Below the pieces are notes generated by a model that had not been told where the DNA came from, did no database searches, and worked only from the letters and a program-made list of their open reading frames with translations. Shown in pieces: positions 1 through 64,000 of a stretch of 64,000 nt of DNA; position 1 is the first letter of the stretch; every line of letters begins with the position of its first letter. Where the stretch lies: the NCBI GenBank assembly GCA_937135955.1, contig CAKZOB010000024.1, positions 1 through 64,000 on the forward strand, in the 5' to 3' direction. Both the position numbers and the translations under genes were made by a program. The DNA comes from an uncultured Anaerolineales bacterium. GTDB taxonomy: Bacteria > Chloroflexota > Anaerolineae > Aggregatilineales > Aggregatilineaceae.

Positions 1-88
1 TCACTCTGGTGGCAATATGGACATTCTTGGCTCATATCCCTATTTTACCAATCTCCTGAATTTTATCCACTCCCCCACAGAACAAGCA

Positions 89-117
89 TTGACGCTTCCC
101 TGGGGCACGGCTATAAT
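89..117 (+). promoter_or_regulatory. Sigma70-type promoter of the rplU operon
   Basis: TTGACG at 89-94 and TATAAT at 112-117 are separated by exactly 17 nt, which predicts a transcription start near 124. This is close to consensus, as expected for a ribosomal protein operon. The next gene on this strand is rplU at 237. Confidence 0.8.
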
Positions 118-126
118 AGCGCACGC

Positions 127-148
127 GCTGTGGGGAACTATCCACAGC
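127..148 (+). promoter_or_regulatory. Hairpin at the 5' end of the rplU leader
   Basis: GCTGTGG (127-133) and CCACAGC (142-148) form a perfect 7 bp stem with an 8 nt loop, almost at the predicted mRNA 5' end. L21 operons in other bacteria can carry autoregulatory leaders. Whether this hairpin is one, or only protects the 5' end, cannot be told from sequence. Confidence 0.4.
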
Positions 149-236
149 AATGTCCTTTCACAACCAATTTTCCCCGTTGGGGCGGCTGTGTGTCAGTTGA
201 GCTACCAGCGGCGGCAAGTGAAGATTGGAGTATCGC

Positions 237-554
237 ATGTACGCAATCGTTCGGACAGGTGGGCGGCAATACCGGGCCGAGCCGGGGCAGTTGATTGACG
301 TTGAGCGGCTGCCCTATGAAGAAGGCGCAACCGTGGAGTTGACAGATGTGTTGTTGGTCGCTCCCGACGAAGGTCAGCCGCTGATTGGCCGCCCGACAGT
401 CGAAGGGGCGGTAGTCAAGGCGACTGTCGTTGAGCAGGGCCGAGGCCCCAAGATTTTCGTCTGGAAGTACAAACCGAAGGAGCGCTATCGTCGGCGCAGG
501 GGACATCGCCAGTACTACACCCGGCTTCGCATTGACAGTATCGCGGGCGTATAG
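237..554 (+). CDS. rplU: 50S ribosomal protein L21
   Basis: A 105-residue protein of normal L21 length, beginning MYAIVRTGGRQYR and ending in the basic region YRRRRGHRQYYTRLRIDSI. L21 binds 23S rRNA in the large subunit. A TTG twelve bases upstream (225) keeps the frame open, but the ATG at 237 gives the family's normal N-terminus. It is the first gene of the rplU-rpmA-rpmE run and lies behind the promoter at 89-117. The L21-L27 pairing is the usual bacterial order. Confidence 0.97.
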   Translation: MYAIVRTGGRQYRAEPGQLIDVERLPYEEGATVELTDVLLVAPDEGQPLIGRPTVEGAVVKATVVEQGRGPKIFVWKYKPKERYRRRRGHRQYYTRLRIDSIAGV

Positions 555-588
555 GTGATCGCTTGGCGGGGACGAGGAGAACAGGACA

Positions 589-873
589 ATGGCACACAAA
601 AAAGGCGGCGGTTCGACTCGCAACGGGCGCGATAGCGAGAGCAAGCGCCTGGGCGTGAAGCGCTTCGGCGGCGAATACGTAGTGCCCGGCAATATCATCG
701 TTCGTCAGCGTGGAACCAAGTTCCACCCTGGCAAGAATGTCGACATGGGCCGCGACTACACCATCTTCGCCACTGCCGAAGGCTACGTGGTCTTTGAAAC
801 CTTTTCCCGCGGTCGCAAACGGATCAGCGTCTATCCTGAAAAGCCAGGCGCTACGGCGACCCCTCAGGCGTAG
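589..873 (+). CDS. rpmA: 50S ribosomal protein L27
   Basis: A 94-residue L27 starting [24 protein letters not shown], the family signature. The N-terminal tail of L27 reaches the peptidyl transferase centre. There is no extra N-terminal cleavage peptide of the Firmicutes kind, so the mature tail is encoded directly. It lies 34 nt after rplU with a GAGGAGAA-type ribosome binding site and is surely co-transcribed with it. Confidence 0.97.
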
Positions 874-962
874 ACTTCGCCCGTCATCGCGATATCTTCG
901 AGGTATACCGCCACGCATCCCCTTTGGCAGGGAACCGTGGCGCGAAAGGTTGAGGATAGAGA

Positions 963-1433
963 ATGCGTGAGAAAATTCACCCTACCTGGTATCCTGAGGC
1001 GCTGGTGATCTGCGCCTGTGGCAATACCTGGACGGTCGGGGCGACTGTGCCGGAAATCCGCACCGACGTGTGCTCCGCCTGCCACCCCTTCTACACTGGC
1101 GAGCAGCGTATTGTGGACACCGAAGGCCAGGTAGATCGCTTCGTGAAGCGCTTGCTGGAGCGCGATCGCAAGTTGGCGGAAGTCGAAGCGCGCGCACAGC
1201 GGGCTACTTCTCCGGAAGTGCCCATTGTCGAGCTGGGCCTGGAAAAGCGCTACACCAACATCCTGATCGAGAACGGTATCGAGGTCGTGGGCGACCTGCT
1301 GGCTCGCTGGCAAGAGGGCGGCGATGAGGCCATCCTGGCTATCCCCGGCATCGGGCGCAAGGTGTTGGCCGACACCAAGAAGTTGCTGCGCGCTCGCGGC
1401 TATCAGATTCCCGGCGAAAGCGCTGCCGAATAG
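963..1433 (+). CDS. rpmE: 50S ribosomal protein L31 with C-terminal alpha-CTD-like HhH domain
   Basis: Residues 1-70 are a zinc-type L31: four cysteines (C17, C19, C37, C40) with the typical opening MREKIHPTWYPEA and the motif CSACHPFYTG. L31 is normally about 70-80 residues, but this protein has 156. After a charged linker (about 60-85), residues 86-150 look like the C-terminal domain of RNA polymerase alpha, with an EL.LE.R..N.L...GI..VGDLL pattern and a helix-hairpin-helix IPGIGRK. The ATG at 963 has a GAGGATAGA ribosome binding site. It is third in the rplU operon and is followed by a terminator. The L31 call is firm; the tail assignment is by pattern only and its role is unknown. Confidence 0.9.
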   Translation: MREKIHPTWYPEALVICACGNTWTVGATVPEIRTDVCSACHPFYTGEQRIVDTEGQVDRFVKRLLERDRKLAEVEARAQRATSPEVPIVELGLEKRYTNILIENGIEVVGDLLARWQEGGDEAILAIPGIGRKVLADTKKLLRARGYQIPGESAAE

Positions 1434-1458
1434 CGCTTGTACTCCCTTCTGAGTTGTG

Positions 1459-1495
1459 GGGCAGGTTTTCTGGCGGATAACCTGCCCTTTTGTTT
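1459..1495 (+). terminator. Rho-independent terminator after rpmE
   Basis: GGGCAGGTT (1459-1467) pairs perfectly with AACCTGCCC (1479-1487) and is followed by TTTTGTTT. It ends the rplU-rpmA-rpmE operon before tdk. Confidence 0.85.
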
Positions 1496-1545
1496 GGTGG
1501 TAGAATTCACCCGTAATCGTGCTTCTGAAAGAGGGGACGGCGGAC

Positions 1546-2124
1546 ATGAAGCATCACAGTGGCCGCGTCGAAGTCATTTGTGGCAGCATGTTCAGCGGCA
1601 AGACAGAAGAACTAATCCGGCGGGTACGGCGAGCTATGATCGCACGCCAGAAGGTGCAGGTCTTCAAACCGGCTATTGACGCGCGCTATTCATTGCAGCG
1701 GGTCACTTCACACAACGGCCAGGATTTTGAGGCTATTCCCGTGGAGACAGTTGCCGAGATCGCGTCGCTCATTGAACCAGACACAACGGTAGTGGCCATT
1801 GACGAAGCACAGTTCTTTGACGAGGAGATTGTGCGGTTTGTCGAGCGACTGGCCGCGCGAGGGATTCGCGTGATCCTGGCTGGCCTGGATACCGATTTCC
1901 GCGGCGAACCTTTTGGCCCGATGCCCAGTCTGCTATGCCGGGCCGATGAAGTGATCAAGCTCCATGCTATCTGTATGGTCTGCGGCGAAGAAGCAACGCG
2001 GACGCAGCGCCTGGTCAACGGCCAGCCCGCCCGCTACGACGATCCCATCATCATGGTGGGCGCAGCCGAAGCATACGAGGCCCGCTGCCGCGAGCATCAC
2101 ATCGTGCCTGGCAAACCGGGATAA
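1546..2124 (+). CDS. tdk: Thymidine kinase
   Basis: A type II thymidine kinase of 192 residues that phosphorylates thymidine in the pyrimidine salvage pathway. Visible motifs are the P-loop [14 protein letters not shown], the Walker B/base region DEAQFFDEE, a zinc-binding set beginning CMVC and ending ARCREHH, and the lasso-like AEAYEARC. The ATG at 1546 follows an AGAGGGGA ribosome binding site; a GTG at 1519 in frame would add nine residues but would lie ahead of that site. The gene stands alone behind the rpmE terminator. Confidence 0.95.
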
Positions 2125-2147
2125 CGGTCTTGAGCGCGCGACACGCT

Positions 2148-3404
2148 TCAGCGGAACAGGAGGAAGATCACGCTCAGCGCTTCCTCAGGCGCAGTGACCG
2201 AGATCAGCAGCGGGATGAAATTGTAGAAGAAGTGAGTAATCATCGCAGCGCCGGTTCCGTACCTGTCGCGCAGCCACCCAAAGGTCACCGCGACGCCGAG
2301 GATGATCAGCCAGGCCGGTGTCAGCGTGTACTGAGCGTGGATCAGGGTGAACACGATGGCCGTGGGCCACAGGCCAAAGACGGGCTGTAAGGCACCGCGG
2401 AAGGCGACTTCCTCTCCGATAGCAGCCATTGCCGCTACCAGGAACGCCAGCCAAACCGAGTTGACGCTCTCGGCAAGGGCGTCAGAGGCTTTGGTTTGTT
2501 CTTCATAGGTTTCCTCCGACACCAACGCCATCCAGATGGCGCTGAGCGTCGCTACAAATACGAACAGGGCCACGACCAGAACCAGGGCAATCATGATGCC
2601 GCGCTGCCCTGGCCAGTACAGCCCCAGGCGTTCGCGCACCTGTGTCCAGTTTCGGCGTGTGCCTAGCCCTACCCCAAACAGACTCAGCACAACGAACGGT
2701 ATAAAGTTGGCCAACAGGTCGGCGATGCCAAGCCCGTTCTCATAGGTTTCCGCAAGCCCTGTCAGCCCTCCGCCCAGGGCAAAAGTGATGACTTGCAGGC
2801 CTACCCCATACAGGCAGATATACATGGCAGCCAGGTGGACGATCGAGTCTGGCCGGAAACCACCTCTTGCCCTGCTGGACTGACGGCGATCATCTGCTGC
2901 ATGCACAGCGGGCATCGGCGGCATACTCGGTTCTGAAACCATTTCCTCGGTGTAGTAGTTCAAGATTTGTGGGAATAGGGGTGTGGACTGTGGTTTGGGC
3001 TGTAATGTCCAGTCTGACAGGGATGAGACAGGAGCGGTTTCGTAGTTTTCCTCAGCGGGAGGAAACAACACTGCGATTCGATGCCGAACCCCAGACGGTA
3101 GCAGAGCGATCCCCGCCACTCCGGTGAGAATAGCGGCCACAGAACCTATCCACACTTCGGACTTGTTCACCTCACCGAGGGCGTCAGGGTTCAGATAGGC
3201 CACTGCCAGCAAGACAACGCCGAAAACCAAAATGAGGGTGTCAAGTATAAGCATCAGCCGGCGAACATAGGTCCGCAGATCGAGAGGCTGTCGTGTCCAA
3301 CGACTCAGGACGATCGGCTGACGCTCGATCAGATTGACGGCAATCACCACACCGGTAATCGTGACCACTGTGATCGCCAGGCTCAGGATTTCGTCCAGGG
3401 ACAC
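2148..3404 (-). CDS. CPBP-family intramembrane metalloprotease
   Basis: A 418-residue polytopic membrane protein. The last 200 residues hold the CPBP (Abi/CAAX protease) motifs in order: GEEVAFRGAL (EExxxR), FTLIHAQ (FxxxH) and HFFYN (HxxxN). The N-terminal half has several further hydrophobic segments with a Pro/Arg-rich loop between. The start is a GTG with a GAGGTGAAG ribosome binding site. Family members cleave prenylated or bacteriocin-type substrates; the substrate here is unknown. It lies 46 nt downstream of a small unknown gene on the same strand and converges with tdk. Confidence 0.85.
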   Translation of the reverse strand: MSLDEILSLAITVVTITGVVIAVNLIERQPIVLSRWTRQPLDLRTYVRRLMLILDTLILVFGVVLLAVAYLNPDALGEVNKSEVWIGSVAAILTGVAGIALLPSGVRHRIAVLFPPAEENYETAPVSSLSDWTLQPKPQSTPLFPQILNYYTEEMVSEPSMPPMPAVHAADDRRQSSRARGGFRPDSIVHLAAMYICLYGVGLQVITFALGGGLTGLAETYENGLGIADLLANFIPFVVLSLFGVGLGTRRNWTQVRERLGLYWPGQRGIMIALVLVVALFVFVATLSAIWMALVSEETYEEQTKASDALAESVNSVWLAFLVAAMAAIGEEVAFRGALQPVFGLWPTAIVFTLIHAQYTLTPAWLIILGVAVTFGWLRDRYGTGAAMITHFFYNFIPLLISVTAPEEALSVIFLLFR

Positions 3405-3450
3405 GCTTCACCTCATAGCGATCATGACAAGAGAGACAGGTACCTGGCCA

Positions 3451-3870
3451 TCAGGCTTTCTCGCTCAGCAGTCTTTGATATGCTCCCTCCCAGGCGTCCG
3501 ACTCGCGCATCAGGCGCGTGACCTTGATATCCGCAAACCTGGGGAACAACTCGACCAGCAGGCGAGGCAGGCTTTCCCACTCTTCGTCCCGGATGAGTTT
3601 TTCCAGGCGAGCTGCGTAAGCCCCGGCCCACGTCCAGCGTTGGCGTAGCTGCTCGGCTTTGAGCCAGTAATCGCGTTTCTCCCACGCCAGAGCAGAACTT
3701 TCGATGCCTTCGTCTATTGTCCGCAGACACAACGCTAGCTGGGCAGCCATATCTTTCGCTTCGTTGTCCAGTTCGGCCTTTTGACTCAGGTGCCGCAGCA
3801 ATTCGGCGGCTGTGCGCATCTGATAATTACGGACACTGGTCGGGTTATTGATATTCACCACGCGTCCCAT
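3451..3870 (-). CDS. Hypothetical protein, helical, 139 aa
   Basis: I do not recognise this protein. It is charged and predicted to be mostly helical, with no signal peptide, membrane segment or cysteine cluster. It has Trp/Tyr-rich stretches such as KRDYWLKAEQLRQRWTW. It starts MGRVVNINNP and appears to be the first gene of a pair with the CPBP protease. A possible promoter on this strand reads TTGACA (3956-3951), 17 nt, TAAGGT (3933-3928). Confidence 0.7.
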   Translation of the reverse strand: MGRVVNINNPTSVRNYQMRTAAELLRHLSQKAELDNEAKDMAAQLALCLRTIDEGIESSALAWEKRDYWLKAEQLRQRWTWAGAYAARLEKLIRDEEWESLPRLLVELFPRFADIKVTRLMRESDAWEGAYQRLLSEKA

Positions 3871-4125
3871 TGATGAAGAAATCTCCTGTGTAAGCTGAGA
3901 TCACGGCTGGCACGGATCGTTCCGGCAACCTTAATAAGGAACTTGACCGCTGTCAAGGGCTTGATCCCTGAAGACAAGACGGCCATTCTATCGCGTCTGA
4001 TGCACCTGCGCTGCTATAACCTTAGTTCAGGTCGTGCTACCTGACAACTTCGGGTTGTTCTGCTGCAGGTCATCGCGTCTATCGCTCAAGATTGTGCTAT
4101 CATCGAGCGCGGGAGGGGCCGTGGC

Positions 4126-4797
4126 ATGACGGAAATCGTATTGGTGCGGCACGCGGAAAACGACTGGGTACGAACAGGCAAACTGGCCGGCTGGACTCCT
4201 GGCGTGCATCTCAATGAGCACGGTCGCCTGCAGGCGGCTGCCCTTGCCGAGCGTCTATCCTCCGTGCGCATCGTTGCAATCTATTCCAGCCCCTTGGAGC
4301 GCACTATGGAAACCGCCGAAGCCATCGCTGCTCGCCATCCAGGCATGGTGGTGCAGACGCTAGACGCTCTGGGAGAAGTGCGTTTTGGCGCATGGCAGGG
4401 GCGACCTCTGCGCAAACTTCGCCGCGAGCCTTTGTGGCGTCTGGTACAGGTGTATCCCAGCCGCGTCGTTTTCCCCAGTGGTGAATCCTTCCGCGAGGCT
4501 CAGATGCGGGCGGTTGGCGCGATCGAGACTCTGGCTGACCGTTATAGTCGCCAACGGATCGTGGTCGTGTCACATAGCGACATTATCAAGCTTGTCCTGG
4601 CACACTACCTGGGGATGCATCTTGACTTGTTCCAGCGCATCGAGGTCGCGCCCGCTTCGCTCTCGATTTTGTACCTGGGGCCAGAGCGTCCGCTGGTTCG
4701 CTGCATTAACGATGCGTCCCATGTGCCGCCGCCTGCTGCGCTCAGAGAGGTTCGCGGTTGGCGCAGACTGCGCGCCCTGGTGCGCCGCCGAAGCTGA
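4126..4797 (+). CDS. Histidine phosphatase family protein (MSMEG_4193-like putative phosphomutase)
   Basis: A 223-residue histidine phosphatase. The phosphohistidine motif is LVRHAEN near the N-terminus and the second catalytic His is in VVVSHSDIIK (about residue 147). It matches the MSMEG_4193 subfamily, which travels with DUF3090 and SCO1664-like proteins, exactly the next two genes here. The substrate is not established for this subfamily. An extended -10 (TGC-TATCAT at 4095-4103) lies just upstream. The C-terminal tail is Arg-rich. Confidence 0.88.
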   Translation: MTEIVLVRHAENDWVRTGKLAGWTPGVHLNEHGRLQAAALAERLSSVRIVAIYSSPLERTMETAEAIAARHPGMVVQTLDALGEVRFGAWQGRPLRKLRREPLWRLVQVYPSRVVFPSGESFREAQMRAVGAIETLADRYSRQRIVVVSHSDIIKLVLAHYLGMHLDLFQRIEVAPASLSILYLGPERPLVRCINDASHVPPPAALREVRGWRRLRALVRRRS

Positions 4798-4879
4798 GCC
4801 TTTGGAAAAGCATGCCCTTGCGCTTAGAATCAGTACAGACAGCGTGGCCCTAGCGCCTCGTGAGGAGAATACCGGTCGT

Positions 4880-5380
4880 ATGCAGCCCAGAGAAATTGAG
4901 CTAGACCCTGTTGATTTCATCACCGTGGGAACGATCGGCCCCAAAGGTCGCCGCGTGTTTCATCTGCAGGCAGGCAAGGGGCGGCAGCTCGTGACGGTGA
5001 TCATCGAGAAGCAACAGGCCCAGGCCTTATCAGAAGCGGTGGATGAAATGCTGGACGATCTGAGCAATAAGTACCAGGTCGCCCCAGCAGCCGAGGTAGA
5101 TTTGTCTCGGTGGGATATGTCTCTGCGCGATCCCGTTCAACCCTTGTTCCGCGTAGGCCAGATGGGATTGGGCTACGATGCCGAGCGCGATCTGGTGGTG
5201 CTGGTCGCTCAGGAACTGGTGGTGGAAGACGAACAACTTGAAGTTCCCGATCCGCGGGTAATTCGGCTCTGGGCGACGCGCGAACAGGTGCGCGCCCTGG
5301 CGGAACATGCGCGCAATGTGGTCAAGCAGGGCCGCGCCGATCCCAAGACCAACGGTCACCTGATCTACTACTGGACGTGA
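4880..5380 (+). CDS. DUF3090 family protein
   Basis: A 166-residue soluble protein beginning MQPREIELDPVDFITVGTIG and containing the family pattern GRRVFHLQAGKG. The frame is open far upstream, but that part overlaps the phosphatase in another frame; the ATG at 4880 gives the normal family start. It sits between the histidine phosphatase and the SCO1664-like gene and overlaps the latter by one base. Function is unknown; the fixed three-gene arrangement is known from Actinobacteria, where it is often near mycothiol ligase. Confidence 0.88.
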   Translation: MQPREIELDPVDFITVGTIGPKGRRVFHLQAGKGRQLVTVIIEKQQAQALSEAVDEMLDDLSNKYQVAPAAEVDLSRWDMSLRDPVQPLFRVGQMGLGYDAERDLVVLVAQELVVEDEQLEVPDPRVIRLWATREQVRALAEHARNVVKQGRADPKTNGHLIYYWT

Positions 5381-6162
5381 TGGATAATGAACTATCCGTA
5401 CCTGACGCAAAGCCCCTGGACCGCGTTTACCTGTGCGGCCAGTGGGTGAGCATGGCGCGTGTTGAGACTCTCCTCAGCAGCGGAGAGATTGAACGTGCCG
5501 TGTCCAAGGCCCTGTGGGGTTCTAATTACGCGATCCTCCTTTCGGTACGCGACGCTGAGTTGAGCGCTCTGGTGGTATACAAGCCGCAACGAGGCGAGCG
5601 CCCTTTGTGGGATTTCCCCGATGGCACTCTGTATCAGCGTGAGTTTCTCTCGTATCTGACGTCGAAAGCGTTGGGCTGGTACTTGGTGCCACCTACCGTC
5701 ATCCGCGATGGCCCACACGGCGTTGGCTCCTGGCAGCTTTTCGTCGAGCACGATCCGCGTGTAACCTACTTCAGCCTGGACGATAGCTTTGTCGAGCAGC
5801 TTCAGCGCTTCGCTGTTTTTGACTACTTGGTTAACAATGCGGATCGTAAAGGGGGACATGTACTGCTTGATCCGCGTGGCAGACTATGGGGCATTGATCA
5901 CGGGCTGACATTTCACCCCGCGCCCAAGTTGCGCACGGTCATCTGGGAATTTGCCGGGCAGCCAGTTCCGGCTTCTCTCCTGACCAGCGTGGATACCCTG
6001 CGTGGGCTACTGTGTGAGGACAGCACGTTGCTTGAGCAGTTGTGCCGCTTTCTTTCGGAGCGCGAGATAACAGCGCTGCACAATCGCGTCGAGCGCTTGC
6101 TGGCTTCTCCGTTCTTTCCTTTCCCTGGCGCTGGCCCGAGTCGTCCCTGGCCGCCCGTTTAG
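5380..6162 (+). CDS. SCO1664 family protein (PI3/PI4-kinase-like fold)
   Basis: About 260 residues with kinase-like motifs of the SCO1664 family: VYKPQRGERPLWDFPDGTL near the N-terminus (the Lys region), then VNNADRKGGHVLLDPRGRLWGIDHGLTF, which carries the NxxxRxxGH and IDHG segments typical of PI3/PI4-kinase-like catalytic loops. The ATG at 5380 overlaps the DUF3090 stop as TGATG; a GTG at 5377 is an alternative. It is the last gene of the trio and converges with the TPR gene at 6203. The actual phosphate acceptor is unknown. Confidence 0.87.
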   Translation: MDNELSVPDAKPLDRVYLCGQWVSMARVETLLSSGEIERAVSKALWGSNYAILLSVRDAELSALVVYKPQRGERPLWDFPDGTLYQREFLSYLTSKALGWYLVPPTVIRDGPHGVGSWQLFVEHDPRVTYFSLDDSFVEQLQRFAVFDYLVNNADRKGGHVLLDPRGRLWGIDHGLTFHPAPKLRTVIWEFAGQPVPASLLTSVDTLRGLLCEDSTLLEQLCRFLSEREITALHNRVERLLASPFFPFPGAGPSRPWPPV

Positions 6163-6202
6163 CCGCTCCTCAGCGGGAAGCCGAAAACTTTCATTCGCCC
6201 CT

Positions 6203-8563
6203 TCATGGTATCTGCTCAGGCAACGCCGTCGGCGGCATGGCGGTTGGTGTGCCAGTTCGCGCGGGGCCACTGGGCGGTGTTCGGGTGATGACCGTCGGCT
6301 CCGGGGTTGGTGTCGGCGTGGGTGTGGCTGTTGGTCTGGCCTGCTCTTCCCACCAGGCCTGCGCCTGCTCCTCCACTTCCGCCGCGTGCGCCTCAAACGT
6401 AGGGTCTACAAAGGGGTAACGATACCACCCCGCCCAGAAGCGTATCCAGCGGTAGGACTCGGCAGCACGCGCCGGGTCACTCAGCGCTTCCAGAATCAGA
6501 CCCCGATAGTACTGATCGACGGGATCATCGCGTACCAACAGGGCCTGAACGAGATCGTTCAACGCCAGTTGCAGGGCAAGCCGCCCCTGTCCTGTCAAGG
6601 AAGCCCCCTGCTGCTGGAGAGTGAGATGATACTGCGCCTGCGCCCGCAGGGAGTGTGCCTCTGCCTGTTGGTCTTCATCTGCCAGGGTACTGATGAAGCT
6701 ATCTGATAGCTTGGCCATCATCGGCGCATAGCTGCACGACAGTTTGCCCGGATATAGCGAACATACCTCAATCAACAACTGCGCTTGCCAGAGCTGATAT
6801 GCGGAGTTTTGTGGCTGCGCTGCTACCAGTTGGCTCACCCACGATTGCGCATCCGCGTAGTCCCCCAGCCGCATGGCAATATCTGCCAGATGCTCGGCGA
6901 TTTCGACTCTCAGCGATCCATCGTCGGCAAAGACGGCTTGGCGCAGGTCTGCCCGCGCTTCTCTGTAACGGCCCTGAGCGAAATATAACGTCCCGCGCAG
7001 TTCATAAGCCTGCAGGATCACCGCGTCACTCTCTTCGGGCAGGCTGTCGGCATTTTCCAGAATGCGTGCCAGCGCGGTCTCGGCCATTTGCAGATTGCCC
7101 TCGCCCAGCCGTGCCTCCGCCAGATACAGATACCCTGCCGGATCGCCAGGATAGTACAGGAGCAACGACTGCGCGCTACGCACTGCCAGCCCGTAGTACT
7201 GGAGTCGCCTGGTTCCCGGCCCAGAGTCTTCCGCCAGACGTAGATAAGCTTTCGCCTGCAGATGCAGGGCAGGCAGCAAAGCCGGGTCCATGTACAGCGC
7301 GCGGCCCACATAATTGAGAGCGACTGCCGGTTGATTGTCGTCTAGTTCGATCTCAGCAGCCACAACCAGCAGATTCAGATCATTGGGGCGCTCTACCAAT
7401 GCCTGCGCGATCGTGCTGCGCGCAGTTGCCCGGTCGCCACGCGCCATTTCAAGCCGCGCCTTCACTACCGCGGCCTGGACAAGCCGCCCGTCTTCCCGCA
7501 ACGCTTCCGTGGCCAGGTCCAGTGCTCGCGTGGAGCGGGGGTCTTGCTGGTATAACACTTCAGCCATACCTGCCAGGATGATCGGTTCGTTCTGGCAGGT
7601 TGAGTAACCGCGCTCCGGTCTGAAGCTCTGTGCCCACTCCAGTAATTGCATGGCCTCCTGATAATTGCGCAGCGCGGCCAGACTAAGCGCTTCATAGTAA
7701 ACGAGCATAGGATAGCAGTGCTGGCCCGACCGTTCGCGTTCGGTCCTCAGCTTATCGCGCGCCGTCTCGTACTCGCCGATGGTGTAATATCCTGCTGCTT
7801 CCTGAACTATCCGCGCTACATTGGGATGCACACGTGGATAGATTTCGGTGGGTTCCGCCAGGGCAAAGGGATCGCCAGCCACCAGATCGGAGGGAATCTC
7901 GGTCGGCGGTACGGCCATCGGCTGCGGGAAGTCCGTCGGCGTAGGCCCGCCCTTGGTCGGCGTGAACGTGGGGCGAGGCGTCTGTGAGGGCATGCGCGTG
8001 ATCAGATGCCCTTCCGGTTCTGCTGGCCCTTCAAGCAGTCCGCTGGCCCTCAGCACCAGGAAACCTCCTCCCACCAGCACCACCAGCAACAACATGGCGG
8101 CTGCCGCCATAGCCTGACGCAACTGTGTGGCACCGCTTTCGGCATAGCGCCCCTTGCGCTTGTGAGACCAGACGACGGTAGAGGGTTCGGGAAACAGGCC
8201 AGCCTGATAGCGCCGCAGGAAATCGTCAACAGCCTGTAGTACACGGGCGTACCTGTTCTCATCCAGGGTCGGGATCACCGTGCTGCCGACCTGTTCCCCT
8301 GCGCCACGCCCTGGCTCAACGCCCAGCGCTTTCAGCCCCTTCAAAGCAAACTCGTTGGCAGGGTTGATCTCCAGAAGTTTCTTCAGGCAGAATAGCCGTT
8401 CGGTGTCATCAGCCGCCACGCTGCTCAGCCACATCCAGGCGATCTCGTTGCGTGGGTCGAGCCGTACAACGTTCTGCAAGATGGTGCGCGCTGCTTCGCG
8501 CTGCCCGGCACGAGCCGCAGCGATGCCCTGATGCAGCATTTGGTTGAGCGATTCCTGCCCCAT
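6203..8563 (-). CDS. TPR-repeat membrane protein with Pro/Thr-rich linkers
   Basis: A 786-residue protein. Residues 1-80 form helical TPR-like repeats (LDPRNEIAWMWLSSVA, INPANEFALKGLKAL). A single membrane segment lies at about 151-173, followed by a Pro/Thr-rich linker with TPTPTD-like runs. Residues 235-740 hold many TPR units (FAQGRYREARADLRQAV type). The C-terminal 40 residues are again Pro/Thr-rich. The arrangement suggests a small cytoplasmic N-terminus and a large external TPR scaffold. It is divergently placed against another TPR gene at 8763. The role is unknown. Confidence 0.85.
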   Translation of the reverse strand: MGQESLNQMLHQGIAAARAGQREAARTILQNVVRLDPRNEIAWMWLSSVAADDTERLFCLKKLLEINPANEFALKGLKALGVEPGRGAGEQVGSTVIPTLDENRYARVLQAVDDFLRRYQAGLFPEPSTVVWSHKRKGRYAESGATQLRQAMAAAAMLLLVVLVGGGFLVLRASGLLEGPAEPEGHLITRMPSQTPRPTFTPTKGGPTPTDFPQPMAVPPTEIPSDLVAGDPFALAEPTEIYPRVHPNVARIVQEAAGYYTIGEYETARDKLRTERERSGQHCYPMLVYYEALSLAALRNYQEAMQLLEWAQSFRPERGYSTCQNEPIILAGMAEVLYQQDPRSTRALDLATEALREDGRLVQAAVVKARLEMARGDRATARSTIAQALVERPNDLNLLVVAAEIELDDNQPAVALNYVGRALYMDPALLPALHLQAKAYLRLAEDSGPGTRRLQYYGLAVRSAQSLLLYYPGDPAGYLYLAEARLGEGNLQMAETALARILENADSLPEESDAVILQAYELRGTLYFAQGRYREARADLRQAVFADDGSLRVEIAEHLADIAMRLGDYADAQSWVSQLVAAQPQNSAYQLWQAQLLIEVCSLYPGKLSCSYAPMMAKLSDSFISTLADEDQQAEAHSLRAQAQYHLTLQQQGASLTGQGRLALQLALNDLVQALLVRDDPVDQYYRGLILEALSDPARAAESYRWIRFWAGWYRYPFVDPTFEAHAAEVEEQAQAWWEEQARPTATPTPTPTPEPTVITRTPPSGPARTGTPTAMPPTALPEQIP

Positions 8564-8762
8564 ATGTCGCGCCTCACCCCTGCCAAATCTTTACCGGTGC
8601 TACGTGTGCGCGTTCATTGTACAACAACACGCCGTAAGCCAAAAACTGGCCATCAGCAACTCTTGCTCATACATTTGTTCTAATGCGTGCCCGGTAGCGT
8701 TCGACTATAATGAGGCCAGACGCCGGGGCAAGATATGGCCCATGACTGGAAGCGAGTACACC

Positions 8763-11700
8763 ATGGCCGAAACAATCACGCTGCGCGCGTATCTTGAGGA
8801 AATGGAACGCCTGCTGGATCAGGACGCGCCGACGGAAGTTATCAGCCATTGCCGGCACATTCTCCAACATTTTCCCCAGAACGTGGCAACTTATCGGTTG
8901 TTGGGAAAGGCGCTGCTACAAAAAGCCCACCAGGACGATGCGCCCGAACTCTTTGGCGAAGCAGCAGAAGTGTTTCGGCGGGTGCTGAGCGTGCTTCCCG
9001 ACGACTATGTCGCGCATCTGGGCCTCAGCGAACTCTCCGATCGCCAGGATGAACTCGACCGGGCGATCTGGCACCTGGAGCGCGCGTATGAACAGATGCC
9101 GGGTAATGCGGCGCTGCAGGATGCCCTGCGCGAACTGTATGTCAGACGGGATGGGGAAGATCGCGCCCCGACGCGAGTCCAGTTAACACGCGGCGCATTG
9201 GCTCGGCAGTATTTCCAGGGCCAGCTTTACGAACAAGCCGTTGCCGAACTCCGCACCGCCCTGGCACATCAACCGCAGCGGGCAGACCTGCAGACTCTTT
9301 TGGCCGAAGCGCTGTGGGCGGGGCAGCATCAGGTCGAGGCCGGAGAAGTCGCCATTGACCTGCTGAAACGGCTGCCTAACTGCCTGGCTGCCAACCGGAT
9401 CATGGCCGAGCTGTGGCTGGCCAACGAACGTCCAACCGACGCCCGACCGTTTCTCGACCGCGTAGCCGCGCTCGACCCCTATACGGCGGCTCGTATCCTC
9501 AAACCTGATGGCGACCTGCCCGATACGGTCGAGCTGCCGCGCCTGGATTACTACCGACAGAGTCAGGCCATGCTGAGCGTAGAAACGCCCGGTTGGGTGC
9601 AGGAGCTGGGGACTCCGGGCCAGGATGTCTCCATGGAAGACCTGTTCGCCGTGCCCGGTCAGCCTCTGGACGAAAAAGCGCTAAGCCAGGAGGCTGGCTC
9701 GGCGCAGCTTGATATGGCGGCTTTGTTCGGCGAAATTCCGGTGCCAGACCTGGATACTCTCTGGCACAAGGAACGCTCACCCGACATTGCGCAGAGCATG
9801 TCGGATGCACTCTCCCTGCCCCCCGATCTTGAGGATAGCTTCCCTGTTCCCGACACACCCTGGCCGCAGGAAGTGCCGGTCGAGGAGGCGGCGGGCGCAG
9901 AGGAACCCGCCATTGACGCGGACTGGATCCTTGAGACCGACCAGTCGGATGAGGCGGATGAGCTTACTGAGGGCTTTGCTGGTTGGGACGCGCCCCCAGA
10001 AGCTGCCGCATCCGATTTGTGGCAGGCGCTTTCTGCAGAAAGCGACCTCTCGCCAGAGAGCGTCCAGGCCGAGGAAATCCCTGGTTGGACTTCCTCCGCG
10101 CTTCCCGAACAAGAGACCCCAGAAGCCGATTTTCTGGATCAACTGGGCGAGACTCCTGATTTTGGCGAAGTGGACTGGTCGGTCTTCCAGGGCCTGAGCG
10201 AAGATGTCGGTGAGAGCGCTGAAGCGCCGAGTCCTGAGTTTGCATCTGCCGAAGATATCTTCGGGCAGTGGTTGGGTGCAGGGATTCCGGCGTCTCAGGA
10301 GACTGACGAAGCGGAGCGTATCCTGGATGCCGCCCTGGCACATCCCGATGAGCAACAGTTACACCGGGAGATTGACGCGGCCTTCGAAGATATCCTGGCC
10401 GCTGACGATCTGCTGCACGAAGCGGCTGAGCCGATCTCGCTGCCAGAATGGTTGCCTGGCCCGGAGGAAGTACCCCCTGACCAGGATCAAACCCAGCCAA
10501 GCCTGGGCGATTTGGTCGCCGCGCTGAGCGATGAGCAAACGCCCGAACTCCCAGAAGAAAGCGCGGCTGTCGCTGCTCTGGACGAATCGCTGCGGTGGCT
10601 TGGGGACTCTCTGGACGCCGACGGCGAAGATTTGCTGGCTGCCCTGGCCGCTGCTGGGGCACAGGACCAGCAGCCAGAAGAGGCTCTGGCCGAACCCGCG
10701 GTTGAGCTTCCCGATTGGATCCGGCAGGCAGCCCCTCCCGCCGAAGCGACTGCGAACGAGCCTGGTTTGTCGGATTTCCCGCTGAACATAGAGTCCAGCG
10801 ATACACTGGCGGAAATCCTGCCTGCTGAGACAGAAATCTCTGCCTCTCCGGAGGAAGAGCCAGAACTTTCGCTACTGACTGAGTGGGAGATCATCGAGGC
10901 CGCCCAGGTTGCCCCGTCCGATTTCTCCGTAGAAGCTGCTCCTCAGGAAACAGTCGAGGCGGCTGCCCAGGCTGAAGAAGACTGGCTTCAGATATTGGCC
11001 GAGGAGCAACCGCCGGATCAACAGGAAGAGCCAGAGGTCAGCGCTGAGGAGGCTCCAGTCAGTGCTGAGGTCTCCTGGCTGGAAACGTTGGATGAGGAAA
11101 CCCCTCCGGAGGGCTACGAAATCCAGGAGTACCCCACGGTTCAGATGGGGGAAGAATCCCTCTCTGCCGAAGCTGAGGCGAGTGCCGATGACCAAGTGCC
11201 CTCCACAGAGCCGGATTGGTTGACCGGGATTTCTGAAGAAGAAGTCGAGCCTGCTTCCGATGTGGAACTTCATGCCCTGCTCAGCCAGCCTTATGACCCA
11301 TTCGAGGGAGGTAGCGCCGATAAAGTGCCGCGTTATCAGGCCGCCAGCGAGACGGGGATCCTGCAGCCGGACGAGCGCCCGGACTGGATGACCGCTTTCT
11401 TGGGCGACGAAGTGCCAGAGACCGGTGAGCTGCCGGAGACAGTTCCAGCCGCCCTGGACGAAATTGTCACGCGCCCCCTGTATGACGAAGAGTATGACGA
11501 GGGATTCGGTGAAGAAACCACTGTCCTTTCTTCGGAAGAACTCGCTGGACAGGCAGAAGCTGGCGCGCCGGAGAACGTTCCTGTGGACGAGGGAGCAGCG
11601 CCCGAACAAGCGGCTCAGCCTGAAGGCGAAATTCCGGAATGGTTGATGGCTATCGCCGACTCGGAAGCGGACAAGCTCAGCGAACTGTTTGCCACCGATG

Positions 11701-12143
11701 AGCTATTCGCCTTGCCAGAAGAAGCTTTTGCTACCGCGGATGAAGGAACGCAGCAGCTCGAACAGATGGCGCAAACAGAACAGGAAAGTCTGTCCATGCC
11801 GGAAACACTGGAGGCATTTCTGGCCGCAGAGGACCTTGGCCAGCCAGAAGCCGAGACGCAGCCGCTGGCAGAACATCTCGAAGTTGCTCCAGAAGCCGCT
11901 TTGTCTGATACTTGGGCAGAAGAAGTCTCTCTGGAACGTCAGGGAGAGGCGGTCCAGCTTCCGGCTGATGATGAATATGCTGACGAGCCAGTTCCAGAGG
12001 ACTTCTCGTTTGGCGATTGGGTTCCCATCTGGTTGCGGGCTCCCCTGGAAGGAATACCTGAAGACTTGTCCGGTCTGAGAGGGGATACTCCTCCCACGCC
12101 GCCGGAATGGCTGCGTGATGTTGCCGAAGAGGATGAAACATGA
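8763..12143 (+). CDS. Large acidic TPR protein with repeated WL motifs
   Basis: About 1126 residues. The N-terminal 200 are TPR repeats (ATYRLLGKALLQKA, DELDRAIWHLERAYEQMPGN). The rest is a very acidic, probably disordered region punctuated by short motifs of the form P-D/E-W-L/I/M: LPEWL, LPDWI, EPDWL, RPDWM, IPEWL, PPEWL and others. No signal peptide or membrane segment is seen. An in-frame ATG at 8742 is an alternative start. A perfect TATAAT (8706-8711) lies just upstream, so the longer frame reaching 8544 would begin before transcription does. It is followed 58 nt later by a related gene. Confidence 0.82.
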   Translation: MAETITLRAYLEEMERLLDQDAPTEVISHCRHILQHFPQNVATYRLLGKALLQKAHQDDAPELFGEAAEVFRRVLSVLPDDYVAHLGLSELSDRQDELDRAIWHLERAYEQMPGNAALQDALRELYVRRDGEDRAPTRVQLTRGALARQYFQGQLYEQAVAELRTALAHQPQRADLQTLLAEALWAGQHQVEAGEVAIDLLKRLPNCLAANRIMAELWLANERPTDARPFLDRVAALDPYTAARILKPDGDLPDTVELPRLDYYRQSQAMLSVETPGWVQELGTPGQDVSMEDLFAVPGQPLDEKALSQEAGSAQLDMAALFGEIPVPDLDTLWHKERSPDIAQSMSDALSLPPDLEDSFPVPDTPWPQEVPVEEAAGAEEPAIDADWILETDQSDEADELTEGFAGWDAPPEAAASDLWQALSAESDLSPESVQAEEIPGWTSSALPEQETPEADFLDQLGETPDFGEVDWSVFQGLSEDVGESAEAPSPEFASAEDIFGQWLGAGIPASQETDEAERILDAALAHPDEQQLHREIDAAFEDILAADDLLHEAAEPISLPEWLPGPEEVPPDQDQTQPSLGDLVAALSDEQTPELPEESAAVAALDESLRWLGDSLDADGEDLLAALAAAGAQDQQPEEALAEPAVELPDWIRQAAPPAEATANEPGLSDFPLNIESSDTLAEILPAETEISASPEEEPELSLLTEWEIIEAAQVAPSDFSVEAAPQETVEAAAQAEEDWLQILAEEQPPDQQEEPEVSAEEAPVSAEVSWLETLDEETPPEGYEIQEYPTVQMGEESLSAEAEASADDQVPSTEPDWLTGISEEEVEPASDVELHALLSQPYDPFEGGSADKVPRYQAASETGILQPDERPDWMTAFLGDEVPETGELPETVPAALDEIVTRPLYDEEYDEGFGEETTVLSSEELAGQAEAGAPENVPVDEGAAPEQAAQPEGEIPEWLMAIADSEADKLSELFATDELFALPEEAFATADEGTQQLEQMAQTEQESLSMPETLEAFLAAEDLGQPEAETQPLAEHLEVAPEAALSDTWAEEVSLERQGEAVQLPADDEYADEPVPEDFSFGDWVPIWLRAPLEGIPEDLSGLRGDTPPTPPEWLRDVAEEDET

Positions 12144-12201
12144 TCTCGCGGCAACTGCACCTCATGATCGGGTTCGTCCGATGGGCTGAGGAGGAAATAC
12201 C

Positions 12202-14349
12202 ATGACACCGCCCCCTGCCGTGCCCGGAGATGAGTTCGATTTCGATAAGATGACTCCAGAAGAACAACTGGCCTGGCTCGAAAGCCTGGCCAGAAGACAG
12301 GGGGTCAGCGAAGACGAACTGATCACGGCTGCGGATATGGATATTCCTGTTCCGGAAAATGTCGAGATTAACGAGCCAGGCTATGTACCCTATTCCATCA
12401 CAGGGGACTCTCCCCTCAGGGAGGCGAAGCCTGCTCCGTCAGACAGTGAGGCAGTGCCCGAAAGTCCGGTGTTCAAAGCCGAGGAGCCTTCTCCGCAGCC
12501 AGAGATGGCCGAAGATACCTGGTTGACGGATCTCCTTGAGGAAGAAGCCGAAGTCGAGCCAGCCGAGACTGTTCCCGCGCTGGACAGTTCGACAGAAGCG
12601 ATGCGGTGGCTGGACGAACTGGCCGTGAAAGCCGAGACTGGTGCCATGCAGAGCCTGGCGTCTGAGGAACCCGGCACGTTTGACTGGGGTCTTCCGGACG
12701 AAGAGATGGCTTGGTCGCCTGAGACAGAAGCTCCAGATACGCTGGCCTGGGATGAGTTACCCAAAGACCAGGTGGAAGAAGCCGAGGAAGGTTTCCCGGT
12801 CGAAACCCAGGCCGAAGGAGAGCCTGCTGTTGCTACAGATCAGGACGACTTCCTGGGTGGCATGGATCCCATGCGCTGGCTGGAAAGTCTGGCGGTACGT
12901 CAGGGAGCAAAGCCGGAGGAACTACTGACTCCTGCCGACCTCTCCATCACTGAACCGCCTCCCGATGCGGTCGTGGATGAACCCGGTTATGTGCCCTTCG
13001 AAGCCACTGCTCAGGCCTTCAGAGGGGTCGAGAACGAAGCCACCCACCCCTCAGCGCTGCCGGAGGTGATGGATGCGGCTTCAGCAACTGCCGAACCCGC
13101 AGAAGCCGTGGAGAGCCTGGCGGATACCCAGCAAGCGTCGCTCTCAGCCGCAGACACAACAGCAGAAGCTCCGGAGGAGTTCTCGGCGTCTCGCCTGCGT
13201 GTGCTCGCCGCCCTGGAGGAGCATAGCTTTGGCGACGATCCCCTCTCCTGGCTGGAAAAACTGGCAGCCGAGCCAGAGGCCGATCTGGCCCCGTTTCTGG
13301 CTGTGGAGGAACCGGAGCCAGGCGAAATTTCCCCTGCTGCCTGGTTGCGCGTAGAGGATCTCGAAGAAGACCCCTTGGCGGGCCTGACGGAAGAAGAAAT
13401 CGAACGCGCTCTGGCCCGCGGTCGGTTGACGCCGGAACAGGAGCTTGCCTGGCTGAAGCGCCAGGCCGCGCGCCTTGCCACAGTACAGGAAACCGAAACC
13501 GGAGAGCCAGAGACCGAACCCGAACCTGAACCCGCACAGCCAGCCACGCTGCCGTCATGGGTCGCAGAGTTGCAGCCGCTCGAGGAGCCAGCTTCTGCCT
13601 CCGACCTGTCCGCGTTGCTCGACCTCGAACCAGAACCTGCTGCCGAGCAACTGGCTGACTGGGCGATGGAGGTCAGCGCGGAACTCGAAACTGGGGCGGT
13701 AACGGACGAGGCTGAGGTACAGGCTATGCCGGATGAAGAACCTGGGGGGCCAGAACTCCAGCCAGCCATGCCTGTCGACATGCCGGCCTGGTTGCTGGAA
13801 GATGCGGAACAACCGGCTCAGGCTTTGGCTGGAGAGGACGTTCCAGACTGGTTGCGACAGGTTGCTGAGGAGCAAGTGCCAGAGGTTGACGAGTCCTGGC
13901 TGTCGGTTGCTGTTCAGGAAAGCGAGTCGGCAGGGGCTGCGACAGACTGGTTGCGCGCCCTGGACAAACCAACTGCACCCGCTGCAGAGGAAATTTCCAC
14001 GCCGACCAGCCCGGCAAAATCGGCGGCAGAACCGCAAGCCTCCGCTGATCCTGGACAGGTCTCGGTCTACCAGCAACGGCTCAGCGCCGCGCCGGACGAT
14101 CACCCCACTCGTCTGACCCTGGCCCGCGCTCTATGGGCCGCTGGAGAAAGCGCTCAAAGCCTGGGACAATACGAAATCCTGATCGAAGCGTCTCAGTTAC
14201 TGTCAGATGTGATCGGCGATCTGATCCAGTTGTTACAAAGCCGTCCGCGCGAGGCACGGTTACATCGGCTGTTGGGGGACGCTTATCTGCGGCACGGAAA
14301 GCTGAAGGAAGCGCTGCACGCCTATCGGCGCGCCCTTGAACAACTCTAA
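12202..14349 (+). CDS. Acidic repeat protein with C-terminal TPR and WL motifs
   Basis: A 715-residue acidic protein with a strong GGAGGAAATACC ribosome binding site before the ATG. Two copies of a unit of about 50 residues occur near residues 12-60 and 220-270: WLESLAxRQGxxxxEL(I/L)TxAD, then NEPGYVPY or DEPGYVPF. Many W-L-x-x-L motifs follow (DPLSWLEKLA, LPSWVAEL, MPAWLLED, VPDWLRQV, ATDWLRAL). The last 110 residues are a TPR pair (DHPTRLTLARALWAAGE, LRHGKLKEALHAYRRAL). It shares its motif language with the upstream gene, suggesting partner or paralogous scaffolds. Function is unknown. Confidence 0.82.
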   Translation: MTPPPAVPGDEFDFDKMTPEEQLAWLESLARRQGVSEDELITAADMDIPVPENVEINEPGYVPYSITGDSPLREAKPAPSDSEAVPESPVFKAEEPSPQPEMAEDTWLTDLLEEEAEVEPAETVPALDSSTEAMRWLDELAVKAETGAMQSLASEEPGTFDWGLPDEEMAWSPETEAPDTLAWDELPKDQVEEAEEGFPVETQAEGEPAVATDQDDFLGGMDPMRWLESLAVRQGAKPEELLTPADLSITEPPPDAVVDEPGYVPFEATAQAFRGVENEATHPSALPEVMDAASATAEPAEAVESLADTQQASLSAADTTAEAPEEFSASRLRVLAALEEHSFGDDPLSWLEKLAAEPEADLAPFLAVEEPEPGEISPAAWLRVEDLEEDPLAGLTEEEIERALARGRLTPEQELAWLKRQAARLATVQETETGEPETEPEPEPAQPATLPSWVAELQPLEEPASASDLSALLDLEPEPAAEQLADWAMEVSAELETGAVTDEAEVQAMPDEEPGGPELQPAMPVDMPAWLLEDAEQPAQALAGEDVPDWLRQVAEEQVPEVDESWLSVAVQESESAGAATDWLRALDKPTAPAAEEISTPTSPAKSAAEPQASADPGQVSVYQQRLSAAPDDHPTRLTLARALWAAGESAQSLGQYEILIEASQLLSDVIGDLIQLLQSRPREARLHRLLGDAYLRHGKLKEALHAYRRALEQL

Positions 14350-14361
14350 CTGAATTCGCAG

Positions 14362-14390
14362 TTGGCATTCAGGCGGGCTGAAGCTACAAT
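14362..14390 (+). promoter_or_regulatory. Promoter of ndk, overlapping a terminator hairpin
   Basis: TTGGCA at 14362-14367, a 17 nt spacer and TACAAT at 14385-14390. The -10 lies in the loop and right arm of the terminator at 14374-14407. The predicted start at about 14397 leaves a 30 nt leader before ndk. Confidence 0.55.
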
Positions 14391-14407
14391 TCAGCCCGTT
14401 GTTTTTT
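14374..14407 (+). terminator. Rho-independent terminator before ndk
   Basis: CGGGCTGAA (14374-14382) and TTCAGCCCG (14390-14398) form a perfect 9 bp stem with a 7 nt loop, followed by TTGTTTTTT. It ends the acidic-repeat gene pair. Confidence 0.85.
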
Positions 14408-14426
14408 GCGCCACGAAGGAGGCACT

Positions 14427-14885
14427 GTGGAACGTACGCTGATTATCATCAAGCCAGACGCCGTGCAGCGTGGTCTGATTGGGGAGATCATCACGCGCTT
14501 CGAGCGACGCGGCTTGCGTATCGTGGGGATGAAGTTCATGCGCATTGACCGTGCCCTGGCCGAGCAACACTACGCCGAGCACCGGGATAAGTCTTTCTAC
14601 GAATCACTGCTGGACTACATCACCTCTGCGCCAGTTGTGGTGATGGTGCTGGAAGGCCCCAATGCCGTGCAGATCGCCCGTAATACCATTGGCGCCACAA
14701 AACCGATCGACGCCGCTGCAGGGTCAATTCGTGGGGATTTCGGGCTGGAGACAGGCCGCAACCTGGTCCATGGCTCGGATAGTCCGGCCAGCAGCCAGCG
14801 GGAGGTTGCGCTGTTCTTTGAAGCGGAAGAGCTGATCTCCTGGACCCGCGATGTGGATCGCTGGATTTTGGAGAAGGTCGAGTAA
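14427..14885 (+). CDS. ndk: Nucleoside diphosphate kinase
   Basis: A 152-residue NDK that exchanges gamma phosphates between nucleoside triphosphates and diphosphates. It begins MERTLIIIKPDAVQRGLIGEI and contains the active-site histidine motif NLVHGSDS followed by the usual SAxREVALFF-like stretch. The GTG start at 14427 is preceded by AAGGAGG (14416-14422). An ATG at 14406 in frame would put that site inside the gene and is rejected. It converges with rsfS. Confidence 0.96.
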   Translation: MERTLIIIKPDAVQRGLIGEIITRFERRGLRIVGMKFMRIDRALAEQHYAEHRDKSFYESLLDYITSAPVVVMVLEGPNAVQIARNTIGATKPIDAAAGSIRGDFGLETGRNLVHGSDSPASSQREVALFFEAEELISWTRDVDRWILEKVE

Positions 14886-14917
14886 CTGAACCCCAGGGTT
14901 CAGGATACAGCGCCGGG

Positions 14918-14949
14918 CAGCGGCGTGAGCCGGACAACTCACGCCGCTG
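14918..14949. terminator. Long hairpin between convergent ndk and rsfS
   Basis: CAGCGGCGTGAG (14918-14929) pairs perfectly with CTCACGCCGCTG (14938-14949), 12 bp with an 8 nt loop, in the gap between the two convergent genes. A smaller hairpin (CTGAACCC/GGGTTCAG, 14886-14903) precedes it. Neither side has a clear T run, so bidirectional termination is likely but unproven. Confidence 0.5.
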
Positions 14950-15297
14950 TCAGCGAATATGCACCATCACGGGCGCTTCACGCCATAGCCCTTCCAGATC
15001 ATAATAGGCGCGGCGGTCGGGCAGGAAGCCGTGCACGACGACGTTCCCATAGTCCATCAGCACCCATCCGTTGACGGCGTTGCCCTCGATGTGCCATGGG
15101 CGGATGTCGTGATGCTTCTTCACTTCTTCAGCTACATGTTCGATGATGGCCTTCAATTGACGATCAGAGGTGGCGCTGACAATAACAAAATAGTCTGTGA
15201 CTGGGGATACCTGCCGCATATCCATGAGGACAATGTCCTCACCCTTCTTATCGGTTGCCAGATCAACAATGATCCGGGCCAGGTCTACAGGTTCCAG
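14950..15297 (-). CDS. rsfS: Ribosomal silencing factor RsfS
   Basis: RsfS binds L14 and blocks subunit joining. The segment LARIIVDLATDKKGEDIVLMDM followed by TDYFVIVSATSDRQLKAI is the full family pattern. The first ATG in frame (15225) would cut off the conserved N-terminal LATDKKGEDIVL. No ATG, GTG or TTG exists upstream before the stop, but a CTG at 15297-15295 lies 8 nt after GGGAGG (15311-15306). I therefore take CTG as the probable start, giving 115 residues, a normal length. A sequencing error or another rare start is possible. Confidence 0.85.
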   Translation of the reverse strand: MEPVDLARIIVDLATDKKGEDIVLMDMRQVSPVTDYFVIVSATSDRQLKAIIEHVAEEVKKHHDIRPWHIEGNAVNGWVLMDYGNVVVHGFLPDRRAYYDLEGLWREAPVMVHIR

Positions 15298-15382
15298 TGT
15301 TTCATCCTCCCATAATCTTCTACCCTTACGCTTGCCCCTTATTTTAGCAGTGCCCAGGGGCCTTTGCTAGCGCCATCCTGCC

Positions 15383-15982
15383 CTACCGTCCAGCTTCTTG
15401 GCTGAGCGGAGCGCGATGCAGCAGGGTGTAGACGGCTCCTGTGGGCTTCAATTCACTGCGAAAGAGTCCGACTTCCGTCACTGTCCACGTTACTGGGGGC
15501 GGCGCTGTAGCCGAGGCCATGACCGCTCCCAGCGTCTGCACGGCGCTGCGCGATGCGTCGCGGCGCACACGCCCCAACGTCAGATGCGGGCTGAAAGGCC
15601 GATCTTCTGTGGGATACCCTAATGGGGCAATGACTCCCTCGACTGCGTCGCGAAGCAGTTGCAATGCCTTGAGCTGCCCTTGCACGCCGATCCATACCAC
15701 ACGCGGGTTGCGCTGATGCGGGAAGCATCCCAGTCCTCCCGTGCTCAGATCGAAAGGAGCATGGGCACGGGCCACGGTCGTCAACGCTTCGGCGATGGAC
15801 TCGCGCTGGTTCAATGGAACATCGCCCAGAAACTTCAGGGTCAGGTGAATGCTGCGCGGCGCGACCCAGGAGACCACCCCAGGAGGCACTGTCACTCGCA
15901 GGTGATGTTGAGCCGTATCTAGGGCAGCAATCACTTCGGATGGTAGATGAAGCGCGATAAACAGGCGCCAGTTCTCGCTCAT
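15383..15982 (-). CDS. thpR: RNA 2',3'-cyclic phosphodiesterase
   Basis: About 199 residues of the LigT/2H phosphoesterase family. Both catalytic HxT motifs are present: HLTLKFLGDV and HLTLGRVRR. The protein starts MSENWRLFIALHLP, typical of ThpR. The frame is open to a GTG at 16102, but that would overlap the strong divergent promoter at 16084-16112 and add 40 residues absent from the family. The enzyme opens 2',3'-cyclic RNA ends; its cellular role is unclear. Confidence 0.9.
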   Translation of the reverse strand: MSENWRLFIALHLPSEVIAALDTAQHHLRVTVPPGVVSWVAPRSIHLTLKFLGDVPLNQRESIAEALTTVARAHAPFDLSTGGLGCFPHQRNPRVVWIGVQGQLKALQLLRDAVEGVIAPLGYPTEDRPFSPHLTLGRVRRDASRSAVQTLGAVMASATAPPPVTWTVTEVGLFRSELKPTGAVYTLLHRAPLSQEAGR

Positions 15983-16083
15983 GATCGGACTCTCTCCCGT
16001 AGCACCCGAAGTATACCGCAGAAGCTGGCACCCGATTCGCCGGATCGCAGTGGGCATACCCTGAAATAGCTCATTGCGTCCAT

Positions 16084-16112
16084 TTGACACGCCTGTGCTC
16101 ACATGCGATAAT
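16084..16112 (+). promoter_or_regulatory. Strong promoter of the leader and AIR-synthase-like gene
   Basis: A perfect TTGACA (16084-16089), a 17 nt spacer and GATAAT (16107-16112). The start is expected near 16119, giving a leader of about 210 nt before the ATG at 16329. Confidence 0.8.
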
Positions 16113-16166
16113 CACCACACGTGCGGGGGATCATTCGCCTCGCGCCCTCCCATAGCCATCCCAATA

Positions 16167-16256
16167 AGAAGGAGGTGGTGTCAATGCACGATAGTAGTAC
16201 CATGCGCAGCGCTGTGACACCCCTCCTTCTGGTGAAGTAATCGGGTGTCACAGCGC
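16167..16256 (+). promoter_or_regulatory. Mutually exclusive RNA hairpins around the leader peptide
   Basis: Helix 1: 16167-16183, which includes the AAGGAGG site, pairs with 16215-16230 over 16 bp with one bulged T, sequestering the ribosome binding site. Helix 2: GCGCTGTGACACCC (16209-16222) pairs with GGGTGTCACAGCGC (16243-16256), a perfect 14 bp. The helices share 16215-16222 and cannot both form completely. A ribosome reaching the TAA at 16238 would disrupt both. These pairings are read directly from the sequence. Confidence 0.65.
16184..16240 (+). CDS. Leader peptide, 18 aa, in a structured 5' leader
   Basis: An ATG at 16184 preceded by AAGGAGG (16169-16175) at the ideal 8 nt distance encodes MHDSSTMRSAVTPLLLVK and a TAA. 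It has no homologue that I recognise. Its ribosome binding site and its own codons form the two arms of a long helix, so translation and RNA folding are physically linked. I infer a regulatory leader peptide rather than a functional protein. Confidence 0.6.
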   Translation: MHDSSTMRSAVTPLLLVK

Positions 16257-16266
16257 GCAAGACCGG

Positions 16267-16299
16267 GGTCCCCGAACGAGCTTCGGGGACCTGCCTTTT
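16267..16299 (+). terminator. Terminator-like hairpin (attenuator) upstream of the AIR-synthase-like gene
   Basis: GGTCCCCGAA (16267-16276) pairs perfectly with TTCGGGGACC (16282-16291), 10 bp with loop CGAGC, followed by TGCCTTTTC. It lies inside the leader, 30 nt before the structural gene's start codon, so it would act as an attenuator rather than a gene end. Confidence 0.6.
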
Positions 16300-16328
16300 C
16301 AGCGCCTGTCTCTGGTCACCAGACTGCC

Positions 16329-17330
16329 ATGTCCACTTTTCCTGTCGGAAAACTGCCGTCCGATATGTTGAGAGAACTGCTGAGCATATTGCCCGGCGGT
16401 CAACGTGTGGTGCTGGGGCCAGCGGTCGGCGAGGATGCGGCAGTCCTGGCTATGCCCAACTGCTACCTGGTGGTCAAGACCGATCCCATCACTTTTGCCA
16501 CCGACGCCATTGGCTGGTACGCCGTCCAGGTCTGTGCGAATGATATCGCCACGACTGGTGCGACTCCTTTGTGGTTTCTCGCCAGTATTCTGTTGCCCCC
16601 CGCACACGCGACGCCGGAGCTTGTCCGCCGCATCTTCGATCAGATCGCTGCCGCGTGTCGCGCTCTGGATGTCGGCGTGATCGGTGGACACACCGAGATC
16701 ACCGCAGACCTGGAACGTCCCATCGTCGTAGGATGCATGTTGGGCGAAGTAAGCCCCGATCGCCTGGTGCACACAGGCGGTGCACGCCCTGGCGACCTGA
16801 TCCTGCTCACCAAAGGTGTACCCATCGAAGCTGCGGCTATCATTGCCCGTGAGAAACGCGAGGAACTCCTGTCCCATTTCTCTGCTGATTTCCTTGACGA
16901 GTGTGCCCGTTTCCTGTACGACCCAGGCATTAGCGTGGTACGTGACGCTCAAATTGCGATGCAGGTGGGCGGCGTCAGCAGCATGCACGATCCTACCGAA
17001 GGGGGCTTACTCACCGCGCTGTGGGAACTGGCCGAAGCCGGCGGGTGTGCTCTCGAAGTATCGCTCTATGACTCGCCCGGACTGTGGTTGCCGAACGGTA
17101 GGAAGCTGTGCGAATTCTATGGGCTGGACCCAGCAGCAGCCATCGCGTCCGGTGCACTGCTGCTGACCGTTATTCCAGAGCAAGTATCCGCTTTGCTGCA
17201 AGCCTTCTGGCAGGCACAGCTTCCGATCTTCCCGATCGGTCGGGTAGTCGCAGGCCCGGCTGCCGTGAATGATCTCAGGAAAGGGCCCTTGCCCCGCCCC
17301 CAGCGAGACGAAATCGCTCGCCTCTTCTAA
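16329..17330 (+). CDS. AIR synthase-related protein (HypE-like)
   Basis: 333 residues of the PurM/HypE/SelD ATP-binding superfamily. N-terminal half: VGEDAAVL, then KTDPITFATD and CANDIATTGATPLWF, the usual metal/ATP-binding and dimer segments. C-terminal half: SMHDPTEGGLLTALWELAEAGG, the second conserved motif. True HypE ends in a cysteine that carries carbamoyl/cyano groups; this protein ends ARLF with no such cysteine, and no hydrogenase genes are near. The substrate is therefore unknown. The start at 16329 gives the family N-terminus. It is controlled by the attenuator-like leader described above. Confidence 0.82.
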   Translation: MSTFPVGKLPSDMLRELLSILPGGQRVVLGPAVGEDAAVLAMPNCYLVVKTDPITFATDAIGWYAVQVCANDIATTGATPLWFLASILLPPAHATPELVRRIFDQIAAACRALDVGVIGGHTEITADLERPIVVGCMLGEVSPDRLVHTGGARPGDLILLTKGVPIEAAAIIAREKREELLSHFSADFLDECARFLYDPGISVVRDAQIAMQVGGVSSMHDPTEGGLLTALWELAEAGGCALEVSLYDSPGLWLPNGRKLCEFYGLDPAAAIASGALLLTVIPEQVSALLQAFWQAQLPIFPIGRVVAGPAAVNDLRKGPLPRPQRDEIARLF

Positions 17331-17383
17331 CTGGTAGATTCCTGACAAACGTCCTCATGCCAGCAGTCAGTTGGCAAAAAGTA

Positions 17384-17413
17384 TTGGCCCTCTGCCGGGC
17401 TGCGCGGTAAAAT
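17384..17413 (+). promoter_or_regulatory. Probable hppA promoter
   Basis: TTGGCC (17384-17389), an 18 nt spacer and TAAAAT (17408-17413), about 130 nt before the hppA start codon. Confidence 0.45.
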
Positions 17414-17541
17414 TCAGCCTGTTGTCTGGACGATGCCCCAAAGCGTCGGACTACGGCAATCGAAGCCCGCACCGATCCTTTTGAGCCGTCTGCACCTGTG
17501 ACACTTTGGGCTGCTCTGCCCATCAGGAGGGGTACCGGAAT

Positions 17542-19977
17542 ATGTTTCAGATGGATATCGAGGTCTTTGAGCAAGTGATGGTGTTCCTCGTCCTTGCTAT
17601 CGCCGGTGTGGCGCTTGGCTACGCCCTCTGGCTGCGCAACTTCATTATGTCCGCAGACAAGGGCAACGAAGAAATGCAGCGCCATTGGGGCCACATCCGC
17701 GATGGAGCGAATGCCTACTTGCGCACGCAGCTCAGAACTGTGGCTATTCTGATCGCCCTGTTGACGATTGCCATGTTCCTGAGCGTCTTCGTAGTCAAAC
17801 CCACCCCCGAAGCCAACGAGTATTTTGACGGCAATGAAGACACAGCTCGTCTGGTGATCGCCATTGCCCGTGCGCTGGCCTTCGTGATGGGTTCGTCCTT
17901 CTCGGCCATGGTAGGCTTTTTCGGCATGAACATGGCAGTGCAGGGCAATGTGCGTGTTGCCGCTGCCGCCGAACGGGGTGGCTACCAGGAAGCACTCAAG
18001 ATTGCCTACCGCTCCGGCACCATCACCGGTATGCTCACTGATGGGCTGGGCCTGTTTGGTGGCACGATGATCTTCATCATCTTCGGTAAGGCGTCTCCCG
18101 ATGTGCTCTTAGGTTTTGGTTTCGGCGGTACGCTTTTGGCCCTGTTCATGCGCGTGGGTGGCGGTATCTACACCAAGGCCGCGGATGTTGGCGCTGATCT
18201 GGTTGGCAAGGTCGAAGCCGGTATGGAGGAAGACGATCCGCGCAACGCGGCTGTGGTGGCCGACCTGGTGGGCGACAACGTGGGCGACTGCGCAGGCATG
18301 GCCGCCGACATCTTCGAGTCCTACGAAGTGACCATTGTCTCCAGCCTGATCCTGGGCCTGGCACTCACGGCTATCAATGGCGAACTGTACTGGATCGTGT
18401 TGCCGCTGTTGGTACGCGGCATTGGCGTCGTCAGTTCCATCGTGGGGACCTATGCGGTCTCGCTGTGGCGCGTGGACGATGCCGAAGAGGCCATGTACAA
18501 GAGCTACGAGGTATCCAGCGGCATCACCATTCTGTCCACCTTCCTGCTGGCCTGGCTCTATGCGGGGCAACTCTCCCTGGCGACGCTGGTAGCAGTCGGC
18601 GTGGCCCTGGCGGTCGCATTCAACCCGTTGACCTCCTACGCCACCAGCGCCAAGAGCAAACGCGTACAGACGATTTCGGCAGCCACTCGCTTCGGCCCGG
18701 CCTCGGTCATTCTGGAAGGTCTCTCGCTGGGCTACCTATCTAGCGTGTGGGCTTTGTTTGTCATCGTGGCCAGCCTGGCCGCTTCCATCCTGGTCTACAG
18801 CTACGAGTTCCCCAACGATCTCAAGCTGCCGGTAGTGCTGATCGGCCTGGTGTTGGCCGTCATCATGATCATCCGTGGCCGTATGCGCAATCACCTGGTG
18901 GAAGGTTTCTTCTCGGCCATGTGGATCATGGTGTTTGCCCTGTTCCTGGTCAGCATGCACGAGGTGCCGGAAGTCCATCGCTACAGCTACATCTTGTTTG
19001 GCGTGACGCTGATTGGTGTGGGTATGCTCTCTCACACGGGCAACAACGTGAGCATGGACACCTTCGGCCCTATCTCGGACAACGCCAACGGTATCGGTGA
19101 GCTTTCTGGCATGAGTCCCACGGCCCGCCAGATCATGGCCGACCTGGACGCTGCGGGCAACACCACCAAGGCTATCACCAAGGGCGTAGCCATCGGCTCG
19201 GCTGTGATTGCCGCTGTGTCGCTCTTTGGCAGCTTCTTCTCCGACATTCAGCGCGTCAAGCCCGACTTCGAGAAGATCGTCAACCTGGCCGACCCGGTAG
19301 TTTTTGTGGGTCTGCTGATCGGCGGTTCGTTGCCTCTGCTGTTCAGCGGCCTGCTGATCAAAGCGGTGAACCGCGCGGCCGGCCTGATCATGGCTGAAGT
19401 GCGCCGTCAACTGCGCGATCCGGAGATCGCGAGCGGGGCCAAGACGCCCGACTATGCTCAGGCGGTCACGATCTCCACACAGTCCGCTCAGATGGAACTG
19501 GTGCCGCTGGGCCTGATCGCCGTGCTCGCGCCGATCGCGGTAGGTTTCCTGCTCAAGGAACAGGCGCTCGGCGGGTTCCTGGCCGGTGTGATCCTGTCCG
19601 GCCAGTTGCTGGCCGTGTTCATGGCCAACGCAGGTGGCGCGTGGGACAATGCCAAGAAGTACGTGGAAGACGGTTACTTCGGTGGCAAAGGTAGCGAGAA
19701 TCACAAGGCCAGCGTTGTCGGCGACACAGTGGGCGATCCGCTCAAGGACACGGCTGGCCCTGCCCTCAACCCCATGATCAAAGTCATGAACCTGGTCGCG
19801 CTGATCGTGGCTCCGCTGGTCGTGGAATACGAAGGCTATAGCGCAGGTATCCTCATCGGCGTCGCCATTGCCATCGTGCTGATGGTCTGGGCCGTGCGCC
19901 GCAGCGATCGCGAAGATACCCTGGCGACTGAAGAAGTGGTGGAGCGCGTCACCGCCGACATGGTCTCGGCAGACTGA
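17542..19977 (+). CDS. hppA: Membrane-bound proton-translocating pyrophosphatase
   Basis: About 811 residues with roughly 16 membrane segments. It hydrolyses pyrophosphate and pumps H+ across the cytoplasmic membrane. Substrate-site motifs are visible: DVGADLVGKVE, DNVGDCAGMAADIFES and, near the C-terminus, GDTVGDPLKDTAGPALN. The sequence GNTTKAITKG carries Lys at the position where K+-dependent enzymes have Ala, which marks the K+-independent H+-pumping class. The ATG at 17542 follows an AGGAGGGG ribosome binding site. It has its own promoter and terminator. Confidence 0.96.
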   Translation: MFQMDIEVFEQVMVFLVLAIAGVALGYALWLRNFIMSADKGNEEMQRHWGHIRDGANAYLRTQLRTVAILIALLTIAMFLSVFVVKPTPEANEYFDGNEDTARLVIAIARALAFVMGSSFSAMVGFFGMNMAVQGNVRVAAAAERGGYQEALKIAYRSGTITGMLTDGLGLFGGTMIFIIFGKASPDVLLGFGFGGTLLALFMRVGGGIYTKAADVGADLVGKVEAGMEEDDPRNAAVVADLVGDNVGDCAGMAADIFESYEVTIVSSLILGLALTAINGELYWIVLPLLVRGIGVVSSIVGTYAVSLWRVDDAEEAMYKSYEVSSGITILSTFLLAWLYAGQLSLATLVAVGVALAVAFNPLTSYATSAKSKRVQTISAATRFGPASVILEGLSLGYLSSVWALFVIVASLAASILVYSYEFPNDLKLPVVLIGLVLAVIMIIRGRMRNHLVEGFFSAMWIMVFALFLVSMHEVPEVHRYSYILFGVTLIGVGMLSHTGNNVSMDTFGPISDNANGIGELSGMSPTARQIMADLDAAGNTTKAITKGVAIGSAVIAAVSLFGSFFSDIQRVKPDFEKIVNLADPVVFVGLLIGGSLPLLFSGLLIKAVNRAAGLIMAEVRRQLRDPEIASGAKTPDYAQAVTISTQSAQMELVPLGLIAVLAPIAVGFLLKEQALGGFLAGVILSGQLLAVFMANAGGAWDNAKKYVEDGYFGGKGSENHKASVVGDTVGDPLKDTAGPALNPMIKVMNLVALIVAPLVVEYEGYSAGILIGVAIAIVLMVWAVRRSDREDTLATEEVVERVTADMVSAD

Positions 19978-20013
19978 GCGCGACGCGCTCTTTGCAGCAT
20001 GACGTTGTGAGAC

Positions 20014-20058
20014 AGGCGACTCTCTGGCCTGAGGCCGGGAGTCGCCTTTGTTGTTTTG
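20014..20058 (+). terminator. Rho-independent terminator after hppA
   Basis: AGGCGACTC (20014-20022) and GAGTCGCCT (20039-20047) form the outer stem, GGCC/GGCC an inner stem, followed by TTTGTTGTTTT. Confidence 0.85.
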
Positions 20059-20107
20059 GCTCACCTGCCAGTAGAATGAAACTGATATACCAACAGGAGC
20101 GCTGCTC

Positions 20108-21139
20108 ATGACCGTGCTGTTGATCACCGACGAACGCTTCGACCAACACGATATGCCGGGGCACCCCGAACATGCTGGACGGCTACAGGCCATTCGCCAG
20201 CAACTGGTCGCCGATGGGCTGCTGGCACGGACTCTGACAGAAAAAGGGCAACCTGTTAACCTGGACCTGGTTCACTCCGTTCATGTCCCAGAGTATGTGG
20301 CTCAACTGGAGAGAACCAGGCACGCCAATTCCACTCAGTGGCTCGACGCGGATACGTATGCGACTCCCCGATCCTTTGAGACCGCCCTGCTGGCGGCAGG
20401 GGCCGCTACCATTGCAGTAGATGGAGTGCTCAGAGGTAGAGCAGACCAGGCAATCGCGCTCGTTCGTCCACCGGGGCATCATGCCACGCGCGCGCGTGCT
20501 ATGGGCTTCTGTCTGATCAATAACGTTGCGGTAGCGGCTCGTTTCGCTCAGCAGACCCATCGAGTAGAACGGATCGCCATCGTGGATTATGATGTCCATC
20601 ATGGGAACGGCACGCAGGACATCTTCTACGAAGACCCCTCGGTGCTATACATCTCCACGCATCAGTCCCCGCTCTATCCGGGCACTGGGAGCCTGTACGA
20701 GATGGGGCGCGCTGCTGGAGAAGGCTACACTCTGAATATCCCCCTACCCCCCGGTGTTGGCGACGAAGGTTATGAACAGGTCTTCGAGCGCGTAGTTCTG
20801 CCCGCGCTACAGCGTTTCGCGCCCGAATTGATTCTGGCATCTGTTGGTTTCGATGCTCATTGGGCTGATCCTCTGGCCAACATGACGCTGTCGCTGCAGG
20901 GCTATCATCGCCTGTGCCAACGACTGATCGAAGGCGCTCGCGCCTGGTGCAAAGGGCACATCGTCTTTGTCATGGAAGGGGGCTATCATCTGGAGGTGCT
21001 CAGTCACGGCTGGGCCAACATCGTGCGGGCCATGTTGGGAGACGCTGTTTTTTCGGATCCCCTTGGCTCTGCTCCCACTCCGTCACGCGACGTGAGTCGG
21101 CTCGTCGAGCAGGTGCGGCACACTCATGGCCTGCTCTGA
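20108..21139 (+). CDS. Histone deacetylase-family (AcuC/AphA-like) amidohydrolase
   Basis: 343 residues of the HDAC superfamily of zinc-dependent deacetylases. Motifs: HPEHAGRLQAI near the start, RPPGHHATRARAMGFC with the tandem catalytic histidines, IVDYDVHHGNGTQDIF with the first zinc ligands, and the final GGYHLEVL. Bacterial members deacetylate acetyl-lysine, acetylpolyamines or acetoin-related substrates; nothing here chooses between them. It begins 50 nt after the hppA terminator with an ACAGGAG site and converges with fdhD. Confidence 0.92.
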   Translation: MTVLLITDERFDQHDMPGHPEHAGRLQAIRQQLVADGLLARTLTEKGQPVNLDLVHSVHVPEYVAQLERTRHANSTQWLDADTYATPRSFETALLAAGAATIAVDGVLRGRADQAIALVRPPGHHATRARAMGFCLINNVAVAARFAQQTHRVERIAIVDYDVHHGNGTQDIFYEDPSVLYISTHQSPLYPGTGSLYEMGRAAGEGYTLNIPLPPGVGDEGYEQVFERVVLPALQRFAPELILASVGFDAHWADPLANMTLSLQGYHRLCQRLIEGARAWCKGHIVFVMEGGYHLEVLSHGWANIVRAMLGDAVFSDPLGSAPTPSRDVSRLVEQVRHTHGLL

Positions 21140-21152
21140 CCACAGCTTTTCG

Positions 21153-21983
21153 CTATTCACGGATGAGTCCTAGCCGCTCCGGGCAAGTATAGACGCGCAT
21201 TCCACCGTGTCGCAGATACCCCACCACGCAAATCCGCCAGGTGCGCGCCAGACTCACCGAGGCGCTGGTCGGGGCGGTGCGGCTTGCGACCAGGGGCACT
21301 CCCATCCGCCGCGCCTTCATCAGCATCTCCGAACTGATGCGCCCGCTGGTGATGATCATCCGCTCCTGTGTCGGTATACCGGCGATCAGCGCCTTGCCCG
21401 CCAGTTTGTCAATGGTATTGTGCCGACCAACATCTTCTGCGATCAGCAGCACCTCCCTCTCATCAGCCAGCACAGAGGTATGAACGCCCCGCACCTGGCG
21501 GTAAAGGCGGGCAGCCAGGTTGAGATCGCGCATTCTTAGGGTCAGGGTCTGCGGACTGGTTTTGAAGTCAGAGCGTAGGGGCGGATGCTGGTCGGTCATG
21601 GCCTGGAAAGTCAGGCCGCCGCCACACCCTGACGTGAGTATCATGCGGCGCGGCGATGAAAACTGACTGACATGTAACATAACATCAACGGTGGTGCCCG
21701 GCACGTTGCACCGTACCAGCCCTACGTCCCCCAGCGACTCAATGATGCCCTCATTGCGCAGAAAGCCCAGGGCCAGCGCTTCCTGATCCGTCGGACTGCA
21801 CATGAGGGTAGCCAGCTCCTGACCATTCACGTAGATCGAAACGTGCGCCTCCACTGGCACACCGCCCGCAATCAGTTCGGCTTCGTCATTGCTCACTGCC
21901 CAGTAGTGCACCGGTGAGGCCCCTGGCCCAAGGGACACATCAATCGGTGTGTTCAGTACATTGTCGTTTCCCTTGGCTGGCAT
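21153..21983 (-). CDS. fdhD: Formate dehydrogenase accessory sulfurtransferase FdhD
   Basis: 276 residues. FdhD hands sulfur to the molybdenum or tungsten cofactor of formate dehydrogenase. Family segments: NGQELATLMCSPTDQEALALGFL, EDVGRHNTIDKLAGKA, TSGRISSEMLMKA and GVPLVASRTAPT. The active loop reads TSGCGGG: only the first cysteine of the E. coli CxxC pair is present. No formate dehydrogenase or molybdopterin genes lie in the window, so the client is elsewhere. Confidence 0.93.
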   Translation of the reverse strand: MPAKGNDNVLNTPIDVSLGPGASPVHYWAVSNDEAELIAGGVPVEAHVSIYVNGQELATLMCSPTDQEALALGFLRNEGIIESLGDVGLVRCNVPGTTVDVMLHVSQFSSPRRMILTSGCGGGLTFQAMTDQHPPLRSDFKTSPQTLTLRMRDLNLAARLYRQVRGVHTSVLADEREVLLIAEDVGRHNTIDKLAGKALIAGIPTQERMIITSGRISSEMLMKARRMGVPLVASRTAPTSASVSLARTWRICVVGYLRHGGMRVYTCPERLGLIRE

Positions 21984-22470
21984 GATGTGTTAGCCCTCTT
22001 TTGTGTGACATCTCAACTGCTGCGCCTGCGACTGCGCATTACCTGTCAGATTTGCTCCAGCGAAGAGGCTCCAACCCAAACTCGCTCTTCGGTTTCAGCG
22101 TGCCCGTGGAACACACATCCCGGTACGCTGCTCGCAGAACACACAAACTGACTCCAGTATACTGTCATGATAAGCGATAGGGACGTGCGTCGCAAAGACC
22201 TGTCAGCATAGGGGGCATGCAAAGGGTGTCAGCGACCTTGCTGCGCCCGATGCCCGCGCTGCGGGCGAAGGGGAGCACCTGGGCGAGAGAAAGTAAGTCC
22301 CCTCGCCCCACGACGCAGTCGCGAGGGAGAGGGGCAGCAGACTGCTACAAATTGCCTGCCACATTTTGCACGCTCCCCGTGCCAAATCCGATTTGCGCCT
22401 TTGGATCGCGGTTGCTAAACTCACCAGATTGCAATGGCGTTATGATTGGTTCGCAAGGCGGACGCTGGAA
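21984..22470. other. Non-coding gap with small hairpins
   Basis: About 490 nt between fdhD and the next plus-strand gene, with no convincing coding frame. It contains the palindrome CAGTATACTG (22155-22164), the hairpin CCCGC-GCT-GCGGG (22254-22266 region) and the inverted pair CCTCGC/GCGAGG near 22311-22327. It must hold divergent promoters, but I could not assign them. I recognise no riboswitch. Confidence 0.4.
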
Positions 22471-23250
22471 ATGTCGCGCGGACTGTGCGTGGCACTGGCT
22501 GCTATTGTCATGCTCGCGTGTTCTGGCCTGGGCGCGCTCACAGACAATGGGATCGCGCGTGCCCAGTCCCTCGATCAGGTGCGTGCAATCATTACGTCTC
22601 CCATTGATGGACAGCAGTTGTTCGGCCTGGTGAATATCCTGGGCAGCGCTGAACATCCATCCGCGTTTGCTCGCTACACGCTGGAATACGACGATCTCAG
22701 CGACCCGACGGTCACCTGGCTGTTGGTGCAACCCGCGGTTCAGCAACAGGTTCGTGATGGAGTTCTTGGCACCTGGAATACCAACGTCGTCCCCGACGGT
22801 GTCTACCGACTACGCCTGCGTGTGTTTCTCGATGACGGACAGGTTGGTGAGTACATTGTCTCCAATCTCAAAGTAACCAATCGCGCACCGACACCTGTGC
22901 CGACTATTCCCGTAGTCGAAGCGGCTCCGGCTGCGCCGTCTGTCACGCCGGGGCCGTCGCCAACTTCGCCTGTTGTGCAGCCACCAAGCAATAACCCCGT
23001 CGAGGTGGACGATGGGGAGCCAGAGGGGCTGTCATCACGCAATGGGGCAGACACGGCGCAACCCGTAACCAGGCAGAACAGTACCCGCATCAACCTGACG
23101 CGAGTTCGCCAGGCTTTCTGCACTGGTTTCTACCTGGCCGTTGGTCTGTTTATGCTGATGGTCGGTTACTCATTGGTGCGCCGTCTTACCGGGCGAGGTC
23201 AGTCGCGATCCTGGCCGGGACGCTGGCCTGGAGACTGGGACGCATCTTGA
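22471..23250 (+). CDS. Secreted, membrane-anchored protein with Pro/Thr-rich linker
   Basis: 259 residues when started at the ATG at 22471. An N-terminal signal segment (LCVALAAIVMLACSGLGAL, ending near ARAQ) is followed by one small beta-rich domain (ITSPIDGQQLFGLVNILGSA ... DGVYRLRLRVFLDDG), then a Pro/Ser/Thr-rich linker and a C-terminal membrane helix (TGFYLAVGLFMLMVGYSLV) with a basic tail. The central domain resembles Ig-like extracellular modules. Function is unknown. An earlier ATG at 22366 is possible but gives a poor N-terminus. Gene pth follows 27 nt later. Confidence 0.75.
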   Translation: MSRGLCVALAAIVMLACSGLGALTDNGIARAQSLDQVRAIITSPIDGQQLFGLVNILGSAEHPSAFARYTLEYDDLSDPTVTWLLVQPAVQQQVRDGVLGTWNTNVVPDGVYRLRLRVFLDDGQVGEYIVSNLKVTNRAPTPVPTIPVVEAAPAAPSVTPGPSPTSPVVQPPSNNPVEVDDGEPEGLSSRNGADTAQPVTRQNSTRINLTRVRQAFCTGFYLAVGLFMLMVGYSLVRRLTGRGQSRSWPGRWPGDWDAS

Positions 23251-23277
23251 TTGCAGCTTGAGGAAGCAACACCTGAA

Positions 23278-23937
23278 ATGAGCGCGGCTGAACTCTCCCT
23301 CATCGTAGGTCTGGGCAATCCAGGGCGCGAATACACCAATACCCGCCATAATATTGGCTTTCGCTGTGTAGATGCGCTGGCGAGCCGCCATGGCCTGTCC
23401 TTTGAGGACAAGAAGCGCTCTAAGGCCAAGATCGCGCTCGGACAGATCGCGGGGCGTCGCGTTCTGCTCGCCAAGCCACAGACCTATATGAATCTGAGTG
23501 GCAGCGCTGTGCAGGGATTGCTGACTTTCTACCGGATTCCACCGACGAACCTGATCGTGGTGTACGACGATCTGGATCTGCCAGTCGGGACATTACGTAT
23601 CCGTCCAAAGGGCGGAGCCGGCGGACATCGTGGTCTGACGGATATCATCCAGCGCCTGGGCAGGCAAGACTTCCCCCGCATCCGCGTGGGCATCGGTCGT
23701 CCGGATCACGGCATGGATCCGGCGGCTTATGTGTTGTTGCCGTTTCGACAACATGAGGAACCGCTGATCGAGGAGGCGATCACACGGGTGGTCCTCGCCA
23801 TCGAGACCTGGCTGGCAGATGGTATTGACCTGGCCATGAATCGCTACAATGGGTCGGCGGAGGAGGTGCTGCAGCGCAATACGCGCCCTGCTTCTGCCCG
23901 ACATCCCACCCCAGACTCCACTTCACTTCCCGATTGA
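23278..23937 (+). CDS. pth: Peptidyl-tRNA hydrolase
   Basis: 219 residues. Recycles peptidyl-tRNA released from stalled ribosomes. Catalytic residues are visible: N14 in GLGNPG, H24 in NTRHNIGF, and the Asp in VVYDDLDLP, with the GGAGGHRGL loop. The ATG at 23278 follows a GAGGAAG site; an upstream TTG at 23251 is less likely. It ends 14 nt before mfd and is probably co-transcribed with it, a common pairing in bacteria. Confidence 0.96.
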   Translation: MSAAELSLIVGLGNPGREYTNTRHNIGFRCVDALASRHGLSFEDKKRSKAKIALGQIAGRRVLLAKPQTYMNLSGSAVQGLLTFYRIPPTNLIVVYDDLDLPVGTLRIRPKGGAGGHRGLTDIIQRLGRQDFPRIRVGIGRPDHGMDPAAYVLLPFRQHEEPLIEEAITRVVLAIETWLADGIDLAMNRYNGSAEEVLQRNTRPASARHPTPDSTSLPD

Positions 23938-23951
23938 CAGGGTAAGCCCCT

Positions 23952-26900
23952 ATGAATCTCACCGGCCTATTCGAATACCTGCGTTCAACCCGCACCTACA
24001 GAGGGGTTCTTCAGGCGCTGGACAGGGGAGTAGCTGTCTCCGATCAGCATCTGATGCGGGCTGCCCGTCCGTTTGTGGTTGCCAGTCTCGCCCAGGACTT
24101 GCAGCGCCCCATTGTGGTGATCTCCGCACGTGTGGATCGGGCGCACAATCTGGTCGAACAGCTTCCGGTTTGGATGCCGGAGCGGCCAGTGCACCGTTTT
24201 GCCGAACCCTCAGCCCTCTTCTATGAGCGCGCGCCCTGGAGTATGCGGGCCATCCAGGGCCGTTTGCAAACCCTGGCCGCGCTGAGCAAACCTGTGGGTG
24301 TCCGGCAGATCTCGACTACTCTGCCCCTGGTAGTCACGTCTGCGTATGCAGCCATGCAGAAGACTCTGCCGCCGCGTGAGTTCCAGGCTGGTACGCGCAT
24401 CTTGCGCACGGGCCAGCGGGCCGCGCCGGATACTTTGCTGCGCACTTGGCTTCAGTTCGGCTATCAGCCGTCCAGCGTGGTGGTCGAGCCGGGGACATTC
24501 AGTCGGCGTGGCGGCATTGTGGATATTTTTCCCATCACGGCTGCCCAACCTGTACGCATCGAATTCTTCGGTGACGAAATTGAGAGCCTGCGCACTTTTA
24601 ATCCCCAGACGCAACGCTCGCAGGCCAACATCGAAGAGGTGTTGGTGACGCCTGCGCGGGAGGCCCTGCCGCGCTATGCGCCTCAGGTGGCAGAGAGACT
24701 GGCGTCCTGGTTTGCCGCTCAACCGGAACCGCTGGAAGACGCTGTCTCGGCGCGCCCCGACCAGCAGGCCCTGGCTGAGGGGATGGCTTTCCCCTATCTG
24801 GAATTCTATCTGCCCTATCTATACAGCAACCCGGCTAGTCTCTTCGACTACCTTCCCGCCGATGCGCTGGTGATCGTCGAAGACTGGGACGAGTTGCGCG
24901 CGAGTGTCAATGAACTCGAAGAACAGGCTCTGGCGACGCGGGAAGAGCGCGTGCGTGCCGGGCAGCTCCCCGCGGATTGTCCCTTACCGTATGTCACCTG
25001 GGACGAATTCCAGGACGAGCTTTCGACTCGTCTAGTGTTGCATCTTGCCGCGAATCCCGAAAGGTTGCCCGCCGAAGAACCTGTCCTGGGTGATCTGCTT
25101 GCCCCCGGTGCGCGCTACGGAGGGCAGGTACGACGTGTACTGGAGGACGTGGCCGATTTGCTTGACCGGGGCGAACGAGTGATCGTCGTGACGCAGCAGG
25201 CGCAACGTCTGGCCGAGTTGTGGGGCGAACAGAGCGATTACATACCGCCCGTCAGCCAGGTGACCGAATCCCTTCCTCTGGGAATGCCGGTCTTTGTGGA
25301 GGGGACACTGGCTGAAGGGTGGGTGCTGAAAAGTGAGCAGGGGCGACTACACCTGCTCAGCGACGCCGAAATCTTCGGCTGGCAACGCCCTGAACCGCGC
25401 CGCCGCGCTCAACCCCGTGCCCTCCCGCCAGAGGCCAGCTTCGCCGACCTGAACGTCGGCGACTATGTGGTTCACGTGGAGTATGGCATCGGACGCTTCG
25501 CGGGGCTACAGAAGCGCATTCTGGACAACAGCGAGCGCGAATACCTGGTTGTAGAGTACGCCGGCAACGATCTGCTCTACGTTCCGATCCACCAGGCCGA
25601 CCGCCTCTCGCGCTATGTCGGCGCGGACGATCAGCCGCCGCAACTGAATCGCCTGGGCACGCAGGACTGGAATCGGGCCAAGGAGAGCGCGCGCCAGGCT
25701 GTCGAAGAAGTGGCGCGTGAACTGTTGGAACTCTATGCTGCCCGCTCGCAGGTTGTTGGGCATGCTTTCAGCCCCGATACCCCCTGGCAGCACGAACTCG
25801 AAGCCTCTTTTCCCTACGTGGAGACCGAGGATCAGCTCCGCGCTTTAGCTGAAGTGAAGGCAGACATGGAGCGCCCTCAGCCCATGGATCGCCTGATCTG
25901 TGGCGATGTGGGATATGGCAAGACCGAAGTGGCGCTGCGGGCGGCTTTTAAAGCGGTGATGGATGGAAAGCAGGTGGCGCTCCTGGTGCCGACAACGGTG
26001 CTCGCTCAGCAGCACTTCATGACCTTTTCCCGCCGCCTTCTGCCGTTTCCTGTGCGCGTGGAAATGCTCTCGCGCTTCCGCAGCCCGGCGGAGCAGCGAC
26101 AAATCCTCTACGATCTTGCCCAGGGGCGCGTGGATATCGTGATTGGCACGCACCGGCTGTTGCAGCCAGACGTGCAATTCAAAGACCTGGGTCTGCTAAT
26201 CATTGACGAAGAACAGCGCTTTGGCGTGACGCACAAGGAATACCTCAAGCGGATGCGCACGGAAGTGGATGTACTGACTCTCACTGCCACCCCCATCCCG
26301 CGCACTCTCTACATGAGTCTGACTGGCATTCGTGATATCAGCATGATTCAGACGCCGCCCGAAGAACGCCTGCCCGTGGTGACGCACATTGGCATCTACA
26401 ACCCCGACCTGGTACGTCAGGCCATCCTGCGCGAAATTGACCGCGGCGGACAGGTCTTCTTCGTGCACAACCGCGTGCAGACTATTGATACCGTCGCTGC
26501 GCGCCTGCGCCAGTTGGTGCCGGAAGCCGAATTCGTGGTGGCCCACGGACAGATGGACGAACAGCGCCTGGAAATCATCATGAACGCCTTTACCCGGGGC
26601 GACTTCGACGTGCTGGTCACCACCTCAATTATCGAAAGCGGACTGGATATTCCCAACGCTAACACGCTGATCGTGGATCGCGCCGACTGGTTCGGCCTGG
26701 CGCAGCTCTATCAACTGCGCGGACGTGTGGGACGCGGCGCACACCAGGCATATGCCTATTTCTTCCATCCACGTACCAGCCGCCTGACTCCCGAAGCGCG
26801 CGCCCGCCTGGAGACGATCGGCGAGCAAACTGAGCTAGGCGCTGGCATGTCCATCGCCATGCGCGACCTTGAGATTCGGGGAGCCGGTGATCTGCTCGGC

Positions 26901-27491
26901 ACTCGCCAAAGCGGACATATCGCGGCGGTAGGTTTCCATCTCTACACGCAGTTGCTGGCGCAGGCAGTGCGCTACTTGAAGGGGGAAAGCCCCCCACCCC
27001 AGTCGCCGGTAGCGACTCCTACTGTCACCATTGATTTGCCTGTGCCAGCCTATATTCCCACCGCCTATGTCGGCGAACCCTCGCTCCGCATTCAGCTTTA
27101 TCGCCGCCTGGCCGAAATCAATTCGCTGGAACGCCTCCAGGAAATGCGCGAGGAATTGACAGATCGCTTTGGCCCGTTGCCGCGTGCTGTGCACGGCCTG
27201 CTGTTTCAGATCGAGGTCAAACTGCTGGCTCAGCGCGCCGGGGCTTCGGCGGTCGCAGCGGAAGGAAATCAGATAGCGATCCGACTGCCCTATCTGGCCG
27301 CCGTAGACCGTTCGGCGCTGCAGCAACTGCTGGGCGAAGATACGCGCGTCAGCCGTACCGCTGTCTGGTTTGCCTATGCCACGCACAGTGAAGAAGCGTG
27401 GCAGGATCGCCTGCGCGATATTCTGGATCGCCTGGGCACGTCCAGAAACCGGGCAGAGCAAATCCCACATTTATCCACATCTGCGGGATAG
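23952..27491 (+). CDS. mfd: Transcription-repair coupling factor Mfd
   Basis: 1179 residues, full length. Mfd displaces stalled RNA polymerase and recruits UvrA. Visible parts: N-terminal UvrB-like region with [11 protein letters not shown]; the RNA polymerase-interacting (CarD-like) domain around [14 protein letters not shown]; helicase motif [17 protein letters not shown]; motif [10 protein letters not shown]; motif [16 protein letters not shown]; motif [11 protein letters not shown]; and the TRCF C-terminal domain after about residue 1020. The 3' end of the gene carries the first inverted unit of the TGGGA array and a DnaA-box-like TTATCCACA (27471-27479). Confidence 0.97.
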
Positions 27492-27580
27492 TGTGGGATT
27501 CATAGTGGGAAAACATGGGATAACGTGGGATATGTGGGAAATGAAGCGGGTTATGTGGTGAAGTGCGGGATAATATCCCA
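27463..27580. repeat. Helically phased TGGGA-type repeat array
   Basis: GGGA-like cores begin at 27485, 27495, 27507, 27517, 27527, 27536, 27548, 27557 and 27567, spacing 9-12 nt and mostly 10. Five of the nine are exact TGGGA, usually inside GTGGGATA. Inverted copies (TCCCA) flank the array at 27463-27467 and 27576-27580. TGGGA repeats spaced by 5 nt are the known pattern of MraZ operators in E. coli. No mraZ gene is in this window. Confidence 0.7.
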
Positions 27581-27605
27581 CCATCCTACGCTTCAGGTGG
27601 CCAGT

Positions 27606-28460
27606 TTAGGCCGAATATTCCACACACATTCCCACCGTGCCCGGCCCCACATGTACGCCCAGCACAGCGGCTGCATACGACAGGAAAACCTCACGCGGTT
27701 GATAGCGAGCTAACGCAGCTTCGCGCAGAGCTTCTGCGTCTGCCTCGGCATCACCGTGAATGACTGCCAGCCGGGCAATAGGACGGCCATTGCCCATCTC
27801 ACCGATCAAATCCAGCATCCGCTCCAGAGCGCGCTTGCGCGTGCGTACTTTGTCGACCGAGTTGACGATCCCGTCGCGGATTTCGAGCAGTGGCTTGATG
27901 TTGAGCGCTGTCCCCAGCAGGCGACTGGCGTTGCCAATGCGACCGCCCCGGTGAATGTAGTCCAGGCTTTCGATGGTGAACAGAATGTGCGTGCGGCTGG
28001 CAGTTTCGGTGATAACCTGCGCAATTTCCTCTGGCGACTTGCCTGCATCACGCGCTTCTGCTGCGGCCAGCATGGTAAACCCCAATGCCCACGAAACCTT
28101 GCGCGTGTCCACCACATGCACGGGAAAGCTGACCAACTCCCGCGCCTGTATCGCCGAAGCATAAGTTCCACTCAGGGCACTGGAGAGTACGCCGCATACG
28201 ACTGCGTCTGCGCCTTCTGCGGCCCGCGCCTGTTCGAAAGCGGCCACGAAGTCCTGCGGCGTCGCCTGCGAAGTCTTGGGAATTTCGCGCTCTGTGGCCA
28301 GACGTTGAAATAGCTCGCGCTCGCCCAGGTCCACCCCATCGCGGTAGCTCCGGTCACCCCACAAGACATACAGTGGAACAACATGAATGCGATGAGTCCT
28401 GGCAAGCTCCGCATACAGATTGCAGGTGCTGTCGGTGACAAGTGCGGTGACCGGCGACAT
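27606..28460 (-). CDS. DegV family fatty-acid-binding protein
   Basis: 284 residues of the DegV family, which bind fatty acids for FakA-type kinases. Family features: N-terminal VTDSTCNL, KTSQATPQDF, the substrate region GTYASAIQARELV, VSWALGFTMLAAAEA, RGGRIGNASRLLGTALNIKPLL and the final HVGPGTVG. The ATG at 28460 follows an AGGAAGGGG site; an upstream start (28523) would run into the previous gene. It lies 41 nt after the TolB-like lipoprotein gene. Confidence 0.92.
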   Translation of the reverse strand: MSPVTALVTDSTCNLYAELARTHRIHVVPLYVLWGDRSYRDGVDLGERELFQRLATEREIPKTSQATPQDFVAAFEQARAAEGADAVVCGVLSSALSGTYASAIQARELVSFPVHVVDTRKVSWALGFTMLAAAEARDAGKSPEEIAQVITETASRTHILFTIESLDYIHRGGRIGNASRLLGTALNIKPLLEIRDGIVNSVDKVRTRKRALERMLDLIGEMGNGRPIARLAVIHGDAEADAEALREAALARYQPREVFLSYAAAVLGVHVGPGTVGMCVEYSA

Positions 28461-28501
28461 ACCCCTTCCTCCTGTGCTCTTGTCCGTGAATAGATGGGCA
28501 T

Positions 28502-30076
28502 TCAGGGCGCTGCCCCCACCCATCCCAGTAGGCGAACCTCTCCTTTTAGCCGACTGGTCAGATTGCGCGCGTTATAGCCATTGGGGCTGGCGACGTACAG
28601 GTCCAGTCGGCCATCGGCAGCGCCGGCGCGAGTCTGAAAGCCTGCGTAGGCCAGCCATTGGCCATCTGGCGAATAGCGGGGATCGCAGGCTCCCGGCGTG
28701 GTACCCGAATAGACAATCTCCAGCGTGTTACGGGCGACAACCAGCCCGTAGGGGCACTGAGCATTGCGTCCTCCAAAGGCAACCCACTCTCCACCGGGCG
28801 ACCAGGCTGCCGCAAAACCCAGGCGAGGGAACAAGTATCGTTCAGTCTGGTTGATCAGTGTGCCCCGCGAATCTCGCAGCACAATGCGAGGAGGATCGGT
28901 CAATTCCTGGTAGATCACCTGTTGACCGCCGGGCGACCACACCGCGCCGATGTTGAGCACCCCTTCGCCCTCGGAGATCTTCCGCGCTGTCCCAGCCTGG
29001 ACGTTGGTCAGCCAGATTTCCGTTTGATTAGTCAGAAGGTCGGAAGCTCCCGTAGTCACCGCGATCTGCAGGTTGCTCACCCAAACCGGCGGGCTATCCA
29101 CCCACAGGTCGGATACTCGTTGCACTGCGCCGGTTTCCACATCCGCCACGAAGAGATTACCCCCCGTGGGCATGGGCGCGTCCAGTTGCGAGCAACTGCC
29201 CTCCTCATCCGGCGTCCAGGTCGGACAGCGCTCCCGATCCGACACGAAGGCGATCATACGTCCATCTGGTGACCAGACGGGCCAGAAATCAAACGCCCCA
29301 TGCGCGGTCAGATTCTGAAATCCTGAACCGTCCGCCGCAATCACGAAGATATCTACGTCGTAGGCTGTCGGCAACGCCAGCGCCAGACGGCTGCCGTCTG
29401 GCGACCATACGGGTTGATGTTCCGGAATGCCGCGCGGGTTAAGTGAGGGGATGTTGAATAGCCGCAGGCTGATGCCCAGGTTCAGGTCAAGCAGATACAG
29501 ACCGCCGATTCGCGTGCCATCTGCCTGTAGTGCTGGTTCCAGGAAGTAGGCTACCCGCCGCCCATCGGGAGACCAGTAGATGCGATCCTCCGTGGAGACC
29601 GGTAGATCGAAGAGTTCGATCAGCTCTCCGCTCGATGGGTTGACCAGGAACAACGTTTCAACCTCTTGCTCTGGAACCGGAGTGTTGGGATTCGACGTGC
29701 CACCGGTACGTTCATTCAGACTGACGATCGCGAAGTACAGGCGATCCAGCCCTCCGCGCACCTGCGCAGGAAGAGAGACCGGCGACCATTGATCATTGGC
29801 CAATCCCGCTACTGGATAGGGTGTAGCAGTTGGTGTGAAGGTAGGCGTGGGCGGCGGTGTCTCAGTTGGGGGCGGTGTTGCTGACGGCGTCATGGTGGGC
29901 GTGGCTGAGACCGCCGCCGTAGATGTAGGACTGGCCGTTGGGGTTGGCTGGGGAGAAGGAGTCTCCGTAGGCGATGCCGTTGCTGTGGGCGTGGCCGTCG
30001 GTGACTGCACCGACAGGTTACAGCCCGCCAGCAGGATCAGCGATACGCCCAAGAGCAGGATTCTCGTTCTTTTCAC
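28502..30076 (-). CDS. TolB-like beta-propeller lipoprotein
   Basis: 524 residues beginning with a lipoprotein signal peptide, lipobox LLAGC. A Pro/Thr-rich stalk of about 65 residues follows. The body has six or more PD40/WD40-like units of the form WSPDGRRVAYF, WSPDGSRLALAL, WSPDGRMIAFVSD, WSPGGQQVIY and YSPDGQWLAYAG, giving a TolB-like propeller. It is anchored outside the membrane and is probably a ligand-binding or scaffold protein. No Tol-Pal genes are nearby. The start is a GTG. Confidence 0.85.
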   Translation of the reverse strand: MKRTRILLLGVSLILLAGCNLSVQSPTATPTATASPTETPSPQPTPTASPTSTAAVSATPTMTPSATPPPTETPPPTPTFTPTATPYPVAGLANDQWSPVSLPAQVRGGLDRLYFAIVSLNERTGGTSNPNTPVPEQEVETLFLVNPSSGELIELFDLPVSTEDRIYWSPDGRRVAYFLEPALQADGTRIGGLYLLDLNLGISLRLFNIPSLNPRGIPEHQPVWSPDGSRLALALPTAYDVDIFVIAADGSGFQNLTAHGAFDFWPVWSPDGRMIAFVSDRERCPTWTPDEEGSCSQLDAPMPTGGNLFVADVETGAVQRVSDLWVDSPPVWVSNLQIAVTTGASDLLTNQTEIWLTNVQAGTARKISEGEGVLNIGAVWSPGGQQVIYQELTDPPRIVLRDSRGTLINQTERYLFPRLGFAAAWSPGGEWVAFGGRNAQCPYGLVVARNTLEIVYSGTTPGACDPRYSPDGQWLAYAGFQTRAGAADGRLDLYVASPNGYNARNLTSRLKGEVRLLGWVGAAP

Positions 30077-30177
30077 CGAAACACGTCCAGAGACTGACCG
30101 ATTGATTGTTCGCCAGAGGTGCCTGGCTGGATGCGAGCAGGAAGATAGTACCGGATTCCCCCCAATACGTACAGAGT

Positions 30178-31659
30178 CTATTTTTGAGTTTTCTTGAGCA
30201 CGTAATAAGACCCGCGCTTTTCGCCCATCTTGATCAGAATGCCCCGGCTGACCAGATCGGCCAGGTCACGGCGAATGGTCTCGGAATGCACTTCCGGGCA
30301 CATTTCTTGCAGGTCTTTATTGGTAATGCGCGGATTCTTGCGGTTGATCAGGAAATCTAGAGCGTATTCCTGGCGACGGTTGATGGGTTCCCCGCGGAAG
30401 ACGCCTCCAAACAGTTCCTGTTCGCTCTCGGCAGTTTTGGGCACGGCGGTGTTGTACAACGTCACGCGGAAACCACCTGCCGTCTCTGTAAATTTGGGAT
30501 CGGGCAAATTGGCCTGGCGCATCAAAGCGATCACGCGGTCTACCCCGTAGCCCAGCCGCTCGATGAAGCCCATGTCCGATAGCACCTGCACGATAGCCGA
30601 GTTACGCGAAAAGCGTTCCTCGACGATGTTCTCCACGGTCACCGGCCCCGGCAACCCGCCCGGGCTGGTGATTTCCAGCCGGTCAGCGAATAGATAGAGC
30701 CGGATACCATCGCCCTGGATACTGTAGTCGCGGTGTGCCACCGCATTGACGACCAGTTCGCGGACGGCTTTCAGCGGATACTCCATCTGCTCGCTGCGGG
30801 CCATGCGGTCACTGAGCTGCACTCCCTTGCGCAGGTTGTCGGCCAGGAATGTCTCCGCCCTCCGAATCTGTTCGGGGAGCGTGCCGGTGATGTCCTGGCG
30901 GGTGAACACGTCGCCCATTTCTGTCCCGGCAAAACGCGCCGCCGTAATATCTGCTCCGCGCAGGAACTGCTGCGGGTCTTTGCCGAATAGCAGAATGCCC
31001 GCATGAGTGGGCACCAACTCGTCTCCACGGCGAATCAGGCAGCCCCGCTTGAGCAAGACCTGCTCCGGTGGCATGTTAGCCAGCCCGCTCAGGCCCGCCA
31101 CATATTCTTCCACCTTGGCCCAGTCCAGGTCAGATTTGTGTGCGTCGCGGGCCGGTTCTGCCTCAAAGGAGACATCCCCCCGCTCCAGCATCAGACGTCG
31201 CAGCGCGGATGGCGAGAGCGGGACATTGGCGGCCCCTTCACGCTTGAGGAAGCGCCCTTCCAGGGCGTAGACGTAGGGCATACCCCGCGGCACCTGCACC
31301 ACCACCAGTGGCGACCCCTGTACCTGCACGACCTGCGGCATGGGGATGATCAGCGGTGGCTCAATGGACAACGCGGCTTCCAGCACGCAATTGATCGCGT
31401 TCTCCGTGTCGTCAATGCCTGCCGGTTTGTCTGTCCGGGGAGCTACGCCCAATACCACTGTCCCGCCGTGACTGTTGGCCATCGCCACCAAAACCGCGGC
31501 GATATCGCTGACCTGTGCCCGGCCCGGCAACCAGTCCACCGTCTCACTGCGCCCGTTGCGCAGCAATTCCAGCGCTTCCTGGGCGGTGATCTTCTGGTTC
31601 GGTTCCAGGAATCGTTCTCTGGAGATCGTCTGTGCGGTACTGCTGTCTTGCGCATCCAT
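30178..31659 (-). CDS. AlbA_2 / SLFN-type regulator with ATPase-like domain
   Basis: About 493 residues. An N-terminal AlbA_2 domain (SETVDWLPG, ANSHGGTVVLGVAP; about 30-140) is followed by a GHKL-like ATPase segment (AVRELVVNAVAHRDYSIQG, ITSPGGLPGPV) and a C-terminal winged helix (TNKDLQEMCPEVHSETIRRDLADLVSRGI). This is the architecture of so-called putative DNA-binding or RecG-related transcriptional regulators. The ATG at 31659 has a GGGGGTGA site; a GTG two codons earlier is possible. It follows lon by 12 nt. Confidence 0.88.
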   Translation of the reverse strand: MDAQDSSTAQTISRERFLEPNQKITAQEALELLRNGRSETVDWLPGRAQVSDIAAVLVAMANSHGGTVVLGVAPRTDKPAGIDDTENAINCVLEAALSIEPPLIIPMPQVVQVQGSPLVVVQVPRGMPYVYALEGRFLKREGAANVPLSPSALRRLMLERGDVSFEAEPARDAHKSDLDWAKVEEYVAGLSGLANMPPEQVLLKRGCLIRRGDELVPTHAGILLFGKDPQQFLRGADITAARFAGTEMGDVFTRQDITGTLPEQIRRAETFLADNLRKGVQLSDRMARSEQMEYPLKAVRELVVNAVAHRDYSIQGDGIRLYLFADRLEITSPGGLPGPVTVENIVEERFSRNSAIVQVLSDMGFIERLGYGVDRVIALMRQANLPDPKFTETAGGFRVTLYNTAVPKTAESEQELFGGVFRGEPINRRQEYALDFLINRKNPRITNKDLQEMCPEVHSETIRRDLADLVSRGILIKMGEKRGSYYVLKKTQK

Positions 31660-31671
31660 AGTCACCCCCAG

Positions 31672-34128
31672 TCATTCCCCGTTGTCATTCCTGGGTAGCT
31701 TTGAGACGTGGCCAGCACCTGCCGCTCCCGTTGCGTCAGGTGGCAGCAGAGCGTAGGCGAGCACTTCGTCCATATGCGATACCAGTTGGACATCCAACCC
31801 GCGCAACACGCGCTTAGGGATTTCCACCAGGTCTTTCTCGTTGCGTTTGGGCAACAGCACCTGTCGCACTCCCGCCCGATGCGCAGTCAGCACCTTCTCT
31901 CGCACACCGCCTACCGGTAACACCCGCCCTCGCAAGGTGATCTCTCCGGTCATCGCCACATCGCGTCGGACTTTACGTTGCGTAAGCGCCGAGATCATCG
32001 CGGTCGCCAGGGTGATGCCCGCAGATGGGCCATCCTTGGGAATTGCTCCTTCTGGCAAGTGTACGTGAATGTCCACGCGGTCGAACTCCTCCGGATCGAT
32101 TCCCAACTGCCGCGCCTGCGACCGCGTGTAACTCAGTGCTGCCTGCGCTGATTCCTGCATGACATCACCAAGCTGACCAGTCAGCAGCAAATTGCCTTTG
32201 CCGGGCATCAGCGTGACTTCGATTGCCATGATGTCACCGCCAGCCTCGGTCCAGGCCAGTCCCGTTGCCACCCCAACCTCATCGCTTTCTTCGCGCAACC
32301 AGGGCAGGAATAGCGGCGGGCCAAGGAACTTGGTCAGTTTTTCCGCGGTGATGCGCTTGGTGGCGCGCTTACCCTCGGCCACTCGCCGGGCCAGCTTGCG
32401 GCAAACTTTGCCGATCTCGCGCTCAAGGTTGCGCACTCCTGCTTCGTAGGTGTACTCGCGGCAGATCAGACGGATGGCTTCTTCTTCGAAATGCACGCCG
32501 CTATCGCCCAGTCCGTGCTGTTTGAGCTGACGCGGGATCAGGAAGTGCCGGGCAATGCTCACCTTCTCGTCTTCTACATAGCCTGGAAACTCGATAACCT
32601 CCATGCGATCCAACAACGCAGGTGGAATGGGATCGAGATAGTTGGCAGTGGTGATAAAGAACACGTGCGACAGATCGTAGCTGACGTCCAGATAATGGTC
32701 GGAGAAGGCGTGATTCTGCTCCGGATCGAGCACCTCCAGCAGGGCTGCTGCCGGGTCTCCGTGGAAATCCACTCCCAGCTTGTCTATTTCGTCGAGCATG
32801 AAGACGGGGTTGATCGTTCCCACTTTCCGCATCGTCTGAATGATCCGCCCCGGTAGCGCGCCGATGTACGTCCGGCGGTGTCCGCGGATCTCGGCCTCGT
32901 CGTGTACACCACCCAGACTGACCCGCACGAACTCGCGTCCCAGCGCCTGGGCGATGCTCTTGCCCAGCGAGGTCTTACCCGTCCCTGGGGGGCCTACGAA
33001 GCACAGGATGGGAGTCTTCATGGCCTCGCCGGCCAGTTGGCGGACAGCCATATGCTCCAGGATGCGCTCCTTGGCTTTGATCAATCCGTAGTGCTCGGCA
33101 TCCAGCACACGCGCGGCATGAGCCAGATCGAGATTGTCTTCCGACTGCGTCACCCAGGGCAGATCAAGCAGCCAATCGAGATAAGTACGAATGATCCCCA
33201 CTTCCGGGGCCATCGGAGGGATCATGGTCAGGCGAGCCAGTTCTTTCAGAGCCTTATCCTTGGCCTCCGGCGTCATCTCTTTTTGCTCGATCCGCTGACG
33301 CAGTTCGTCCAGTTCCTGCTGAAAGATGTCCGCTTCGCCCAGTTCATGCTGGATCACGCGCATCTGTTCGCGCAGGAACATCTCGCGCTGGTTGCGGTCT
33401 ACCTCCCGCCGTACCTGCGACTGAATGCTCTCTTCCAGTTCCAGCATTTCCAGCTCGCGTCCCAGCAGGCTGCTCACGCGGCGCAGGCGCTCGACCGGGT
33501 CAGTGGTCTCCAGCAGACGTTGCCGTTCCGTCAGCGGCAGGTCTAGCGTGGACGAGACCATATCAGCTAGCCAGCCCGGATGCTCGATGTTGAGCGCATA
33601 CACGTAGGCTTCCTCTGGCAATTGCGGGCTGAGTTCGACGCATTTCTGAAAGAGACTCAGTGTCGCGCGCATCAGGGCCGCTACTTCGCGCGTCTCTGAC
33701 ACGTCTTCAGCTATCGGGCGTGCGCGCACCCGGATATAGGGACTTGTCTGCAGAAACTCTACTATCTGTACACGCCGTCTCCCCTGGGCCAGCACGCTAG
33801 TGCCACCGTCGGGCAGGTGCATCAAGCGGCCCAGGGCCATCTCCGTGCCCAGGGTGTACAGGTTTTCAGCGGTTGGGGCAGCAATCTCATTGCCGCGCAT
33901 CAGGACACCAATCACAGTTTCCCGGCGTATCTGCGCTTCACCGACTGCCGCGATATCAGCTTCGCGCTCTAGCATGAGCGGAGTCACCATGTTCGGATAC
34001 ACGACGGTTTCGGCAAGTGGCAACAGCACTGCTTCGATGAAACCGTCAGCGTCCGGCTGTGCGTCGTTGATAGAGAAGAAGTCGTTGAGACTATGGCCAA
34101 TCATGGACAACAGCCAGCCTTCCACCAC
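31672..34128 (-). CDS. lon: ATP-dependent protease Lon
   Basis: 818 residues in standard LonA layout: N-terminal substrate-binding domain ([19 protein letters not shown]), coiled region, AAA+ module with Walker [16 protein letters not shown] and Walker [12 protein letters not shown], and the protease domain with catalytic Ser in [13 protein letters not shown] and Lys in [14 protein letters not shown]. It degrades misfolded and regulatory proteins in the cytoplasm. The start is read as GTG at 34128; an ATG at 34104 is possible. It lies between folC and the AlbA_2 gene on one strand. Confidence 0.96.
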
Positions 34129-34164
34129 GGCATGACCACCCTGTCTTCAACAATCCTGGCCCGG

Positions 34165-35553
34165 CTAGCCCACCGACGCATCGTAACCCTCTACACCCTC
34201 TACTGCCCGCTGCGTGTGCCCTACTGGCAATCCCAGCACCGTCCGGGCTTCCCCGACAATAAACAGCGATCCGGTGATCAGAACAAGGCCTTCAGTTCCA
34301 GCCAGAGAACGGGCCCGATGCAAAGCCGTTCGCACATCGGCTATTTCGTGTACTGGCCGCGCAAAACCGGCCTCGCGTGCGGCTTCTGTCAAGGTCGCCG
34401 GCTCAAGGGCGCGCGGATGCACTGCTTGCGCCGCAATCAGAGCATCAGCTATAGGGAGCAGCGCCGCAAACATGCCCGCTACATCCTTATCTGCCGAAGC
34501 CCCAAAGATCAGAATGAGCGGGCGCTGCGGAAACATGGCATCCAGCGCCGCACGCAGCCGCCACGCCGATTCCCCATTGTGCGCTGCGTCGAGCACAATT
34601 AGAGGAGCCTGTTCCACAACCTCCAATCGTCCGGGCCAGTCAACCTGCTCAAAGCCCAGTCGGATTCCCTCTGTGCTCACCGGCAATCCCGCCTGCGCAG
34701 CACAGTCCAGCGCCGCCAAAGCCACCGTGGCATTTATCGCCTGATGGTCGCCAGCCAGCGCGGTGAAGTAAGACTGCTGTGGTCCGGCAGCGGGACCAGC
34801 GCTAAACCATTCACCGTGCGGTGTGCTGCGCTCTGGCTGGAAGAGCCAGTCGCGCCCCACCAGAATCAATCGCGATCCGTTCTGCTCAGCGACCTGCTCC
34901 AGCACGGCCAGCGCTTCGGAAGGTTGCGGCGCGCTGACAACCGGTATCCCTGGCTTGATGATACCGGCCTTTTCGCGAGCGATAGATGCCAGCGAGTCTC
35001 CCAAAAGGTGTGTATGGTCGTAGCTGAGGCTGGTGATCACCGAAACGACGGGCGTAACTACGTTGGTTGCGTCGAGCCGCCCCCCCAACCCGACTTCCAC
35101 TACTGCCACGTCTACCTGCTGCTCGGCAAAATACAGAAAGCCAAGCGCTGTTGTCACTTCGAACCATGTGATATCTGGTATGCGCTCTGCCGCGGGGCGT
35201 AAGCGGTTCACCATCGCGGTGAAGTCTTCTGGGCTGATGAGCTGATTGTTAATGCGGAACCGCTCTCGATAGTCTTGCAGGTGCGGTGAGGAATACAGTC
35301 CTACCTTCAGGCCAGAAGCGCGCAGTGCCGCCGCACACATCGCCCCCACTGATCCTTTGCCTTTGGTGCCAGTGATGTGAATGACCGGATAGGCGCGGTG
35401 AGGATCGCCCAGGGCCGCCAGCAGTGCGCGCGGGCGATCCAGGGTCATAACCTCTGGGGCGTAGCGCACATGCCGTTCTATTTCCCAATTGACAAAGCTG
35501 TAAAGGTAATCAATAGCCTCTGCATACGTTTCTAGCTCATGCGACGGAGTCAT
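34165..35553 (-). CDS. folC: Folylpolyglutamate synthase / dihydrofolate synthase
   Basis: 462 residues when started at the ATG at 35553, preceded by GGGAAAG. Adds glutamate to folates. Motifs: YAEAIDYLYSFVNWE, P-loop HITGTKGKGSVGAMCA, SSPHLQDYRERFRIN, EVGLGGRLDATNVV and the C-terminal LDAAHNGES. The frame is open another 50 codons to 35703, but that stretch encodes MWDMWDIA-like text from the TGGGA repeats and is not coding in my view. It is first in the folC-lon-AlbA_2 run. Confidence 0.95.
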   Translation of the reverse strand: MTPSHELETYAEAIDYLYSFVNWEIERHVRYAPEVMTLDRPRALLAALGDPHRAYPVIHITGTKGKGSVGAMCAAALRASGLKVGLYSSPHLQDYRERFRINNQLISPEDFTAMVNRLRPAAERIPDITWFEVTTALGFLYFAEQQVDVAVVEVGLGGRLDATNVVTPVVSVITSLSYDHTHLLGDSLASIAREKAGIIKPGIPVVSAPQPSEALAVLEQVAEQNGSRLILVGRDWLFQPERSTPHGEWFSAGPAAGPQQSYFTALAGDHQAINATVALAALDCAAQAGLPVSTEGIRLGFEQVDWPGRLEVVEQAPLIVLDAAHNGESAWRLRAALDAMFPQRPLILIFGASADKDVAGMFAALLPIADALIAAQAVHPRALEPATLTEAAREAGFARPVHEIADVRTALHRARSLAGTEGLVLITGSLFIVGEARTVLGLPVGHTQRAVEGVEGYDASVG

Positions 35554-35635
35554 CCGCTTTCCCTGTGCGTACAGCGGCCTATCAGGGCCGGTTAGGCGTG
35601 CAATCTGCTCGCAGGGCAGGACAATACCCCCAAGG

Positions 35636-35672
35636 TTACACGCAATATCCCACATATCCCACATACTACCCA
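35636..35672 (-). repeat. Second cluster of TGGGA-type repeats, upstream of folC
   Basis: Read on the minus strand: TGGGT (35672-35668), TGGGA (35661-35657), TGGGA (35652-35648) and a weaker GGGGT (35640-35636), spaced 11, 9 and 12 nt. The context GTGGGATATGTGGGATA is the same as in the array at 27463-27580. It lies 83-120 nt before the folC start, a promoter position. Confidence 0.55.
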
Positions 35673-35833
35673 TAAACCGGAGACAGGACAAGCCCTGATT
35701 CATTCTTCCCGCGTGCCTGTTAGTTCATCTGGCAGCAGTTGGCTCACCACCGTTCGGCTGACGCCTGTGCCGGAAACGGCGACCTTCTGGTACAATACTC
35801 CCGCGGCAGGACTGAAGACAGGACGAGTGTGTT

Positions 35834-37225
35834 ATGCCAATCCCCAGGCTTCTGACGCTGGTTGTGGCCCTGGTAACGCTGGCCGTCGTGGTGACAGTTG
35901 GGGTGATCGTACTGCGCCCACCGCTCCCTTTGTTGGTCAGCGCTTCCTTCGACCGGGCGCGTATCACGCCCAACGCCGACGGACTTGACGATCTGGCCGT
36001 CGTGCAATACCGTCTCTCTCGTCCGGCAACGATCAGCATCTATCTCGATGGCAGCGACGGCACCCGCTACTATTTCCGTCAGAACGAGCCACGGGTCGCC
36101 GGTCGTTATCGCGTTCTGTTCAGCGGGATCGTCGCAGGTTATACCCTGCCCGGAGAGGAAATCGCGGGGATCATCGAACGCCGCCTGATCCCCAATGACC
36201 GCTACACGTGGATCATCGAGGCGGCAGACGGCGAGACGGTGGAGCGCAAGTCAGGAGTCCTCGAAATCGCTGACGCTGATAGCGCCCTGCCGGAGATTTC
36301 CGCGTTCGAGATTCACCCCCCCGAGTTTACCCCCAACCAGGACGGCATCCGCGACCGCGTGAGCATCAATGTTTACCTGGAAAAGCCCGCTCAACTCTCT
36401 GTCTATCTGGAAGATGCCAGTAGTCAGCGCTACTACTTGCCGGAGCGGGAGGAAGGCCGCCTTCCTGGTGACATGGGCAACCATGAATTCGACTACGACG
36501 GAGGGGTTGACCAGGGCATGGAACCGCCTCCTGACGGCCAGTATACAGTCTATGCGGTTGCCCAGGATGCCGAGGGACAACGCATTGTGCGCCAGGGCAG
36601 CCTGAGCATTCGCGACGGTGGATTGCCGCAGGTTGAGATCGTGCCACAGGCAACCGGCGCGGTTGTCTACTTCGGAACCATGCCCTACGACGATCGTTAC
36701 TACACCGATCTCAATACAGAGGGCGAGCGTATTCCCAAACCTGAAGGCGTAATATCGGATCTCACCACGCTCACCATGCCCCTGGGCGATTTGCTGGTGT
36801 TCAAGCTGACTGTCAGCAACTACGGTTCGACGCCCGTGCGAACCGCTGGCCCGTTCCCCGGCACAGTCTATCAGTTCAGCCAGCGAGCGGCTAGCCTGGA
36901 GGCTTACGAGGAATCGGGAGCGTGGCGCATCGGCATCAACTGTGACACTGCCTACAGCGACTTCCCCTGGCGCTGGGCGCTGGCTCCCCTGGAAGAACTT
37001 CAGGCTGTATATGACGAGGAGACCGGCGAGACCTACTATTACCTGCTGCCAGGTCAGCGTGCTGAGGTTTGGGGCGCTATCCGCATGACTGAGCTTCGCA
37101 AGGCCCGTAACCCGCAGGAATGCTGGGCGGGCCTGATCCACGAAGACGTGGGTATACCGGCTTTCCAGAGCCGCGTCGGCGCGCGCGAAATCGAATTGGC
37201 GACAGTCACTAGCTCCACGGAGTGA
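35834..37225 (+). CDS. Membrane-anchored protein with FlgD-like Ig repeats
   Basis: 463 residues. One N-terminal membrane helix (LLTLVVALVTLAVVVTVGVIVL) is followed by extracellular beta domains. Two units are clear FlgD-Ig-like modules, marked by ITPNADGLDDLAVVQYRLSRPA and FTPNQDGIRDRVSINVYLEKPA. The C-terminal 180 residues form another domain ending in a region with one Cys pair (INCD, NPQEC). An extended -10 (TGG-TACAAT, 35788-35796) lies upstream. It is probably an envelope-surface protein; the partner is unknown. Confidence 0.8.
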   Translation: MPIPRLLTLVVALVTLAVVVTVGVIVLRPPLPLLVSASFDRARITPNADGLDDLAVVQYRLSRPATISIYLDGSDGTRYYFRQNEPRVAGRYRVLFSGIVAGYTLPGEEIAGIIERRLIPNDRYTWIIEAADGETVERKSGVLEIADADSALPEISAFEIHPPEFTPNQDGIRDRVSINVYLEKPAQLSVYLEDASSQRYYLPEREEGRLPGDMGNHEFDYDGGVDQGMEPPPDGQYTVYAVAQDAEGQRIVRQGSLSIRDGGLPQVEIVPQATGAVVYFGTMPYDDRYYTDLNTEGERIPKPEGVISDLTTLTMPLGDLLVFKLTVSNYGSTPVRTAGPFPGTVYQFSQRAASLEAYEESGAWRIGINCDTAYSDFPWRWALAPLEELQAVYDEETGETYYYLLPGQRAEVWGAIRMTELRKARNPQECWAGLIHEDVGIPAFQSRVGAREIELATVTSSTE

Positions 37226-37314
37226 GCGTTTCCCGCCCGTCTTGCCCGCTCTAGACAGATGCTGTACCATGGTGGCCAGAAACTAGCTATTCAGGCAGGA
37301 GGTGAGCTATCAAC

Positions 37315-38415
37315 TTGCCAACTCGTCGCCAAACGATGATGGTCATGCTCATGTGGATGCTCAGCACAGTGCTGCTGGCCTGCGGGGGGGCGGACGATTC
37401 GCGTCGTCCCACGCGCGTGCCTACACGCATTCCGCCTACCCCTACTGTACGTTCTACCGCCCTGCCCGAAGTGAACGAAGCGCCAGCCATCGGTGACGCA
37501 GAGCGCCCTGTTATGCTGCTTTTCGCTGTGCCCAGCGATCGGAAGACCTCGGCAACCCGTCAGACTGCACAGCAACTGGCCCAACACTTGAGTGATAGTC
37601 TGGCGCTGTCCGTTGAGGTCGAGCTTGCCGATGAGGACAGCGCCCTTGATCGGTTGTGTAGTGGTGCGCCTGCTCTGGCCTGGGTCAGCGCGTTCACTTA
37701 CGCTGCAGCCAAACAGGAATGCGAGGTCACGCCCTTGCTGGCGGTGAAACGTGGGCGCTCCCCGAATTTCACGATCGGGCAGAGCGCCGAGATCGTCGCG
37801 CGGACTGAAATCACTGATCTGTCGCAGGTGGCAGGGCAAACCTTCTGCCGCAGCGGTGACCAGGATGTAGCGGTGGCGTGGGTATTGCCCGCTTTGTTGC
37901 TGAGCAGCGCCGGGGTGAACCCTTTCATTGACCTTGAGGCCATCCGCGATTATCCCGATGATGCCTCGCTTATCCTCGCCCTGCAGGCGGGAGAGTGTGC
38001 GGCAGCCGCCTTTCGTCCGGGAGACTTCGATCAGGCTTTGCTCGACGCAGTCTCCGCTGTGGCCGACGTAGAAGGCGAACGTCCCGACTACAACGACCTC
38101 AAGGCTGCAGTGCACGTCATTGTCCCGGCGGCTGACACAACAGCACCGGCGACAACAGATCAATGGCATGGCATTGCCGCGAGCACGCTCCCTTATGAAG
38201 TGTTGGTGGCTGCTCCAGAAAACGCATTGCCGAGAGACCTGCGGGCCGCGCTTGTCGAGTCAATCACAGCTTTCTTCACCGATCGGGTAGAGGGCACCAC
38301 CCGCATCAGGCGGCTGCTGGATGCCGACGGCATCTTGACTGTCAGGTCGCAACACTATCAGTCATTCGTCACCATGCTGGAAGGGGCCGGCTGGCGGATG
38401 GCCTTTTTCCCGTGA
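37315..38415 (+). CDS. PhnD/phosphate-phosphonate-type substrate-binding lipoprotein
   Basis: 366 residues with a lipoprotein signal (LSTVLLACGG) and a short Pro/Thr-rich stalk. The body follows the PhnD/SsuA-like binding-protein fold: LFAVPSDRKTSATRQTAQQLAQHLSD, a central DLSQVAGQTFCRSGDQD and VAWVLPALLLSSAGVNP. The start is a TTG at 37315 with an excellent AGGAGGTGA site 9 nt upstream; internal ATGs have none. No ABC permease or ATPase genes adjoin, so its ligand and transport role are open. Confidence 0.82.
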   Translation: MPTRRQTMMVMLMWMLSTVLLACGGADDSRRPTRVPTRIPPTPTVRSTALPEVNEAPAIGDAERPVMLLFAVPSDRKTSATRQTAQQLAQHLSDSLALSVEVELADEDSALDRLCSGAPALAWVSAFTYAAAKQECEVTPLLAVKRGRSPNFTIGQSAEIVARTEITDLSQVAGQTFCRSGDQDVAVAWVLPALLLSSAGVNPFIDLEAIRDYPDDASLILALQAGECAAAAFRPGDFDQALLDAVSAVADVEGERPDYNDLKAAVHVIVPAADTTAPATTDQWHGIAASTLPYEVLVAAPENALPRDLRAALVESITAFFTDRVEGTTRIRRLLDADGILTVRSQHYQSFVTMLEGAGWRMAFFP

Positions 38416-38457
38416 AATCGAGCGTTCAGACCTGCTACACGCCGGTTGCCATCGTCC

Positions 38458-39423
38458 ATGTCTCTTGAGCTGGCTGTTGTCATCGTTTCGTGGAACACGC
38501 GCGATCTAACTCTGAATGCGCTGCGCACCCTGCTGACCGATGTGGAGATACACGGCCCTCAAACCGAAGTCTGGGTTGTGGATTGTGCCTCGACAGATGG
38601 GACGCCGCAGGCCATTCGTGAGCAGTATCCCCAGGTATCGCTGATCGCCAGCGACCGCAACCTGGGTTTTGCGGCGGGCAACAATCTCGCGCTGCGACAA
38701 CTTGGCTTTGGTGAGCCGGTTGCTGCCGAAAGCCGTCCTGTTCTACCACGTGCGGTCTACCTGCTGAATCCAGACACGATAACTCTGCCGGGCGCGACTC
38801 GAACCCTGTACGATGCACTGTTCAGCCTTCCGCGCGCGGGCGTCGTCGGCGCGCAGTTGACTTATGAGGACGGTTCGTTTCAGCACGGCGCGTTCAGGTT
38901 TCCCGGTCTGCTGCAATTGGGGATCGAGCTGTTCCCTGCGCCTGCTCGCCTGTACAACTCGTGGCTGAATGGGCGCTACGCCCGCCGTCGGTACGAGCGA
39001 GGCGTCCCCTTCCGCGTTGACTACACTCTGGGGGCCACCATGATGGTACAGGGGGAAGCGATCCAACAGGCCGGTCTGCTGGATGAAAGTTATTTCATGT
39101 ATTGTGAGGAGATTGACTGGAGCTTCCGGATTCGCCGTGCTGGCTGGGAGATTTATACTGTGCCAGCCGCTCGTGTCATTCACCTGGGGGGTCAGAGCAC
39201 CGGCCAAGTTCGCCCGCAGAGCCTGATTAACCTTTGGCGCAGCCGCCTGCGCCTCTTCGACCGCTACTTCGCGCCTCCCAAGCGCTTCGTGGCGAGGCGC
39301 ATAGTGCGCCTGGGAATGCGCCTCCGTCTGCAAGAGGTCGAGCGAGCTTTCCGGCAAGGGCGGCTTTCCTCTGCCGAACACGAGGCGCTGACCGCTGCCT
39401 ATCAGACTATTCTGTCGCTGTGA
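38458..39423 (+). CDS. Family 2 glycosyltransferase
   Basis: 321 residues of the GT2 (GT-A fold) family that transfers sugars from nucleotide donors. Motifs: VVIVSWNTRDL, VVDCASTDGTPQAI, NLGFAAGNN, LLNPDT (the DxD-like metal site) and DESYFMYCEEIDWSFRIRRAGW, the acceptor-side ED motif of rhamnosyl-type transferases. A TTG at 38446 is an alternative start. The next GT2 gene begins 8 nt after its stop. Confidence 0.9.
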   Translation: MSLELAVVIVSWNTRDLTLNALRTLLTDVEIHGPQTEVWVVDCASTDGTPQAIREQYPQVSLIASDRNLGFAAGNNLALRQLGFGEPVAAESRPVLPRAVYLLNPDTITLPGATRTLYDALFSLPRAGVVGAQLTYEDGSFQHGAFRFPGLLQLGIELFPAPARLYNSWLNGRYARRRYERGVPFRVDYTLGATMMVQGEAIQQAGLLDESYFMYCEEIDWSFRIRRAGWEIYTVPAARVIHLGGQSTGQVRPQSLINLWRSRLRLFDRYFAPPKRFVARRIVRLGMRLRLQEVERAFRQGRLSSAEHEALTAAYQTILSL

Positions 39424-39431
39424 GGAATCCT

Positions 39432-40187
39432 GTGCCCACCGAATTGGCTGCTGTCATCCTGGCCTGCAACGAGGCAGAGAACATCGTGCCGTGTGTTGAA
39501 AGTGTGCGTTGGGCCGACCGTGTAGTCGTCATTTTGGACACCCGCAACACTGACAATACGCCCGCTCTCGCTGCGCAGGCCGGCGCAGAGGTGATCGCGA
39601 ATCGCTTCGAGAACTACGCGCAGCAGCGTAATGACGCCCTGTGCCTGGTCGAGGCGGAGTGGATTCTTTTCATTGACGCCGACGAGCGTTCGAGCGCCGA
39701 ACAGGCAGCGGAGGTCCGCGCTGCCCTGCAACATCCGACGCATCACGGCTACTGGATTCCCCGCCACAACTACATCTTCGGACGCCTCACCCTTCATGCT
39801 GGCTGGTATCCGGATTATCAGATGCGCCTGCTGCATCGCGGCTACGCCCATTACGATCCGTTGCGTCATGTGCACGAGTTGGTAATCCTCGATGGCGAGC
39901 CTGGCTATCTGACTGTGCCTTTTCTGCACTTCAACTACCGCGATCTACGCCAGTTTCGGGCCAAGCAACGGCGCTACGTGGCATTCGACGCGCGTATCTT
40001 GCAGGAACAGGGCATCCGGCCCCGGCTGCATAAGTTTGTCACCCGTCCGTTGTGGCAATTTGGGTGGCGGTTTGTCGCTCTGCGAGGCTACAGGGATGGA
40101 TGGCATGGTCTGCGCCTCAGCCTGCTGATGGCCTGGTACGAGCTGCAAAAGTACGTCGAATTACGTCGTCTGTATCGTTCCTCCTGA
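39432..40187 (+). CDS. Family 2 glycosyltransferase (WaaE/KdtX-like)
   Basis: 251 residues. Motifs: AAVILACNEAENI, ARVV-type region VVILDTRNTDNT, RNDAL and WILFIDADERSS with the metal-binding DxD, then PRHNYIFGRLTLHAGWYPDYQMRL. This is the family of small GT2 enzymes related to LPS core beta-glucosyltransferases; in a monoderm it more likely acts on exopolysaccharide or glycolipid. The GTG at 39432 sits just after GAGGAA; the in-frame GTG at 39420, overlapping the previous stop, is possible. The longer open frame is a shadow of the upstream gene. Confidence 0.9.
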   Translation: MPTELAAVILACNEAENIVPCVESVRWADRVVVILDTRNTDNTPALAAQAGAEVIANRFENYAQQRNDALCLVEAEWILFIDADERSSAEQAAEVRAALQHPTHHGYWIPRHNYIFGRLTLHAGWYPDYQMRLLHRGYAHYDPLRHVHELVILDGEPGYLTVPFLHFNYRDLRQFRAKQRRYVAFDARILQEQGIRPRLHKFVTRPLWQFGWRFVALRGYRDGWHGLRLSLLMAWYELQKYVELRRLYRSS

Positions 40188-40194
40188 CCTGACT

Positions 40195-41334
40195 TCAGCC
40201 TGCGCGCCGTGCGGACACCAGTTCTGCTATGACATGAAGTCCTCCACCCACTACACTGTGCCCTCCTAACAACACGGGAATTGGCGCGGCTGCCGCTGCC
40301 TGGGTGAACGCCTGTACCCATTTGTCGGCAATAGCATCCACAAGATACAGATCGGAAAAGAAGCGCTCGCCTGCAAGGGGGTAATGCCCCGCAGCAGCCA
40401 TTAGCACTCGCGAATCAATGATCGCTGCGTCAACCATCGCAGCCAGTTCGTTGAAGAAGCCCTGTGGACCGAGCAAGTCTACTAAATGGGCAAGCAGAGA
40501 CCGGACTTCTCCCCGTGCCAAACGCTCGCTGGCTACCATGCCTCGTTCTTCGGCGAAGACGCGCACCCAGCATTGCGTCACTTCGTTCAGCGCTGTCCAG
40601 GCCTGCGGAGCGACACGTCCGATCAAGGCGACCCGACTGCCGTCGCGAGCCAGTGTATCCAGCACCGAAGCTAGCGGTATCCGGTCGAGCAGAGCATCGT
40701 GGCACATGGCCCGCAAATGCGGCGGACAGTCCGGATGCTCACGTACAATCGCCAGATCAGCTGGTGTATCGAGATCAAAGGCCCAGGCTGGTCGCATGCC
40801 TACCGGACGGATCACCTGATAACCGCCCTCTTGCTGTAAGACCCAGGCGAGGCTATTGTCGCGCCCCACTTGCCGCAGGATGGGAATAACCGCCTTGCTC
40901 ACCGTGAAAGCCACCCAGTCGCTGGAATGCAGATTATTGGTGATCGCCAATCGTGGCTCCGGCGTCGCGTGGAGAGCTGCCCGCAGGGTGGCGCATATCC
41001 ACCCGATGACCGCTCCAGGTAGCAGCGGCGCGCTTGCCGCACCGAAATACATGACAGCAGCCATCGGATACCGCTCCACCAGTCCGGCCAAGCGTTCCCC
41101 GAAGTGAAATGACTCAGCGCCCGGAGCGTCCAGATCGAGAGTGTAGGCTGCCTGTGGCTGCAGGGGCTGCGCGTCCGCCACAGCCAGGACAATGGGAGCC
41201 AGTCCTCCCCGTGCCAAAGCCTCGATCAGGTCAACTGCTGCGGCCTGTGTGGCACGGTGGAGCAACTGTTCTGCCTGTGATTCCCCCTGCGGCCCCAGCA
41301 TAATCACTGCCCCAATATCAGACATTTTGCACAC
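40195..41334 (-). CDS. Conserved hypothetical, possible nucleotidyltransferase-like fold
   Basis: 379 residues, soluble. The N-terminal 200 residues read like a nucleotidyltransferase-type Rossmann domain (MSDIGAVIMLGP, a regular alpha/beta pattern, WAFDLDTPADLAIVREH, similar to the end of MobA/CofC-like domains). The C-terminal half (ALIGRVAPQAWTALNEVTQCWVRVFAEERGM onward) is helical and not recognised. I do not assign a function. The final nine bases adjoin the convergent glycosyltransferase. Confidence 0.7.
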   Translation of the reverse strand: MCKMSDIGAVIMLGPQGESQAEQLLHRATQAAAVDLIEALARGGLAPIVLAVADAQPLQPQAAYTLDLDAPGAESFHFGERLAGLVERYPMAAVMYFGAASAPLLPGAVIGWICATLRAALHATPEPRLAITNNLHSSDWVAFTVSKAVIPILRQVGRDNSLAWVLQQEGGYQVIRPVGMRPAWAFDLDTPADLAIVREHPDCPPHLRAMCHDALLDRIPLASVLDTLARDGSRVALIGRVAPQAWTALNEVTQCWVRVFAEERGMVASERLARGEVRSLLAHLVDLLGPQGFFNELAAMVDAAIIDSRVLMAAAGHYPLAGERFFSDLYLVDAIADKWVQAFTQAAAAAPIPVLLGGHSVVGGGLHVIAELVSARRAG

Positions 41335-41360
41335 CTTTGCGCGACCAAACAGCGGCTACC

Positions 41361-41389
41361 AAAGACAAAGGGCCGGGCTATCCCGGCCC
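41361..41389 (-). terminator. Rho-independent terminator after hpf
   Basis: On the minus strand GGGCCGGG (41389-41382), loop ATAG, CCCGGCCC (41377-41370) and a tail TTTGTCTTT. It separates hpf from the downstream unknown gene. Confidence 0.75.
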
Positions 41390-41410
41390 CCGAAGAGACG
41401 TGATCACTCG

Positions 41411-41986
41411 TCACTCGATGCGAGGCTCAAGCACCCCGTAGTTCCCGTCTTCACGGCGATACAACACACCCAGTTTGGCCGTTTCAGCGTTGAGGAAAAC
41501 GAAGAAGTTGTGCCCCAGCAATTCCATCTGGTCAATCGCCTCTTCCTCACTCATGGGGATCAGCGTGACAGTCTTGCGGCGCACAATGGCTGTCTTTTCC
41601 TCCTCTTCCTCGACTGCTGTTCCTGGCACGGATTCCACACTCTCTAGAGCCTGTTCGGTTTCGTAGAAGCGCCCTGCCCCGCGACGCTTGCGCTTGCCCT
41701 TGTAGCGTTCGATCTGACGGTACATCTTGTCGAGCGCCACGTCGAGAGCCGCGTAGATATCCGGTTGCTTTTTCTCCTCCGCCCGCAGGATGACACCCCG
41801 TGTGTTGCGCAGGGTGAGCTGTGCAATGCACTGATCCATGCCTTGCTTGCGACGTTCGATAGCCAGGTCAACGCGGATTTCCTGAATGTTGGGTAAGTAG
41901 CGATCCAGTTTGCTCACTTTCTTTTCGACGTGTTCCTGCAGGCGAGGGCTTACATCAACGTTGCGAGCATGAATTCTGAGTTCCAT
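41411..41986 (-). CDS. hpf: Ribosome hibernation promoting factor, long form
   Basis: 191 residues. N-terminal 100 residues are the HPF/YfiA domain (MELRIHARNVDVSPRLQEHVEKKVSKLDR) that blocks the 30S decoding region. The C-terminal S30EA domain (VRRKTVTLIPMSEEEAIDQMELLGHNFFVFLNAET) dimerises ribosomes into 100S particles, hence the long form. An AAGGAG site lies 8 nt before the ATG. It follows comF by 27 nt and has its own terminator. Confidence 0.95.
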   Translation of the reverse strand: MELRIHARNVDVSPRLQEHVEKKVSKLDRYLPNIQEIRVDLAIERRKQGMDQCIAQLTLRNTRGVILRAEEKKQPDIYAALDVALDKMYRQIERYKGKRKRRGAGRFYETEQALESVESVPGTAVEEEEEKTAIVRRKTVTLIPMSEEEAIDQMELLGHNFFVFLNAETAKLGVLYRREDGNYGVLEPRIE

Positions 41987-42013
41987 TGCCTATACTCCTT
42001 TCATCAGTGGCGC

Positions 42014-42772
42014 TCACGGCAAGCCAGGCGTGCCAAACACGCCCATGCCCGCATCCGCAAACACGGCGCTGGCCAGCGCTACACCGTATACCCTCCGCGC
42101 ACCTGCGGCGCGAAAGGCAGTGGCGCAGGCTTCCAGCGTTGCACCAGTCGTCAATACGTCATCAACCACAACTACACAGCGGTCCTCTACCTGGGCAGGC
42201 GCTGCTGTGAACGCGCCCGCCACATTCTCACGGCGTTGTTGGGCGTTGAGATGCGTCTGCGTTTGCGTCTCACGCACGCGCGATATCGCCTCCTCGCAGT
42301 ACTCCCACTTCATGTGTTCCCCCAGCGCCCTTGCTAGCAGCGCTGACTGATTGTAACCGCGCTCTCGCACCCTGCGCTGATGCAAGGGCACAGGGCACAC
42401 CATGTCCACTGACCAGTTCGTGTCTTCCAGCGCCGAGACTATCAAGAGGGCCAGCGGTTCGGCCAGACGTTTGACACCCTCGTACTTCAGTGCATGGATC
42501 GCCGAGCGCACCGGTCCTTCGAAGGTCAGTGCGACACGTACATCGTCCAGCCCCTGTACCGTGCGCGGCGGAGCTGTTTCCATTTGCGCCAGGCACCGCG
42601 GACACAAAAAGCTCCCTACACGTTGACAGTGTACGCACTGCGGCGGAAAGATCAGGTCCAGCGCAGTGACCGACACCTGATGTGCCAGGAGCTTGAGGGC
42701 ATCGACGGAGAACCGGCCTCGCCAGCCAGTTTCTCCGCGCTGCCGGTTTGCGTTGAGATGTAGATGGGTCAA
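42014..42772 (-). CDS. ComF family phosphoribosyltransferase-like protein
   Basis: 252 residues. An N-terminal zinc-ribbon (CVHCQ ... CPRC, about residues 47-62) precedes a phosphoribosyltransferase domain with the PRPP loop VVVVDDVLTTGATLEACATAF and the preceding PVPLHQRRVRERGYNQS signature of ComF/GntX. Family members take part in DNA uptake in competent bacteria. Here the gene sits directly beside Tad pilus genes, which also can support uptake, but that link is inference. Confidence 0.92.
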   Translation of the reverse strand: MTHLHLNANRQRGETGWRGRFSVDALKLLAHQVSVTALDLIFPPQCVHCQRVGSFLCPRCLAQMETAPPRTVQGLDDVRVALTFEGPVRSAIHALKYEGVKRLAEPLALLIVSALEDTNWSVDMVCPVPLHQRRVRERGYNQSALLARALGEHMKWEYCEEAISRVRETQTQTHLNAQQRRENVAGAFTAAPAQVEDRCVVVVDDVLTTGATLEACATAFRAAGARRVYGVALASAVFADAGMGVFGTPGLP

Positions 42773-42794
42773 GTCAGTCTCATGTGTGCGCTGC

Positions 42795-43736
42795 TCAGAA
42801 AGACCCTAGAACACCCGACTCCAGCAATATGACCACTGCCGGGCCGAGCAACACGATCCAGATCGATGGGAAGATCAGGAATACCATCGGGACGATCATC
42901 TTCACCGGCGCTTGCTGCGCTTTTTCCTGCGCGCGCTGACGACGCTTGACGCGCATCTGATCTGCCTGGATGCGTAGCACTTTGGCAATGCTCACACCGA
43001 GCTGCTCAGCCTGGATCAGCGCGGCCACAAAGGTCGTAACGTCGGGCACGTCCATTCGGTTTGACATGTCGCGCAAGGCATCGCTACGGCGCTTGCCGAG
43101 TTGAATCTCCTGCAACACACGCCCAAAGGCAATGGCGATCTCGTTATCCCATTTCTCATAGACTTTGCCCATTGCCTGCTCAAAGCTCAGCCCAGCTTCC
43201 ACGCAGATGGTGAGCAGGTCGAGCGCATCGGGCAAGGCTCGGACAATGGCATCCTTGCGGCGGCTGATCTGACTCTTGAGCTGGAGCAGTGGCAGATAGT
43301 AGCCCAGCACTGCCCCACCAATGGTCCCCAGCGTGCCCTTGACGGCCCCCCAGTTGGTGAAGAAGAAAAACAGCACGAACGCGCCCACCCCCATACCAAT
43401 GGTTAGAGCGATGCGCTGCCCAAAGAACACCGCAGGTTCCATACTCTGCGTTTTGCCTGCCAGTTCAATCTGGCGGCGCACACTCTCCATCTGGTTTTCG
43501 GGCGTGAACTTGGCCGCGAAGCGTGCCAGCGCCTTGTACATGGGAATGATGACACGCTCCCGCGTGCTCAAAGAGAGTTCGATCTCTTCGAGCGACGTAG
43601 GTACTTCCCGATCGCCGTACTGCGCCAGACGTTTTTCGAGCGGATCGGCATCCGTTCGGTCTGAGTAGCCTACGGCGATCAGGCCACCAAGCAGAAGTGC
43701 CGCTGCGACCAATAGAATCAGGATAATCGGGTCCAT
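42795..43736 (-). CDS. tadC: Tad pilus inner-membrane platform protein TadC
   Basis: 313 residues. A type II secretion F-domain protein: N-terminal membrane helix (DPIILILLVAAALLLGGLIAVGY), two helices near 115-150, the conserved F domain (ALPDALDLLTICVEAGLSFEQAM) and a C-terminal helix. Forms the membrane platform on which the CpaF ATPase acts. The ATG at 43736 gives the normal N-terminus; the open frame extends 27 codons upstream without support. It lies 31 nt after tadB. Confidence 0.92.
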   Translation of the reverse strand: MDPIILILLVAAALLLGGLIAVGYSDRTDADPLEKRLAQYGDREVPTSLEEIELSLSTRERVIIPMYKALARFAAKFTPENQMESVRRQIELAGKTQSMEPAVFFGQRIALTIGMGVGAFVLFFFFTNWGAVKGTLGTIGGAVLGYYLPLLQLKSQISRRKDAIVRALPDALDLLTICVEAGLSFEQAMGKVYEKWDNEIAIAFGRVLQEIQLGKRRSDALRDMSNRMDVPDVTTFVAALIQAEQLGVSIAKVLRIQADQMRVKRRQRAQEKAQQAPVKMIVPMVFLIFPSIWIVLLGPAVVILLESGVLGSF

Positions 43737-43767
43737 AGTCCACTCTCGCCCAACACCCAACCTGCTG

Positions 43768-44748
43768 TCAGTACTTGATGTCCACGATTTTCTGAATGAT
43801 CGCGGCGCCTGTGCCAATCAGCCCCAGACCACAGCCCAGCATTGGCCAACCGCACATGCGGTTTTCTACCAGGTTGGACATGTAGCCAGGGCTGACCATA
43901 TACAGGAAAAGCGTCAGCGCTATCGGCAACAACGAGATGATCCAGCCCGTGATGCGCCCTTGCGCGGTCAGCACGCGGATCTCACCTTTGAGCTTGATAC
44001 GCTCGCGGATCGTGTGTCCGATCGATTCCAGCACTTCGGCCAGGTTACCGCCAACTTCGCGCTGAATGTTCACCGCCGTGTTGATCAGGTCGAGATCATC
44101 GCTGGGCATGCGCGCCAGCAGGTGATCCAGCGCGTTCTCCATGGGGATGCCAAGTTGGACTTCCATCACGACCCGGCGGAACTCGCTGGCGGTTGGCTCC
44201 GGAGACTCGCGCGAGATCGCTTCGAGGGCCTGCAACACGCCATAGCCAGAACGTAGCGCGTTGACCCACAGCGACAGCGTATCCGGCAACTGATTCTCGA
44301 ATGTTCTCAGGCGCTTGGACTGCCGCCGGGCCACATAGAAACGGGGAAAGAAGAAACCGGCCACCGCAGCCACACCAGCGCCAATAGGCGAGCCGCCGAA
44401 CATTGCCAGTCCAATCAGGAAGCCGCCTACGGACGTGATCACATGTAGGGCCAGATACTCGGCGACGGTGAGTTTGAGATCGGCGCGTGACAATTGCGTA
44501 CGCCATTTCTGCGCAAATCCTCTATCTGCCAGAATGGCGTCCAGCCGGCGTGTGATCAGGGTAGCTTCGTGTGTCGGATCGGGCTTTTGCAGTTCCTCGA
44601 ACTCGACCAGCAGGCTGCTCGGCTCCGACGTATAGCGCCCCAGGCGCTCTTCGATTTGCTCCCGCCGCTCGGCCCGTATGCTGATCACGCCGGCGATCAG
44701 GATGATCACCGCCATGACTCCGGCTACGCCCGCTATCGCGATTTCCAT
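43768..44748 (-). CDS. tadB: Tad pilus inner-membrane platform protein TadB
   Basis: 326 residues, the partner of TadC. Pattern: N-terminal membrane helix, then charged region, two central helices (VITSVGGFLIGLAMFGG, AGVAAVAGFFF), the F domain (QLPDTLSLWVNALRSGYGVLQALEAIS) and C-terminal helix (IISLLPIALTLFLYMVSPGYM). The neighbours cpaF and tadC in order confirm the assignment. Confidence 0.93.
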   Translation of the reverse strand: MEIAIAGVAGVMAVIILIAGVISIRAERREQIEERLGRYTSEPSSLLVEFEELQKPDPTHEATLITRRLDAILADRGFAQKWRTQLSRADLKLTVAEYLALHVITSVGGFLIGLAMFGGSPIGAGVAAVAGFFFPRFYVARRQSKRLRTFENQLPDTLSLWVNALRSGYGVLQALEAISRESPEPTASEFRRVVMEVQLGIPMENALDHLLARMPSDDLDLINTAVNIQREVGGNLAEVLESIGHTIRERIKLKGEIRVLTAQGRITGWIISLLPIALTLFLYMVSPGYMSNLVENRMCGWPMLGCGLGLIGTGAAIIQKIVDIKY

Positions 44749-44906
44749 CTGCTTCTGCCCTCCCCGCGCTCTTGCTGTTACTTTCTATTCTACCAGGGAA
44801 GTCCTGTTGCCCGATAGCCATCGCAAGATGGCTGCCTGTTCGCCCAGCGGGACCTGCCTTGCCTTCCCCCCACACCCTCAGCCATAGAAGGGTCAGTGCA
44901 TCCGCT

Positions 44907-46307
44907 TCAGTAGCGTGAGACACCGATTCCGAACACGGACGACGGCAGGTGAATGCCTGCAGCCTCGATTTTGTCAATGAACTTGGGCCGCAGACCGGTC
45001 GGACGAATGCGCCCGATCACCTTGCCCGCTTCCAGCCCCGTCTGCTCGAACTCGAACAGGTCGGACATGGTAATCACGTCGCCTTCCATGCCCTGTACCT
45101 CGGTGATCTTCACAATCTTGCGCGAGCCGTCGCGCAGACGATCCTGGTGGATGATCAGGTCAATGGCCGAAGCGACCTGCTCGCGAATGGCACGCACTGG
45201 CAGGTCCATACCGGCCATCAGGCACATGACTTCCAGACGAGCCAGTGTGTCGCGAGGGCTGTTGGAGTGCAGGGTCGTCATCGAACCCTCGTGACCAGTG
45301 TTCATGGCCTGCAGCATGTCCAGAGCCTCACCTGCGCGGCACTCGCCTACCACGATGCGGTCAGGACGCATACGCAACGAGTTGACTACCAGGTCGCGAA
45401 TGCTCACTTCGCCGCGCCCTTCGATGTTGGGGGGACGGCTCTCCAACGGGACGACGTGCTCCTGCCGTAGTTGAAGCTCTGCCGCATTCTCGATGGTCAC
45501 GATGCGCTCGTCATTGGGGATAAAGCCGGAGAGCACGTTGAGCAGCGTCGTCTTGCCCGAACCAGTACCCCCGGACACAATGATATTGAGTTTAGCTACC
45601 ACAGCCGCTCGCAGGAACTCGGCGATTTCCGGCGTCATCGAGCCGAAGCGAATCAGGTCTTCAACGGTGTAAGGACGCCGCGAGAACTTACGGATAGTGA
45701 TCGTCGGGCCGCAGAGCGCGATCGGGCGGATCACCGCGTTCACACGAGAACCATCCGGCAGGCGTGCATCTACTGTTGGTGAACTCTCGTCAATACGACG
45801 ACCCAGAGGAGCCACAATGCGGTCGAGCACCCGCAGCACATGGTCTTCGTCTTCGAAGGTGACATTGGTGCGCAGGATATTACCGTTGCGCTCGATATAG
45901 ACATTCTTGGGGCCATTGACCATGATCTCGGTGATGGTGTCATCGGCCAGCAGCGGCTCTAGCGGGCCATAGCCCAGGATTTCGGCGACGATGGCCTCGT
46001 AGAGCATCTGCCTTTCTTGACGCCCCAGCACGATGCTCTCTTCGTTCAGGATGGTAGTGAACAACTCCTCGATCGCCGCACGTACCTCTGGCGAGCGCGG
46101 GTCTACGCTGGCATCCAGTTCCGACAGTAACTTGTTCTGGATGCGGACTTTGAGGTCCTGATAGCCCCCACCATCAGGCCGGCGCGCTGCGACAGCGCCC
46201 GCCGCGGTAGGTACCTGCGCCTGACGCACCTGCTCCAGCTTGGACGTTTGCGGCTTCTCGCCCGCCTGACCGCCCCGTTCTATTCTCCGCAACAGGGACA
46301 TACTCAC
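44907..46307 (-). CDS. cpaF: Tad pilus assembly ATPase CpaF/TadA
   Basis: 466 residues of the secretion ATPase VirB11/CpaF family that powers pilin extrusion. N-terminal domain with [16 protein letters not shown]; Walker [17 protein letters not shown]; Asp-box/Walker B region [22 protein letters not shown]; His box [14 protein letters not shown]. Cytoplasmic hexamer docked on TadB/TadC. A 158 nt gap separates it from tadB; cpaE lies 46 nt upstream. Confidence 0.96.
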
Positions 46308-46353
46308 CTCCCGACTGCTTCCTTGCTCTCCCGACTGATTTCCGTAAACACCA

Positions 46354-47658
46354 TCAGTTTCCGCTCAGTAAAGCCCGCAGGCCGCTCTTGGAACGCGGCT
46401 CACTCTGCGGTTTGCTCTCTTCTGGTCTTTCCTGCTCCACCGACTTCCGCACCTGTTCGGCCAATTCTATCAGCTCTTTACCCGGAGACTGGGATTTGGC
46501 CTTGGCGACCAACGGAACGCCCTGGTTCACTGCAACCAGCGTGGCTGCGTTGTCCAACGGAATAGTTGACACCACTTTGAACTTGAGATGGCTTTCGATG
46601 GAACTGACAGGCACTGCCCCTCGTCCTCGCTCTTTCTCGCTCAGCACGCGGTTGAGCACAAAGAGAACTTTGTCCAGCATCCCGCTGTCCCGGAAGATGT
46701 CGAGCATCTTGCGTACATTGCGCACGCAGGGAATGGTCGGATTGGCGACCAGGATGATCCGCTCCGCTACATCAAACAGCTTGTGGGTCATGTCGTCGTA
46801 CTGTGTCGGCGTATCCACAATTACGAAGTCGTAGGACTTGGACAGTTGTTGTACCAGTTCGCGAACCGCGTCCGACGAAATATCATACGCTGCTACAGGA
46901 AGCGGAGGGGCTGTCAGCACCTTCAAACCGCTGGCGTGTGTGACCAGGACGCTGTCAATCATCTCCTGGTCAATGTCGTGCACATTCTTGGTTAGATCAG
47001 CGATGCTGCGCTGTGCCTGCACATTCAGAAACGTATCAACATCTCCGAATTGCAGGTTGGCATCCACCAGCAACACGCGGGTATCGTGGCGCATTAATGC
47101 GGCAGCTACATTGGTGGCAACTGTGGTAACCCCCGCGCCTGCCTGAGGGCTATAGACGACAATGATATGCCCTGCCCCGGCAATCGGAGTCAGGACACTC
47201 GGCTTGCCCTCACGAGCTACGGCTGTGCGCAGCGACGACATTTGCGCTTCTTGCTGACGAATCGGCTCGTTGCGCTCGTACACGCGCCGAATGGTGGCGT
47301 ACAGTTCTTCACTGGACACCGGCTTGGTCAGGAAGTCACGCGCGCCCGCCAGCATGGCCTGACGCATGTAACCCTGCTCATTTTGCACCGACATGATCAC
47401 CACAGCAGCCGTGCGTACCGCCATCGTGATCTGTTTGGTGGCAGTGATGCCATCCATGTCGGGCATGTTGATGTCCATCAGTACTACGTCAGGCTTGTAC
47501 TGAGTAGCCAGTTCAACGGCCTCGCGCCCTGTGCTGGCACCGTCTCCGCCGACTACTTCGATGTCCGGCTCGAAGGCGAGCAGTTTGCGAATGTTCTCAC
47601 GCGTATCCGGAATGTCGTCAACAATCAGCACTTTGATGACTTGACGCTCGCTGCTCAT
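46354..47658 (-). CDS. cpaE: CpaE/TadZ-like protein with N-terminal receiver domain
   Basis: 434 residues. Residues 1-125 form a complete receiver domain (VLIVDDIPD, phosphoacceptor D62 in LMDINMPDMDG, Lys in LTKPVSSEEL). Residues 150-400 form a MinD/ParA-like ATPase (VYSPQAGAGVTTVATNVAAAL, VDANLQFGDVD, DFVIVDTPTQYDD). The Walker A is atypical (PQAGAGVTT), as is common in TadZ proteins. TadZ places the pilus machine at a pole or site; the intact receiver implies control by phosphorylation. The C-terminal tail is charged and Ser/Pro-rich. Confidence 0.92.
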   Translation of the reverse strand: MSSERQVIKVLIVDDIPDTRENIRKLLAFEPDIEVVGGDGASTGREAVELATQYKPDVVLMDINMPDMDGITATKQITMAVRTAAVVIMSVQNEQGYMRQAMLAGARDFLTKPVSSEELYATIRRVYERNEPIRQQEAQMSSLRTAVAREGKPSVLTPIAGAGHIIVVYSPQAGAGVTTVATNVAAALMRHDTRVLLVDANLQFGDVDTFLNVQAQRSIADLTKNVHDIDQEMIDSVLVTHASGLKVLTAPPLPVAAYDISSDAVRELVQQLSKSYDFVIVDTPTQYDDMTHKLFDVAERIILVANPTIPCVRNVRKMLDIFRDSGMLDKVLFVLNRVLSEKERGRGAVPVSSIESHLKFKVVSTIPLDNAATLVAVNQGVPLVAKAKSQSPGKELIELAEQVRKSVEQERPEESKPQSEPRSKSGLRALLSGN

Positions 47659-47718
47659 ATTCGTTACCCTGTCTGCGCCACCAATCTACTGTATCCAGTG
47701 AACCGTCCGCCGATGAGT

Positions 47719-47760
47719 ATAAAGGGCATGCGGACGCTCGCGCGAACGCGTGCCCTTTAT
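47719..47760. other. Long inverted repeat between cpaB and cpaE
   Basis: ATAAAGGGCA (47719-47728) and TGCCCTTTAT (47751-47760) form a perfect 10 bp stem, with GCG/CGC extending it inward. It lies in the cpaB-cpaE gap. On the minus strand no T run follows, so RNA processing or partial termination is as likely as full termination. Confidence 0.5.
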
Positions 47761-47798
47761 GCTATTTTAACGCAAAGTCAACGCTTCTGCTCAAGTTG

Positions 47799-48989
47799 CT
47801 ATTCCCCTGCGGAAGCCTGACCGACTGTCTGCTGCAAGAAGCTGTGTAGCTGCCCAATGTCGAAGCGTCGCACGCTGGTGATCGGCGGTTCGAGGGCAAA
47901 CTCCAACGCTACCGGCGGCTGTGCATTATACGTGCGGATCATGTAGTCCAACGACACGGGGTCGGTTGCCACAACGCTGTTGTCACCAGCCGTGCGCAGT
48001 GCCAGAGTGATGGGAATCTGGGCGTCCACTGCCCAGGTGAGCACCAGCGCGTCCTGAGGCGTCACCGCCAGAGTAATGATCAGGGGCAAATAAGGCGTGG
48101 CCGTCGGTTGCGGAGTTGCCTGTTGCGCTTCCCCCTGCCCAGGCGGCGGAACCGTTTCGATTGCCTGTGGCGTGGGGGTCGCGCCCACGATGTCCCCACC
48201 TGGTGGGAAGTAACCGACGTGCAACACCCAGGCGTTAGTCACCGTGCGCTGCGTGACCAGACGAGGTCGCTGGGAGGCTTCGCTGGGGCTGAGCAAGACT
48301 CCTTCCGGAGATAGGGTGCTGGCTTCCGGTCGGCCTTGCCGCGGGGCACCGATGCTCAATTCGCCCGTCTCGAGTCGCGTGATCAGGGAGACGTTGTTGG
48401 GCATGCGCGTCTGGAACGTGGGATCCACGTCAATATACAGGAAGGACAGAATCACGTCTACGAAGTCGCCCGGTTGGATGCCGTAAGCTACCTGCCCTAC
48501 TCCTGTAGGATCCAACGGGATAGACACGGCCACCCGTGGCTGGTCGTCTTCAAAGGCCCGCATCAGAGCTGCTGCATCTGATCCCGTCTGTGCAATCTCA
48601 TAGAGATTGGGCACGATCTGCCTGGCCAGAATAGGCATCCCCCGTGGAATATCGGTGCGTGCGATCTGACCGATCACATCCTCCAGCTCTTCTGCCGTGA
48701 AGTAGTTGCCGGGTTCGGGCAACGCCTCCTGTGGCCAGAGCTGCACGCCGACGCCGTCAGGTGGGATCACAATACCACGCGGCAGGTCCTGAATCGCCAC
48801 CACGATCTCTACCATATCCAGGAAACGTGGGCTGAGTTCCTCAGGTAGGGGAGTAGTCTCTGCCGCCACAGCCGGAGTTCCAGTTGTTCCTTCTTGTCCG
48901 GTTTCATTGCCGCCGGACATCAACACGAACACGAGCACAATCACCAGGATGATGACCATGCCCAACAGGATCAGCACTCGACCTCGCAT
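47799..48989 (-). CDS. cpaB: Tad pilus assembly protein CpaB/RcpC
   Basis: 396 residues. One N-terminal membrane helix (VLILLGMVIILVIVLVFVLM) and an external SAF domain (VVAIQDLPRGIVIPPDGV ... QIARTDIPRGMPILARQIV), then a Pro/Gln-rich linker and a beta-rich C-terminal part. CpaB normally works beside the secretin CpaC; no secretin is present here. The ATG at 48989 follows GGGAGGG at the right distance; the longer frame to 49052 lacks a site. Confidence 0.9.
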   Translation of the reverse strand: MRGRVLILLGMVIILVIVLVFVLMSGGNETGQEGTTGTPAVAAETTPLPEELSPRFLDMVEIVVAIQDLPRGIVIPPDGVGVQLWPQEALPEPGNYFTAEELEDVIGQIARTDIPRGMPILARQIVPNLYEIAQTGSDAAALMRAFEDDQPRVAVSIPLDPTGVGQVAYGIQPGDFVDVILSFLYIDVDPTFQTRMPNNVSLITRLETGELSIGAPRQGRPEASTLSPEGVLLSPSEASQRPRLVTQRTVTNAWVLHVGYFPPGGDIVGATPTPQAIETVPPPGQGEAQQATPQPTATPYLPLIITLAVTPQDALVLTWAVDAQIPITLALRTAGDNSVVATDPVSLDYMIRTYNAQPPVALEFALEPPITSVRRFDIGQLHSFLQQTVGQASAGE

Positions 48990-49104
48990 AAGGTTTTCCC
49001 TCCCGAATGGTCTGCACCGGGATAGACCAGGCCACGTGACAACCCGTCTCAATTGCTAATTAGTGTAGTCTGATGTCGAAAACGCGCAAACAGGCCCAAA
49101 GTCC

Positions 49105-49145
49105 CAAAACGCAGGAGGGCAGCGCTATCGAGGACGCCACCCTCC
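49105..49145 (-). terminator. Probable terminator after the histidine kinase
   Basis: Minus strand: GGAGGG (49145-49140) and GCG pair with CGC and CCCTCC (49119-49114) around a 10 nt loop, then TGCGTTTT. The stem has a CA/TG internal mismatch pair, so strength is moderate. Confidence 0.4.
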
Positions 49146-49178
49146 GCTCCTGATGCTTGAACGCCATCTTTCCACCTG

Positions 49179-50249
49179 TCAAACGGCGGGCAGCATAACA
49201 ACGAAGCGATTGGGTTCGTCTTCCGCGCTGTTGACTTCTAACATCCCTCCCACCAGTTCGATCCGTTCCTTGAGGGTGCGCAGCCCAGATACGTCTCCCT
49301 GCTCACTGTGCGCCAGGGCCTCGGCGGGATCGAAGTTGCGCCCATCGTGTTCAATGGTTGCCTTCAGCCAGTCCGGGCCGACGTCTATCACTACATTGAT
49401 GGTCTTGGCCCCCAGGTTATCTCGTGCATTGGCCATGATGGCCTGGATCGAGCGAAACATCATGACCTCGATATGGCTCGGCAACCGTCGCTCATCGCCC
49501 AACACGTTCAATTGGGTCTGAATGCCCGTTTTCTCTTCGAATGCCTCTGCATAGCGGCGCATAGTAGGTACCAGACCCAGATCATCGAGCATCATCGGGC
49601 GCAGATCGAAGATGAAATCGCGCACTTTCTGGAAAGTGCTATTCGCTGCAGCTTTCAAGTTGTTGAGTTCTTCCTGAGCGCGGTCGGGATTCCGATCGAA
49701 CAACCGCTGGCAGATCTCCGCCTGCAGGATGAAATTAGTCAACGACTGTGCCGGGCCATCGTGCATCTGACGTGCCAGGCGTTGCCGCTCCGCTTCCTGT
49801 GCTTCTACTACGTTGATGATCGCCCGCCGCGATAGCTGCTCCGCATCGTGCTCATTGGCCGCAGGTGCTGGCACAGGCACGCGGTAAGTTGCTGCTTCGG
49901 GACCCAGGGCGCGCACCAGATCGAGCAGCCGCCCTAGCAGTTGTTCGAAGCGTTGCAGTTCGCTCAATGTGGCTTTTGCCTTCTCAAGCTGTCCCTGCAG
50001 CGTCAACAGACGTTTGTTGGCATCCATAGCGCTGTCATAGGCCGCCTTGATGTCGGCGCGGGGGATGGTGTCGAAGTTCGTCTCCACGCGACTCAACTGC
50101 GCGCTGATAGCGATATTGCGTTCGCGCAAGCGGGTCACTTCGAGCTGTGTCTGCTCGATCAGGCGCTGATTTTCCTGTACACGCTTGCGGATATTCTCGT
50201 ACTCTGTTTCCAGTTCACGCAACACTTCGTTCTGAAGACCCTGAGCCAT
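49179..50249 (-). CDS. Cytosolic sensor histidine kinase (DegS/NarL-partner type)
   Basis: 356 residues, no membrane segment. Residues 1-125 are a long coiled coil (ELETEYENIRKRVQENQRLIEQTQLEVTRLRERN). A HisKA_3 dimerisation domain follows with the phosphoacceptor in RLARQMHDGPAQSL, then a GHKL ATPase domain with ANARDNLGAKTINVVID and EQGDVSGLRTLKERIELVGG. The layout matches DegS. It starts 36 nt after the response regulator stop, so the two form a pair. Confidence 0.93.
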   Translation of the reverse strand: MAQGLQNEVLRELETEYENIRKRVQENQRLIEQTQLEVTRLRERNIAISAQLSRVETNFDTIPRADIKAAYDSAMDANKRLLTLQGQLEKAKATLSELQRFEQLLGRLLDLVRALGPEAATYRVPVPAPAANEHDAEQLSRRAIINVVEAQEAERQRLARQMHDGPAQSLTNFILQAEICQRLFDRNPDRAQEELNNLKAAANSTFQKVRDFIFDLRPMMLDDLGLVPTMRRYAEAFEEKTGIQTQLNVLGDERRLPSHIEVMMFRSIQAIMANARDNLGAKTINVVIDVGPDWLKATIEHDGRNFDPAEALAHSEQGDVSGLRTLKERIELVGGMLEVNSAEDEPNRFVVMLPAV

Positions 50250-50284
50250 CGCTGTTTTCCCTCACAGTCTGTTTGCCACTGTGC

Positions 50285-51007
50285 CTAGGGCTTCTTGTCC
50301 TGCGCACGCACCCAGCCGCGCTGCAATGCGTATACTGCAGCCTGTGTGCGGTCGCGTACGTCTAGTTTCTTGAGGATCGAGGTCATATGATTTTTCACAG
50401 TCTGATGGCTGATCCCCAGCGTCTGAGCGATCTCTTTGTTGCTCTTCCCGCGCGTCACGTATTCCAGGATTTCCATCTCACGCGCGCTGAGTGGTACAAA
50501 GTGTTCGCTGGGATCCACCATGTAGGGGCCTGTGGCCGTTTCCACACTGGCGTCGAGCCATTCCTTTAGCTCGGCCAGGGTGTAGACTTCGCCATTGACA
50601 ACGTACAGGCCACGCATCACCTGGCGCACTACGTCTACCAGCGCTTCGGGTTCGATGTCCTTGGGGCAAAACGCTGCTGCTCCCGCGCGCATGGCGTGCA
50701 ATACCTGTTCAAAGTCGTCATAGGCGGTGAGCAGCACAACGGCAGTGGGCACCTGCTCTACCTTGAGCTGATGCGTCACCTGCAGCCCGTTCATGCCAGG
50801 CAGGTTGATGTCCAGGACCACCACGTCGGGCACCAGGACTCGGCATAGGCGCAGCGCTTCTTCGCCGCTGCTGGCCTCTGCCAGGAGTCGGATATCATCT
50901 TCCACAGCGAAGATATTTCGCAACCCTTGCCGGAAGACGGGGTGATCGTCGACAATTACCAGCGTAATGCGCGGTGGAGGAGCATACGCGCTTTGGTCGT
51001 ATGACAT
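50285..51007 (-). CDS. LuxR-type response regulator (NarL/DegU family)
   Basis: 240 residues. Receiver domain: VIVDDHPVFRQGL, phosphoacceptor D66 in VVLDINLPGMNG and K116 in FCPKDI. A linker of about 40 residues, longer than usual, leads to the GerE/LuxR DNA-binding domain (LSAREMEILEYVTRGKSNKEIAQTLGISHQTVKNHMTSILKKL). It is the first gene of a run that continues through the kinase into the Tad genes, making it a good candidate regulator of pilus expression (inference). Confidence 0.94.
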   Translation of the reverse strand: MSYDQSAYAPPPRITLVIVDDHPVFRQGLRNIFAVEDDIRLLAEASSGEEALRLCRVLVPDVVVLDINLPGMNGLQVTHQLKVEQVPTAVVLLTAYDDFEQVLHAMRAGAAAFCPKDIEPEALVDVVRQVMRGLYVVNGEVYTLAELKEWLDASVETATGPYMVDPSEHFVPLSAREMEILEYVTRGKSNKEIAQTLGISHQTVKNHMTSILKKLDVRDRTQAAVYALQRGWVRAQDKKP

Positions 51008-51067
51008 TGGGAAAACTCACTCCCATATGCTGGGGCTATGCACAGGCAATCCCTACCCTGTGATCCT

Positions 51068-51096
51068 AGCATAGTTTATCGCGCGCAATCACACAA
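51068..51096 (-). promoter_or_regulatory. Probable promoter of the response regulator operon
   Basis: On the minus strand TTGTGT (51096-51091), a 17 nt spacer and TATGCT (51073-51068), about 60 nt before the response regulator start codon. Confidence 0.45.
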
Positions 51097-51127
51097 TAGA
51101 ACATGCGAGCAGTCTTGCCATAGGTTC

Positions 51128-52690
51128 TCACCAGGCACACCCCGTTGGCCATACCATTCTGTAAACGGCCATGTTGCCTCCTCCAGCGGCGGGGGCGTAG
51201 GGCGCGTTAGTCACGTACACGATCTCGTCCAGGCGCGGATCGTCTGCGGGGACTGGGCGTTGGTCGGGCATTACCATCAGATAGCTGACTTGGCGCTCGC
51301 ACATCAGGCGCATCAGTGCGTCTGCGTTGTGGAACAGCGGAATGACCTCTGGGCTGACCAGGCCGGCCAGATCGAGGATAGGTCTGGGCGCGAAGTAACC
51401 TAGCGCCCCTATGTCGTGCACGGCGAGTAGTTTGTCTGTGGGGAGGTTGGTGTGAATCCACTTGGCGGTTGCGACCATTTCCGTGTTGATGATGCGCACG
51501 TCTTGCCCGTATTGCTGGGCACCGATGCCCCAGAAACCCGCAGTAACTGCTAGAGTAGAGAGAGCTAGGCTGCGTGAGATCACTCGCCCTGCCGGTGATC
51601 GTCTCCACTGCTGGATCAGTGCGAGTGTCCCCCCTGCTCCGTAGAGCAGGAATACGGATAGGGTGGGTATGAGGTAGCGCCCGTGTTGGTAGTTGGCGGG
51701 GAGTCGCCAGGCGTAGGCGGTGATGTGTGTGACGGCCCAAGCTAGCGGTAAGGCCGGGGTGGGGTATGGGCGGTTGGGTCTGAGGAGTTTTGCTGTGCTG
51801 AGTGCGATGCTTGGGAGGAGAGGGGTGAGGTTGCTGGCGAGTAGGGGAATGACTACACGAAACAAGCGTTCGGGCAATGACCACTGTTCACCGATTGGCG
51901 CATACTCCGCCTGCTTGGCAGCCGCTGTGTCCGGCAACAGAGTGCCGTTCACCTGCCAGTTCCAAACCATTGCGGGGCCGCACAGCACGAGCCAGCCCGT
52001 CAGCATCCCTCCCCCCCAGGCTGTGACCGTTGGCCAGCGTGCCTGCACTGTGCGCCCCTGAGACAGCAGCAGACTGAGGCCGGCCAGGACAACCAGAATC
52101 ACTCCCTCCGGACGGGTTAGAGTCAACGCCGCTCCGATCAGCCCGGCGCGAAAGCCACGCATGGCCATACCCCGCGCCGACGTGGCTTTGTCAAGGTGCC
52201 CTGCATCTATCCAGGTTGCCCAGATCGTTGCTAACGCCAACGCTGCGAAGAGCATCGTCTCCATCCCAGACGCTGCCGCCCACACATGATGCCAGGACAA
52301 CACGGTCAAAACGCCCGTCCACAGGCGCACGCCGGGCACTCTTGGCCACAGTTGTCCAGCCAAGCGGGCATTGAGACTGCCAGCCAGCCACAGCGCCCCA
52401 ACCCCCAGGCCAAATGTCCAAAGGAAATGCGGAATCCCCAGGGCGTAGGCAGGTACAAGCAAGAGGGTATACAGGGGCGCTGTCGAGGCGCTGCTCACCT
52501 GTCCGGGTATGAACGCCCATTGACCTGTATGAGCCAGATTGCGGGCATACGTCTGATGAATCCAGGCATCGTCCAGCGGATACCCCACCTCATCGAGGCT
52601 GGCGGCTACTCCCACGTACACCAGCACGCTGACCAGCGCCAGAAAGCCCAGCAAAAGATCAAGGTGAGAAATCGTGACACGGCGTTTCAC
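51128..52690 (-). CDS. GT-C-type polytopic glycosyltransferase
   Basis: 520 residues with about 10-12 membrane segments. Between the first two helices lies YPLDDAWIHQTYARNLA, whose paired acidic residues sit where GT-C enzymes place their catalytic acid. The C-terminal part is a soluble external domain (HDIGALGYFAPRPILDLAGLVSPEVIPL). Such enzymes use polyprenyl-phosphate sugars outside the membrane. The GTG start overlaps the stop of the upstream gene as GTGA, so they are translationally coupled. Confidence 0.82.
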   Translation of the reverse strand: MKRRVTISHLDLLLGFLALVSVLVYVGVAASLDEVGYPLDDAWIHQTYARNLAHTGQWAFIPGQVSSASTAPLYTLLLVPAYALGIPHFLWTFGLGVGALWLAGSLNARLAGQLWPRVPGVRLWTGVLTVLSWHHVWAAASGMETMLFAALALATIWATWIDAGHLDKATSARGMAMRGFRAGLIGAALTLTRPEGVILVVLAGLSLLLSQGRTVQARWPTVTAWGGGMLTGWLVLCGPAMVWNWQVNGTLLPDTAAAKQAEYAPIGEQWSLPERLFRVVIPLLASNLTPLLPSIALSTAKLLRPNRPYPTPALPLAWAVTHITAYAWRLPANYQHGRYLIPTLSVFLLYGAGGTLALIQQWRRSPAGRVISRSLALSTLAVTAGFWGIGAQQYGQDVRIINTEMVATAKWIHTNLPTDKLLAVHDIGALGYFAPRPILDLAGLVSPEVIPLFHNADALMRLMCERQVSYLMVMPDQRPVPADDPRLDEIVYVTNAPYAPAAGGGNMAVYRMVWPTGCAW

Positions 52691-54252
52691 GGGGTGTTGT
52701 CTCCTTGCTGAATGGCAAAGAGCAACCAGTCATCGTCCGGATCAGGCGTTTGCATTCCCTCGTGATGGAGCAGCTTTAGATAGGGCCGCGTTTCCTCTCC
52801 CAGGAACAGCCCAGTGAAGGGAGTCGTGTGATCAATGTCCAACCGCAGATACGTCACGCCGTAACGCGCCGCGATCTCCGGCACTACATCTGGGCTGGCA
52901 TAGGGGACAACCACCCCGGCCAGACCAGTGTGATAGTAGAGCGCGGGGGGATCATTGATCATCACCACCGCATCCGCAGATAGCATCGCGCCTAGCTCTC
53001 GGTAATTCTCCGCATTGGTGTTCCAATTGCCCAACCGGCCATGCAGCAGGCCCACCGAGAGGGCGAAAGCCAGCGCCACCGCTGCCCCCGAAAATACCCG
53101 CCGCGCTTCGTTGTAGCGCCATCTTCGTCGGCGTGACGCCCAGGCTACCGCTACCTCTAACCCTACCGGCGTCATGGCTGCCCAGAACGGCATCAGCGCC
53201 GCCGCCGAGTGAAACAGTCCGCCACGGTAACCGGGGAGCGCGAATACAAACGTCATGATCAGGTGCAAGAGCACTGCGTAGATAGCGAAACACTGTACTA
53301 ACGCTTTCTCTCGCAGTCGCCACGCCCCAAGCAACGCCAGAGGCCCCAACACCACCCACGTCTCGACTGCTATCAGCGTGCCGAGATTGTTCAACAAAGC
53401 CGTCCAGCGTGAACGCAGAATCGGCCCGACACCCCAGGCGAAGAAGTCAGCGGGCGATGAACCGGGAGGATAGCGTACCAGCTCTTCGTAACTGCGCATC
53501 CAGATGGTATCAGTGCCCCCCAGCGGCAACGGCGTGCCCAGGACAGACACGTTACGCACAAACCACAAAGCCATGACCAGCAGGTAGGCCAGTACAACGC
53601 CAGAGACAAAACGCGCCACGGCTCGCCAGCCGCCCGCTTTGCTGGATACCAGCGCCACCCCAACAGCGACAAGCAGCAACAACACGCCATCGGCGCGCGT
53701 CAGGTGCGCCAGCCCACACAAAGCCCCCGCCAGTGCATACCAGCGCACTTGTCCTCTCTCCGCTGCCCTGGCCATACTGAGGAGGGCCAGAGCGCCAATC
53801 AGCCCATAGAGCGCGAATGTATCTGTGGTCACCCAGAATGGCACATAGAAGCCACTGAACAGCAACAGCAGCCCCGCCAGCCAGCCGTGCCTGGCCGCGC
53901 CGTCCAGCCTTCGCCCTACTCCGAATGCCAGCAGCACAAGCCCTGTGTAGCATAGCACTGAGGGGAACTGCGCCGCGCGAAAGGTCGTGCCGAAGACGAG
54001 CATGCTCAGCGCCGCCACTAACGATTCCAGTGGCATCCAATAAGTGTGGCTGGGGGCGGGCAGACGATCTGGCAAATTGAAATACGTCCACAGATAAGGG
54101 TCGGTCAGCCCCTGCCCTTCGACCAGACGCTTAGCAGCATTGTAGTAGTAGTACGCATCCGTGTACCCCGGCTGTGACAGCATGAAGGCCACCAGGACAG
54201 CCCAGGCCAGCGCCAGCAAAGTGATCAGCACATACTGCCGGGTGACAGACAT
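52687..54252 (-). CDS. GT39-like polytopic glycosyltransferase
   Basis: 521 residues, about 10 membrane segments. The first external loop contains GYTDAYYYYNAAKRLVEGQGL and the later SHTYWMPLESLVAA, the ArnT/PMT-like arrangement. The C-terminal 100 residues form a soluble domain (NWNTNAENYRELGAMLSADAVVM). The real start is the ATG at 54252, overlapping the previous stop as TGATG; the frame continues upstream to 55524 only as a shadow of the neighbour. Confidence 0.85.
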   Translation of the reverse strand: MSVTRQYVLITLLALAWAVLVAFMLSQPGYTDAYYYYNAAKRLVEGQGLTDPYLWTYFNLPDRLPAPSHTYWMPLESLVAALSMLVFGTTFRAAQFPSVLCYTGLVLLAFGVGRRLDGAARHGWLAGLLLLFSGFYVPFWVTTDTFALYGLIGALALLSMARAAERGQVRWYALAGALCGLAHLTRADGVLLLLVAVGVALVSSKAGGWRAVARFVSGVVLAYLLVMALWFVRNVSVLGTPLPLGGTDTIWMRSYEELVRYPPGSSPADFFAWGVGPILRSRWTALLNNLGTLIAVETWVVLGPLALLGAWRLREKALVQCFAIYAVLLHLIMTFVFALPGYRGGLFHSAAALMPFWAAMTPVGLEVAVAWASRRRRWRYNEARRVFSGAAVALAFALSVGLLHGRLGNWNTNAENYRELGAMLSADAVVMINDPPALYYHTGLAGVVVPYASPDVVPEIAARYGVTYLRLDIDHTTPFTGLFLGEETRPYLKLLHHEGMQTPDPDDDWLLFAIQQGDNTP

Positions 54253-55502
54253 CACACCTTGCCTTCCGGAGCCAAGACAGAGGGTGTCTGCTGCCACTGT
54301 CTGCGCGTCAACCACAGCGCCAGCAACACGCCGAAAGGTACTGGCAGGTATACCGTCGGATGTTCGAAACGCCCCTCGACTGTCAAAACGAAATGTGCCC
54401 AGGGCAGAATGAGCGTCCCCACCAGGATCAACGCGATCCAGCGCCTGCCGCCTCTGCCCCGTTGAGCCAGTTGCTTCAAGTAAAACACCAGCGGGATGGT
54501 AAACACAACAAAATGTGGCGTCGCCGTGCGCACGGCTGACAAATGGGTGACAGTCAAAGTGAGCATGACTGTCCAGTCGAGCCACTCCAGCCTCCTTCGC
54601 CACAGCACTGTGTACCATGCCCAGCCCAGGAATGTCCACAGCAACGCCGTGACACCCCACTCTCCCACGTTTCCCAGCCCCAGATAGTAGTCCGTGACGA
54701 TCCAGACTGGAGCGCCGATTGCCGTATAGGACGGGTATAGACGTACCTGCTCGATCCACTCTCCCAACCATGAGGGTAGCAACAAGAAACTCGCCCCCAT
54801 CAGCATGCCAAAAGTCGCCAGGAAAGCGCCGACGAAGCGCCAGCGCCTGAGGGTCAATCCCAGTAGAAGCAGGAATGGCACCAGCAAGAAACCCATCTGC
54901 GGCTTGATGGTAGAGAGAGCCAGTGTCCCTCCTGCCAGCCGATCGCGCCTGCGCGCCAGCCCCCACAGCGCCAGCACCTGGCACAGGTAGACCAGATGTC
55001 CAGGTTGTCCCAAAAACAGACCGCGTGCTGCATAGTAGTTGACGATGGCCCAGAACAGCAAGGCTGCCCAAAGCCCCGGCTGAGGATGCCAGCGATACAG
55101 GTCGAACAGCAGCAGCAACGCCGCGATCAGGCAGACTTCGAGCGCCACCATCCAGATGGCCGCTGCCCAGGCATAAGGAACAAACACCAGGGGCCACAAC
55201 AAGAACACCGTGTAAAAGGGATAGGCAAAGTAGCCGGGATCTTCTTCTGGTGTAGCCATTCGGCCATAAATACGCTGCTGGATGTTGGCGCTTGCCTGAT
55301 CGCCGTACGGGTCCAACCCATCTCGCCAATACGAACGCGCGCCTTCCCAGCGCGACATAAAGTCGTTGTGCCCAGGGTATGGCGCGGTGAGCACCTGATG
55401 TGTCACCACCACGTTTGCACCTAACACCAGCAGTAAGATCGCCGCCAGGATGCCCGCCTGTCTTCGTCGGCTCGCCCACATGGTCATTCGCATTGCTACC
55501 AT
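54252..55502 (-). CDS. DUF2029 / GT87-family glycosyltransferase
   Basis: 416 residues with about 10 membrane segments. After the first helix it reads YPGHNDFMSRWEGARSYWRDGLDPYG, the DUF2029/GT87 signature with its catalytic acidic residue, and later FAYPFYTVFLLWPLV. Members such as mycobacterial mannosyltransferases use polyprenyl-phosphomannose. It overlaps the downstream gene by one base. Confidence 0.87.
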   Translation of the reverse strand: MVAMRMTMWASRRRQAGILAAILLLVLGANVVVTHQVLTAPYPGHNDFMSRWEGARSYWRDGLDPYGDQASANIQQRIYGRMATPEEDPGYFAYPFYTVFLLWPLVFVPYAWAAAIWMVALEVCLIAALLLLFDLYRWHPQPGLWAALLFWAIVNYYAARGLFLGQPGHLVYLCQVLALWGLARRRDRLAGGTLALSTIKPQMGFLLVPFLLLLGLTLRRWRFVGAFLATFGMLMGASFLLLPSWLGEWIEQVRLYPSYTAIGAPVWIVTDYYLGLGNVGEWGVTALLWTFLGWAWYTVLWRRRLEWLDWTVMLTLTVTHLSAVRTATPHFVVFTIPLVFYLKQLAQRGRGGRRWIALILVGTLILPWAHFVLTVEGRFEHPTVYLPVPFGVLLALWLTRRQWQQTPSVLAPEGKV

Positions 55503-55514
55503 GGTGCCCTATCC

Positions 55515-57101
55515 TCAATCGCACACGGCGCGCTTTGCTTCTGCGTCTGGCCCCACAAATTGATAGACCAGCAGATCGTGAAATGCTGTCGTGTCTTGCA
55601 ACGTGTAGTGTTGTCGTAACCAGCCAAGCGCGTCGTAGCGGCCGTAGTCAGGCTTTTCGGCGATCAACCCCTCCATTTCCTCCTCCAGCCGATCGAAGGC
55701 GATGTACCACACCCGTGGCGCGCCCTGCGCCGCTTCAGCGACACAAGCATCGGCCAGTGCGCCTAATACCCGTTGTGTCGGTACAGCCAGCGTGTCGGAA
55801 CCAGAACCGGGAATATCTCCTACATAGCGTTGCGCCACATCACGGTCATAATATAGCATGGGCAGCGCGGTGATCTTGTTGCCGTGCACTACTGCATCAC
55901 CCTCAGCCAGGTGTGCCCGCAAATAGGCCACCGCCCGATCGAAGGGTGGATTGGGAAACCTGTCCCATGTATAGTGTGTGACCAGACCAAATACGATCAC
56001 CACTCCCCAACCTGCGCCAAGCATCGCTCTGATCGCGAGCGGGAGACGCGAGCGCGTGAATAGCCATGCCAGGGCCACGTAGAACATCACCGCCGAGGGT
56101 AGGAGCGCACGCGACAGGAAGACGGGCTGAAGCAGATATGACGCGACCCACATGAAGACCATCGGTGCCAGCGCCAACCACATTGCCCAGTCAACAGCCA
56201 TGCGTTCCTGGGAGACGCGCGGGAGCGAACGGCGTACCCGCCGCCATTCCAGGCTGGCGAAGACCGGCAACATCGCCGCGAGCAGAAAGGTCGGCAGCCA
56301 CCACGTCGGTGCAAAGTCGAGGTTGACTGAGACAAATGAACGCAGGGCCAGCCACAGATGCAGTATGTTGGGGCGCTCCACCCAATACTGGCGCAGCTTG
56401 CCCATCTGCGCTGGCAGATGTACCAGCCACGGCAGGTAGATCAGCAACGCCACTAGGCCCGCGCCAACCATAGAAACCATGCGCCGCCTGTCATAGTACA
56501 ACAGCGGCAGCAGCCCAAGCGCCAACAGATAGAACGCCGCTAGTTGCTGCACGTACATACTTATGCCCGCCAGAGCGCCGAAGAGCAGCCACCAGCCCGC
56601 CCGGTTATGACGCCACCCGCGCCAGCAGGCCCATGTACTGGCCATCAGCGCCAATGCGAGCAACGCATACATGCGCGTTTCCTGTGAATACTGCACGTGA
56701 AAGGGGGCAACCGCGACAATCGCTCCGGCGGCGCGGGCCGTCCTTTCGCCGAACCAATCGTGCGCCAGTCTATAGACAAATCCCACCGTCAGCAGTCCCA
56801 GCAAGACGCTCAGCAGCCGCACCGCCACCACCGATTGCCCCGCAGCACGCATCCATCTGTGCAACAGACTGTAGTAGAGCAACGGATGCACATCCGCTGC
56901 CGAACCTTCAGCCGTGGCGAGCGTGCCCTCGCGCATGGCGCTCAGCCCTTTTTCGGCGAACAGCACAGCGAAGGCTTCGTCATACCATAGCGCCCGCCCG
57001 CCCAAATTGACTAGGCGCAGGCCAAAGGCCAGCCATAAGATCAGCACCAGACAGACCAATGAGCGCAGCCGTAGTGTGCGTTTAGATCGTCTCACCGCCA
57101 A
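55515..57101 (-). CDS. GT39 (ArnT/PMT-like) polytopic glycosyltransferase
   Basis: 528 residues, about 11 membrane segments. The first loop reads LGGRALWYDEAFAVLFAEKGL, with the Asp-Glu catalytic pair typical of family 39, and AADVHPLLYYSLLHRWMRAAG. The N-terminus is basic (MAVRRSKRTLRLRS). The C-terminal 130 residues are external and soluble. It starts 20 nt inside the end of the upstream gene. Confidence 0.87.
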   Translation of the reverse strand: MAVRRSKRTLRLRSLVCLVLILWLAFGLRLVNLGGRALWYDEAFAVLFAEKGLSAMREGTLATAEGSAADVHPLLYYSLLHRWMRAAGQSVVAVRLLSVLLGLLTVGFVYRLAHDWFGERTARAAGAIVAVAPFHVQYSQETRMYALLALALMASTWACWRGWRHNRAGWWLLFGALAGISMYVQQLAAFYLLALGLLPLLYYDRRRMVSMVGAGLVALLIYLPWLVHLPAQMGKLRQYWVERPNILHLWLALRSFVSVNLDFAPTWWLPTFLLAAMLPVFASLEWRRVRRSLPRVSQERMAVDWAMWLALAPMVFMWVASYLLQPVFLSRALLPSAVMFYVALAWLFTRSRLPLAIRAMLGAGWGVVIVFGLVTHYTWDRFPNPPFDRAVAYLRAHLAEGDAVVHGNKITALPMLYYDRDVAQRYVGDIPGSGSDTLAVPTQRVLGALADACVAEAAQGAPRVWYIAFDRLEEEMEGLIAEKPDYGRYDALGWLRQHYTLQDTTAFHDLLVYQFVGPDAEAKRAVCD

Positions 57102-58359
57102 GTTGCCTTCCCAGGCCCACTACGACGCCAACCAATATGCATGTCCGCGCCAGCACCAGCAATCCGTAAGTGGGGCGCAGCGCGCCGCTGATAGCACCCC
57201 CTGTTTCCGCTGTGTGCATAAACATACCTGGATACTCGATGAATGCACCGAAAGCTAGCGCCACGCAGGTCATCACCCCCACGCGATGTGGGAAGTTGAG
57301 CAAGATCAGAGGAGACAGCACCACCAACCATTGTGGACTCCAGCCCTGCGCCCACAGATAGAACAGCACCACTGTTGCGCTGAAAAACGCAACGACCGTC
57401 CGCTCGTCCCGACCGCGCACACGCAGCCAGAACCAGACTCCTGGCATTGCCAGGAGCGCAGTGCGCGCCCACACAGGCACGACCGTTTTCCCTGTCATCA
57501 CGAAAGCAGTGTCTGCGTCAGTTCGCTGTTCTGGCGCGGCAAATAACCCCGTTTGCCAGTTTCCGTCGAGCAAGGCCCACACAGTCTGATAGGAAGCCTT
57601 GTGGAATTGAGCTGCCAGCGACGCATAAGTCATCTTGCCGCCCCACCCCCACAGCAGCCCAGCCACCATGACCAGCGCCATAGCGACCAGCGCCGTGAAG
57701 CGCCACGCCTGGCGCACCGGCCAGAAGCGCCATACGGCGAACAGGATCAGCAGGGGTATGTATTTGGTCAAGACACCTGCCACGGTGATCAGCGCAGATG
57801 CCCCAAGGCGATTGTTCAGCAACCACCACAGCGCGAGCAACAGCGTCAGCGCCACTAGTGATTCGAAAGTCCACCACGGGACGATCGCCGGCGCTGCCAA
57901 CAAGGCATACATCCAGGCCAGTGCCACCCCTGTCTGCAGACCGTGCAATCGTTCCCCCAACCGGCGTAGCACGTACAGAATGCCCAGGTCGCAGCCTGTC
58001 ATGGTCAGCCCCGCCAGCGTAGCCCAGGCCGGATAGCTGAGACCATGTCCCACGCCAGCAATCACGTACAGTCCCCGGTAGAGTAGCCAGACAACCGGTG
58101 GAAACTCGAACCAGTAATCCCGATACGGGAGCAGCCCCTGGTCGGCCAGGGTTACCAACCGGTAATAGTACGGTAGATCGCCGAAAGCGCTCAACCCACG
58201 CTCGACAGAGATTGCCCCTCCCTGTTCGTCGCCGACTGATACCAGCGCCGGTTGATAAACGATCGCCAGCGTGAGCCGCCATCCCAGGAAGAGCAGGATC
58301 AGCAGCCGGAAATCGAGGAGCATGGCTGGCAAACTAAAGCGCTCTTTTTGATCGGCCAC
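57082..58359 (-). CDS. GT-C / DUF2029-like glycosyltransferase
   Basis: 425 residues, about 11 membrane segments. The diagnostic loop is YYRLVTLADQGLLPYRDYWFEFPPVVWLLY, matching the D/E-F-PP pattern of GT87-type enzymes. A further loop carries LLDGNWQTGLF. Overlap of 20 nt with the following gene and a 3 nt gap to the preceding one indicate one transcript. Confidence 0.82.
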   Translation of the reverse strand: MADQKERFSLPAMLLDFRLLILLFLGWRLTLAIVYQPALVSVGDEQGGAISVERGLSAFGDLPYYYRLVTLADQGLLPYRDYWFEFPPVVWLLYRGLYVIAGVGHGLSYPAWATLAGLTMTGCDLGILYVLRRLGERLHGLQTGVALAWMYALLAAPAIVPWWTFESLVALTLLLALWWLLNNRLGASALITVAGVLTKYIPLLILFAVWRFWPVRQAWRFTALVAMALVMVAGLLWGWGGKMTYASLAAQFHKASYQTVWALLDGNWQTGLFAAPEQRTDADTAFVMTGKTVVPVWARTALLAMPGVWFWLRVRGRDERTVVAFFSATVVLFYLWAQGWSPQWLVVLSPLILLNFPHRVGVMTCVALAFGAFIEYPGMFMHTAETGGAISGALRPTYGLLVLARTCILVGVVVGLGRQLGGETI

Positions 58360-58362
58360 GCC

Positions 58363-59862
58363 TTATCCCCCTGCCTGGCGCACAAACAAGGCCGAACGCC
58401 CCTCATCGAACCGCAACTCGTGCCAGCGGTCGGGCAACAGACGCAACGCTCCGGCCAGAGTGCTGTCCGACTCAATAGCTATTAGATCGATCTCATACTC
58501 GTCGAGTGTCTGCTGCCAGCCATCGCGTAGCAAGATAACCTCCAGGTACCTTTCCAGCAGATCATCTCCGTAGAGGTCGGTTCGCCCATCCACGAAGACA
58601 GGCACCCCAGGCGCTGCGAAGATCAGATACCCGCCCCAGTTATAGCTGTTGAAGAGCCTGCCTGCAGGCGACGTCTGTTGCAGATAATCGGCCAACTGCA
58701 CCGGGAAAAATTCCTCCTGCGTCTGACGGAGCGTCCGTTCGCTGAGCGTCGTCGCAATCTTGGCGAGTGCCCCCACAGCCACCAGCGCCAACAGCGCCCA
58801 GTTGGCAAACAGCATCCCCCGACTCACTGTTCGGCGCGGTCGCAACTGCCAGCCGCGCTCTGTCAGCCAGGCGTCTGCTTGCCGCGAGAGCACCGGCGTA
58901 GCGACTACCGCGAACAGGGCGATGTTGCGCCCAGCCATCAGGGCCATGCCCGCGGTAGCTATCACCAGAACAAGATCCGTCCAGTCAGTCCGCTCTTTGC
59001 TCGTCGCCAGGACGGCCAGCAGCGCCAGCAACATCGCCAGAAAAGGCCATGTCTGCGGCAGATGAAAATCTGGCGCCGCCCATTCCTGGATGAAATCCTG
59101 CAAGGCCCCAATGCTCACCGTCTCGAACGGATAGGCCAGCATACGGATGCCATAGGGATTGATCGCGACAGCAGGAACGGACACCGCCGTCACCGTGGCC
59201 AGTTTTCTCAGCCGCGCCCCATGCATGACCTCTGATCGTCGGTCGCCTGCCAGGTTGCCCAGCGCTTCTCCGGCCAGCGTGCCCAGCAACAGAAGGAACG
59301 CCATGGCAAACCCGCCATGCAGATTAACCCACACCACAACCAGCACTGGAATCAGCCACAGCCGGTCAATATGCCGACGCTTGTAAAGGTACAGGAGGTA
59401 CAGAACACCCGCCGCCAGCACGAAGGAGAACATCTGCGGGCGCGGCGCCCAGAAGACCGCCGCGGTCGCTGCCCCCAGTACTACGGCAAAGGCGCGCACG
59501 TACACGTTGCCCGCGCACATGGCATATACCAAGCCCATCCCCGCCGTTGCCAGCGCCGCTGTGAACAGAGACAGGCCGATGTTACCGGTTGCTCCTGGTT
59601 GGGCGCCTCCGCCGAACAGTTCATAGACACCGTACAGAATGACCTGTGCGCCCCAGCTATGGTTGATCCAGGCTTCGCCTTGCCGCGTGTGAGAAAAGAG
59701 ATCGTGGCGCAGAATGGTATGCTCTTTCACCATGACCTGTCCACTGCGCAAGTGCCACCACGTATCAGTATCAGTAGGCACGCGGACCGCCATGGTAAAG
59801 AGGAGTATGAACAGTATCGCTCCCATCAAGCGCTGCATGGTAAGCTGATAGTAGACGCGCAT
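58363..59862 (-). CDS. Polytopic membrane protein, GT-C-like
   Basis: 499 residues, about 10-12 membrane segments and a C-terminal soluble domain. The first external loop reads PTDTDTWWHLRSGQVMVKEHTI and INHSWGAQVILYGVYELFGG; the D-x-D-x-WWHL pattern suggests a GT-C fold, but it is not one of the numbered families I can name. The C-terminal region contains GGYLIFAAPGVPVFVDGRTDLYG. The ATG at 59862 follows GAGGGG; the frame to 59898 has no site. Confidence 0.8.
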   Translation of the reverse strand: MRVYYQLTMQRLMGAILFILLFTMAVRVPTDTDTWWHLRSGQVMVKEHTILRHDLFSHTRQGEAWINHSWGAQVILYGVYELFGGGAQPGATGNIGLSLFTAALATAGMGLVYAMCAGNVYVRAFAVVLGAATAAVFWAPRPQMFSFVLAAGVLYLLYLYKRRHIDRLWLIPVLVVVWVNLHGGFAMAFLLLLGTLAGEALGNLAGDRRSEVMHGARLRKLATVTAVSVPAVAINPYGIRMLAYPFETVSIGALQDFIQEWAAPDFHLPQTWPFLAMLLALLAVLATSKERTDWTDLVLVIATAGMALMAGRNIALFAVVATPVLSRQADAWLTERGWQLRPRRTVSRGMLFANWALLALVAVGALAKIATTLSERTLRQTQEEFFPVQLADYLQQTSPAGRLFNSYNWGGYLIFAAPGVPVFVDGRTDLYGDDLLERYLEVILLRDGWQQTLDEYEIDLIAIESDSTLAGALRLLPDRWHELRFDEGRSALFVRQAGG

Positions 59863-59876
59863 GTTTCCCCTCGGCG

Positions 59877-61682
59877 CTATGGTGTGAGCGTGCGCCAATA
59901 CGTCACTTCCAGGCTGATGTTGCGCCCCAGCGTTCGCTCAATAGCCTGTTCAGCCAGGCGCACCTCGTCGCGAGTGATGATCTGTGTCCCTCTGGCGGTG
60001 ACAATCACCCGATCTCCTTCAATGGTCACCTGCACGATCTCATTGGCGGAAAACTCCTGCTCCAGCGTCCGGCGCACCGCCTCTACCTGCTGAGCCGTGC
60101 GGGCCGCCCGTACAAATGCACTGGCCAGCGGCAGTGCCAGGATCATCAACACGATCAGCGAAATGATCACCTGTCGCCAGGTGCGGCTTTGTGGCGCAGG
60201 TCTCAGCCCCAGCCAGGCAAACACTCCCGCCCCAGCCAGACTGATGCTGACAATGTTGGTCAGAAAGAGCAGGCCCGCACCAGAAGCGAGTTCCATCTGC
60301 CCAAATGCCAGAGCCAGGCCCACAGTACACAGTGGCGGCACCAGGGCTGCAGCGATAGCAACTCCAGCCAGAGCCGACGGCACATCGCGCCGCGCCATTG
60401 CATACGCGCCTGCCGCCCCCGAAGCAATCGCTACGCCCATATCGAGCAGCGACGGCTCGCCTCGTGCGGACATTTCGCCTGTGATCACGTGGATCGGCAT
60501 AATAGTGCCCCCGACTACAGCCACGCTCAGCCCGATCAGCACTCCCAGAGCCACCGTGAAAGCTGCCCCACGCATCAGGCGCAGGTTACCCTGCACCAGG
60601 CCCACCGAAAAAGACATCAGCGGGGACATCAAAGGTGCAACGAGCATGGCTCCGATGATCACTGCCGCGCTGTTTTGTAGCAGGCCAAAAGAGGCCAAGA
60701 GCGACGACACAACCATCAGGAACAGAAAATTGATGCCGGGCTGACTCAGTTCAACCGCCCCGTGAATCACATCGGTGCGCTCAGATGGCGTCAGCACGGG
60801 CATCAGCCGCGTCAGCCACCGCCGCCGCAACTGTTCGATGGGCGACAGGCCGGGGCGGCTAGCTTCCCTGACCAGTATCACCGGTCCCGCAGCTTGCGCT
60901 AAGATGCGCTGAGGAATATCACCGAAAATCCAGCGATCCAGAGACATCCTTTCAGAAAAACCCAGCACAATCAAGTCGTCTGGATCGCTACGGCTGACGA
61001 CCGCACTGACCACATCGTTTGCCCGCACTACCTGACGTTGATAGCGCCGAGCGCCTTCCAGCCCCACCAGCGAAGCCTCGATGCGAGCCAGGCCAAACCA
61101 ACTGGGCAAGTCGGGCTCGGTTTGAACGTAGATCGCCATAGGCTCTGCCTGATAGGCATCCGCCAGAACCAATCCCAGCCGAGCCGCCACTCTGGAATTC
61201 TCGCTGCCGTGCACGGGCACGATCACCTGTTGGATATTCTCAAGCCGAACCGCCTTCACTCCTGGCGCGCGGAACACTACCAGATCGCACGGCGCAGTAC
61301 GGGCCACCGCTTCCACAATTGGCCCCAGCGTCACCCGCCCCCGCGCGGGCATTTGAAAGCCCAGTACCAGCAACGTTGCACCCTGCTCCAGTGCCGCGTC
61401 TAAAATCCCCCGTGCTATACTTGGCGCAGTGCGTGTAATCAGCCCGGCATTGATGCCTTCGGTTACAGCCTCTTCAACAACGGAACTGAGTACATCCAGC
61501 GTTTTCTGATCGTGCTCCGCACCTGCCAGCGTGACATGCAACACATCAACGTGTCCTTCGTCAGGATCGGCTAGTTGCCATGCCAGCCGGATCAACCCCA
61601 TCGCAGTGGCAGGATTGGCAATGGGCACCACCACCCGTTTGGCCCGTACGTCCGGAGCGGCACCGGTTGCATTTCCGACCAT
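59877..61682 (-). CDS. Universal stress protein domains fused to DUF389 membrane protein
   Basis: 601 residues. Two universal-stress-protein domains in tandem (about 18-140 and 148-285; the second ends VLGFSERMSLDRWIFGDIPQRILAQAAGPVILVRE with the ATP-loop-like spacing) precede a DUF389 membrane domain of about six helices (LLQNSAAVIIGAMLVAPLMSPLM, ASGAAGAYAMARRDVPSALAGVAIAAALVPP). The C-terminal 100 residues are soluble. It lies 14 nt before the GT-C cluster and is probably its first gene. The role is unknown; nucleotide-sensing control of a membrane channel is a guess. Confidence 0.88.
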   Translation of the reverse strand: MVGNATGAAPDVRAKRVVVPIANPATAMGLIRLAWQLADPDEGHVDVLHVTLAGAEHDQKTLDVLSSVVEEAVTEGINAGLITRTAPSIARGILDAALEQGATLLVLGFQMPARGRVTLGPIVEAVARTAPCDLVVFRAPGVKAVRLENIQQVIVPVHGSENSRVAARLGLVLADAYQAEPMAIYVQTEPDLPSWFGLARIEASLVGLEGARRYQRQVVRANDVVSAVVSRSDPDDLIVLGFSERMSLDRWIFGDIPQRILAQAAGPVILVREASRPGLSPIEQLRRRWLTRLMPVLTPSERTDVIHGAVELSQPGINFLFLMVVSSLLASFGLLQNSAAVIIGAMLVAPLMSPLMSFSVGLVQGNLRLMRGAAFTVALGVLIGLSVAVVGGTIMPIHVITGEMSARGEPSLLDMGVAIASGAAGAYAMARRDVPSALAGVAIAAALVPPLCTVGLALAFGQMELASGAGLLFLTNIVSISLAGAGVFAWLGLRPAPQSRTWRQVIISLIVLMILALPLASAFVRAARTAQQVEAVRRTLEQEFSANEIVQVTIEGDRVIVTARGTQIITRDEVRLAEQAIERTLGRNISLEVTYWRTLTP

Positions 61683-61887
61683 GTTACCCTACCTGTGTGC
61701 GCCCTGCCGTGAAACAGGTGTCCCTTATGCTGTGACCTTCTATCCTAGCACGATCGGCCCGAAAACACCTTTGGTGAATGCTCTCAAGTTGAGCATAGCT
61801 CATCCGCAAAACGAAGAGAGAGTTGCAGAGCATTGCATGGTATACTGCAACCATTGACTGCCAGTGAGAAGACGGAAATAGTGACTA

Positions 61888-62142
61888 ATGTCCCATCAAC
61901 CCGCGTATATAGCTCTTGATGACACCGGTCGCCTGACTCTCTACCAGGGCGACGGGACCGAGCCGCAGAAAGTCATTCTGTGGCAGGGGCCTCAGGTGAG
62001 CGATCATCGCGAGCTGGCCCGTCTGGTTGAGGAATTGATAGGATGGGCGGAGTCACAGGGCTTTGAGATCGTCGTCCCCGCCTACGATCTGTCTGTGACC
62101 GACGACGATCTTTCTACCCTGACGCTGGACGAAGACGAGTAA
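61888..62142 (+). CDS. Small acidic hypothetical protein, 84 aa
   Basis: Not recognised. It is acidic (ends LSVTDDDLSTLTLDEDE) with an amphipathic helix ELARLVEELIGWAESQGFEIV preceded by short beta strands (AYIALDDTGRLTLYQG). No signal peptide. An extended -10, TGG-TATACT (61838-61846), lies 40 nt upstream, supporting a real gene. It stands between two divergent and co-directional neighbours without clear operon links. Confidence 0.6.
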   Translation: MSHQPAYIALDDTGRLTLYQGDGTEPQKVILWQGPQVSDHRELARLVEELIGWAESQGFEIVVPAYDLSVTDDDLSTLTLDEDE

Positions 62143-62252
62143 GCGCATTCCGCACGTCCTTTCCAGGCCTGGGCTTCGTCCCCCTGGCAAGCCAGCCCGA
62201 CGGCCACGGCCCAGCTTCAGTGCGCCATTGTCACCGAGACAAGAAGGAAAAA

Positions 62253-63635
62253 ATGACACTCTTTGGAGGGCGGTTGGCCCTGTTTCGGCAGTTCGCCCAC
62301 TATCTGTTCTATCGTGGCGATACGCCGGTTTTCGCCGTGCTGCGCGTATCTGACTTCCGCAACCTGTGGCTGGGACAGATGATCTCCTTCCTGGGCGATG
62401 CCATGGCCTACAACACCATGACTCTGGCGGTCATTCGCATGGCGAACGAAGCGAATGCCAGCGTGGGGCGCGTGCTTAGCCTGATCTTTGTTCTCTCCGC
62501 TCTACCCTCGCTGCTACTGGGCATGGTCGCTGGCACGCTGGTAGATCGTGCCAACCGCAAAAAAGTGATGATCGCTGCCGATGTCATCCGGGGTATTCTG
62601 GCTCTGGGGTTTCTGCTTGTGCGCAACCTCGATCAGGTCTGGATATACGTGCTCATCTCAGTGTTGCTGAGCACAGTGAGCACGTTCTTCTTTCCGGCGC
62701 GCACTGCGCTGCTCCCGCTGATCCTGAATCGAGAGCAGTTGTTGGCCGCCAATGGCCTGGCCCAACTCACTCACACGCTGTCTTTAGTGGTGGGCGCTGC
62801 AGCCGCGGGCGTGCTGGTTGGCACAGCCCATGCCACCGCGCCCGGGTTCCTGGTGGACAGCCTGTCTTTCTTCGTTTCCGCCTATTTCATCGCCCGCATA
62901 AGTACTTTGGGGAAAGTTGCCAGCACATCACCGCTAGCGATGGCGCACCTTGCCACAGGCAGCACCAAGCACTTGAGCGCTGCGCTGCGCACCCTGACGG
63001 TGATAATGGGCGAACTGCTCGTAGGTTTGCGCTATGTCCTCACCGATCAGGTCATGCGTGGCGTGCTCATCAGCTTCCTGGCATTAATGTTGGGGCTTGG
63101 GGCAGCAAACGTGACCTTCGTGCCCCTACTGATCAACGAGCTGGGGATGCGGGAGGAAGGTTTGGGGCCGATCCGCTTCTCGCAGATGATCGGCATTATG
63201 CTGGGCAGCGCTATCGTTACCACTTCCCTGGCAACACGCTACCAGGCGCGCGACCTGATCGGCCTGAGCATGGTGAGCTTTGGCATCATGACGGTCGTTG
63301 TCTCCGTAGTGCGAAACTACGTTCTGATGGTCGGCGTCCTGTTCCTGGTTGGGCTGACCATCGCCCCACCCCAGATTGTGGCTGCCACATTGATGCAGCG
63401 ACACGTGCCGAGCGCCAAACTGGGACGGGCCAGCGGTGCTCAGGGCACCATTGTGAATGTGGCCAACATCGCGTCTATGGGAGCCGCTGGCCTGTTGATG
63501 GATGAGATTGGCGCGCGCACCGTCTTTACCATCGCTGGCGTGTTTATCTTTGTCGCGGGGATAGTGTCGTGGTGGGTGTTGCGGAATGTGCGCGACGATC
63601 CGCCCGCCCCAGTCGAGAGCACAGCAGCCCCCTGA
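62253..63635 (+). CDS. MFS transporter (EntS/MFS_3-like)
   Basis: 460 residues with 12 membrane segments. N-terminal FRNLWLGQMISFLGDAMAYNTM and the loop 2-3 motif GMVAGTLVDRANRKKVMIAADV identify the drug/siderophore exporter branch. The substrate is unknown. The ATG at 62253 has a GAAGGA site 5 nt upstream; the in-frame start at 62220 is not supported. It converges with the partial gene at the window end. Confidence 0.9.
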   Translation: MTLFGGRLALFRQFAHYLFYRGDTPVFAVLRVSDFRNLWLGQMISFLGDAMAYNTMTLAVIRMANEANASVGRVLSLIFVLSALPSLLLGMVAGTLVDRANRKKVMIAADVIRGILALGFLLVRNLDQVWIYVLISVLLSTVSTFFFPARTALLPLILNREQLLAANGLAQLTHTLSLVVGAAAAGVLVGTAHATAPGFLVDSLSFFVSAYFIARISTLGKVASTSPLAMAHLATGSTKHLSAALRTLTVIMGELLVGLRYVLTDQVMRGVLISFLALMLGLGAANVTFVPLLINELGMREEGLGPIRFSQMIGIMLGSAIVTTSLATRYQARDLIGLSMVSFGIMTVVVSVVRNYVLMVGVLFLVGLTIAPPQIVAATLMQRHVPSAKLGRASGAQGTIVNVANIASMGAAGLLMDEIGARTVFTIAGVFIFVAGIVSWWVLRNVRDDPPAPVESTAAP

Positions 63636-63666
63636 CCGGGGCAGGCTGTCGCACATTCCCGCCGCG

Positions 63667-64000
63667 CTACGCCGGAGAGCGATAACGCTCCACGATGGTG
63701 GGGATCAGGTAATCGTGAAAGGCACGCTCCGCGTCGTAATCAGGTGCCCACCCCCAGTCGCGCCGGGCCGCGCTGTCGTCCACCGCGCAGGGCCAGCTAT
63801 CCACAATGGATTGTCGTGCATCTGATGGTTGGAAGGTGATCTGCGCTCCTGGGAATGCCGCCCGCACCATGTCAGCCAGTTCTCCTGCTGAGCGGCTGAA
63901 GCTGGTCACATTGTAGACCAGCCGTGACAACCGTTCGCGCGGCGCGTTGGCCAGCATGAGCAGGGCTTTGATGGCATCGGGCATGACCATGAACGGAATG
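63667..64000 (-). CDS. NAD-dependent epimerase, threonine-3-dehydrogenase type (C-terminal part)
   Basis: Only the last 111 residues or so are inside the window; the gene continues past 64000. The C-terminal pattern YNVTSFSRSAGELADMV, DARQSIVDSWPCAVDDSAARRDWGW and PDYDAERAFHDYL matches the epimerase-type L-threonine 3-dehydrogenases, in which an almost identical RQxIADSWP-DDSAAR-WGW segment occurs. The N-terminal NAD site is not visible, so another short-chain epimerase is possible. Confidence 0.8.
   Translation of the reverse strand, partial: IPFMVMPDAIKALLMLANAPRERLSRLVYNVTSFSRSAGELADMVRAAFPGAQITFQPSDARQSIVDSWPCAVDDSAARRDWGWAPDYDAERAFHDYLIPTIVERYRSPA

Follow-up and report, generated by a model that had tools for sequence, protein, structure and literature searches.

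A candidate ribosome-gated small RNA gene of Chloroflexota with two helices competing for the interior of its short reading frame

Ribosome-dependent leader-peptide switches comprise transcription attenuators like trpL and translational attenuators like ermCL, in which the sequence of a short reading frame takes part in mutually exclusive hairpins and the ribosome can choose the fold. Dual-function small RNAs such as SgrS/SgrT, RNAIII/hld and SR1 combine a short frame with a structured RNA that has its own promoter and terminator and no linked gene. The 6S, tmRNA, SRP and RNase P RNAs are encoded by single-copy, broadly kept small RNA genes. Chloroflexi-1 (of Chloroflexus aggregans) and the pan motifs have been presented as structured RNA candidates from Chloroflexi (PMC2864571).

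In this work we have analyzed an element located in a 64,000-nt stretch of DNA from an uncultured Anaerolineales bacterium (the window), which shares the above features of all these groups. Unlike the trpL- and ermCL-type switches, it has no conserved regulated gene, its terminator-like hairpin stays outside the helix competition and the ribosome site it masks serves its own frame. SgrS/SgrT, RNAIII/hld and SR1 keep the frame mostly apart from the regulatory segment, whereas the arms of the element are the ribosome site, the frame interior and the post-stop sequence. In contrast to Chloroflexi-1, the pan motifs and the housekeeping RNAs it has no counterpart in Rfam: no covariance match overlapping the element reached the gathering score in Rfam 15 (riboswitches and known small RNAs included), in agreement with an earlier sequence-only reading of this DNA which had assigned it to no known class, and no description of it was found in the literature searched.

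The element is best read as a roughly 180-nt gene for a small transcript, belonging to an undescribed RNA family that is usually single-copy in Chloroflexota. Comparison among genomes establishes that the family exists and is usually single-copy, the conservation of promoter, frame and terminator-like hairpin, the exclusive covarying helices and the lack of a conserved downstream gene; from these we infer that the RNA would be expressed and translated, would fold in a defined order in the cell and may have an output in trans. It is probably an autonomous, ribosome-gated dual-function small RNA/mRNA with its own promoter, frame and terminator-like hairpin, and not an attenuator of the next gene; own promoter and terminator together with a short frame are the attributes of the dual-function class. 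A usually single-copy structured RNA gene present in much of a phylum and absent from Rfam suggests an unexamined housekeeping role, and interdependence of ribosome loading and RNA folding without a linked gene would put the attenuator principle to a different use.

Organization and occurrence of the element

The features of the locus are as follows (window coordinates).
16084-16112, plus strand: promoter TTGACA-17 nt-GATAAT from a sigma-70-like scan, with the predicted transcript start near 16119
16155-16161, plus strand: conserved block GCCATCC (GCYATYY) 5' of the ribosome site, recognized in alignments
16167-16183, plus strand: arm A, strong Shine-Dalgarno sequence AGAAGGAGG followed by GGTGTCA, with 16 pairs to arm B and one bulge
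16184-16240, plus strand: 18-codon frame MHDSSTMRSAVTPLLLVK with stop codon TAA, from open-frame reading across 156 elements
16209-16230, plus strand: arm B inside the frame, from pairing and covariation
16244-16256, plus strand: arm C GGTGTCACAGCGC, 3' of the stop codon, with compensatory changes in 13 of 13 B:C pairs
16267-16299, plus strand: hairpin D GGTCCCCGAA/TTCGGGGACC with tail TGCCTTTT, a terminator-like transcript end judged by stem and T-rich tail across copies
16329-17330, plus strand: AIR-synthase-like protein (HypE/ThiL/SelD superfamily), a neighbour outside the RNA family that is the next gene in 20 of 151 copies

Most of this layout had been proposed in the sequence-only reading. 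The near-consensus promoter is the sole sigma-70-like site within 15990-16500 (TTGACA at 16084-16089, a 17-nt spacer and GATAAT at 16107-16112; 11 of 12 matches, with 0.2 such sites expected), and the 18-codon frame and its strong ribosome site (AGAAGGAGG, 16167-16175) are both in place. The proposed 16-bp pairing of A with B was borne out (16167-16183 with 16215-16230, 16 pairs, one bulged T), while the perfect 14-bp pairing of the second half of the frame with the sequence after its stop comprises 13 perfect pairs (16209-16221 with 16244-16256), or 14 if a flanking pair is included. Within arm B, GCGCTGTGACACC pairs with C, TGACACC plus CCTCCTTCT pairs with A, and the arm resembles the 3' tail of 16S rRNA. 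Of the GC-rich hairpin with a tail, the hairpin is present (stem-loop D, 16267-16291, followed by TGCCTTTT), but the tail in the window has too few T residues to be called a terminator by the scan; a clear T-run follows D in many relatives. The leader in the window is more stably folded than its dinucleotide shuffles (z = -4.4).

A covariance-model search of the class (model R1), the type of check suggested earlier, gave hits in 234 of 396 genomes, almost all of which carry a single copy; the copies are related, so that such counts are not independent. Model R2 had hits at E<=0.001 in 93 of 301 genomes across the phylum, a cut-off to be taken as approximate since the E-values of the models built here are rough, and gave strong scores in Chloroflexia-like families. 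None of the 26 genomes from other phyla contained a match above 25 bits, and therefore the phylum matches near 22-25 bits are not to be trusted. A DNA pattern derived from the leader matched many Anaerolineae, including members of the family of the window in which no close orthologue of the AIR-like gene was detected; its approximately 26 matches in other phyla, mainly one recurring Clostridia coding sequence, have no competing arm C and were judged to be due to chance. Orthologues of the next gene in the family of the window are preceded by the whole leader. The order to which the window belongs shows patchy presence: the element was found in 16 of 18 family members and in a few others, and in most families it was not found. 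The carriers include the cultured genus Ornatilinea and, as we take it, Chloroflexus aurantiacus and Roseiflexus RS-1, and occurrence in cultured genera makes the element directly testable.

Of 151 unique copies, 124 have a promoter with no more than two mismatches of 12, compared with 7 of 151 shuffled ones, and terminators consisting of a stem and a T-rich tail occur across the copies far above shuffled controls.

Two deviating forms have been noted. The f76 family (L164 and L170, near 1501-1593) carries a possibly homologous minimal form with a strong ribosome site, a 12-codon frame and a weak model score, in which the stop codon falls within the loop of the terminator hairpin, so that B:C itself would be the terminator. 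In L095 the frame and arm B are intact and arm C ends within a few bases, which looks like truncation or recent rearrangement.

Competition of arms A and C for arm B

Covariation was assessed in an alignment of 40 copies (A2) and in a larger one of 101 rows. Compensatory changes were found in all 13 B:C pairs in both alignments, with 93% of cells paired in the 40 rows and 94.8% in the 101 rows; sliding the partner by one column in A2 reduced the paired cells to about 20%, and the 101 rows contained 253 double-change cells versus 56 in shuffles. For A:B, 86% of cells in A2 are paired and columns covary, the invariance of A in this alignment being partly built in by the initial search pattern, which fixed most of that arm. 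Mutual exclusion of the two helices had been claimed from the window, and both are indeed kept by covariation in relatives. At the column triple A34-B83-C119, 19 rows have G-C-G and 9 have A-T-A, with P = 1.6e-5 for the A34-B83 association in Fisher's test, which ignores relatedness; in the aligned copies one base of B tracks two exclusive partners, in A and in C. Other classes have A = GGTGATGCCC (there including the start codon), B = GGGCATCACC and C = GGTGATGCCC, arms that differ in letters but keep their complementarity, so that the competition of A and C for B is retained.

One A:B register shared by all rows was rejected, the register shifting by one base between lineages, and per-sequence duplex energies were therefore used to assess A:B. 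For 148 sequences the mean values were -23.9 kcal/mol for A:B, -29.5 for B:C and -20.3 for A with the 16S tail, the last calculated with the general bacterial tail, because two sequence patterns for the exact 16S 3' tail of this genome gave no match. With swapped partners the means were -20.6 kcal/mol for A:B and -20.6 for B:C (n = 148). For transcripts truncated ahead of C, the predicted partner of the ribosome site is B (median 0.88), whereas in full-length transcripts A:B pairing falls to 0.01, C pairs with B and the D stem forms in nearly all folds.

The folding predictions suggest an order of events. Arms A and B would be transcribed first and form a hairpin masking the ribosome site; synthesis of C would then allow the more stable B:C hairpin to displace B from A. 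A translating ribosome would have to melt B, and on reaching the stop codon it would sit over C, yet, as the median distance from stop codon to D is 22 nt, it would presumably not cover D. Ribosome loading would probably determine the shape of the RNA, with A (the ribosome site) and C (the post-stop sequence) competing for a B that lies within the frame.

Freeing A from B may not be sufficient for full translation, since the predicted full-length folds commonly leave the ribosome site engaged with the 5' leader (mean 0.62). RNAalifold predicts a helix between the region of the 16155-16161 block and the ribosome site, and variation in the block is mostly C/U, which preserves possible pairing with the G residues of the ribosome site; the block is tentatively a third partner of arm A. 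The 5' leader was not retained as a firm third partner, the pairing being only modestly in excess of that of shuffled leaders (0.77 versus 0.68).

What the autonomous RNA might do has been considered in two ways, each of which we regard as possible, with the balance tilted against it. It may be a phylum-wide sensor of ribosome availability: an internal copy of the 16S tail would occupy the ribosome site, free 30S subunits would compete directly with the fold, and translation capacity would be reported by the shape of the RNA and by any action it then has in trans. We know of no free-standing regulator of this type without a linked gene. As a trans-acting small RNA, it would bind other mRNAs or 30S subunits through exposed CCUCC-like loops or through the ribosome-site-like arms A and C, translation setting which arm is exposed. 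The usual single copy, the own promoter and terminator and the lack of a linked gene suit such a role, as do the likeness of B to the 16S tail and the strong binding predicted between A and that tail. The loop of D bears CCTCCTC in one lineage, which also speaks for it, but CCTCC in the B:C loop is absent from Chloroflexia-like copies.

The lineage in question belongs to Anaerolineaceae (L063, L068, L076, L080, L090, L091 and L099) and has CCTCCTCTTTC in the D loop, a second sequence resembling the 16S tail.

The short frame and its peptide

The conservation check in relatives proposed earlier found the frame open in 156 of 156 elements read, besides the 13 of 13 compensated B:C pairs. ATG is its start codon in 153 elements and GTG in 3; most frames have 14-20 codons, and the stop, located between B and C, is TAG in 94, TAA in 56 and TGA in 6. 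The distance from ATG to the B motif is 24, 27, 30 or 33 nt in most rows. A frame open in all copies, together with the conserved start and stop and the very strong ribosome site and promoter, would also be expected if the element were a small-protein gene, the 14-20-residue peptide being the product and the helices just autoregulating its translation. The first half of the frame is under mild purifying constraint (dN/dS about 0.44), which leaves room for a peptide product, and the N-termini are alike across classes (DSS, SKR). Against this, arm B is read in different frames, as GTA GCA TCA CCT (VASP) in Anaerolineae and as GGC ATC ACC (GIT) in Chloroflexia-like copies, so that RNA pairing and not peptide sequence is conserved: half of the peptide varies where the nucleotides are kept. 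Serine is encoded by AGT or AGC at 296 of 323 N-terminal positions, which fits a constraint on nucleotides. We hold the small-protein explanation to be rather doubtful.

The listed leader peptides show no stalling signal in the sense of a run of one amino acid or a known arrest motif.

TGA is avoided as the stop of the short frame (6 of 156), while 37% of the long open frames at the same loci end in TGA.

Neighbouring genes

The sequence-only reading had taken the element for an attenuator of the AIR-synthase-like gene. The protein encoded at 16329-17330 is roughly equidistant from HypE, ThiL and SelD and reaches no NCBIfam cut-off. A leader frame that looks translated, competing helices and a terminator-like hairpin close upstream are all present and agree with that proposal, and an AIR-like gene follows in 20 of 151 unique copies from several families. 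In several linked copies the gene starts merely 14-20 nt past D, so that some read-through from the promoter of the element is likely there and an effect in cis is possible. As a general role, attenuation of the AIR-like gene was rejected on the strand and identity of the next gene: 131 of the 151 copies have no AIR-like neighbour, and strands taken from a simple open-frame caller place the next gene on the same strand in 72 and on the opposite strand in 74 of the 151 (71 and 74 for the upstream gene). Five element-carrying genomes of this family gave no close AIR orthologue. Since D has no arm in common with A, B or C, no anti-terminator is visible, and the weaker terminators looked for in AIR-linked copies were not found, D being no weaker there than elsewhere. 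Attenuation of this gene is accordingly an improbable explanation of the element. The recurrence of the AIR-like gene as neighbour in several families and the patchiness in the order of the window count against the autonomous reading, which we nevertheless prefer.

Among the features of a leader-peptide transcription attenuator, the translated-looking leader frame was found, whereas an anti-terminator sharing D, a conserved co-directional target and a stalling signal were not. In an ermC-type translational attenuator the switch hides the ribosome site of a downstream gene; here the hidden site belongs to the short frame itself. The idea of a riboswitch or other ligand sensor found no support, as the conserved positions are the ribosome site, the helices and the start codon, and a conserved target gene is absent.

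A chance structure or misread sequence without function may be set aside, given the 13 of 13 compensated pairs, the 234 of 396 genomes and the conserved promoter, frame and terminator. Judged from the relatives, in which every part is kept with compensatory changes, the whole element at 16084-16299 is confirmed as genuine and beyond chance.

Some further neighbours have been recorded. A gene for H+-pyrophosphatase (17542-19977 in the window) follows the element in the family, with or without the AIR-like gene between them. A genome from another family of the order has a 6S RNA gene (L116:184-362, minus strand, 68 bits) past the AIR-like gene, roughly 1.1 kb downstream from the element. A Herpetosiphon-like genome shows a sub-threshold match to 5S rRNA (L157:1737-1850, minus strand) just downstream of the element, and the contig ends soon after; this copy may adjoin an rRNA operon.
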